Source: Burkholderiaceae bacterium
GTDB lineage: Bacteria > Pseudomonadota > Gammaproteobacteria > Burkholderiales > Burkholderiaceae
Direction: 5' to 3'
DNA: 36,965 nucleotides
Assembly: GCA_023266335.1 (NCBI GenBank)
Contig: JAHFQJ010000020.1
Location: 1-36,965, forward strand
Under the pieces are notes generated by a model that saw nothing but the letters and a program-made list of their open reading frames with translations, was not told where the DNA came from and made no database searches. A program made the translations under genes and the position numbers. Shown in pieces: positions 1-36,965 of the stretch; positions within the stretch are counted from its first letter, which is position 1, and each line of letters starts with the position of its first letter.

Positions 1-131
1 AACTAAGATAGTATCACGTTCAGAATAGATGGTAGAATTAAGTATGAGATTATGAGTACACATCAATAAGCCTGAAGAATTTGCTAAACATCAGGCTAAC
101 TTTATCAAAACTCTCTATAGATAACACTCTC
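1..131 (+). mobile_element. 3' tail of a decayed insertion sequence (left copy)
   Basis: Positions 7-66 read in frame as the end of a transposase-like protein (…SITFRIDGRIKYEIMSTHQ) with a stop at 67-69. A further in-frame stop at 4-6 shows decay. The same tail, in DNA and protein (FRRDGRINYEVVGTHK), recurs on the minus strand at 36524-36680. The element appears to end near 131 in ATAACACTCTC, the inverse complement of the GAGAGTGTTAT that begins the plus-strand copy at 36830. The IS family is not assigned. The beginning lies outside the window, so only the tail can be described. Confidence 0.6.
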
Positions 132-336
132 TTATATAGTAATTAAGAATTTGTTTCTAATCTGTAAGGTGGTAAATAAGAGCTAAATAGGCGTCAAGTA
201 AAAAGCAATAAGATCCGAAAGTGATATAAGCAGAAAGGGTTGGAATTACATCAGAATACGAGGAAAGCGGAAAAACTGCGAGGCTTATCCGCATAACAAC
301 AATCAAATGACTGCACTTGCTTCCATATCTTTTAAT
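132..336. other. Spacer between IS tail and phoH; possible decayed coding remnant
   Basis: There is no intact gene here. One plus-strand frame from 180 to 296 reads as a basic, protein-like stretch (for example ELNRRQVKSNKIRK, then YKQKGLELHQNTRKAEKL) interrupted by a TGA at 222-224 and ending with TAA at 294-296. This looks like a remnant of a lost gene, but I do not recognise it. A short GCGGA/TCCGC stem (around 268-292) also lies here, downstream of phoH. Confidence 0.25.
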
Positions 337-2040
337 TTATAAAACATCGCCTGCGTGTTCGGCGAGTCTAGAGCGTTCTCCGCGTGCTAGTGTGATATGA
401 CCTCCGTGTATCCAACCTTTAAATCTATCCACAACGTAGGTTAATCCGGAAGAACCTTCAGTTAAATATGGGGTGTCAATTTGAGCAATATTTCCCATGC
501 ATACAATCTTGGTGTTTGCACCTGCTCTTGTAATTAAGGCTTTCATTTGCTTTGGGGTTAAATTTTGTGCCTCATCGATAATAAGAAATTTATTCACAAA
601 TGTTCTTCCGCGCATAAAGCTCATACTTTTAATTTTAATTTTATTGCGGATTAATTCCAAATTGGTAGCTTTGCCCCATTCACCTGAGCTGTTATCATTT
701 TGCTGTAAAACTTCTAAATTATCATCTAAAGCGCCCATCCAAGGCTGCATTTTCTCTTCTTCTGTACCAGGTAAAAACCCAATATCTTCACCTAACGGAA
801 CAGTAGCTCTAGTTACAATAATTTGGTTGTATATTTTATGCTCTACTACTTGTTCTATAGCTGCAGCTAACGCCAGTAATGTTTTACCTGTGCCGGCTTG
901 ACCTAGTAAAGTTACAAAATCTATATTGGGGTTCATGAGTAAATTTAGAGCAAAATTTTGTTCTTTATTACGTGCAGTTATGCCCCAAATATTATTTTTA
1001 TTATGAGTATAATCAGTTAGCGTTTGCAATAACACGCTTTTACCGCCGATATCAAGCTCCATAACTTGAGCATAAAACGGTATTGAACCATCCTGCGGAT
1101 CTAAATATACCATTTGATTTAAATAAAATTCTGAAACCAATGGACCTTGTAAGCGGTAATAAGTAGTACCAGTTTTAGGGTTTTGCCATGACTCCATATT
1201 TTTGCTATGTTTAGACCAAAAATTATTCGGCAATTCCATGTATCCGGAATATAATAAATCTAAATCATCAACCACATGATCGCTATAATATTCTTCAGCT
1301 GGTATATTTAATGCGTTAGCTTTAATACGCATATTAATATCTTTTGATACTAATATAACTTGTGTATGCGTATGCATTACCTGCAATGCTCTTACTACGC
1401 CTAAAATATAATTGTCTGCTTTAGTATTTACAAAGCCTTTAATTTCTGGAACAAGCAATTCTTGGGTTTGAAAAAATAAAGTACCAGTTGCTTCAACATG
1501 TCCAGTAATATTCAAAGGTATGCCATTTGTAATATTTGGTTTAGCTGCTAGCAGTTCATCTAAAGTGCGGCTAATAGAACGTGCATTTCTGGCTACTTCA
1601 CTTAAGCCTTTTTTATGATTATCTAATTCTTCTAAAACCATCATGGGCAAATATACATTATTTTCAGTAAATTTAAATAATGAACTAGGGTCATGTAATA
1701 ACACATTTGTATCTAAAACAAATAGTTTATTTATTTGTTTATTAGTATTTTTTCCATCAAAATTAGGCTGGTAAGATTTAGTTTTTTTACTTTCTTTTTC
1801 TTTACTTGCCTTGGGTTCATTTTTATCTGAAAGAATAAAATTAGAATTTTTATTTTGCTTATTTGATTTTGGTATAAGTTCAAATTGATTTTTATCAGGT
1901 TTAATTTCCGATTTATTTTTGTTCAATTCCCTTATCTTTTCTGGCTTATTAATTGTTTTAGAATTTTCTGTAGAACTATTTTTACTATTTTTAGCATCTA
2001 GGCTATCGCCCAACACATTCGGCTGTTTAGGTAATGGCAT
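337..2040 (-). CDS. phoH: PIN-domain plus PhoH-type ATPase
   Basis: This 567-residue protein joins an N-terminal PIN nuclease domain to a PhoH ATPase, the YlaK/PhoH2-type arrangement found in many bacteria and linked in the literature to RNA unwinding and cleavage. The PIN domain begins at about residue 104 (FVLDTNVLLHD, D110) with further acidic positions E137/E138, D209 and D234. The ATPase shows Walker A GQAGTGKT at 380-387 and Walker B FLIIDEAQ at 485-492, followed by ALITRAG and an ERSRLAEHA tail. The first roughly 100 residues are a Lys/Asn/Ser-rich low-complexity extension, probably disordered, in keeping with AT drift. An AGGA lies about 5 nt before the ATG. The gene is last in a minus-strand run after the nuclease gene, with a 119-bp gap. 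The family is secure; its cellular substrate is not known. Confidence 0.9.
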   Translation of the reverse strand: MPLPKQPNVLGDSLDAKNSKNSSTENSKTINKPEKIRELNKNKSEIKPDKNQFELIPKSNKQNKNSNFILSDKNEPKASKEKESKKTKSYQPNFDGKNTNKQINKLFVLDTNVLLHDPSSLFKFTENNVYLPMMVLEELDNHKKGLSEVARNARSISRTLDELLAAKPNITNGIPLNITGHVEATGTLFFQTQELLVPEIKGFVNTKADNYILGVVRALQVMHTHTQVILVSKDINMRIKANALNIPAEEYYSDHVVDDLDLLYSGYMELPNNFWSKHSKNMESWQNPKTGTTYYRLQGPLVSEFYLNQMVYLDPQDGSIPFYAQVMELDIGGKSVLLQTLTDYTHNKNNIWGITARNKEQNFALNLLMNPNIDFVTLLGQAGTGKTLLALAAAIEQVVEHKIYNQIIVTRATVPLGEDIGFLPGTEEEKMQPWMGALDDNLEVLQQNDNSSGEWGKATNLELIRNKIKIKSMSFMRGRTFVNKFLIIDEAQNLTPKQMKALITRAGANTKIVCMGNIAQIDTPYLTEGSSGLTYVVDRFKGWIHGGHITLARGERSRLAEHAGDVL

Positions 2041-2159
2041 ATTAGTTCCTGTGTTGCATTAGTTGTTTATTATATTGTATCACATAAATCAAATTACGTT
2101 TTGAGAAAGCTTGATAACACCGCGTATCTGGGAAATATTGGAGCTATATTGCAACAAAT

Positions 2160-5003
2160 TTATTCATCATCAATATCTTTAATATCTTTATACACACACA
2201 TATATCTATATTCACAAAAAGAGCATTTTGTGCTTGGCACTGCAATAAACGGCTGCTGATTGTGATATTCTGTCATTTTACAAGTAAAATCATGCATAAG
2301 CTCAATTGATTTTTGCTGCAATTCTTCCGTATTAAAAGGCTCAATTTCTTTAATATCTTTATCTTTTAATAATAAAAAGCTTGCATATATAGAATAGTCT
2401 TTGTGTTTGGATATAATATTTTGAGCGTATAAATAATTGTAAACCAGCAATTGTATATTATATATTTCATCATTTTTCACCATATTTGATTTCCATTTAT
2501 AATCAATAATTTTTATACTTTTATGATGATGATTTATATCTATTCTATCCAATTTTGCATTTATATTAATATTATGATTTTGAAGATTAATATTACAGGA
2601 TAAATTTAATTCTCCAGCTAACCATTGATAATTATTATTTACATTATTTGACTGCCATAAATTATATTTGTCTAATTGCAGTAGCCATTGCTGTTTCATT
2701 TCATAAGCTTTAGCATCTAATTTTTGTTGTGAAAAAATATTTTGACTGGCTTCATTCAGATAATGATTAAATGGAATTTTATTATTTAAATTAAATTTAT
2801 GATGAGCCTGATATAAAATTTCATGCACCCATGTTCCGTAATCAGAAAAATTACTTTCATCTATAACATATGGTTGATTTAATTTTGCAACTTTACTTAA
2901 ATAAAATTTATACGGACATTGATAAATACTCATTATGTCATAAGTATTTAAATGACTTATCTTTAAATTACCAAGTTTAGGAAAGCTGTCATAAAAATTG
3001 TATAAATTAAATTGATTATGATTAATTTCTGCATTAATGTCATCTTTTTTAAATAAACTTATAGATGAATTATCATTTATTAATTTTATAGCATCATAAT
3101 TGTGTATTTTTTTCACATGATTAAAGCAACATAATTTTTCAAGCCAGCGGGATAGGGACTGTTTATTATCTTGGTTGTCATAGCTTTGGTAAATAAATTC
3201 TATATTTGCTGCTCTTAAATTTATATCCAGATTATTGTTAGAATTTTTATTTTCTAAATCAGAATGCATATAAATTAGTTGTAATAAATCCAGTGCTTGT
3301 TTAGAAAAACGCTTTGATTTGGTTTCTAACCCTAAAGAGTGTCTGATATTTTCATTTAAAAATGAATTATGTTCTTGAGATGATGGAAGCTGATTATCAT
3401 CACAGCCAATAAACCACACTGCTTCAAAATTACGCAACCGCGCTCCGTTTAAAGCAATAATATGCACTTTTTGCTCTGCTTTATCATATAAACCTGCAAT
3501 ATGTGCCTGCTCTAACACATCTTGTAAAAATACTATCCATTCATCTAATGAATAATAATTATCATAATCTGCTTGTGTTAATTCATTTAAATAATCCAAA
3601 AAGCTATCTAAATTGTGTTCAAAAATATCTAGTTTAAGCCATTTACACCAATCGTAAAAAATATCCAGCCATTTTTCTAACTTATAGCCCTGTTTTTTGC
3701 CTTGTTCCCATAATTCAATATGATGAAAAAATATCTTTATATTTATCTCACTTGAATTTATATCTGTGTTATTAAATTTTTTAGTTAAAATATTTTTAAA
3801 ATAATACAAATCTTTATTATGCAGATTTAATTTATCTAAACTTGCAGTTAAATTCTCATCAAAGATATTTAATTCCTTAATCCAATTTAAATCTATTTTT
3901 TTATTTTGTAGAATATTAATCCATTTAGATATAAAAGAAGCAAGCATTGAAGTAGACATTTTCCAGCCGGTTTCATCTGCCATAGGTATGCTGTAAGCCT
4001 GCATCAATGATTTAATGCGTCGCATTGCCGCCCTATCTTGAGCAATTAATGCTAAATTCTTTTTCCCTTGTTTAAATGCATAATTAACTGAAAATAATAT
4101 ATATTCAGCAATTTGCTCTAAATTATCGCATTCTATAATAGATAAATTGTTTAAATTCAATGCTGTATTTGAAAATTCATAATTTTTATATTTATTTTGA
4201 CTAGTTTCAGGAAATAAATTTTCTAAAGCATGAGAATTAAAATCAGTTTGTATAACTAAAATTCTTTCCGTTTGCTCTAATTTAGAAAATACGTCTAAAA
4301 TATGATGCAAATTATAATCTTCTTCATCAAAACTAATATATACAATATTTTTATCAGAATTTTGAAGTGTATATTCTGCAAAATTACGGCTCTCTTCCCA
4401 CGAGTAAAAGGGAGCATAATTTATGCTAATTGTATGCTTCCAAATATCCAGTAATATTTTTGATTCTATATCAGCTATTTTTTTACTTAAGTTGATGTAT
4501 TCAGTTTGTATTTGTTGTTCCAAATTAGCTTGAATTATATCTAAATTTAAACTATCTATTTCTACATCTAAATCAGCCTGATATAAATACTTTTCGCTCA
4601 ATTCATGACATGTTTTTACCGTAGTTTTTATAAACTGCCATTTTTGAGCTATACTTCTAGTGTTAGTAATATCCCACAAATTATCATTGTTTTTAAAAAA
4701 TTGATAAAGATTGATACATTCTTTGTAATCATTATAAGCTCTATAATTAAAATTATATTCTTTAATGATATGATTTAATGTTTTAATATCAGGTATATAT
4801 TTTATTTCTAAATTATTATTATCGCTTTGATTTTGATAGTTTGCTAACTCATATTCTAAAATTTTAATATGGTTGGCTGTTGGAACAATAATTATTAAAT
4901 TTCCTAAATCAATATTATTAGCTTGACTAAATAAAATTATTCTTTCAGCTGCCTGCTGCCAAAATTTAGGATTAGATTTAATTTTATGTTTATCTATAGT
5001 CAT
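2160..5003 (-). CDS. AddB/RecB-like PD-(D/E)XK nuclease with Fe-S cysteines
   Basis: This 947-residue protein resembles the AddB-type subunit of double-strand-break repair helicase-nucleases. Its C-terminal third holds a RecB-type nuclease: QCPYKFYLSKV (C696), GTWVHEIL (H727), LDRID (D819/D822) and IIDYKW (D834, K836). It ends with C927-x2-C930-x5-C936. C696 and that triplet match the four-Cys 4Fe-4S layout known from AddB. The N-terminus starts with IIIVPT in place of a GxGKT loop, so the helicase-like part is probably not an ATPase. Such proteins normally work with a UvrD-like AddA partner, which is not adjacent. The ATG lies 13 nt after the LysR stop with no clear Shine-Dalgarno site, so translation may be coupled. 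Nuclease class is well supported; the exact subunit name is inference. Confidence 0.82.
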   Translation of the reverse strand: MTIDKHKIKSNPKFWQQAAERIILFSQANNIDLGNLIIIVPTANHIKILEYELANYQNQSDNNNLEIKYIPDIKTLNHIIKEYNFNYRAYNDYKECINLYQFFKNNDNLWDITNTRSIAQKWQFIKTTVKTCHELSEKYLYQADLDVEIDSLNLDIIQANLEQQIQTEYINLSKKIADIESKILLDIWKHTISINYAPFYSWEESRNFAEYTLQNSDKNIVYISFDEEDYNLHHILDVFSKLEQTERILVIQTDFNSHALENLFPETSQNKYKNYEFSNTALNLNNLSIIECDNLEQIAEYILFSVNYAFKQGKKNLALIAQDRAAMRRIKSLMQAYSIPMADETGWKMSTSMLASFISKWINILQNKKIDLNWIKELNIFDENLTASLDKLNLHNKDLYYFKNILTKKFNNTDINSSEINIKIFFHHIELWEQGKKQGYKLEKWLDIFYDWCKWLKLDIFEHNLDSFLDYLNELTQADYDNYYSLDEWIVFLQDVLEQAHIAGLYDKAEQKVHIIALNGARLRNFEAVWFIGCDDNQLPSSQEHNSFLNENIRHSLGLETKSKRFSKQALDLLQLIYMHSDLENKNSNNNLDINLRAANIEFIYQSYDNQDNKQSLSRWLEKLCCFNHVKKIHNYDAIKLINDNSSISLFKKDDINAEINHNQFNLYNFYDSFPKLGNLKISHLNTYDIMSIYQCPYKFYLSKVAKLNQPYVIDESNFSDYGTWVHEILYQAHHKFNLNNKIPFNHYLNEASQNIFSQQKLDAKAYEMKQQWLLQLDKYNLWQSNNVNNNYQWLAGELNLSCNINLQNHNININAKLDRIDINHHHKSIKIIDYKWKSNMVKNDEIYNIQLLVYNYLYAQNIISKHKDYSIYASFLLLKDKDIKEIEPFNTEELQQKSIELMHDFTCKMTEYHNQQPFIAVPSTKCSFCEYRYMCVYKDIKDIDDE

Positions 5004-5016
5004 ATGCAGTTTTTAT

Positions 5017-5943
5017 TTAATTATAGTGTTCAGATAAATAGCCCCAAATTTTTTGCAAAGTATCTTGATTTTTATGTGTAATATTATGATTATTAGATAG
5101 ATGTTTATATAATCTAATTTCTAAAGTTGTAGATAAATCTTTGCCTTTTTCTACATTATCAGCTCTAACTAATATGCCTTTTTCAAGCTCGCTATGAATA
5201 GCTGTTTCAGGTAAAAATGCTGTTCCATGACCTTCTATAGTCATAAATTTTAATGCTTCTGCCATATCTGTTTCATAGCATTTATCTAAACATATACCTT
5301 GTTTGTCAAGCAGATAATGACTCATTCTGCCTAAATATGCATTTGGAGTATAGGCTAAAAATGGCACAGGCGATTGCGGTTGTTTATTAATGATACAATG
5401 CAAAGGTTTGCCTTGCCAATCTGAACGGCTATAAGGAGCAAATTTTTCATAGCCCAAACAGATATGATGATATTGATTTTTATTTAACTCAATTGGTTGA
5501 TATGGATGATGATAAATCATTAATAAATCGCAACCTCCTTCTAATAACATCATTACACCATCATGCACATTAACAGCACGAAGTCGGGAAGGAATATTGC
5601 CAATATTTGCCTGCATACGGTAAAGCCATTTAGGGAAAAAATTTAAGGATAGATTATGCGGCACAGCAAATTCAATAAAATTAGTCTGGGCATGCCTTAG
5701 CATATGCCTTGCTTCATTAGCTTTAGTTAAAATACTTAATGCTTGTTCATAAAATAAAGCACCAGCCGGAGTTAGTTTAGTCGGATAACTTGTCCGATCA
5801 ATTAAATCGCTGCCAACCCAGCTTTCAAGAGATTGAATACGCCGTGAAAACGCCGGCTGGCTAGAATGTCTTAATGCAGAAGCTTTGGAAAAAGACCCTA
5901 CTTCAGATAAAGTAATAAAATCTTCTAACCATCTAATATCCAT
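5017..5943 (-). CDS. LysR-family regulator, HypT/YjiE-like
   Basis: This 308-residue transcription factor has an N-terminal winged helix-turn-helix (WLEDFITLSEVGSFSKASAL, then SQPAFSRRIQSLE, residues 5-39) and a C-terminal ligand domain of usual LysR length. The wording SQPAFSRRI, a NAYLGRM segment near residue 200 and GTAFLPETAI near 240 resemble E. coli HypT (YjiE), a regulator responding to hypochlorite. Since that resemblance comes from memory, the sensing role is only a suggestion. An AGAGG lies 5 nt before the ATG. LysR regulators often control a divergent gene; here that would be the RNB ribonuclease gene, which seems functionally unrelated. It may be co-transcribed with the nuclease gene 13 nt downstream. 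Confidence 0.85.
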   Translation of the reverse strand: MDIRWLEDFITLSEVGSFSKASALRHSSQPAFSRRIQSLESWVGSDLIDRTSYPTKLTPAGALFYEQALSILTKANEARHMLRHAQTNFIEFAVPHNLSLNFFPKWLYRMQANIGNIPSRLRAVNVHDGVMMLLEGGCDLLMIYHHPYQPIELNKNQYHHICLGYEKFAPYSRSDWQGKPLHCIINKQPQSPVPFLAYTPNAYLGRMSHYLLDKQGICLDKCYETDMAEALKFMTIEGHGTAFLPETAIHSELEKGILVRADNVEKGKDLSTTLEIRLYKHLSNNHNITHKNQDTLQKIWGYLSEHYN

Positions 5944-6153
5944 AGCAGCCTCTATAGTATTTATTTAAAAAATGAATACGAATTATATCATATTAAAAAC
6001 TTAATTTAGCCCGTTGTGGTTTTTATTTAAGTCGGTATAAGTCAAATAAAATAAACTCCTAATATTACAAGATGAATTACAAGATGACTAAATAATTTTC
6101 ACTCCAAATTTCATTCAATTCGATTGAGATAAGTGTATCTTATAGCTAATATC

Positions 6154-6162
6154 TGCTATAAT
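6154..6162 (+). promoter_or_regulatory. Candidate extended -10 promoter for the RNB ribonuclease gene
   Basis: TGCTATAAT is a perfect -10 hexamer preceded by TGn. Transcription from it would start near 6169, after the upstream in-frame GTG (6133) but before the ATG at 6196. It therefore supports the shorter start. No good -35 is visible. It is inferred by eye only. Confidence 0.45.
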
Positions 6163-6195
6163 CTATCTTTGTATATGATGTCTGTTCAGGTTATT

Positions 6196-8097
6196 ATGAA
6201 ATATGTTGTTTTTGAAGATAATAAACAGTTAATAGTTGCAAATTTTATAAGCAAAACACAAGATAGCAATAACTATTATGTTGAATTATCTTCAGGAAAA
6301 CAAAGTAAAATTAAAGCTAAAGATATTATTTACAGTTGTGATAGTAAAATTAATACTCACGAGCCTGAAGAAATAGATTTGCAGTTATTATGGGATTGTG
6401 CGCCAGCGGAATCAATTCATGCACAAGATTTATCCAGCGAATATTTTGGAGAAAACACTGCTCAAAATACTTACTCCATAATTCAGGCACTACATAAAAA
6501 CCCGATTTATTTTAGTAAAAAAGGGCAGGGATTTTATCAAAAAACAAATCAAGATCAGTTAAATATATCTTTGCATGCAATTGAAAAAAGAAAAGTACAG
6601 GATAATTTACAAAAAGAATATCATAATCAGCTAATTAATGGAATTTTGCCTCAAAGCTTTAATAAAATTGCCCTAGATTTATTATTTAGTCCAAATAAAA
6701 ATAGTATTGAGTGGAAATCAGCTGAAAGTGCCTCAAAACAAATTAATGTAGATGTTCAGAGATTACTCATTAATCTAAAAGCAATTGAAAATACAAAAGT
6801 TTATCATGAGCAGCTTTTTTTAAGAGAATGTTTTCCCAAAGGTACAGATTTTAATATCAATCAAAACTATAGTTTGCCGTTTAAGTTGGATAGTTTAGAG
6901 CAAAATACCAGTTTACACGTATTTTCAATTGATGATTCCAGCACTACCGAAATTGATGACGCATTTTCTGTGAAATTTAATGAATACGGCTTTGAATTAG
7001 GCATACATATTGCTGCTCCTGCTTTGGGAATAAATGTAAATGATGCCTATGATTTAATTGCAAGGCAAAGATTATCAACTGTATATTTCCCGCATGATAA
7101 AATAACTATGCTTCCGCCGCAAATAGTAGAAGCTTTTACATTGTCTGAAGGAAAAGTATGTCCGGCTGTATCTTTATATATGCAGGTAGATAAAAATTAT
7201 AATATTAGCAATATCAATACTAAAATTAATGCAGTAAAAATTCAGCATAATTTAAGATATGATAAATTAGAAAATATTATTACTCAAGACGCGATTATTC
7301 ATAAAACAGGTGATTATTTATATAAAGAAGAATTGATTGAGCTCTGGAATTTCGCAAATCACTTATTTAATAAAAGACAAACTATAAGACAAAACTTTGG
7401 TTTAAAGCCGGAAAATAAGCACCAAACTGATTACAGTTTTAATATTACTAATGAAAATGGCATAGAAAAAGTTGAAATTAAACAACGCGTACGTGGTTCT
7501 CCGCTTGACAAAATAGTATCAGAGCTTATGATATTAGCTAACTCATCTTGGGCGGAAAATTTAAATGAGGCTGGTTTAACCGGTATGTTTAGAACCCAAA
7601 AATCGTGGGGGACAATGAGAACGAGAATGCAGCTAACTATGGCACCCCATGAAGGTCTTGGTGTAGAAGGTTATTTATGGTCTACTTCTCCGCTAAGAAG
7701 ATATAGTGATCTTGTAAACCAGTGGCAAATAGCGGCATTCGCACAACATGGAAAAACAGCGAAACTTGTTGCTCCATTTAACCAAAAAGATAATGATATT
7801 GCATATCTAGTTTCAATATTTAGTGATACTTATGCTGTATATCACGAATATCAGAATAAAATGGAAAGATATTGGTGTTTGCGCTGGATGAAGCAGGAAA
7901 ATATAAAATATATCGATGGAATTTTAGGAAAAGATGGAAATATAAAAATGCTTAGCATTCCATTTAGCGTTAAACAATCAGAGTTGGCACAACATCAAAG
8001 AGGTAGTATAATTTCTTTAGAGATACTTGAAATAGATGAAGTAAGCCTTGAAGCGAAAGCACGTGTATTAAGCATTAGTGCGCCACAGGAGCCATAA
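6196..8097 (+). CDS. RNB-domain exoribonuclease (RNase II family)
   Basis: This 633-residue protein is a 3'-5' exoribonuclease of the RNase II/R superfamily. The catalytic RNB signature is FSIDDSSTTEIDDAF (about 244-258), with D246, D254 and D255 as metal ligands. The position equal to E. coli RNase II D207 is Glu (E252), which I believe is usual in this beta subgroup. Further RNB hallmarks are PQIVEAFTLSEGKVCPA and SPLRRYSDLVNQWQ. The frame stays open back to a GTG at 6133, but ATG 6196 follows an AGG with 5-nt spacing and a TGCTATAAT promoter at 6154. The next gene starts 1 nt after the stop, so the two form an operon. The protein is shorter than E. coli RNase R and lacks an obvious C-terminal basic tail. 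Confidence 0.87.
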   Translation: MKYVVFEDNKQLIVANFISKTQDSNNYYVELSSGKQSKIKAKDIIYSCDSKINTHEPEEIDLQLLWDCAPAESIHAQDLSSEYFGENTAQNTYSIIQALHKNPIYFSKKGQGFYQKTNQDQLNISLHAIEKRKVQDNLQKEYHNQLINGILPQSFNKIALDLLFSPNKNSIEWKSAESASKQINVDVQRLLINLKAIENTKVYHEQLFLRECFPKGTDFNINQNYSLPFKLDSLEQNTSLHVFSIDDSSTTEIDDAFSVKFNEYGFELGIHIAAPALGINVNDAYDLIARQRLSTVYFPHDKITMLPPQIVEAFTLSEGKVCPAVSLYMQVDKNYNISNINTKINAVKIQHNLRYDKLENIITQDAIIHKTGDYLYKEELIELWNFANHLFNKRQTIRQNFGLKPENKHQTDYSFNITNENGIEKVEIKQRVRGSPLDKIVSELMILANSSWAENLNEAGLTGMFRTQKSWGTMRTRMQLTMAPHEGLGVEGYLWSTSPLRRYSDLVNQWQIAAFAQHGKTAKLVAPFNQKDNDIAYLVSIFSDTYAVYHEYQNKMERYWCLRWMKQENIKYIDGILGKDGNIKMLSIPFSVKQSELAQHQRGSIISLEILEIDEVSLEAKARVLSISAPQEP

Positions 8098-8098
8098 C

Positions 8099-9088
8099 AT
8101 GACAAAGAAAAGAAGCAAAAAGAATGATCCGCTAAAAGAAGTTTATATACTGATTGGGAAATTTTTACCTAAAATTAGATTATCTTCGCCCTTTAGAGAC
8201 ATTTTTACTGCTTCAAAGAAAGATTTTTTTAATCAGGCATTGTTATTTTCTGTAGTTTTTCACGCAATTTTATTAACATTTAAATTAACAATTGAAAAAT
8301 ATCCTATTACTAAAAACGTTGACACTCCGTTAGAAGTAAGCCTAGTTAATAGCCGCAGTGAAGAAGCTCCAGATAAAGCAGATTTTTTAGCCCAGCATAA
8401 TCTGCGCGGGGGCGGAGAATATGATAAACATGCATTTACCACTCCATTGCCTGCAATTAACGATGGAAATGGTGAGTTAATTAAACTAATCAAAAGGCAA
8501 GAGCAAAATAGTGAAACTCACCAAAAGCAAATTTTATCTGAGCAAAGTTCTTTTACCGTAAATCAAAATAATAATGCTGCAAATAAGCAAAGTGAAAATA
8601 CAAGGCAAGGCAGAGATTCTCAAACTATTAATCAGGAAATTGCGAAATTAGAAGCAGAAATAAACAGACAAATACAGCAAATGGCAAAAAGACCTAAACG
8701 CATGGCTTTTACAGCGGCAAATGCTAAATCTGTTGTATATGCAAAATACTATGATAATATCCGCGGTGCAATAGAAGAATATGGAACTGCTTACTTCCCT
8801 AAAGATAGCAGTGGAAATCCAATGTACGGCGAGCTAATACTTATCATTAGAATAAATAAAGAAGGCAAACTTGGTTATAATAAAGACCAATATTATGCGG
8901 CTTCTGTAGAAGTTGCACGGAGTTCTGGTAATCCATTGCTTGATAAGAGAGCTATGGAAATAGTAAAAGCATGCGCTCCATTTGGAGCATTCCCTTCAGA
9001 TATGGCACAATCAATAGATATATTAGAAGTTATATCAACATTTAAGTTTAATAAACAAGGATTTGCCACTACACTGCAGGGTAACTAA
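8099..9088 (+). CDS. TonB-like energy transducer / TonB C-terminal domain protein
   Basis: This 329-residue inner-membrane protein has a basic cytoplasmic N-terminus, one membrane segment (about 46-63), then PLEVSLVNSR and ADFLAQHNLRGGGEYD as in the TonB-like proteins that follow RNB genes in Burkholderiales. A polar, Gln/Asn-rich, partly helical linker (about 125-205) leads to a C-terminal TonB-type fold (about 215-317: YGELILIIRINKEGKL … SSGNPLLDKRAMEIVKACAPFGAFP). It would span the periplasm. No ExbB/ExbD is in the window, so a role in outer-membrane energisation is not shown; the family could also have a structural role. A GGAG precedes the ATG, which lies 1 nt after the RNB stop. An in-frame ATG 21 nt upstream, inside the previous gene, is less likely. 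Confidence 0.8.
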   Translation: MTKKRSKKNDPLKEVYILIGKFLPKIRLSSPFRDIFTASKKDFFNQALLFSVVFHAILLTFKLTIEKYPITKNVDTPLEVSLVNSRSEEAPDKADFLAQHNLRGGGEYDKHAFTTPLPAINDGNGELIKLIKRQEQNSETHQKQILSEQSSFTVNQNNNAANKQSENTRQGRDSQTINQEIAKLEAEINRQIQQMAKRPKRMAFTAANAKSVVYAKYYDNIRGAIEEYGTAYFPKDSSGNPMYGELILIIRINKEGKLGYNKDQYYAASVEVARSSGNPLLDKRAMEIVKACAPFGAFPSDMAQSIDILEVISTFKFNKQGFATTLQGN

Positions 9089-9107
9089 ACTATAAAGAAG
9101 AATTGTC

Positions 9108-10544
9108 ATGAAATTTGCAAAAAAATATTATATACAGCTGATAGTTTTTAGTTCTTTTATTTTTGCAAACACGCATTCATTTAGCCAAGAAGCTAGGAGC
9201 GAAGTTGGTGCAAATAATAATGAATCAAAGACAGAGTCTGCTCCAAAATCAGAAGTAAAAGTTTCTGAACCTCAAAAACAAGAAGTTAAAGAGCCAAAAT
9301 TAGATAGAACAGAACGAATAGAGCCTAGAGAAGCTAAAGAAGAGCATAAATTTCCTGAAATAAAATCTGTCAATAAACTTGAATATTCTATTAATGACAG
9401 CATAATAAATTTATCTAATAAAAATAATAATTCAGAAGATAAAAAGAAACATATCTTAGAGTTATCTTCTCAAATCAATAATAAAAATATTAACAATAAA
9501 GATATAAAAACAGAAAAAAATGAAAGGGATGCTAAAAATATCAAAGATAAAGAAGCTAAAGAAAATAAATCTAAAGAAGATGAAAAAAAATCTAATCAAA
9601 GTACTAAACAATCTGCACAGCCAGCGAATACATTATCTTTAGACAATACGCAAAATGTTCCGGAAAATAATATAAAAAATGATATAACTCCATCACACAT
9701 AAAAATTGATAATACGGCTATCAAAGAACCAGAGCATAAAGATATTCAAGATAATACTATTTCTCAATATGGTAAAATTATTGCAAAAAAAGATTTGCCG
9801 GATAATATAACTGCATGGGTGGTTGAAAAAAACTCTCGCAGGATAATTTTATATACAAGTGCTAACAAATCTATCGTAATTCATGGTATAGCATGGAATA
9901 CTAAAAATAAACAGAATATTAATCAAACCCTATCCGGCTATTTAGCCATTAATAAATTGGTGCCGGTGAATAATGAGACACCATATTCTAATAACAGTAC
10001 TGATAATTTAAATGTAGCAGCAACTCAAAATAATAATTGGCAAGATAAAAAATTTAGTACTCCCGATATAATTACAGCATTAAGTAATATATATGGAATT
10101 AAAGAGGGTAATGCTAATATTTTAGATACAGTATATGTTTTTTTCGACCCACGTTGCCCGTACTGCAGACAAGCATATATAAGATCTAGAACTTATATTG
10201 CAGGCGGAAAAAGTATAAAATGGATTCCTGTTTTAGTATTAGGTAATGATGAACAAGCTCAAAAAAATGCAGGAAATTTATTACAATCTCCAGTGAAGCA
10301 ACAAGCAGACTTACTCAAAAGAACTTTGGAAAATAAAGAAAATTTTGATATAAAGCTTAATTCTAATACAAAACATTATTTACTTGTAAATAAGCAATCT
10401 TTAAGTATACTATCAGCTAAAAGCGGTATGGATAATATTGCAGTTCCTGTGGCTTTCTTTTTTGACAAGCGCAGCGGGAAAACTAAATATTTAAAAGGGA
10501 TTCATACGCCGGAAGTGCTGCAGGAAATATTCAAGGGAATATAG
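9108..10544 (+). CDS. Periplasmic thioredoxin-fold protein, DsbC/DsbG-like
   Basis: This 478-residue protein has a signal peptide (MKFAKKYYIQLIVFSSFIFA, cut near residue 26) and a very long Lys/Glu/Asn-rich low-complexity stretch (about 27-215). The folded part resembles the DsbC/DsbG isomerases: an N-terminal subdomain (about 220-290) followed by a thioredoxin domain with the redox pair in FFDPRCPYCRQ (C350, C353) and a cis-Pro candidate in NIAVPVAFFF. It should act on disulfides in the periplasm. The disordered insert is far longer than in DsbG (about 250 residues in total) and is the odd feature. It lies 19 nt after the TonB-like gene, with an AAGAAG before the ATG. Fold and redox motif are clear; whether it works as oxidase or isomerase is not. 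Confidence 0.78.
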   Translation: MKFAKKYYIQLIVFSSFIFANTHSFSQEARSEVGANNNESKTESAPKSEVKVSEPQKQEVKEPKLDRTERIEPREAKEEHKFPEIKSVNKLEYSINDSIINLSNKNNNSEDKKKHILELSSQINNKNINNKDIKTEKNERDAKNIKDKEAKENKSKEDEKKSNQSTKQSAQPANTLSLDNTQNVPENNIKNDITPSHIKIDNTAIKEPEHKDIQDNTISQYGKIIAKKDLPDNITAWVVEKNSRRIILYTSANKSIVIHGIAWNTKNKQNINQTLSGYLAINKLVPVNNETPYSNNSTDNLNVAATQNNNWQDKKFSTPDIITALSNIYGIKEGNANILDTVYVFFDPRCPYCRQAYIRSRTYIAGGKSIKWIPVLVLGNDEQAQKNAGNLLQSPVKQQADLLKRTLENKENFDIKLNSNTKHYLLVNKQSLSILSAKSGMDNIAVPVAFFFDKRSGKTKYLKGIHTPEVLQEIFKGI

Positions 10545-10573
10545 CCATAACATAGTGCGATATGAAGAATGCC

Positions 10574-10593
10574 ATTCCCGCATAAGCGGGAAT
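10574..10593. repeat. Short palindrome ATTCCCGC-ATAA-GCGGGAAT
   Basis: An 8-bp perfect inverted repeat with a 4-nt loop lies between two convergent genes. It is unusually GC-rich for this window. It resembles dispersed palindromic units of the type ATTCCCGC…GCGGGAAT seen in many proteobacteria. No T-tract follows, so intrinsic termination is possible but not shown. Confidence 0.6.
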
Positions 10594-10681
10594 CTGAATT
10601 GACTTTTCCTTACTTACACCTACCTCTAATTTATTATCTATTGGCTAGCGTTTTTATCCAGCTGTATTACTTTGATGCATA

Positions 10682-12550
10682 TTATTTCCGGTTATTTATA
10701 TTATTTTTTTCAGATTTTTCTTTTTTAGAATTTTGTTGATGTGCATTTGCCCAAGCAGTTAAATCTATACGGATTTTTTCTAAGACTGGTTCCCAATTTT
10801 TATATTCAGTTTGGCGGTATAATTTAGTTTTTGGATACCATGGGCTGTCTGTTCTATCCATTAACCATACCCAATGCGGATTTACATCTAGCAACACCCA
10901 AGTTTTAATGCCTAATGCTCCTGCCAAATGGGCAGTCGATGTGCAGGTTGTAATAACTAAATCTAATTGTTTAATAATTGCAGCTGATTCATCAAAATTA
11001 TCAATATTTTTAGTTAAATCAGTTAATTGCAAACCTTGCTGATTAGCTTCTTTAATTTCTTTATCTGAATTAAATTGTAATGAATAAAAACTTATACCTT
11101 GAATATCTTTGAACCTTACATAGTTATTTAAACCAACTGAACGATATGGATTACGCTGATGAGTTGGATTTCCTGTCCAAATTAACCCTACTTTTAATTT
11201 ATTATCGTTTTTGAAAATATCTCTGTATTTTAAAATAGCCTGTTTAGATGGTTGAATATACGCTGATGTATCAGGGATAGTTTCGATGGTTGTGTTAAAC
11301 AGCATGGGTAATTTTAATAAAGGCACATGATAATCAAATTCTGGCAATGGGCGCTGTTTATCATCAATTATTGGACAGTTAAATAAATCGGAGAATGAAG
11401 ATATAAATAAATCTTGTAATGCAGTAAAACAGCAGTATATGACTTCTCCGCCTAATTGATTAATTTTTTCTGCAAATAAAGGAATATATCTGCAAAACTG
11501 CAAAGCATCACCAAAACCTTGCTCTCCCCATAAAAATATTTTTTTACCTTTAATATTTTGTGTTCCAGCCCATTCTGGTTTTATTAATCCATGATGCCTG
11601 CTTTTTAATTCACTTGAACCATTCCAGCGATGTTCATGCAGTTTCCAGCCTTCTTCATAATTCCCCTGTACTAATTTAACCATAGCTAAATTCCATTTAG
11701 CACTTTCATAATTAGGATCAAATTTAACGGCGGCTTCTAATGCTTGTTCTGCACCTTTTATATCTGCCATTTCTTTTAATAACAAGCCAAGATTATTATA
11801 ACTAATTGAATATTGAGGTGATAATTTAATAGAATTTATATGTGCTTTATATGCTTGATTTAACATATCCATTTTTTGCAGCACACTGCCGTAATTTGTC
11901 CATGCCATCGGGTTTTTAGAATTTTCTGTAATTTCTTTTTCAAATAATTCTTTTGCCTTGTTTAACTGATTAGTTTCTTTATATGAAGCACCTAGATTAT
12001 TTAACAGCATTGGCATATTAGGCTCTAATTCATATGCCCTTTCATATAATGGAATAGCCTCTTCAAATTTATTTTGGTACTGTAAGGCTAATGCTGCATA
12101 AAAATATAAATCTGCATTATTTGGCTGTGTTTGCAGACTTAGATTAGCAATTTGTAAAAGAGTATTATAATCTTGTATTTCTAATAAACTGCGGCACCAT
12201 TCATATAAATATTCTGTAACTAAAGGATAATGCTGATAGATTTGTATATACACATGACAAGCCAATATATGTTTATTTTGTAAAACTAAAATACGTGCTT
12301 TTTCTACCATAGCAGAATAAAAATCAGGTTTGATATTTAAGGCTTGAGCGCAAGCACTAAGAGCTTTATCTAAATCATTATATTTAGAATATATGTGAGC
12401 TAAAAACGTATATGGCATAGGGTTATTAGGTTCTTGAGCCAACCATTTATTTATCTGCTCAACTGCCGGCTCTAAATTATTATTATTAATATAGTTATTA
12501 ATTATATTAAAATTTTCACATATATTTACATTTGCATTAGTAGTAGTCAT
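10682..12550 (-). CDS. TPR protein with C-terminal glycosyltransferase-like domain
   Basis: This 622-residue protein has about eight tandem tetratricopeptide repeats (about 14-320; for example PNNPMPYTFLAHIYSKYNDLDKAL and FEEAIPLYERAYELEPNMPMLLNNLGASY). They are followed by a domain like family 9 or O-GlcNAc-type transferases: FLWGEQGFGDALQFCRYIP near 340 and ITTCTSTAHLAGALGIKTWVLL near 550. TPR-transferases of this build are common in betaproteobacteria, often near pilus or flagellar genes, and may glycosylate proteins. Here the pilin gene is less than 2 kb away, a suggestive but unproven link. The gene begins 24 nt after the SDR stop with an AGG near the ATG. The C-terminus is Lys/Asn-rich. 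The architecture is well supported; the acceptor is unknown. Confidence 0.8.
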   Translation of the reverse strand: MTTTNANVNICENFNIINNYINNNNLEPAVEQINKWLAQEPNNPMPYTFLAHIYSKYNDLDKALSACAQALNIKPDFYSAMVEKARILVLQNKHILACHVYIQIYQHYPLVTEYLYEWCRSLLEIQDYNTLLQIANLSLQTQPNNADLYFYAALALQYQNKFEEAIPLYERAYELEPNMPMLLNNLGASYKETNQLNKAKELFEKEITENSKNPMAWTNYGSVLQKMDMLNQAYKAHINSIKLSPQYSISYNNLGLLLKEMADIKGAEQALEAAVKFDPNYESAKWNLAMVKLVQGNYEEGWKLHEHRWNGSSELKSRHHGLIKPEWAGTQNIKGKKIFLWGEQGFGDALQFCRYIPLFAEKINQLGGEVIYCCFTALQDLFISSFSDLFNCPIIDDKQRPLPEFDYHVPLLKLPMLFNTTIETIPDTSAYIQPSKQAILKYRDIFKNDNKLKVGLIWTGNPTHQRNPYRSVGLNNYVRFKDIQGISFYSLQFNSDKEIKEANQQGLQLTDLTKNIDNFDESAAIIKQLDLVITTCTSTAHLAGALGIKTWVLLDVNPHWVWLMDRTDSPWYPKTKLYRQTEYKNWEPVLEKIRIDLTAWANAHQQNSKKEKSEKNNINNRK

Positions 12551-12574
12551 CTAATATACCTATTTATTTTTAAA

Positions 12575-13369
12575 TTAACTCCATTGAGACCAGCCGCCAT
12601 CTACACATATACTTTGTCCTGTAATAAAAGACGCCATATGGCTAGAAAAAAATGCGGCGGCGGCAGCAACTTCACTTGGTTCAGCAAAACGCCCTAAAGG
12701 AACTTGTTCAGTAAGTTTTTTATGAACTTCTTCTATACTTATACCAAGATTTTTTGCTCTTTGCTGATTAACTTGAGCTAATCTTTCAGTATTAGTGTAC
12801 CCAGGCAAAACATTATTAACCGTAATATTATATTTGCCTACTTCGTTGCTTAAAGTTTTAGCCCAGTTTATCATAGCACCACGCACTACATTTGATGCGG
12901 CTAAATTATTGATTGGAGTTTTTGCAGATACTGAAATAATATTAATTATCCTTCCCCATTTATTCTGTATCATATGCGGAAGAACCATTCTTGCAATTTC
13001 ACTGCTGGAAATTAGATGAGTGTTAAATGCATTGATATAATCTTGGCTTGTTGCTGTTTGAGCTGTATTTGGCGGAGGACCACCTGCATTATTAACAAGA
13101 ATATCTATTTTTTGTGTATTGATATAATGCTGAACTAAATCTAAGCTTTTAGCTTGTGATAAATCTATTTCTAAAATATCATGCTGAACTACAGAATTTT
13201 GATTAAGTATATATTGCTCATTTTTTAATTTATCTAAATTACGGGCTGCTAATACAACTTTAGCTCCCATATCTGCAAGCATTTTAGCTATAGCTAAGCC
13301 AATTCCGGAACTCGCACCACATACCAGTGCCACTTTACTGTTTAAGTTAGTATTAAATAGATTATTCAT
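12575..13369 (-). CDS. SDR-family protein with altered active site (FabG-like)
   Basis: This 264-residue Rossmann protein is a short-chain dehydrogenase by fold: GASSGIG at 18-24, NNAGG at 93-97, S146 in IISVSAK, and a C-terminal ASFITGQSICVDGGWS typical of FabG relatives. The catalytic Tyr and Lys are absent. At the expected spacing from S146 the sequence reads S159-N-V-V-R163 instead of YxxxK. A FabG-like subgroup with this imperfect tetrad is known in proteobacteria, so the change may be ancestral rather than decay. Dehydrogenase activity should not be assumed. It is the first gene of a pair with the TPR-transferase 24 nt downstream. Confidence 0.83.
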   Translation of the reverse strand: MNNLFNTNLNSKVALVCGASSGIGLAIAKMLADMGAKVVLAARNLDKLKNEQYILNQNSVVQHDILEIDLSQAKSLDLVQHYINTQKIDILVNNAGGPPPNTAQTATSQDYINAFNTHLISSSEIARMVLPHMIQNKWGRIINIISVSAKTPINNLAASNVVRGAMINWAKTLSNEVGKYNITVNNVLPGYTNTERLAQVNQQRAKNLGISIEEVHKKLTEQVPLGRFAEPSEVAAAAAFFSSHMASFITGQSICVDGGWSQWS

Positions 13370-13471
13370 TATAATAGGCTAGTAATTGTTAGATAGACTA
13401 TTATTATTTGTTATTTTTATAATCTAGTCAATTTAGTATGTTGAATAAGCATAAAGATGTTGCTTTATTTA

Positions 13472-13558
13472 TATACTAATCGGATTTCAATTTACGAACT
13501 TCATTGACGTCGTAATTTATTCCTGTCGCCCGCCGTAAAATGAACTGCAATTAGTATA
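13472..13558. repeat. MITE-like 87-bp element with TATACTAAT termini
   Basis: The spacer between the SDR gene and the pilin gene is bounded by 24-bp imperfect inverted repeats (20 of 24 positions match) starting TATACTAATC and ending ATTAGTATA. The inner part is markedly more GC-rich (GACGTCG, GTCGCCCGCCG) than the surroundings and contains no ORF. Related pieces lie at 21817-21850 and 22587-22608. The structure is consistent with a small non-autonomous mobile element or a palindromic intergenic repeat. Confidence 0.5.
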
Positions 13559-13565
13559 CATACAC

Positions 13566-14024
13566 TCACTTGCATACAGCCGGCAAAAGATCTTTTTGTA
13601 AAGTGCTGTCAGGAATACATGTCCAATAAGTTCCTTCGCCATTGCTTGGAGTTTGAAAATCAATATATTTATTTTGTAATAACGCACTAGTTCCCGTTGA
13701 TTTAAAAATTGCTCTCATTACAAAATAACCGGAAACTGAAGGCAGAGTTATGCTTTGAATATGTTTAGTTTTAGTATCAGTTGCTGAAGTAATTGGGTAC
13801 ACTTCTTGTAGTTGGGCTAATGTAGGAAAAGTGCCGTTATTTGATTTTAGATCTGCAACTACAACCTTAGCACCGCCTAGTGCATTGACTGCTTCTGTCA
13901 TTTGTGCTTTAGCGGTCTGATTTGTATATTGAGGTATCGCAATTATTGCTAAAATTCCGATAATAGCAATTACTATCATTAATTCAATTAATGTAAACCC
14001 ATATCTTATATATTTTTTATTCAT
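13566..14024 (-). CDS. pilA: Type IV pilin major-subunit-like protein
   Basis: This 152-residue type IVa prepilin has a short basic leader cut after G9 ([10 protein letters not shown]), F10 as the residue to be methylated, the conserved E14 (mature E5) and a hydrophobic helix to about residue 33 ([16 protein letters not shown]). C136 and C151 can form the C-terminal disulfide loop typical of pilins. PilD would process it, and it would assemble into pili for twitching, adhesion or DNA uptake. No pil assembly genes are in the window. A GGGTGA precedes the ATG. The gene lies 45 nt downstream of queC on the same strand, so it may be read from that operon as well as from its own promoter. The symbol reflects type, not proven orthology. 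Confidence 0.85.
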
Positions 14025-14069
14025 ATTTCACCCGCTTGTAATATTGTTTATATTAATCAGCTTATATAA

Positions 14070-14759
14070 TCATGCAAAATATCTTGTACTATCTTTTATA
14101 TCTGAACTTTTAAACCCAGCTTTACGTAACCGGCATGAATCGCAAACTCCGCATGCTTGCCCTTTTTCATTAGCTTGGTAACATGAAACTGTAATGCTAT
14201 AGTCAACTCCTAAACCAGTGCCAAGCTGAATAATTTCAGCCTTAGTTAAATCAATAATTGGTGTGTGAATTTTTAATTTATGCCCTTCAATACCGGCTTG
14301 GGTGGCTAAATTTGCCATATTTTCAAAGCTTTTTACATAAGCGGGGCGACAATCTGGATAGCCTGAGTAATCAACCGCATTAGCCCCATAAAAAATATCA
14401 TTTGCTCCTAAAACTTCAGCCCAGCCTAAAGCAATAGATAGCATAATTGTATTACGTGCAGGAACATAAGTAATAGGTATGCCTTCGGTTAAGCCGGATA
14501 CAGGAACATCTATATTATTATCTGTTAATGCAGAACCGCCAAACTGTCCTAAATTTATTTCAAAAATTTTATGCTCTTTAACTTTAAAAAAATCGATTAC
14601 TTTCTTGGCTGATATTAATTCTGCAATATGTCTTTGTCCATAATTAAATGATAAGGCATAACACTCAAAGCCCTGTTTTTGTGCTATTGCTAAAACAGTC
14701 GCAGAATCTAAGCCGCCGGATACTAAAATTACTGCTTTAGGTCTATTGTTATTTGCCAT
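14070..14759 (-). CDS. queC: 7-cyano-7-deazaguanine synthase
   Basis: QueC converts 7-carboxy-7-deazaguanine to preQ0 using ATP and ammonia, in queuosine biosynthesis. The 229-residue sequence has the PP-loop [10 protein letters not shown] (13-22), YGQRHIAE (40-47), [11 protein letters not shown] (98-108), [15 protein letters not shown] (125-139) and a zinc site from C193, C203, C206 and C209 ([10 protein letters not shown]). The length is normal. It starts 1 nt after the rluD stop, so translation is probably coupled, giving an operon of two tRNA/rRNA modification genes. The other queuosine genes are not in this window. Confidence 0.95.
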
Positions 14760-14760
14760 A

Positions 14761-15783
14761 TTAATTCTCTACACTAAAAGCATTATACAAATCATCCTGC
14801 ATAATGTTTTGATATTCACTTAATGCATTTTGCATCAGTTCATCACTAGGTTTTACTACATAATGCATATGTTTATTATTCATTATAGGACATTTAAACG
14901 ATAAACAAGCAGCATGAAGTGCCTGCCTCTGACTTCCTGCAAATATGCCATGATAATTTTTATTATTGTAAACCGCATCGCCTAATAATGGATGACCAAT
15001 ATTTGCCATATGCACTCTAATTTGATGCGTACGCCCCGTGTCTAAATCACATTTTAATAAACTATGGCTTTGATTAGCACTAGTTGGAATATTAGCTAAT
15101 CTAGTGTAATAAGTAATAGAGTGTTTACCGTGTTCGACTATTGCCATTTTTGTTTTATGAGTCGGGTGTCTGCCGATCGGAGCATTTACTATACCTTTTA
15201 ATAAAGGCAATCCATGCACAATTGCCAGATATTGGCGTTTAATGCTGCGCTGCTGTATAGCATTTGATAAAGCAGTTTGAGCTTCTAAGGTTTTAGCTAT
15301 TACCATAATACCTGATGTCATTTTATCTATACGGTGAACAATACCAGCTCTAGGTAAGCCGGCAGTTTGCGGGTAATGATATAATAGTGCATTTAATAAA
15401 GTATCCTGCCAATTAGCTGGTGCAGGATGTACAACTAAACCTGCGGGTTTATTTATTATAGCCAAGTATTTATCTTCATAAACTATATTTAGAGGAATAT
15501 TCTGCGGAATAAAAGCTAAATCTTGAGGTAAAGCCACGGCTTTAACAACTATAATATCGTCCAGTTTTAGTTTATATTTAGCACTTAAAACTATATTATT
15601 ATGATTAAAATTATTCGTAACACTGATATAACCTAAACTTAGCCATTTTTGCAAAAGTGTGCGGGAAAATGGTAATTCTGATGCTAAAAATTTATCGATT
15701 CTAATGCCTACATTCGATAAACCTTTTACTTCTAAAATAAATTCATTGATGAATTCAGAATGGATATTATTTATTTGGTACAT
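14761..15783 (-). CDS. rluD: 23S rRNA pseudouridine synthase, RluD/RluC family
   Basis: This 340-residue enzyme has an N-terminal S4 RNA-binding domain (about 24-80: [22 protein letters not shown]) and an RluA-type catalytic domain with the active-site Asp in [12 protein letters not shown] (D153; usual form HRLDKDTSG). Downstream it has [20 protein letters not shown], the conserved RTHQIRVH segment. It isomerises uridines in 23S rRNA; RluD acts on helix 69 (1911/1915/1917). The RluD rather than RluC assignment rests on overall form and is less sure. Its ATG has no clear Shine-Dalgarno site. The gene heads the rluD-queC pair. Confidence 0.87.
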
Positions 15784-16146
15784 TGATTTTTTAATTTGTT
15801 GTGTTGATTAACTTGAAGATGATATGGTATTTCTAAACTGTATGAATTTTCTTTTTATACATCACATAGATTAATTGATATTGATAGTTGCATATTACAC
15901 AGTATATAATCTTTAGTATTATATTAGATAATCATGATTTTGTATGTACATATAAAATGATTCATCTTGAGTTTATGTCTCTGCGCTACGGTTAAAATAT
16001 ATTGTTCGCATGCTTTGCCTCATAGATGTACTATTTGCATTACCTGCGTCATGTTTTTCCCTAAGTCCGATTGAGAATATGTATAAATAGTGCATATTTT
16101 TTAGTTAAAAAATCAAATGTAAATTGCAGAAAGTATTAAAATAAAT
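15784..16146. other. Divergent intergenic region, rluD / glnS
   Basis: I see no gene in this 363-bp spacer. The rluD side is almost pure AT. The patch at about 15975-16075 is more GC-rich (TCTCTGCGCTACGG, ACCTGCGTCATG) and contains an imperfect inverted pair: ATGTACTATTT at 16026-16036 and AAATAGTGCAT at 16085-16095, matching at 10 of 11 positions. It must carry the promoters for both genes, but no convincing -35/-10 pair stands out. The GC-rich patch could be a remnant of an inserted element. Confidence 0.4.
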
Positions 16147-17904
16147 ATGTTAGACAATAATGCAAATAATATAGAGAACATAGAAAATCCTGAAAATAAC
16201 CCGCAGAATTTTATAATATCCATCGTTGAACAAGATTTAAAATGCGGAACTTATAAAAGCCGCTTAGATAAAAATAATAAGCCATTACCTGATATTATTA
16301 CCAGATTTCCGCCTGAACCTAATGGTTATCTGCATATAGGTCATGCAAAAAGCATTTGCCTAAATTTTGGATTAGCTCAAAGATATAACGGAAGATGTCA
16401 TTTGAGATTTGATGATACAAACCCAGAAAAAGAAAGCCAAGAATTTGCAGATGATATTCAAAATGCAGTAGAATGGCTTGGATTTTGGAATAAGAATAAT
16501 ACAGAACATTTATATTATGCGAGTGATTATTTTGACATATTATACGAATTTGCTGAAATTTTAATTAAACAAAATTTAGCGTATGTTGACAGCCAAACCG
16601 GCGAACAAATTAAATTAAACCGCGGAAGCTTAATTCATGGCGGTATAGAATCTCCATATCGTAACCGGAAAGCTGAAGAAAATCTGCAGATTTTTCAAGG
16701 CATGAGGGAAGGTAAATATACCGAAGGTACGCACGTGTTAAGGGCTAAAATTGATATGTCCAGCCCGAATATTAATATGCGCGACCCTATTATATACCGC
16801 ATAAAATATGCCCACCATCACCGCAGTGGGGATAAATGGTGTATTTACCCGATGTATGATTATACACATTGCATATCAGATGCTCTTGAAAATATTACTC
16901 ACTCAATATGCACTTTAGAATTTGAAGACCATAGACCGTTATATAATTGGATTTTGGAAAAACTTAAAGATGCAAAAGCTTTACCTGAAATATTACCCAA
17001 ACAATATGAATTTGCCAGGCTTAATCTTCATTATGCACTAACCAGCAAAAGAAAAATTTTGCAGCTTATCCAAAATAATATTGTAGACGGCTGGAATGAC
17101 CCAAGACTTGCAACATTAGCCGGAATTAGACGCAGAGGCTATAGTCCCTCAAGTATAAAATTATTTTGTGAAAGAATTGGAGTTGCTAAAGCAGACAGCT
17201 GGATAGATTATAGTGTGCTGGAGCAGGCACTAAGAGATGATTTAGACCCCATTGTCCCAAGATTAACTGCTGTATTGAAGCCGCTTAAATTAATTATTGA
17301 CAATATGGCTGATGATTATGCTGAATTATGCAGTGCCGCAGTTAATCCGCATAACCAAGAACAAGGCAAACGTAATTTTACCTTAAGTAAAGAATTATGG
17401 ATTGAGCAAGATGATTTTATGCCGGAACCTTCTAAAGGATTTTTTAGATTATTTGTAGGGAATAAAGTGCGTTTAAGACATGGTTTTGTTGTAGAATGTA
17501 CAGGATATGATGTAGATAGTAATAATAGTGTAATAGCTGTGCATGTAAATTATTTTGAAGACAGTAAATCTGGAACTGAAGGTTCAAATAATTATAAAGT
17601 TAAAGGCAATATTCATTGGGTTGATGCAAAAAACTCTACGGAAATTCAAGTAAATTTATACAATCACTTATTTACTGACCCTCAACCAGATGCAAATGGC
17701 AAAAATTTTTTAGAATTGATTAATCCAAACTCTAAAACCATAGCCTATGCATATCTTGAAAATAGTGATATATCAAATAGTATAAAAAATGAAATGCAGA
17801 TTCAATTTGAAAGACATGGATATTTTGTAAAGGATATTCAAAGCACAGAACAAAACACTATTTTTAATAGAATTACCTTACTAAAAGATTCTAAGCATAA
17901 ATAA
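16147..17904 (+). CDS. glnS: Glutaminyl-tRNA synthetase
   Basis: GlnRS charges tRNA-Gln directly with glutamine. The 585-residue class I synthetase has RFPPEPNGYLHIGHAKS (HIGH at 63-66), the ATP/tRNA signature LRFDDTNPEKES (86-97), and ALTSKRKI (297-304) as its KMSKS-like loop, preceded by the GlnRS-type LPKQYEFARLNL. The C-terminal anticodon-binding beta-barrels follow (about 350-570), with NVNYFEDSKSGTEGSNNYKVKGNIHWV-type strands near 450-500. Length matches other bacterial GlnRS. An N-terminal Asn-rich tail of about 25 residues is the only oddity. The ATG lacks a strong Shine-Dalgarno site. Confidence 0.96.
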   Translation: MLDNNANNIENIENPENNPQNFIISIVEQDLKCGTYKSRLDKNNKPLPDIITRFPPEPNGYLHIGHAKSICLNFGLAQRYNGRCHLRFDDTNPEKESQEFADDIQNAVEWLGFWNKNNTEHLYYASDYFDILYEFAEILIKQNLAYVDSQTGEQIKLNRGSLIHGGIESPYRNRKAEENLQIFQGMREGKYTEGTHVLRAKIDMSSPNINMRDPIIYRIKYAHHHRSGDKWCIYPMYDYTHCISDALENITHSICTLEFEDHRPLYNWILEKLKDAKALPEILPKQYEFARLNLHYALTSKRKILQLIQNNIVDGWNDPRLATLAGIRRRGYSPSSIKLFCERIGVAKADSWIDYSVLEQALRDDLDPIVPRLTAVLKPLKLIIDNMADDYAELCSAAVNPHNQEQGKRNFTLSKELWIEQDDFMPEPSKGFFRLFVGNKVRLRHGFVVECTGYDVDSNNSVIAVHVNYFEDSKSGTEGSNNYKVKGNIHWVDAKNSTEIQVNLYNHLFTDPQPDANGKNFLELINPNSKTIAYAYLENSDISNSIKNEMQIQFERHGYFVKDIQSTEQNTIFNRITLLKDSKHK

Positions 17905-17955
17905 TTGTAGGCAATATCTGGAAAAATAGCAAAACATAGTACAGCTCTAATTAGT

Positions 17956-17983
17956 TTGGTTATAAATACAAAAATAGTAAAAT
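17956..17983 (+). promoter_or_regulatory. Candidate promoter for the Cys-repeat protein gene
   Basis: TTGGTT (17956-17961) and TAAAAT (17978-17983) are separated by 16 nt, about 85 nt ahead of the small gene's ATG. The match to a sigma-70 promoter is moderate, and in such AT-rich DNA chance matches are common. No clear metal-regulator operator is seen. Confidence 0.25.
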
Positions 17984-18067
17984 AAATCGAATATGTTGTA
18001 TTTTTTCTGTCTAATTACATAAGCAATAAGTATAACAATACATATTGCTGTTAACAAAAAAGGATTC

Positions 18068-18382
18068 ATGATGAAAAAACAAAAATCAGCACTACTAACT
18101 TTATGCGGTATTGCTTGTATAGCCTGTTCAATTCAAATAGGAAATGCTGCCGAGGCAAGTGCAACTCAAGTAAGCAATGGATATGAAAACACGCAAAAAT
18201 CTGCTGATGGTAAATGTGCTTCAGGCTCATGCAGTGCCAATCAAAAATCTGCTGATGGTAAATGTGCTTCAGGCTCATGCAGTGCTAATAAAAAATCTGC
18301 TGATGGTAAATGTGCTTCAGGCTCATGCAGTGCTAATAAAAAATCTGCTGATGTTAAATCTTCTACGGCAAAACCTAACTAA
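18068..18382 (+). CDS. Exported small Cys-repeat protein, HvfA/bufferin-like candidate
   Basis: This 104-residue protein has a signal peptide (MMKKQKSALLTLCGIACIACSIQIGNAAEA, cut near residues 28-30). It then has three consecutive 16-residue repeats KSADGKCASGSCSAN(Q/K) at 44-59, 60-75 and 76-91, and a partial fourth (KSADVKS). Each repeat has two Cys four residues apart in GKCASGSC. Small exported proteins with repeated GKC-type motifs, such as HvfA and the bufferins, are modified by MNIO (DUF692) enzymes and bind copper; the resemblance here is in layout and motif only. No MNIO or DUF2063 gene is present in the window. An AAAAAGGA lies just before the paired ATGs (18068/18071). It stands alone between glnS and the convergent earP. 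Alternatives are a plain Cys-rich metal-binding or surface protein. Confidence 0.75.
   Translation: MMKKQKSALLTLCGIACIACSIQIGNAAEASATQVSNGYENTQKSADGKCASGSCSANQKSADGKCASGSCSANKKSADGKCASGSCSANKKSADVKSSTAKPN
18197..18340 (+). repeat. Three 48-bp tandem repeats inside the Cys-repeat gene
   Basis: Units 18197-18244, 18245-18292 and 18293-18340 are almost identical in DNA (differences at the last codons, CCAATC against CTAATA). A fourth, partial unit follows. Since 48 is a multiple of three, gain or loss of a unit keeps the frame. The near-identity at silent sites points to recent duplication or gene conversion. Confidence 0.9.
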
Positions 18383-18475
18383 TGCTGAGTTATATGAAAT
18401 AATTAATACATAAAATTGTATTTTAGTTATTGACCACATAGTCGCAATGTATAAAGTTGCGGCTGCAGGCTTTGC

Positions 18476-19594
18476 TTAGGCTTTAATAAGTTCTTGAGTA
18501 AGCTTGGGTAATTTTTTTAAATAATCACTCCAATTTTCTAGACTGTTTCTGAAGTTTTTATTATTTAATATAAGAATAAATTTTTCCCATACATGAGTAT
18601 CAAAATTATCTACGTTACCATTAATGTCATTAATATTTAACCATAAATTTTTTATAATATACTTATGCTCTGCTTGAAAAAATTCCAAGTAATTTGTTAA
18701 AAATCCATTTACTTTGTCTAAGTGTACATTATTAGACTGTGTGTATGCTTGCCATATCATTGGTATTGATGTTAACTGCGCTCTAATAAATGAATCTTCA
18801 CCCCTTACCCATAAAATATCAAATAACTGTAAAATATTATCAAAATCACTTTGGCTACAGGCTTTTAATATATTTATTTTATATGTGAATTTAATATTAT
18901 TTTTATTTACGTATTCTATAAATACATTGTATACGCTATCTGGCATATATATATTCAGTTTATAATCTAAATTAAGGCAAGTATTATATAAATCTTGAAT
19001 TACTTGTGTTACCTTATGATTAATATATGCAAATATAAATATATTGATATTTTTTTGATCCAACCCAAAATAGTTTATTTTATATTTTTCACATAAATTT
19101 TGCTTATCTGCGGCGTTAATTTTAATAAAATCTCGAGTAATCAAACCTCCAGTTCTGCTTGTAAACCCGGGAGTAAAAAATATACGTTTATGCTGACCAA
19201 TAAAGGCATGTAATCCATGATATTCATTTGCCCATTCCTCAGTTGCTAAATAATCAAGCTGTATCCACTTAACATTAGCCGGCATATCATTTTGATATTT
19301 TTCCGGTAATTTACATGCAAATGCATTGATTACATAACTTGCATTATCATAATTAATATCATTATTTTCCCAATAAATCACATTTATATTGTTTAAAATT
19401 ATTTTACTATTTGTAATTGATGGATTAAGAAAAATATCATTTTGAGCTATATAGTAAAGAGACTTTAAATCATCTATATATAAATTAATATTATAGTTTA
19501 TATCATCAAAAGCTAAATTTTGAGCAAGACGCCAACAAACACCAATATCACCAAAGTTGTCAATAACTTTACAAAATATCGAAATTATAATCAT
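18476..19594 (-). CDS. earP: EF-P arginine rhamnosyltransferase EarP
   Basis: EarP transfers rhamnose from dTDP-rhamnose to a specific Arg of elongation factor P, activating it to relieve stalling at polyproline. The 372-residue sequence opens with the hallmark FCKVIDNFGDIGVCWRLA (D12 and D16, equal to the essential acidic pair) and contains GHHAFIGQ-type segment HAFIGQHKRIFFTPGFT (129-145) and the C-terminal donor-binding WVRGEDSFIRAQ (262-273; E266, D267) followed by MIWQAYTQ. Length is normal. In other betaproteobacteria efp commonly lies next to earP, but it is not in this window. The spmethyltransferase gene lies 22 nt upstream on the same strand. No Shine-Dalgarno site is evident. Confidence 0.93.
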   Translation of the reverse strand: MIIISIFCKVIDNFGDIGVCWRLAQNLAFDDINYNINLYIDDLKSLYYIAQNDIFLNPSITNSKIILNNINVIYWENNDINYDNASYVINAFACKLPEKYQNDMPANVKWIQLDYLATEEWANEYHGLHAFIGQHKRIFFTPGFTSRTGGLITRDFIKINAADKQNLCEKYKINYFGLDQKNINIFIFAYINHKVTQVIQDLYNTCLNLDYKLNIYMPDSVYNVFIEYVNKNNIKFTYKINILKACSQSDFDNILQLFDILWVRGEDSFIRAQLTSIPMIWQAYTQSNNVHLDKVNGFLTNYLEFFQAEHKYIIKNLWLNINDINGNVDNFDTHVWEKFILILNNKNFRNSLENWSDYLKKLPKLTQELIKA

Positions 19595-19616
19595 AAATTA
19601 AAAATAAATTATTAAG

Positions 19617-20423
19617 TTAAATAGTTAAATTTCTTCTAATATTTTCATACATACAAATTGCAGCTGCAGATGCGGCATTTAATGATTCTAAATTTGAATT
19701 TTGCGGGATACCAACTTTTATAATGGATTTAATATCTAGCCAGCTTTTATCAATTCCATTGCCCTCATTGCCAATTACCCAAATATGCTGATTTGGCAAA
19801 TCAATTGTGTAAATATTTTTTTGTGCATTCTGAACGGTTACCATGATATTAGCATTTTTTGTGACAGATTGTATATTGGCTAATTCTAATAGGTTAACTT
19901 GGAAAATATCCAAGCAAAAATGTCCGCCCATAGCTGCCCTTAACACCTTAGGGGAGCAGATATTTGCACCGCCAATTGCTAGAACCCATGAATAGTTTGC
20001 AGCGGCTGCTGTACGGATAATATTCCCCATATTCCCGCTATCTTGAATATTATCTAAAATAATTCCACTGGTATTTAAATTTATATTTTTAAAATCTTTA
20101 ATGAGCTGTTTAGTATCAACAACCCATAATATATCATCATTAGGTAAACTTGTTAATTTACTCCAAATATTATTAGTTACAATAAGCAATTTTTTGCACG
20201 AATTATAGAGCTTAGTATTTAAATTATTTTGTAAATCATATAATTTTTCTTCGCTAATAATACAATATTCTGGTTTTATATTAAAATCAGCACCGCGTTC
20301 AATTAGATGAATGCCTTCTAAAATAGTTTGATTATATTTACTGCGGTAATTATTATTAGAAATAATTTGCGATACATGCCTGATATAATTATTATGAATA
20401 GAGTTGATAATAGCGAAATGCAT
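19617..20423 (-). CDS. TrmH/SpoU-family RNA 2'-O-methyltransferase
   Basis: This 268-residue SPOUT enzyme is predicted to methylate a ribose 2'-OH in rRNA or tRNA with S-adenosylmethionine. An N-terminal substrate-binding domain (about 15-95, GIHLIERGADF) precedes the knotted catalytic domain with its three motifs: NIQDSGNMGNIIRTA (125-139), VIGNEGNGI (216-224) and VGIPQNSNLESLNAASAAA (237-255). Length agrees with RlmB/TrmH-like members carrying an N-terminal extension. The target nucleotide cannot be told from the sequence. It is followed 22 nt later by earP, suggesting a shared transcript. Confidence 0.9.
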   Translation of the reverse strand: MHFAIINSIHNNYIRHVSQIISNNNYRSKYNQTILEGIHLIERGADFNIKPEYCIISEEKLYDLQNNLNTKLYNSCKKLLIVTNNIWSKLTSLPNDDILWVVDTKQLIKDFKNINLNTSGIILDNIQDSGNMGNIIRTAAAANYSWVLAIGGANICSPKVLRAAMGGHFCLDIFQVNLLELANIQSVTKNANIMVTVQNAQKNIYTIDLPNQHIWVIGNEGNGIDKSWLDIKSIIKVGIPQNSNLESLNAASAAAICMYENIRRNLTI

Positions 20424-20479
20424 TTTATAAAAAAGTAGATTAACAACCTATATTATAATCTAGAATTTATATTTATTTT

Positions 20480-20734
20480 CTAAGTTAAGAATACTTCTTT
20501 TTTATAATTTCTAGTGGGAGCAATAATTGAAGTTGGTTTAAGTTCCCTATTTTGTTCTACTATAGCATAAACTACTGCACTACACTGTTCTTTGCCGATG
20601 CTACCCTTGCAGGTTAGTTTCATTATAGACCCCGGCTCTCCCGTTGGATGCCCAGCAGAAGCACAATCCCTAGTGCATGTTACATATCCGCCAAAACTAA
20701 TGTTTATTGAATTATTCGACATCTTAACTACCAT
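20480..20734 (-). CDS. Small Cys-containing hypothetical protein
   Basis: I do not recognise this 84-residue protein. It has four Cys (in TCTRDCASAGHPTGEPGS, KLTCKGS and EQCSAVV), no signal peptide or membrane segment, and a mixed beta-like pattern. An AAGGA lies 5-6 nt before the first ATG, supporting translation from 20734; a second ATG follows four codons later. Codon use is less AT-biased than in its neighbours (for example GAGCCGGGGTCT-like codons in the middle), which may hint at strong selection or foreign origin. It is the first gene of the minus-strand run before the SpoU gene (56-nt gap). Confidence 0.55.
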   Translation of the reverse strand: MVVKMSNNSINISFGGYVTCTRDCASAGHPTGEPGSIMKLTCKGSIGKEQCSAVVYAIVEQNRELKPTSIIAPTRNYKKEVFLT

Positions 20735-20813
20735 AGCTATCCTTTCTTGATAATAAATAGCAAAAAAATTTAATTTATAGATTATTTTTGTTTATAGACC
20801 GGTAATTATAATA

Positions 20814-20843
20814 TTGCTAATTGATAAATTCAAGTAGTATAAT
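20814..20843 (+). promoter_or_regulatory. Candidate sigma-70 promoter for prmB
   Basis: TTGCTA (20814-20819) and a perfect TATAAT (20838-20843) are separated by 18 nt in the divergent spacer. Transcription would begin near 20850, about 60 nt before the prmB ATG. No operator is seen. Confidence 0.45.
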
Positions 20844-20910
20844 GTCGGTTCATTGAATAATCTTCTGCAGCTTCGCTTTTAAATAAAAAATATAGCTATA
20901 ATTCAAAAAC

Positions 20911-21816
20911 ATGGTAACAAACAAAAATACAATTATCCAAAATATGTGCAGCCTTAACGATATGGTGAGGTATGGAGTAACTTTACTTAATCATAGCGAA
21001 TTATATTATGGTCATGGCTACGCAAATTCAATAGAAGAATGTATACAAATGTGTATGCACACACTGCATTTAAACTTTGATGATTATAAAGAATTTAAAT
21101 ATGCAAAATTATTAGAAGAAGAAAAATTGTCTATTTTAGAATTATTTATGGATAGATGTTATACCAGAAAACCTTTAGCTTATCTTATTAACAAAGCTCC
21201 GTTTCATGGTTTAGATTTTTATGTAGATGAAAGAGTTATTGTACCGCGCAGTTTTATTGGAGAATTATTAGTTAACGACGGATTAAGCCCGTTTTTAACC
21301 CAAGAACCTCAAAGAATATTAGATGTATGTACCGGCAGTGCCTGCTTACCAATTATTGCGGCGCATATATTTTTAGATGCCTCTATTGATGGAATTGATA
21401 TTAATAATGATGCCTTAGAAGTTGCAAAAATTAATATTGATAAATTTAAATTAACCCAGCGTATCAATTTATATAAAAGTGATGTGTATGAAAATTTAGG
21501 CATGGAACACTTTAATCAGTATGATATAATTATAACCAATCCTCCGTATGTAAACGCACAGTCCATGAAAAATTTGCCCAGAGAATATCAGCAGGAACCA
21601 AATATAGCTTTGCATGGCGGAACTGATGGAATGGATATTATCAGAAAGATTCTAGCTCAATCTAAACCATATTTAAAATCTAATGGCGTATTAGTAGTTG
21701 AAATTGGCAATGAATACGAAAATCTAATTGAAGCCTTTCCAAAATTAAAACCGATTTGGCTGCCGGTTAGTACTGGAGAAGAGCATGTTTTTCTAGTTAA
21801 TGCTAAAGATTTATAA
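20911..21816 (+). CDS. prmB: Ribosomal protein L3 N5-glutamine methyltransferase
   Basis: PrmB methylates a glutamine of ribosomal protein uL3. The 301-residue sequence has the PrmB-type N-terminus (YYGHGYANSIEECIQMCMHTLHL-like, about 32-54), the linker FYVDERVIVPRSFIGELL (103-120) that separates PrmB from the release-factor enzyme PrmC, the SAM motif I LDVCTGSACLPI (137-148), DIN at 163-165 and the NPPY catalytic motif at 210-213. Length is normal. It is first in a plus-strand run that continues with rpiA 43 nt later. Confidence 0.93.
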   Translation: MVTNKNTIIQNMCSLNDMVRYGVTLLNHSELYYGHGYANSIEECIQMCMHTLHLNFDDYKEFKYAKLLEEEKLSILELFMDRCYTRKPLAYLINKAPFHGLDFYVDERVIVPRSFIGELLVNDGLSPFLTQEPQRILDVCTGSACLPIIAAHIFLDASIDGIDINNDALEVAKINIDKFKLTQRINLYKSDVYENLGMEHFNQYDIIITNPPYVNAQSMKNLPREYQQEPNIALHGGTDGMDIIRKILAQSKPYLKSNGVLVVEIGNEYENLIEAFPKLKPIWLPVSTGEEHVFLVNAKDL

Positions 21817-21850
21817 TATACTAATCAGATTTTAATTTACAAACTTTGTT
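21817..21850. repeat. Half copy of the TATACTAAT repeat
   Basis: This segment begins right after the prmB stop and matches 13472-13505 with only a few transitions (TATACTAATC-GATTT-AATTTAC-AACTT). The opposite end of the element is absent, so this is a truncated copy sitting between prmB and rpiA. Confidence 0.5.
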
Positions 21851-21859
21851 ATAAAAAAT

Positions 21860-22579
21860 ATGCAAAATATAAAACAACAAATAGCACAGACTGCTTTGAA
21901 TAAATTGTTAGAAATTGTGCCTCAAAATGCTATTATTGGTATGGGAACCGGCACTACAGTTAATGAATTAATCAATTTGCTGAAACCGCATGCAGCTAAA
22001 TTTAAGGGTATGTTAGCCACAAGTTTGAACACTCAAAACCTTTTACAAAAAAATAATATAAATGTCATCTATACTGAAGATATACAAGAAATTGATATTT
22101 ATATTGACGGTGCAGATGAAATTGACCCGCATGGCAATATGATAAAAGGTGGTGGTGGTGCTTTAACGCAAGAGAAAATTATTGCAAGTATGGCAAAAAG
22201 ATTTTTTTGCATAGCTGACAACAGCAAAAAGACAGCTATTTTAGGCAAATTTCCATTACCTGTGGAAGTTATTCCTATGGCATATCCAATTGTGATGAAA
22301 AAGATAAAATCGTTATATCCGTATACTAACATCAAACTAAGAACCAATAAAATAGACAGCAGCATTTATCTTACTGACAACACATGCCATATATTAGATA
22401 TAAGCGGTCTGTCTATAGATAACCCATTAGCATTAGAAAAAGAATTAAATAATATTGCAGGCGTAGTGTCAAATGGAATTTTTGCAATGCAGAAAGCAAG
22501 TTTGTTGTTTACAAATAAATCTAACATTGATATAGAAGATAAAATCGGCGGCAATATTGAAACTATTATATATAATTAA
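21860..22579 (+). CDS. rpiA: Ribose-5-phosphate isomerase A
   Basis: RpiA interconverts ribose 5-phosphate and ribulose 5-phosphate in the pentose phosphate pathway. The 239-residue protein has the phosphate-binding GMGTGTTVNELI (27-38), the catalytic DGADEIDP (83-90) and KGGGGALTQEKI (96-107), and a C-terminal SNGIFA segment, all diagnostic. Length is slightly above the E. coli enzyme. The ATG comes 43 nt after prmB with no strong Shine-Dalgarno site. Confidence 0.95.
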   Translation: MQNIKQQIAQTALNKLLEIVPQNAIIGMGTGTTVNELINLLKPHAAKFKGMLATSLNTQNLLQKNNINVIYTEDIQEIDIYIDGADEIDPHGNMIKGGGGALTQEKIIASMAKRFFCIADNSKKTAILGKFPLPVEVIPMAYPIVMKKIKSLYPYTNIKLRTNKIDSSIYLTDNTCHILDISGLSIDNPLALEKELNNIAGVVSNGIFAMQKASLLFTNKSNIDIEDKIGGNIETIIYN

Positions 22580-22586
22580 ATAAACT

Positions 22587-22608
22587 TATACTAATATCTG
22601 ATTAGTAC
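22587..22608. repeat. Miniature TATACTAAT palindrome
   Basis: TATACTAAT-ATCTG-ATTAGTAC lies between rpiA and pdxJ. Both ends equal the ends of the 87-bp element at 13472-13558 with the interior missing, so it may be an internal-deletion product. It could also act as a weak hairpin. Confidence 0.4.
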
Positions 22609-22644
22609 ACCATCAATAATCCGCATCTAACTTAGGTAAAATAT

Positions 22645-23430
22645 ATGTTTTTTGATTATAATACAGATATGATTCTAGGAATTAATATAGATCATATTGC
22701 AACATTGCGTAATGTTAGAGGAACAGCATATCCAGACCCGGTAACAGCAGCAATATTAGCAGAGCAAGCCGGAGCAGATTTGATAACACTTCACTTAAGA
22801 GAAGATAGAAGGCATATAAAAGACGAAGACTTATTAAAAATAAAGTCTGTTTTACACACAAAAATGAATCTTGAATGTGCCGTGACTAAAGAAATGCTGG
22901 ATATAGCGTGTAATGTAAAACCTCATAATGTATGCTTAGTTCCTGAAAAAAGGCAAGAATTAACAACAGAAGGCGGTTTAGATGTAATAAATAACTCTTC
23001 TGCGGTTAAAGATGCAATTCAGCAGCTTAAGGATAGTAATATTGAAGTATCCATATTTATTAACCCGAATATAAAACAAATTGAAAAATCTATCGAGCTA
23101 GGGGCAAAAATTATTGAAATTCACACCGGTGAGTATGCAGACTGCATAACACAAGAAAAGCAAAATAAAGCATTTAAACGCATATTGGAAGCAGCTCAAT
23201 TTGCTGACAAAAATAATATCAGAGTAAATGCAGGGCATGGATTGCACTATACAAATGTTCAATTAATAGCATCTATCGATGAAATTAAAGAGTTAAATAT
23301 TGGACATTCCATTGTTGCACATGCTGTATTTGTTGGTTGGCAAAATGCAGTTAGAGAAATGAAAAGTATCATCAATACAGCTAGAATAAAATATTTAACA
23401 AAACATTATGGTAAAGATGGTTTAGCATAA
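22645..23430 (+). CDS. pdxJ: Pyridoxine 5'-phosphate synthase
   Basis: PdxJ condenses 3-amino-2-oxopropyl phosphate with 1-deoxyxylulose 5-phosphate to pyridoxine 5'-phosphate (vitamin B6). The TIM-barrel signatures are [21 protein letters not shown] near the N-terminus, HLREDRRHI (about 50-58), [17 protein letters not shown] (about 97-113), EIHTGEYAD (about 158-166) and [10 protein letters not shown] (about 199-208). Start 22645 is kept because a TAGG lies 8 nt upstream; the internal ATG at 22669, closer to the family's usual start, has no ribosome site. The gene ends 13 nt before acpS, the classic pdxJ-acpS pair. Confidence 0.94.
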
Positions 23431-23443
23431 ATACTTCCATAAT

Positions 23444-23833
23444 ATGTCTAAAATAATAGGTATCGGAACAGATATTATAGAAATTAAACGCATAGCAGAT
23501 GCATTAAAAAAAAATGAACGCTTTGCTAGAAAAATATTGGGCGAGCAGGAGTATTTAATATGGCAAGGGAGAAAACAAAATATTGCATTTTTAGCTAAAA
23601 GATTTGCAGCTAAAGAGGCATTTTCTAAAGCTTTAAAAACGGGGTTTAGAGGTATTTTGACTTGGCATGATATACAAATATTACCACACAAAAATGGTTT
23701 AGGTGCGCCAGAATTTACATTTAACAATAATGTGCTAAACTATATAGAAAAAAATGACTATTTGTGCCATGTTAGCTTATCTGATGAAAGAAAATATGCA
23801 ATTGCATATGTTATTGTAGAGAAACAATCTTAA
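23444..23833 (+). CDS. acpS: Holo-[acyl-carrier-protein] synthase
   Basis: AcpS attaches phosphopantetheine from CoA to acyl carrier protein. The 129-residue protein shows IGIGTDIIEIKRI (5-17, metal-binding D9) and FLAKRFAAKEAFSKAL (about 49-64, metal-binding Glu within AAKEA). Length is normal. It follows pdxJ by 13 nt, an arrangement common to proteobacteria, and very likely shares its transcript. Confidence 0.95.
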   Translation: MSKIIGIGTDIIEIKRIADALKKNERFARKILGEQEYLIWQGRKQNIAFLAKRFAAKEAFSKALKTGFRGILTWHDIQILPHKNGLGAPEFTFNNNVLNYIEKNDYLCHVSLSDERKYAIAYVIVEKQS

Positions 23834-23890
23834 CTTGGCATTTAGTAATAATAAATGTAATTATTAAAATTAATAGCGAGGATAAAAACT

Positions 23891-24310
23891 ATGGCAAAGA
23901 CAAAAAATCTAACGGAAGAAGAAATACTAAAAATGGGCGAAAAAGACTATATGAATAAAGCTCAAGTAGATTTTTTCCGCCAAAAATTGGAAGCATTACG
24001 TGATGATATTTTGAAATACGCCAATCAAACCACTGAAAATCTTAGGGAAACTGTTTTTGCTCCTGATCCTGTAGATAGAGCAAGCATAGAAGAAGAACAT
24101 GCGTTGGAACTACGTACACGAGATAGAGAACGTAAATTACTTAGAAAAATTGAACAGTCGTTACTAAAAATTGAAGACGGCAGTTATGGATGGTGTGAAG
24201 AAACCGGTGAGCCTATTGGCATACAAAGGTTAATTGCAAGACCTACAGCAAACCTTTCACTTGAGGCTCAAGAAAGAAGAGAGCATAGACAAAAAATGTT
24301 TGGCGAATAA
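23891..24310 (+). CDS. dksA: RNA polymerase-binding transcription factor DksA
   Basis: DksA enters the RNA polymerase secondary channel and, with ppGpp, adjusts rRNA and amino-acid promoters. The 139-residue protein has the coiled-coil arm with the tip acidic pair in FAPDPVDRASIEEEHALELR (about 56-75) and a C-terminal finger region GWCEETGEPIGIQRLIARPTAN. Of the four zinc Cys of E. coli DksA only one remains; the WCEETGEPIGI form is usual in betaproteobacteria and alphaproteobacteria, so this is not decay. A GCGAGGA precedes the ATG. It is transcribed alone or with the acpS operon (57-nt gap). Confidence 0.93.
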   Translation: MAKTKNLTEEEILKMGEKDYMNKAQVDFFRQKLEALRDDILKYANQTTENLRETVFAPDPVDRASIEEEHALELRTRDRERKLLRKIEQSLLKIEDGSYGWCEETGEPIGIQRLIARPTANLSLEAQERREHRQKMFGE

Positions 24311-24327
24311 TATATTATAAATAAATT

Positions 24328-24804
24328 ATGGAAAAAAAACACGCGTACGGAATTGATTTTTTAGTTGGGTTATTTGTTTGCTGCGGTATAATATCTTTAT
24401 TATTTTTTGCTTTAAAAGTCAGCCACATAAGTCGCAATAATCAAATAGGATATAAGGTTACTGCCAGATTTGATAATATTGGAAGTCTAAAAGCAGGCGC
24501 TTCAGTAAAAAGTGCTGGAGTAATTGTTGGAAGAGTAAATGACATTGTATTTAATGATAAAGTATTTCAAGCTCAAGTTGGCTTAACTTTAGATTCTGCA
24601 TACAAATTTCCTAAAGACAGTCAACTTAAAATTGTTACAAGTGGATTATTGGGAGATCAATATGTTGGCATAGATGCAGGAGCTGATAAAGAAATCTTAA
24701 AAAATGGAGATACAATAGATCAAACTCAATCTGCTATGGTTTTAGAAGATTTACTTGGTAAATTCTTATATAATAAGGCTCAAGAAATGGGTAAAGAAAA
24801 ATAA
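24328..24804 (+). CDS. mlaD: MlaD-type phospholipid-binding protein
   Basis: MlaD is the periplasmic, membrane-anchored MCE component of the Mla ABC system, which moves phospholipids between the membranes. The 158-residue protein has one N-terminal membrane helix (about 10-29) and an MCE domain (about 38-115: TARFDNIGSLKAGASVKSAGVIVGRV … SGLLGDQYVGIDAG). Length fits. MlaF (ATPase) and MlaE (permease), which normally precede mlaD, are not upstream; dksA is. It is followed 64 nt later by mlaA. Identity is secure, but its partners must be encoded elsewhere. Confidence 0.92.
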   Translation: MEKKHAYGIDFLVGLFVCCGIISLLFFALKVSHISRNNQIGYKVTARFDNIGSLKAGASVKSAGVIVGRVNDIVFNDKVFQAQVGLTLDSAYKFPKDSQLKIVTSGLLGDQYVGIDAGADKEILKNGDTIDQTQSAMVLEDLLGKFLYNKAQEMGKEK

Positions 24805-24868
24805 TATATATGAAATATAATGGTTTTTTAATTATTTATAGCTATAATTTGTACATTATCTGCATATC

Positions 24869-25684
24869 ATGAAAAATAATATCCTATTTAAAAAAATAAA
24901 TTTTCTATCTGCATTAATTCCATCTATTATACTTATTTCTTGTGCTTCTATCGATCCGGCAGAAAAAGTAAATAGGAAAATATTTGCATTCAATGAGAAA
25001 ATTGATGAATATATAGTCAAACCAGCAGCTTCCGGCTACAGTAATTTTATACCTAGTCCGCTGAAGGCTGCAATAAACAATATTTATAATAATATTGAAG
25101 ATATATATTCTATAGCAAATAATATTCTTCAGCTAAAACCTAAGGGAATAGCCGAAGATACCATGAGAGTTGCTATCAATACAGTATTTGGCTTAGGCGG
25201 AACTATTGATGTAGCTAGTAAAGCAGGCATTCCAAGGCATAAAGAAGACTTAGGTCAAACTTTGGGATATTGGGGTATTCCTAATGGTCCATATATTATA
25301 TTGCCTATTTTAGGTCCTAGTACATTAAGAGACTCTATTGGAACTGCTGCTACAATTTCAGCTGGACCAACAATGTTTTTAGATGTAAATTTAGATGCCG
25401 CAGCAATCTCATATAATGCCCTTAATATAGTTAGAATAAGAGCAAATTTATTAGATTTAACTAACAGTGTAGATGAACTAGCTCTTGATAAATATAATTT
25501 TGTAAGAAATGCATACCTGCAAAAACGTAAATATGACATACTTGACGGTAATACTCCTGATGATTTAGAAAATGATGAAGTTCCCTTACCATCGTCAGAT
25601 CCGTCAATCGATAGAAATGCCTCAGCTGTTTCAGCTGGCAGTATAAGTGAATTTAATGCTAGCGCTACTGCAGTTAACAATTGA
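24869..25684 (+). CDS. mlaA: MlaA/VacJ outer-membrane lipoprotein
   Basis: MlaA removes misplaced phospholipids from the outer leaflet of the outer membrane. The 271-residue protein has a lipoprotein signal ending in LISC (C25), then DPAEKVNRKIFAFNEKID (29-46), the family hallmark, and LGGTIDVASKAGIPRHKEDLGQTLGYWGIPNGPYIILP (about 110-147). The acidic, Ser-rich C-terminal tail (about 225-271) is extra. Genes mlaC and mlaB, which usually follow in betaproteobacteria, are absent; convergent plsY follows after an octamer repeat. Confidence 0.93.
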   Translation: MKNNILFKKINFLSALIPSIILISCASIDPAEKVNRKIFAFNEKIDEYIVKPAASGYSNFIPSPLKAAINNIYNNIEDIYSIANNILQLKPKGIAEDTMRVAINTVFGLGGTIDVASKAGIPRHKEDLGQTLGYWGIPNGPYIILPILGPSTLRDSIGTAATISAGPTMFLDVNLDAAAISYNALNIVRIRANLLDLTNSVDELALDKYNFVRNAYLQKRKYDILDGNTPDDLENDEVPLPSSDPSIDRNASAVSAGSISEFNASATAVNN

Positions 25685-25757
25685 TATAATTTTTACATCA
25701 GGCATTTTCAATATTAATATAAATCTAGAATTTTGCATTTTTAACCCTATAATATAA

Positions 25758-25834
25758 TGTGTTAATGTGTTAATGTGTTAATGTGTTAATGTGTTAATGT
25801 GTTAATGTGTTAATGTGTTAATGTGTTAATGTGT
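25758..25834. repeat. Octamer tandem array (TGTGTTAA)n
   Basis: Nine uninterrupted copies of TGTGTTAA run from 25758 to 25829, followed by a partial unit. The array lies between convergent mlaA and plsY and supplies the plsY stop codon (TTA at 25826-25828 on the plus strand). Such perfect short repeats mutate by slippage. Here a change of copy number would not alter either protein, because the stop is in the unit nearest plsY. Confidence 0.95.
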
Positions 25835-26428
25835 GTTTTTACCAATTTTAGGCTCAAGACCATTAATTAAATTAGATATATTAGATTTATGTTTATATAA
25901 TAATATCAATACCATACTTAATATAATATAAAAATCCAGACTAAATTTATATACGATTAAACTAGTCAGCATAACTGAAATAGAAGCAAATACCGCAGCT
26001 AATGAAGAATATCTAAAAATAACGGCGGTTAATAGCCATGCCATTAAAGCAATTAAACCAATAATTGTATTCAAAGCTAATAAAACACCAGCTGCAGCTG
26101 CAACACCTTTACCGCCCTTAAATTTTAATAGCACAGGATACACATGCCCTATAAACACACATAGACCACTATATATAATAACATGCACATCTAAATTAAA
26201 TATATGCTGTAAATAAATTGCCAAGCATACTGCAATATAACCTTTTAAAAAATCGCCTAATAATGTAAATATTGCTGCTGATTTATTGCCTGAACGTAAT
26301 ATATTGGTTGCACCTATATTTTTTGAACCAAATGTACGAGGGTCTTGTAATTTAAATATTTTAGCACTTACTAGACCAAAAGATATATTACCTAATAAAT
26401 AATTTAGGCATAGTACAAATAAAAACAT
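25826..26428 (-). CDS. plsY: Glycerol-3-phosphate acyltransferase PlsY
   Basis: PlsY transfers an acyl group from acyl-phosphate to glycerol 3-phosphate, the first step of phospholipid synthesis. The 200-residue integral membrane protein has five or so hydrophobic segments and the three conserved loops: YLLGNISFG (10-18), RTFGSKNIGATNILR (31-45) and KFKGGKGVAAAAGV (102-115). Its PlsX partner, which makes acyl-phosphate, is not in the window. The last codons and the stop lie at the edge of the octamer array. The C-terminus is slightly extended (LEPKIGKNTH). Confidence 0.94.
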   Translation of the reverse strand: MFLFVLCLNYLLGNISFGLVSAKIFKLQDPRTFGSKNIGATNILRSGNKSAAIFTLLGDFLKGYIAVCLAIYLQHIFNLDVHVIIYSGLCVFIGHVYPVLLKFKGGKGVAAAAGVLLALNTIIGLIALMAWLLTAVIFRYSSLAAVFASISVMLTSLIVYKFSLDFYIILSMVLILLYKHKSNISNLINGLEPKIGKNTH

Positions 26429-26440
26429 GATTTTTAAATC

Positions 26441-26629
26441 TTAAGTATAAGAAGTGTAATTATTACACTTATTTTTGCAAAGCTCAATTTGTATGCAATG
26501 ACCTATACTTATTATACTTAAATGTAAATCCGCCCTACCATTAATATTTGTTCTGCTGCTTTTTATCAAAAACTCGGCTAGAAAATGATTTATCATAAAT
26601 CTTTGTAGTATCTTAGTCATATTTTTCAT
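26441..26629 (-). CDS. Possible small protein upstream of plsY
   Basis: This is a 62-residue ORF with GAGGGG 3-4 nt before its first ATG (a second ATG, three codons on, is better spaced). The product is basic at the start (MKNMTKILQRF) and ends CKNKCNNYTSYT. I do not recognise it. It would be read just before plsY (12-nt gap). The strong ribosome site is the main support; composition is not decisive, and it could be chance in AT-rich DNA. Confidence 0.3.
   Translation of the reverse strand: MKNMTKILQRFMINHFLAEFLIKSSRTNINGRADLHLSIISIGHCIQIELCKNKCNNYTSYT
26452..26470. repeat. 8-bp stem hairpin AAGTGTAA-TTA-TTACACTT
   Basis: This is a perfect inverted repeat followed on the plus strand by ATTTTTGC. 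It lies ahead of plsY, at the 3' end of the possible small ORF. It could be a weak terminator for minus-strand reading of that ORF or an operator-like site for plsY; neither is shown. Confidence 0.4.
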
Positions 26630-26693
26630 ATTCCCCTCAATTTGTATAACTGATTTTTATACATATGCTATAAATAAAATAAGGGGGAAGATT

Positions 26694-28847
26694 ATGAACA
26701 TTTCCACACAGATTATAAATAGAGAGCTTAGTATTATTCAATTTAACCATAGACTACTTGCACAAGCACAAAATCCGGAATTACCATTATTAGAAAGATT
26801 GCGCTATTTATGCATTGTTTCATCAAATCTTGATGAATTTTTTGAAACACGTTATGCCGGCTTAAAAATTAAATACCAGCAAAATATGTATGTAATGGAT
26901 GAATGTGGGCAAACACTGGCAAGCATAATACATGAGATAAATGATCAAATTAGAGAATTAGTGAATGAGCAATATATCTGCTATGACGAATTAACAATAT
27001 TACTTGCTAAGTATGATGTATATTTTTATCAATCATTTAACTGGGATGCAGAACAAAAAGACTGGGCAAAAGATTTTTTCATTAATAATATTATGCCAGT
27101 TTTGATGCCTATTACTTTAGATCCTGCACACCCGTTTCCATTAGTATTGAATAAAAGCTTAAATTTTGCAATTACTATGGATGGAACAGATGTATTTGGC
27201 AGAAAGCCAGAAATTATAATATTACCTGCACCCCGCAGTTTGCCTCGTTTAGTGCATATGCCTCATAAAATTGCAAATAGTAGATATAGCTATGTATTTT
27301 TATCGTCTTTTATTCAGGCATTTTCATATTTATTATTTCCTAAACTAAATATTACAGGATGTTATCAATTTAGAATTACAAGAAATTCAGATTTAGCACT
27401 AAATGAAGATTTATCCAATGTGCTGGATTTAAGAATAGAACTGCAGGGGCATTTAAGCACAAGACATCTGCAGGATGCTATGAGATTAGAGGTTGAACAA
27501 AAAATGCCGAATGATATTATTACAAAACTAATCAAAATGCAGGATAATATATTAGAGAATCACAAAAATGACTCTGATATATATTGCTATCGTGTAAATG
27601 GTCCGGTAAATTTAGTCCGTTTACTGCCGCTAATTGATGAACTGAATTTACCTGATTTAAAATTTAATATTTATGTCCCAATTTATCCAAATAATTTAAA
27701 AAATATAAACTGGTTTGATTATTTAAAACAAAAAGATGTTTTATTACATTTGCCTTATGAAAGTTTTGATCCTTTATTAGATTTTATCAATCAAGCTATT
27801 CAAGATGAAAATGTTGTATCTATTCAAATGACTTTATATAGAACAGGTAAAAATTCACCCATCATACAAGCTCTTATTAAAGCAGCACAAATAGGCAAAG
27901 AGGTTACAGTAATTGTAGAGTTACTTGCCAGATTTGATGAAGAAACAAATATTTTTAGCGCACGTGAACTAGAAAGATATGGAGTGCATGTAGTATATGG
28001 TGTGGTTGGATATAAATGCCATGCAAAATTATTATTGATTACCCGCAACGAATGGGGAGAAAATGGCTGGCATTTAAAACATTATGCTCAAATTAGCACG
28101 GGAAACTATCATACCAAAACAGCAAAATTTTATACAGATTTTTGTTTATTTACTCATCACAAAGGTATATGCAATGATATTCATCAAACTATCCGTTCAA
28201 TTACTGGAATAACAGCGGCTATCAATCATGAACATATATTGCAGTCTCCATTTAATTTACATAAAGCTTTATTAGATTTAATTAAAAATGAGCAAGAATA
28301 TGCAGAAAAAATCAATAAAAACTCTAAGCATAAAAATAAATCAAAGAAAAAAATAGGTGAAGAAAATAAATATAATCTTAAAAGTGAAATTATTCTTAAG
28401 ATAAATTCACTTGATGAACTGCAAACTATTGATGCATTGTATAAAGCAAGCCAAGCTGGAGTTAAAATTACTTTAATTGTGAGAGGAATTTGCTGCCTGC
28501 AGTCCAACTTAAAAGATATTTCAGAAAATATAACCGTGATTTCTACCTTGGGACGATTTTTAGAGCATCACCGTATTTATTATTTTTCCTGTAATTATGA
28601 AAAAAATATAAAAAGCCGTAATAAATTATATATCGGAAGCAGTGATTTAATGCATAGAAATTGCTTCAAAAGAATTGAAACTTTAATTCCTGTTTATGAC
28701 AAAGAAATAAAAGGTCGAATCATACACGAAGGTCTCATACCGCATATACAACATAATGCATGGCATATGGAACTAAATGGACATTATAAACTACATAATA
28801 CTACTGGATTAAGCCCACAGCAGCATATTATGACGAAATATTTTTAA
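26694..28847 (+). CDS. ppk1: Polyphosphate kinase 1
   Basis: PPK1 reversibly builds inorganic polyphosphate from ATP, tied to stress survival. The 717-residue protein has the N-terminal domain (INRELSIIQFNHRLLAQAQ, 8-26; SSNLDEFFETR, 43-53), the catalytic YKCHAKLLLI with H443 (equal to E. coli H435, the phosphorylated His) and FLEHHRIYYF with H625 (equal to H592). STGNYHTKTAKFYTDFCLFT (468-487) is also typical. A Lys/Asn-rich insert at about 540-562 between the two phospholipase-D-like halves is unusual. Very strong AGGGGGAA ribosome site before the ATG. It is probably its own unit. Confidence 0.95.
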   Translation: MNISTQIINRELSIIQFNHRLLAQAQNPELPLLERLRYLCIVSSNLDEFFETRYAGLKIKYQQNMYVMDECGQTLASIIHEINDQIRELVNEQYICYDELTILLAKYDVYFYQSFNWDAEQKDWAKDFFINNIMPVLMPITLDPAHPFPLVLNKSLNFAITMDGTDVFGRKPEIIILPAPRSLPRLVHMPHKIANSRYSYVFLSSFIQAFSYLLFPKLNITGCYQFRITRNSDLALNEDLSNVLDLRIELQGHLSTRHLQDAMRLEVEQKMPNDIITKLIKMQDNILENHKNDSDIYCYRVNGPVNLVRLLPLIDELNLPDLKFNIYVPIYPNNLKNINWFDYLKQKDVLLHLPYESFDPLLDFINQAIQDENVVSIQMTLYRTGKNSPIIQALIKAAQIGKEVTVIVELLARFDEETNIFSARELERYGVHVVYGVVGYKCHAKLLLITRNEWGENGWHLKHYAQISTGNYHTKTAKFYTDFCLFTHHKGICNDIHQTIRSITGITAAINHEHILQSPFNLHKALLDLIKNEQEYAEKINKNSKHKNKSKKKIGEENKYNLKSEIILKINSLDELQTIDALYKASQAGVKITLIVRGICCLQSNLKDISENITVISTLGRFLEHHRIYYFSCNYEKNIKSRNKLYIGSSDLMHRNCFKRIETLIPVYDKEIKGRIIHEGLIPHIQHNAWHMELNGHYKLHNTTGLSPQQHIMTKYF

Positions 28848-29159
28848 TATCAAGGGTTTTGACTTGGCAGCCTAAAAAATTGAGTTATAGTCTATAATCT
28901 AAATATGTTGTATAATTAGGCTCGCTGAAAGATAATATGTTAAAATGGGTGTATGGTCTATGCTATTTTAACAAGAACTTCAAAACTCTAATTAAGCTGT
29001 AGTTGTCTCATTAGATTTGAGTCAAAGCAGATGCAGATATTCAAGTATAACATCTTATCTGTAAGTAAGTTTGTTGTACATAAAAATTGTAAATACTTAA
29101 AGTTAAAAAAACAAATGGAATAACAAAGTATTTTAATGATATAAATAGAGGTATATACC
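28848..29159. other. Intergenic region ppk1 / PBP7 gene with a hairpin
   Basis: No gene is seen in this 312-bp spacer. It contains a perfect 9-bp stem, TGTTAAAAT (28938-28946) with ATTTTAACA (28965-28973), with an 18-nt loop. The downstream gene's promoter should lie here, but no clear pair is visible; a TATAAT at 28893-28898 lacks a well-spaced -35. A minus-strand ORF covering most of it looks like chance. Confidence 0.4.
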
Positions 29160-30248
29160 ATGATTTCTCTGTTGCACTTTACCAAACGTAGTGTAAAACA
29201 CTGGAAAATATACAAAGCTAGCTTATTAATGGCAATATTACCAGCAGCATTGGTTCACGCACAAAATACGGGATATAATAATTCTTACCAACAGTATTAC
29301 CAGCAGCAAAGCGGCTATTACGACTATAATAACGATGCTAAAAATAATCAAAACTATAAATCCCCGTATGACTATAAAAATAGTAATGATGCCTTAGCTC
29401 CTGCTCAAATGGTTGAACGTAAAAATGTTAAAAGCAGTAATGGTAAATTGCTGGGTTTAAGGGGTATTGATGCTTTATCTTTAAAATCTAGCGTGGCATT
29501 AGTTATAGATCAGGATGCAAATCGTGTTTTATATGAAAAAAATACTCATGCCGTTTTACCAATTGCATCAATTACAAAAGTTATGACATCTTTGGTAGTA
29601 TTAGATGCTAAACTTCCTATGGATGAGATTTTAACTATAACTGATGAAGATGTAGACTATCAAAAACATACATCTTCTAGGTTAAGAGTAGGGCAAAGAT
29701 TAACACGTCAAGAAATGCTTCTGCTTGCATTAATGTCGTCTGAAAACAGAGCTGCATCTGCATTGGGAAGATATTATCCAGGCGGAAAGCCGGCTTTTGT
29801 TGCTTCTATGAACCGCAAAGCAAAAGAATTAGGAATGAATGACAGTAAATTTGTGGATAGTAATGGTTTATCCAGCCAGAATGTTTCAAGTGCTTATGAT
29901 TTAGGGAGAATGGTATTTGCAGCATCTCAACATACTGTTATTAGAAACTTCTCAACTAATTTAAATTACAATATTGTGAGTGCAAATGGAAGTATTTTGC
30001 CATATAAAAATACTAACCGTTTGATTAAAGAAGGTAATTGGGAAATTGGCATGCAAAAAACAGGCTATATTTCAGAAGCTGGAAAATGCTTAGTTATGCA
30101 GGCTAAAATTATGGGGCGATCAGTAATTTTAGTTTTACTTGATGCAGCAGCTAGTGCGGCTAGATTTAATGATGCATTACGCATTAAAGCTTGGCTGGAA
30201 AGCAGTGTTAGTGAAAATGAAAATCACAATAAAAACAAACATTCTTAG
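29160..30248 (+). CDS. pbpG: D-alanyl-D-alanine endopeptidase, PBP7-like
   Basis: This 362-residue serine DD-peptidase (peptidase S11) cleaves cross-links in peptidoglycan in the periplasm. It has a signal peptide (cut near AHA, residues 33-35), a Tyr/Asn/Gln-rich linker (36-75), and the three penicillin-binding motifs: S137-x-x-K140 in ASITKVMTSL, S194-E-N196, and K300-T-G302 in QKTGYISEAG. The absence of an amphipathic C-terminal anchor and the short size fit PBP7 better than PBP5/6. The Tyr-rich linker after the signal peptide is odd. An AGAGG precedes the ATG. Gene 30305 follows after 56 nt. Confidence 0.88.
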   Translation: MISLLHFTKRSVKHWKIYKASLLMAILPAALVHAQNTGYNNSYQQYYQQQSGYYDYNNDAKNNQNYKSPYDYKNSNDALAPAQMVERKNVKSSNGKLLGLRGIDALSLKSSVALVIDQDANRVLYEKNTHAVLPIASITKVMTSLVVLDAKLPMDEILTITDEDVDYQKHTSSRLRVGQRLTRQEMLLLALMSSENRAASALGRYYPGGKPAFVASMNRKAKELGMNDSKFVDSNGLSSQNVSSAYDLGRMVFAASQHTVIRNFSTNLNYNIVSANGSILPYKNTNRLIKEGNWEIGMQKTGYISEAGKCLVMQAKIMGRSVILVLLDAAASAARFNDALRIKAWLESSVSENENHNKNKHS

Positions 30249-30304
30249 TATATCTGCATTGTAGAATTTATGGCATAATTACATATTAAATATGCAAATC
30301 TACC

Positions 30305-31234
30305 ATGAATTCATCTATGCAGAATAAAAATAATTTGGACGACATATGCCAAAAAAGTAAGGATGCATATTTAAATGATATGCAGTTTTTGCGTTTATAT
30401 AAGCTTTATAATAACCGTAAATTTTTACATGATTACACTGAAAAAAGAATTATTCAAAATTTGCAGCCAATTAATATAAATCCGAAGCATATTATAAATT
30501 TAGGTTCAGATTTAACTAATAATATAAAAAATTGCTTCAATTTATCAAAATATAATCTGTATAAAAACACCCCAAAAATAACTCACATATTAGAAAGTTC
30601 TTTATTACACAAAGAAAAAAAAATAGCTAAAAAATCATTTAATATTAATGTTTTAGAAAAAACAAAATTTTTTTTAGGATATGATTTAGGAAGCGAAATT
30701 TATTATACAGGTTCTATTTTAGAAATACCCCCCCATATAAAAGCCGGCAGTATAGATATAATTTATAGTAACTTAGCGCTTAGTTATTATGCTAATTTAC
30801 CTGAAATAATAAAAACGTGGTCGAAAGTTTTAACTAATAATGGATTAATCATTTTCAGTTTATTTGGAATTGGAACAGCAAATAATTTACCATTTACCCT
30901 ACCCTTGATAGATATGCATGATATTGGGGATATGCTGATACATAGTAAATTTTCCAGCCCTGTTATACATGCTCAAAGAATAAATTTAGATTATAAAAAT
31001 TCTAATACAAAAGCTATCTTAAAAGATTTACACGCATTTGGGTTATTATTTAATAAAAATGCAGATGTGGAAAAATTAGGCAATAAAAAATTGTATAGTT
31101 TATTTTCACAAATAAATAGTATAGAATTAGAGATAGTATACGCTCACGCATGGAAAATCGATAATAATCATGAAAGTGCTATTGATAAAGAACTAATTAT
31201 CAGTCTGGATAATTTGCATAGAAAATTTAAATAA
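30305..31234 (+). CDS. BioC/NDUFAF5-like methyltransferase with degenerate SAM motif
   Basis: This 309-residue class I methyltransferase-like protein resembles BioC-type malonyl-ACP methyltransferases and their beta homologues. The segment IDIIYSNLALSYYANLPEIIKTW is followed by LTNNGLIIFSLFGI and by IDMHDIGDMLIHSKFSSPVI, in the usual order. The glycine-rich SAM loop (normally LDLGCGTG) reads INLGSDLTNN, with most glycines lost. Enzyme activity is therefore doubtful. No other biotin gene is near. It is followed 98 nt later by a hypothetical gene with which it may form an operon. Family assignment is fair; the substrate is unknown. Confidence 0.65.
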   Translation: MNSSMQNKNNLDDICQKSKDAYLNDMQFLRLYKLYNNRKFLHDYTEKRIIQNLQPININPKHIINLGSDLTNNIKNCFNLSKYNLYKNTPKITHILESSLLHKEKKIAKKSFNINVLEKTKFFLGYDLGSEIYYTGSILEIPPHIKAGSIDIIYSNLALSYYANLPEIIKTWSKVLTNNGLIIFSLFGIGTANNLPFTLPLIDMHDIGDMLIHSKFSSPVIHAQRINLDYKNSNTKAILKDLHAFGLLFNKNADVEKLGNKKLYSLFSQINSIELEIVYAHAWKIDNNHESAIDKELIISLDNLHRKFK

Positions 31235-31332
31235 TTTTACAATTAATCTAGATATTTTTCATAAGTATTTAATAAATATGTGTATTTATTAAATAAATGT
31301 ATATGATTTTGTGTATTTTGCTCTGGATAAAT

Positions 31333-31833
31333 ATGGATAATAAATATCAGCATACTCCAAAAATCTTGCAGAAGATTTTAGTAAAAATATTAAAAAAATT
31401 TAATATATATCAAGATTTATGTCCAATTGATTGGTCATCACCGATTAAATTTGTAATAGAATATGATGATAAAAACATTAATAATTATATTACTCAAGAT
31501 TTTATTAAAATTGCGTATACTGATGGTTATCTAGTATTTATATGGGATTTATTTTATAGTAATATTGCTAAAAGCTGGCATTTTCTTAATGAACTTAATA
31601 ATCCGCTGTGTCAGCCATCTATATTATTACACACAGATAATATAGAAAAAAGAATTATTTTGTGGTCAAAAGAAAGTTATCAGGGTCTTACCTATGAAAT
31701 AGTAGATGAGTGGCTGCAAAAGTTTATTTATATATTGAGGCATGTAAAAAGCCATGTTTTAAATAACAAAGAATTATATCCGTCAGAATTATCTCAAGAT
31801 AAATTTTATGAACATTACAGCAGTATGCTATAG
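31333..31833 (+). CDS. Hypothetical cytoplasmic protein
   Basis: I do not recognise this 166-residue protein. It has a mixed alpha/beta pattern, no signal peptide and no membrane segment after the chosen start. The segment IKIAYTDGYLVFIWDLFYSNIAKSW and the later LTYEIVDEWLQKFIYILRHV suggest a compact domain. Start 31333 is chosen because GGA lies 5 nt upstream, while the earlier in-frame ATG (31297) adds a hydrophobic stub (MYMILCILLWIN) and has no ribosome site. It lies between the BioC-like gene and the ABC ATPase gene. Confidence 0.6.
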   Translation: MDNKYQHTPKILQKILVKILKKFNIYQDLCPIDWSSPIKFVIEYDDKNINNYITQDFIKIAYTDGYLVFIWDLFYSNIAKSWHFLNELNNPLCQPSILLHTDNIEKRIILWSKESYQGLTYEIVDEWLQKFIYILRHVKSHVLNNKELYPSELSQDKFYEHYSSML

Positions 31834-31901
31834 GTATTGCATGTGCATGTATGAGAACTTAAAATAAGTTATGAGCTATTATACAAATAAAGGTAAACAT
31901 A

Positions 31902-32003
31902 GTGAAAATTCACAATAATGATTTAAGCTGTATTGCATCTTATATGAAAATTTGTAACCATGTTTCAACTTTAGGTCTAAGAGATAGAAATGCTAAAAAT
32001 TAA
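31902..32003 (+). CDS. Possible 33-codon leader ORF overlapping the ABC gene start
   Basis: A GTG-initiated ORF (VKIHNNDLSCIASYMKICNH…) is preceded by AAAGG at 8 nt. Its stop overlaps the start of the ABC ATPase gene by 14 nt, which would permit translational coupling. No attenuator hairpins are seen, and the peptide is not rich in any one amino acid except Asn. It may be chance or a remnant. Confidence 0.2.
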   Translation: MKIHNNDLSCIASYMKICNHVSTLGLRDRNAKN

Positions 32004-33009
32004 TGATATTACTATTGCTTATAATAATAAATTGATTGTAGACGGATTGTCTTTCAACTTATTAAAGGGTGAAATTGGCTGCTTGCTTGGGCCGTCTGGT
32101 GAAGGTAAAACGAGTGTATTAAGGGCAATAGCAGGTCTTCATCACATAAACAAAGGCAGTATTATAATCAATAATACAGAAGCATCTAATTCAAAATTAA
32201 ATATCCCTCCACAGCAAAGAAAGGTTGGTATGTTATTTCAGGATTATGCTTTATTTCCTCATCTAACTGTTGAACAAAATATTGGATTTGGTATAAGAAA
32301 GCAGCAAAATTATCAGGATAGGATAAATGAATTACTAGACATGGTGCATATGCATCACACAAAACATAAATATCCCCATGAACTTTCAGGCGGACAACAG
32401 CAAAGAATTGCATTAGCACGGGCCTTAGCTCCAAAACCTAAATTGTTGCTGTTGGATGAGCCGTTTTCTAGTTTAGATAGTAGTTTGCGTGAAGAATTAG
32501 CCAAAGAAGTAAGAAATTTAATTAAATCTCATGATATTACTGCTTTATTAGTTACTCATGATCAAGCAGAAGCATTTGCTATGGTTGATAAAGTTGGTGT
32601 TTTATATCAAAAAAACATGCAGCAGTGGGATACTCCATATGATTTATATCATAAACCTAATAACCCTTGGCTTGCTGATTTTATTGGCAAAAGTGTATTT
32701 ATTGACGGAAAAGCTGAAGAAGAATTCGTCGATATAGAACTGGGCAGATTAAAACATAATTCTCAACTTTCAGGCAATGTGAAGGTTCTTTTAAGAGCAG
32801 ATGATGTTATTCATGATGATAACAGCTCAACTAAAGCAATAGTTATATCTAAAAATTTTTATGGTGCAGATTTTTTATATACTTTACAATTAAATTCTGG
32901 GCAACAAATTTATGCTTATGTGCCAAGTCATCATAACCATGGAATCGGTGAAGCAATTGGTATATATTTAGATGTAACACATGTTATGTTATTTAAACAA
33001 ACCAATTAA
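31990..33009 (+). CDS. ABC transporter ATPase, FbpC/CysA-type
   Basis: This 339-residue importer ATPase has Walker A GPSGEGKT (34-41; Glu where Cys is usual), Q-loop FQDYALFPHL (about 84-93), signature ELSGGQQQRIALARAL (about 132-147), Walker B LLLLDEPFSSLD (about 152-163), a switch His in VTHDQAEAF and a C-terminal TOBE-like domain (about 240-335). The order and wording resemble ferric-iron or polyamine ATPases (FbpC/PotA). No permease or binding-protein gene is adjacent, so the substrate is open. GAGATAG lies ahead of the ATG. Confidence 0.85.
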   Translation: MLKINDITIAYNNKLIVDGLSFNLLKGEIGCLLGPSGEGKTSVLRAIAGLHHINKGSIIINNTEASNSKLNIPPQQRKVGMLFQDYALFPHLTVEQNIGFGIRKQQNYQDRINELLDMVHMHHTKHKYPHELSGGQQQRIALARALAPKPKLLLLDEPFSSLDSSLREELAKEVRNLIKSHDITALLVTHDQAEAFAMVDKVGVLYQKNMQQWDTPYDLYHKPNNPWLADFIGKSVFIDGKAEEEFVDIELGRLKHNSQLSGNVKVLLRADDVIHDDNSSTKAIVISKNFYGADFLYTLQLNSGQQIYAYVPSHHNHGIGEAIGIYLDVTHVMLFKQTN

Positions 33010-33070
33010 GGAATAATAAAAAATTAGTTATAATTATGTCATTGTACTTGCATGCATTTATGTTTGTATC

Positions 33071-33099
33071 TTGACAGATGTACACTACCGCATTTTAAC
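33071..33099 (+). promoter_or_regulatory. Candidate sigma-70 promoter for proA
   Basis: A perfect TTGACA (33071-33076) is followed after 17 nt by TTTAAC (33094-33099). Transcription would begin near 33106, only about 14 nt before the proA ATG, so the leader would be very short. Confidence 0.45.
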
Positions 33100-33119
33100 C
33101 TATAAATTTACTATCTTAT

Positions 33120-34400
33120 ATGAATACACATACTAATAACACAAATATTCAAGAAATTGCTATACAGCTGGCTAAGCAAGCTAAAAATGCGTCTAAAAAC
33201 TTACTTAAATTACATCCTAATTTAAAAAATCAAATGCTTTTAAATTTAGCTGATGATATAGAAAAACAACAAGATGTCATTATTCAGCAAAATGAAATTG
33301 ATGTAAAAAATGCAAGTGCAAAGGGTATGGATAAAGCTTTTATTGATAGGTTAACCTTGAATATGCTACGTATAAAATCTATGGCAGAAGGAGTTAGACA
33401 AATTGCCGGTTTGCCTGATGTGGTTGGTGAAATATCAGATGTAAAAATACGCCCGAATGGAATGCAGATTGGTAAAATGCGTTCTCCAATTGGAGTTATT
33501 GCAATTATTTACGAGGCTCGCCCTAATGTTACAATTGATGCAGCTGCATTATGTTTTAAAAGCGGAAATACTTGTATTTTAAGAGGAGGCTCCGAAGCAA
33601 TAAATACAAATAAAATTTTAGGACAAATTCTATCAAAAAATATACAGGTAGAAAATGCTATACAAGTATTGGATATTGCAGACCGTCAAATGATTACAGA
33701 GCTGGTTCAGCTGCGAGACTACATCGATGTGGTAATTCCAAGGGGCGGAAAAGGTTTAATTGAGCGTCTTATGCAGGAAAGCAAAATACCAATGCTAAAA
33801 CACTTAGACGGAATTTGCCATACCTATATAGATAAAGATGCAGATATAGAAATGGCTTTAAAAATTAGTTTTAATGCAAAGTGCCAGCGTTATGGAACAT
33901 GTAATACCACAGAAACCTTGATTATACATTCTCATATTGCACCGGATATTTTGCCTAGTTTAGCTAAATTATATAAAACAGAAAAAGTTGAATTAAGATG
34001 TGATAAAATTAGCTATGCTATTTTAGCTAAAGAACAGTATGAATATCTTACCGCAGCTAATCACGAAGATTGGACAACAGAATATTTAGCCCCAATTTTA
34101 TCCATTAAAATAGTTGATAATTTAGACCAAGCAATAGAGCATATTAACACTTTTAGTTCAAAACATACTGATTCAATTATCACTCAAAATCATAACAATG
34201 CAATGTATTTTTTAAAAATGGTAGATAGCGCCAGTGTTATGGTAAATGCAAGTACAAGATTAGCTGATGGTTTTGAATATGGGTTAGGTGCTGAAATTGG
34301 TATATCAAATGATAAGCTGCATGTAAGAGGACCCGTAGGTTTAGAAGGGTTGACTAACCAAAAATATATTGTTCTGGGGCATGGAGAAATTAGAGAATAA
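33120..34400 (+). CDS. proA: Gamma-glutamyl phosphate reductase
   Basis: ProA reduces gamma-glutamyl phosphate to glutamate semialdehyde with NADPH, the second step of proline synthesis. The 426-residue protein has SPIGVIAIIYEARPNVTIDAAALC-type cofactor region (122-145), LRGGSEA (154-160), and the catalytic Cys in RYGTCNTTETLIIH (C261). The C-terminus includes MVNASTRLADGFEYGLGAEIGIS, the usual end. Length is normal. ProB is not in the window. The ATG follows a candidate promoter (33071-33099). A small gene follows after 6 nt. Confidence 0.96.
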   Translation: MNTHTNNTNIQEIAIQLAKQAKNASKNLLKLHPNLKNQMLLNLADDIEKQQDVIIQQNEIDVKNASAKGMDKAFIDRLTLNMLRIKSMAEGVRQIAGLPDVVGEISDVKIRPNGMQIGKMRSPIGVIAIIYEARPNVTIDAAALCFKSGNTCILRGGSEAINTNKILGQILSKNIQVENAIQVLDIADRQMITELVQLRDYIDVVIPRGGKGLIERLMQESKIPMLKHLDGICHTYIDKDADIEMALKISFNAKCQRYGTCNTTETLIIHSHIAPDILPSLAKLYKTEKVELRCDKISYAILAKEQYEYLTAANHEDWTTEYLAPILSIKIVDNLDQAIEHINTFSSKHTDSIITQNHNNAMYFLKMVDSASVMVNASTRLADGFEYGLGAEIGISNDKLHVRGPVGLEGLTNQKYIVLGHGEIRE

Positions 34401-34406
34401 AATTCT

Positions 34407-34667
34407 ATGCAATTATCTGTAACATCTAATAATAAAATTACAGACTCACAAATTAGTAATAGTGCTATACTCCATCCCCATGCAGAATTTTTGTCAAAGA
34501 GCATACTACAGGAAAATAAGGTATGCTATGAATGTTCTAATAAAAATAGTATCCTATCCATAGTTTGTAAAATGCATCAAGATTATGAAAAATTTTGCAG
34601 TATTGCATGCTTAACTAAACATGAAAAGAAAGAATATAGTAATGCAGATATTGTCATTAAATATTAA
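34407..34667 (+). CDS. Small Cys/His-rich protein downstream of proA
   Basis: I do not recognise this 86-residue protein. A polar N-terminal half is followed by a probable zinc-binding pattern: C40-x2-C43, C54, C64-x3-C68 and H72 (VCYECSNKN … FCSIACLTKHEKKEY). FCSxxCxxxH recalls MYND or TRASH fingers, but spacing is not exact. It begins 6 nt after proA, so it is probably cotranscribed and translationally linked. There is no signal peptide. Its role is unknown; a metal-binding or protein-binding adaptor is possible. Confidence 0.6.
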   Translation: MQLSVTSNNKITDSQISNSAILHPHAEFLSKSILQENKVCYECSNKNSILSIVCKMHQDYEKFCSIACLTKHEKKEYSNADIVIKY

Positions 34668-34701
34668 ATATAATCTTAACTTTTGATAATTATTAATATT
34701 T

Positions 34702-36384
34702 TTAGCATTTTTCCTGCACGTATTTGCTGGGAGTTGGGTATAAACTATCATGTTTTTTGATTTTGTTTATATTTCTAGAAGTAACTTTTTCACTATTTTT
34801 AATTAGCCAGTCAGCCCAATTTCCCCACCAGCTTCCGGCTATTTTATTACTATTTTCGATAGTTTTTAATTTATCATATTGGATTAAATCAATATTTGTT
34901 ATGTCTTCAAAAACATAATAATTCCGCTTGCTATCAGGCGTTGGCGGATTCACAATACCAGCAATATGTCCGGATGAAGAAAGGATAAAAGTAATATCAG
35001 CATTAAACTTTGTTAAATATTTTACACTTTTAAGAGCGCCATGCCACGGAACAATATGATCTTCTTCACAACCGACAGCATAAACTGGAAAGCCGCTCAT
35101 CCGTTTTATATCGATTTTTTCACCATTCACAATTGCATTATTACTAATAATATTATTTTTTAAGTAAGTATTTTCAATATACCAGCAATACATAGCACCA
35201 GATAAGTTTGTTGAGTCACTATTCCAATGCAGAATATCAAAAGATGCAGGATTTTTGCCTTGTAAATAATTTTCTGTCACATATTTCCAAATTAATTCCT
35301 GTGGACGCAAAGCATTAAATACGCTTGCTAATTCAGCACCTGACATTAAGCTTCCATCGATTAGGCTAGGTTTTCGATAGTTAAACTGATTTTCATCGAT
35401 CAATAGTTTTAATATGCCGGAGTCAGAAAAATCAATTAAAGCTGTAAATAAACTTAATGAAGCAATTTTAGTATTTATATTTTTATCAGCAGCGATGGCA
35501 CAGCTTATCAATGTGCCTCCGATACAAAAACCTACAGTATGAACTCCAGCTTGCTCTGATAACATATAAATGCAATTTTGAATTGATTGGATATAATCAT
35601 CCCATGTAAAATTATTATCTTCTTCTTGAATATTTTTCCATGATATTAAGCAAACATCAAATCCTTGCTCTAATAAATATGCTACAACCGAATTATGCTT
35701 TTGTAAATCTAGTATATAATATTTATTAATACAAGGCGGAATTATTAAGACAGGATTTAACTGAGTAATCTTATCATTTTTATAGCGAATTAATTCAAAT
35801 AATGGTGTTTTATAAATTATATCGCCGTTAGTTGATGCAATATTTTTACCAATCATAAAATAATCATCTTTAGTTTGTGTAATATGTCCTTTTTGTAAAT
35901 CAGACATATAATTGGTCATACCATCAATGATTGACTGCCCGTTACTATCAATAATAGACTGAATAGCTTGCGGATTAGTTGCAATAAAATTACTTGGGGC
36001 AACAGCATCGAGATATTGTTTGGTGAAAAATGAACACTTAATTTTTTCATTTTCATCAATATCTAATTTATTAATATTTTCGATAATATTCCGGCATGTT
36101 AACAAATAGCTGTTAGCTAAATATTGATATACACCATGATCTTGCCATAATTGGCTGCTAAAACGGCGGTCTTTTGCTGATATATTGCTGTTAAGTACTG
36201 TTTCCCATATTTGTTCAGCTTGGCTAAACATAATATTATACCAATTAAATACTGGGTTAGAATTACCAAAACTGCTAAAAAAATTTAAATTTGTATTAGT
36301 GTTCGGTTTACTATCAAAATTATTATCTGTATTTGAAGTTAGAGGATTATTTTGTGTGTAATCAATCATAAATGGCCACATCAT
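34702..36384 (-). CDS. phaC: Class I polyhydroxyalkanoate synthase
   Basis: PhaC polymerises (R)-3-hydroxyacyl-CoA into PHA storage granules. The 560-residue alpha/beta hydrolase has the lipase-like box VGFCIGGT with catalytic C287, Asp D442 in CEEDHIVPWHG and H473 in SSGHIAGIVNPP; spacing matches class I enzymes such as that of Cupriavidus. Also present are PCINKYYILDL (near 218-228) and WNSDSTNLSGAMYCWYIEN (387-405). An Asn-rich stretch (10-45) is the only oddity. No phaA, phaB or phasin gene follows. It lies convergent to the proA operon. Confidence 0.94.
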   Translation of the reverse strand: MMWPFMIDYTQNNPLTSNTDNNFDSKPNTNTNLNFFSSFGNSNPVFNWYNIMFSQAEQIWETVLNSNISAKDRRFSSQLWQDHGVYQYLANSYLLTCRNIIENINKLDIDENEKIKCSFFTKQYLDAVAPSNFIATNPQAIQSIIDSNGQSIIDGMTNYMSDLQKGHITQTKDDYFMIGKNIASTNGDIIYKTPLFELIRYKNDKITQLNPVLIIPPCINKYYILDLQKHNSVVAYLLEQGFDVCLISWKNIQEEDNNFTWDDYIQSIQNCIYMLSEQAGVHTVGFCIGGTLISCAIAADKNINTKIASLSLFTALIDFSDSGILKLLIDENQFNYRKPSLIDGSLMSGAELASVFNALRPQELIWKYVTENYLQGKNPASFDILHWNSDSTNLSGAMYCWYIENTYLKNNIISNNAIVNGEKIDIKRMSGFPVYAVGCEEDHIVPWHGALKSVKYLTKFNADITFILSSSGHIAGIVNPPTPDSKRNYYVFEDITNIDLIQYDKLKTIENSNKIAGSWWGNWADWLIKNSEKVTSRNINKIKKHDSLYPTPSKYVQEKC

Positions 36385-36523
36385 AATTTTTCTTATAATA
36401 TTTATACGTAGACTTTCAGTCTAACAAAAAATACTGTATAAGACAAATTTTTGCGTTTGCAGTAAGATGTACATAATTAGATTGGTAGGGATTATGTAAA
36501 TAATATGATAGGATATTAATTTT

Positions 36524-36823
36524 GAGAGCGATACTAATAGGGAGTTTTTATAATATTAGCTTGATGTTTGGCAAATTCTTTCAGCTTATTTATGTGTACC
36601 CACAACCTCATAGTTAATTCTACCATCTCTTCTGAACGCAATACCACTTTTGTTATTATCGTCATTTTTCCTAAATGATGTATTACTATTATTCTGCTCT
36701 ATTTTAACTGTATCCTGCTTCTCTTTTACTTTATAATTCCTTTTATCTCTTCACTTCCACATAGTTTACATTTACACATCTTTTTATTTTTCTTATCTTT
36801 AACTATCTTTAAATAACACTCTA
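36524..36823 (-). mobile_element. Short decayed IS copy (about 300 bp), minus strand
   Basis: Its 5' end (near 36823) begins AGAGTGTTATTTAAAGATAG and its 3' end (near 36524) is TAGTATCGCTCTC. The start of the frame encodes MCKCKLCGSEE, as in the adjacent plus-strand copy, and the 3' portion shares the tail found at 1-131. Its length is far too small for a full transposase, so an internal deletion must have occurred. TTAATTTT on one side and TAAATTTT on the other may be a target duplication with one difference. Confidence 0.6.
36596..36779 (-). pseudogene. Frameshifted, internally deleted transposase remnant
   Basis: It starts MCKCKLCGSEEIK and then loses frame near an AAAAGG run. Reading one frame over gives KVKEKQ and continues open to …SGIAFRRDGRINYEVVGTHK and stop (36596-36598). 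The start equals the zinc-ribbon N-terminus of the neighbour, and the end equals the left-hand IS tail. The catalytic middle is missing. Confidence 0.55.
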
Positions 36824-36859
36824 AATTTTGAGAGTGTTATTTAAAGATAGTTAAAGATA
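36794..36859. repeat. 29-bp perfect inverted repeat with 8-nt spacer (IS-IS junction)
   Basis: Arms 36794-36822 and 36831-36859 are perfect complements, separated by AAATTTTG. They are the matching 5' ends of two IS copies pointing away from one another. Single-stranded, the site would form a strong hairpin. Confidence 0.95.
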
Positions 36860-36965
36860 TAATAAGTAAAGAATTAAAATTTAAACCAGATGTGTAAATG
36901 CCAAAGATGCGGTAGTGAGAGCTATATAAGAAGCGGAAAAGTAAGAAACAAGCAAAGATATGAGT
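36830..36965 (+). mobile_element. 5' part of an IS, cut by the window end
   Basis: It begins GAGAGTGTTATTTAAAGATAG, whose complement appears at the 3' end of the copy at 1-131. A transposase frame begins at 36890. Whether it is complete cannot be seen. IS family is not assigned. Confidence 0.65.
36890..36965 (+). CDS. Transposase N-terminus, zinc-ribbon type (partial)
   Basis: The first 25 codons read MCKCQRCGSESYIRSGKVRN then KQRYE and run off the window. The C-x2-C ribbon followed by GKVRNKQRYE is the usual start of IS1-like and related transposases, where the full motif continues with a second CxxC. Its frame is intact here, unlike the copy at 36596-36779. Confidence 0.7.
   Translation, partial: MCKCQRCGSESYIRSGKVRNKQRYE

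Follow-up and report, generated by a model that had tools for sequence, protein, structure and literature searches.

The stretch of DNA analysed here (the window, 36,965 nucleotides) carries a stand-alone gene, hvfA2, whose product, A2, is probably a divergent second precursor of the HvfA/captophorin (oxazolin) type, which would be modified in trans by an unlinked HvfB-HvfC pair to thiooxazole copper ligands and exported. A2 is homologous to A1, the product of the paralogue hvfA1 that stands beside hvfB in the same genome; HvfB, HvfC and HvfX are all encoded in that genome; and an MNIO gene is present at all 20 of the best-matching loci of the order. The features of hvfA2 are as follows.

18061..18064, forward strand: AGGA, likely ribosome-binding site, recognised by eye
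18068..18382, forward strand: hvfA2, stand-alone HvfA-type precursor gene of 104 amino acids, from the list of open reading frames; the start is possibly the second ATG at 18071
18068..18148, forward strand: signal-peptide-like N-terminus, residues 1-27, from hydropathy and a lipobox scan, with possible cleavage after G-N-A
18149..18196, forward strand: linker with VSNGYENTQ, which recalls the GY[QMLEIV] segment of MNIO-adjacent precursors
18197..18244, forward strand: unit 1, KSADGKCASGSCSANQ, from repeat analysis
18245..18292, forward strand: unit 2, KSADGKCASGSCSANK, from repeat analysis
18293..18340, forward strand: unit 3, KSADGKCASGSCSANK, DNA-identical to unit 2, from repeat analysis
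18341..18379, forward strand: degenerate unit 4, KSADVKSSTAKPN, with both Cys gone; it aligns with ADGKCSAAKC of A1

By eye, the second ATG is better spaced after the AGGA than the ATG at 18068. The N-terminus of A2 looks like a Sec signal peptide, with a start rich in K, a hydrophobic core that reaches a Kyte-Doolittle mean of 2.5 over its best 12 residues, and a possible G-N-A cleavage site seen by eye; a pattern scan of it found no PROSITE-type lipobox. A 48-nt direct repeat was detected in hvfA2, and the unit register is KSADGKCASGSCSAN[Q/K]. The preliminary description had reported three exact 16-residue units with C-x4-C spacing; the spacing is borne out, as is the identity of the units except for the last residue of unit 1, where 2 of 48 nucleotides differ from units 2 and 3 and give Q rather than K, and the fourth, degenerate unit had been overlooked. 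DGKC is kept in all three intact units. The Cys contexts are ADGKCAS and ASGSCSA, with Ala after the first Cys and Ser after the second; the residue before the second Cys is Ser, not Lys, and no Cys of A2 has Gly after it. NGYE is present in A2 and NPF is absent.

Upstream, hvfA2 adjoins what we take from its translation to be a glutaminyl-tRNA synthetase gene, and downstream a converging gene, presumably EarP-like, both of housekeeping look; from this layout of the flanking genes, hvfA2 looks monocistronic. A promoter scan of the window returned 4 promoter-like sites against 3.7 expected from shuffles, none of them on the forward strand upstream of hvfA2, and a terminator scan of the window found no terminator. 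Elsewhere in the window, on the reverse strand at 20480-20734, is an 84-amino-acid open reading frame with four Cys (TCTRDCASAG...LTCKGSIGKEQCSAVVYA), and the gene downstream of it is presumably TrmH-like.

The genome comprises 1.96 Mb in 40 contigs and is 99.93% complete. As had been stated in the preliminary description, the window (contig C28) contains no DUF692 or DUF2063 gene, and the whole-genome search that it had suggested found one of each elsewhere at E<=0.001. The DUF692 match (317.8 bits) is an HvfB-type MNIO by NCBIfam (363.6 bits, cut-off 360), and the DUF2063 match is HvfC by NCBIfam (199.8, cut-off 142). The genome also has one DoxX match, which belongs to the HvfX family (113.4, cut-off 80). 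These genes, all in the same genome as hvfA2, are distributed as follows.

L001 1438-2762, contig C24: hvfA1-hvfB, both genes on the same strand
L001 2331-2762: hvfA1, encoding A1 (143 amino acids), directly before hvfB and on the same strand
L001 1438-2313: hvfB, NCBIfam HvfB, on the same strand as hvfA1
L002 1468-2262, contig C6: hvfC, NCBIfam HvfC
L005 1276-1833, contig C9: hvfX, HvfX-family DoxX

Since there is only one MNIO match in the genome, the candidate enzyme for A2 is unambiguous, and in contrast to HvfA pathways A2 does not stand directly before the MNIO gene (window C28, MNIO C24). To find hvfB and hvfC apart is unusual: all 80 comparison loci, which are the best 80 of the 409 that HvfB similarity brought up, have an HvfC-like open reading frame after HvfB on the same strand, with anything from a 307 nt overlap to a 27 nt gap when the longest frames are taken. 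The nearer contig end is 37.8 kb away for hvfB, on a contig of 157.6 kb, and 30.2 kb away for hvfC, on one of 72.0 kb, so that a contig break between the two genes does not account for the split. The promoter scan of the hvfA1-hvfB locus gave 6 sites against 8.5 from shuffles, and no terminator was found there. Downstream of hvfB, at about 420-740 of L001, two near-copies of a ACTAATTGCAGTTCATTTTACGACGAAGCGGCAT... segment were seen by eye and may represent a dispersed repeat.

Judged from its sequence, A2 is an HvfA precursor by descent. When A2 was searched against its own genome, A1 (E 4.1e-14) was the sole other match at E<=1, with no third copy, and the two are 52% identical in a two-row alignment. 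The relationship extends beyond the repeats, which were excluded from a comparison of the N-termini of A2 and A1: their alignment score of 70 was reached by 0 of 2000 shuffles (mean 22.7), the highest score that the A2 N-terminus reached with any of 67 other precursors, taken over their first 60 residues, was 52, and a signal core of LCGIACI is common to A2 and A1. A1 contains four units of 17 residues that follow the pattern KAADGKCSAAKCSAEHK (ADGKC-AKC), with Cys contexts ADGKCSA and SAAKCSA (once SAAKCGA), Ser following 7 of its 8 Cys, and it has neither the GY segment nor NPF. That the degenerate fourth unit of A2 aligns with ADGKCSAAKC of A1 suggests that the SGSC variant probably arose after A1 and A2 split.

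Identification of A2 from curated models alone fails, as both NCBIfam scores (29.6 bits against NF050188, cut-off 95; 16.2 bits against NF050137, cut-off 19.5) and all seven of its Pfam rows are below cut-off, and none of the 7 Pfam rows at E<=10 is DUF2282. The NCBIfam HvfA cut-offs are strict. A Thioalkalivibrio precursor scoring 54.8 is also short of the 95-bit HvfA cut-off, and A1 is above the cut-off for KCGExKCG_twice (NF050137; 34.4 against 19.5) and below that for the HvfA equivalog (NF050188; 39.3 against 95). Moreover, of genomes chosen by their HvfB, 11 of 50 and 8 of 30 gave nothing with the HvfA domain model at E<=0.01. As A2 has neither scores above the curated cut-offs nor the gene position of the family, we file it as a divergent variant outside the formal definition of HvfA.

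Comparison with the HvfA/Buf_EGKCG-oxazolin/captophorin precursors (H. influenzae oxazolin, Fontimonas fontiphorin FonA, gonococcal gonophorin) shows where the divergence lies. A2 is like them in its signal-peptide-like N-terminus, its tandem two-Cys units, its C-x4-C spacing and its [DE]GKC motif, and its genome is like theirs in carrying the HvfB, HvfC and HvfX families. It differs in the SGSCS second Cys, in having Ala or Ser and not Gly after Cys, in the missing NPF, in the lack of MNIO adjacency, in its sub-cut-off NCBIfam scores, and in the length of its unit, which is 16 residues in A2 versus 17 in A1 and in these precursors as described in PMC12452194. Bufferins 1 and 2 (DUF2282, Buf_6/12Cys) are described in PMC12452194 as exported Cys-containing MNIO substrates, as is proposed for A2, which differs from them in having no DUF2282 row and in its Lys-Cys type repeats.

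Among 299 genomes of the family, in which the genus is represented by the own genome alone, A2 matched only its own genome at E<=0.001 and none of the 298 others. The HvfA domain model matched four of the 299: the own genome; G078, where the matches adjoin its MNIO; and G046 and G212, where weak matches lie on contigs other than that of the MNIO. The last two were not counted as precursors, because the frame in G212 lacks a signal-like start and no open reading frame of the G046 stretch carries two [GA]KC. In the order we searched 399 genomes (own included) with A2 alone, 108 of which matched at E<=0.1, inspected the loci down to E 3.8e-3 and scored the presence of an MNIO in a 3.1-3.3-kb stretch around each match. 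Every one of the 20 non-self loci with E<=1e-3 has an MNIO gene, as have 4 of the next nine (E 1e-3 to 3.8e-3). A profile of A1 and A2 matched 30 other genomes, with an MNIO at all 29 loci fetched, one of the 29 MNIO frames being interrupted by a contig end; this search overlaps with that of A2 alone, and the two are therefore not independent. A DUF692 gene is found both in the genome itself and at all 20 loci at E<=1e-3, contrary to the absence that the preliminary description had named as refuting, and its reading of A2 as an orphan precursor, which would be modified in trans, is therefore the best one available.

In a FastTree analysis of 117 HvfB sequences, the own HvfB grouped (support 0.916) with seven tips from six genomes of one family, f44, two of the tips (L130, L166) being one gene. 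This grouping may be a long-branch effect, the nearest tips by branch length being L009, L010 and L006 (1.53-1.56). NPF is absent also from the precursors of the f44 group. In L130, two tandem EGKCG precursors (1006-1410 and 1483-1848) precede a single MNIO; by eye, the first opens with LAGC, which resembles a lipobox, so that either of the two may be a lipoprotein.

Precursors apart from their enzymes are not peculiar to this genome. According to PMC12452194, sizeable shares of the Buf1 and Buf2 precursors are unlinked to MNIO genes, stand-alone precursor units exist, and of 2583 assembled genomes that have EGKCG precursors, 67 are without MNIO genes; it is held possible there that unlinked precursors are modified by an MNIO encoded elsewhere or that they are unmodified. 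A2 resembles these stand-alone bufferin/oxazolin precursors in being unlinked to an MNIO in a genome with MNIO and DUF2063 genes, which differs from theirs as described in PMC12452194 in that hvfB and hvfC are split as well. We examined HvfA matches on multiple contigs in four genomes (G322, G334, G313 and G336; left out were, for example, G360, in which a second precursor is present, G363, G370, G371, G374 and G376). In G313 and G336 an MNIO is beside each HvfA match, and in G322 and G334 the matches apart from any MNIO are real precursors. The first of these two genomes, a draft of Thioalkalivibrio sp. XN8 (L029/G322), has a single MNIO match with no precursor-like open reading frame just upstream, by a rule of distance and Cys content given below, and none with two GKC in its 10.8-kb MNIO locus; two further contigs carry HvfA-type precursors whose repeats are of the EGKCG kind (L098 1414-1752 and L124 495-803), and one of these precursors adjoins an HvfX-family gene. 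G334 has one MNIO match for both a precursor match beside it and an unlinked precursor. Operation in trans is plausible in other genomes such as that of Thioalkalivibrio sp. XN8. At L111 1279-1719, in a genome with one MNIO match, there is an unlinked EGKCG precursor whose tail, DNDGNGRIDREE, appeared EF-hand-like by eye.

Would the sites of A2 suit the HvfB of its own genome? We counted motifs in the 67 of 80 HvfB loci that have a precursor-like open reading frame (ending no more than 300 nt upstream, with at least 3 Cys), omitting the other 13. [DE]GKC occurs in 63 of these 67 MNIO-adjacent precursors, GSCSA in 20, GKCA in 3, DGKCA in 2, GY[QMLEIV] in 65 and NPF in 64. The preliminary description had proposed a new subtype, which holds in so far as, among the 186 loci compared, the window's own alone showed the ADGKCASGSCSA unit (DGKCASGSC); it is weakened by the occurrence of [DE]GKC and GSCSA in MNIO-adjacent precursors and by the full modification of DGKCG by FonBC (PMC13097082). 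The DGKCSAAKC of A1 is similarly confined to own-genome loci among the 186. In the double-variant panel of FonBC, Ala is the sole replacement tolerated for Gly after Cys, and Ser after the second Cys of A2 would therefore be poor for FonBC; before Cys, Ala, Arg and Thr are tolerated and Phe and Glu rejected, and an LVHCY substrate (Cys-Tyr) is modified once (PMC13097082).

In FonB, modelling places Phe250 close to the residues that flank Cys (PMC13097082), a position that we mapped through the homologue structure 3BWW and the text of that paper, not through the FonB sequence. The sequence here is LERDF in 3BWW and LERDL in the own HvfB, with Leu for Phe. Sorted by this residue, the share of Cys-Ser sites in the 67 precursor-bearing loci is 4/150 for Phe, 20/37 for Leu, 47/73 for Asn, 38/70 for Thr, 8/19 for Ile, 3/74 for Ser and 1/11 for Val, a correlation that is loose and confounded by the relatedness of the loci. 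The Leu of the own HvfB, taken with these counts, suggests that the enzyme probably accepts Cys-Ser sites, and its linked substrate A1 in itself implies as much.

These residues bear directly on two other accounts of A2. In the first, A2 is of HvfA descent and now unmodified, an exported plain-thiol peptide of metallothionein-like character whose six Cys would bind copper, zinc or other soft metals. Its separation from the enzymes, its scores below both HvfA cut-offs, the Ser instead of Lys before its second Cys and its lack of Cys-Gly would suit such a peptide, and PMC12452194 allows for unmodified unlinked precursors. However, GSCSA in 20 of 67 MNIO-adjacent precursors, Ser after 7 of the 8 Cys of A1, the intact DGKC of three A2 units and the MNIO at 20 of 20 order loci (E<=1e-3) all argue for modification, and we regard a plain-thiol A2 as unlikely. 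In the second account, the Cys of DGKCA would become thiooxazole and that of SGSCS would stay a thiol, giving a mixed ligand set. The tolerance of the FonBC panel for Ala alone in place of Gly (PMC13097082) speaks for such an outcome in units with Cys-Ala and then Cys-Ser, but the own HvfB has Leu for the Phe of 3BWW, and Cys-Ser sites are far commoner with Leu (20/37) than with Phe (4/150), and we regard partial modification as quite improbable. That A2 is a decaying duplicate of hvfA1 without function is very improbable, for although its fourth unit is degenerate and it has no match in 298 other family genomes (E<=0.001), its reading frame is intact, with a likely ribosome-binding site and a signal-like N-terminus, and two of its three intact units are DNA-identical, as in a recently expanded array.

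Several points count against A2 as an HvfA-type precursor modified in trans, namely that there is no MNIO beside it, that its scores are below cut-off, that NPF is absent, that its fourth unit is without Cys, that Ser after its second Cys would be poor for FonBC, that it has no match in 298 family genomes (E<=0.001), and that an MNIO is present at just 4 of 9 order loci beyond E 1e-3. The course of events that we infer, from modification in trans and its chemistry to export, copper binding and the role of A2, would be the following. A2 would be made in the cytoplasm, where HvfC, the DUF2063 protein encoded on another contig, would help HvfB to engage the precursor. HvfB would then turn the Cys of each unit into 5-thiooxazole, an oxidation that would remove 4 H per Cys and draw on the carbonyl of the preceding residue. 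Sec would export the modified A2, which would chelate Cu(I) either in the periplasm or outside the cell, probably as a protection against excess copper.

A further proposal, which we put forward tentatively and consider possible but doubtful, is that hvfA1-hvfB, hvfC, hvfX and the lone hvfA2, on four contigs, form a dispersed captophorin pathway where two substrates of differing site chemistry share a single HvfB-HvfC, and that A2, with its KCA and SCS sites, gives rise to a metallophore differing from that of A1 in loading, metal preference or regulation. If this were true, two precursors would divide labour under one trans-acting MNIO. Stand-alone precursors are already known from PMC12452194; A2 is unusual in its repeat and in the scatter of its pathway. 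With one MNIO, one HvfC, a linked precursor and an unlinked one, the genome offers a clean test of the remark on unlinked precursors in PMC12452194. In addition, A1 and A2 are a natural pair of substrates for the question of which residues an HvfB accepts around Cys, including the part played by the position of FonB Phe250.
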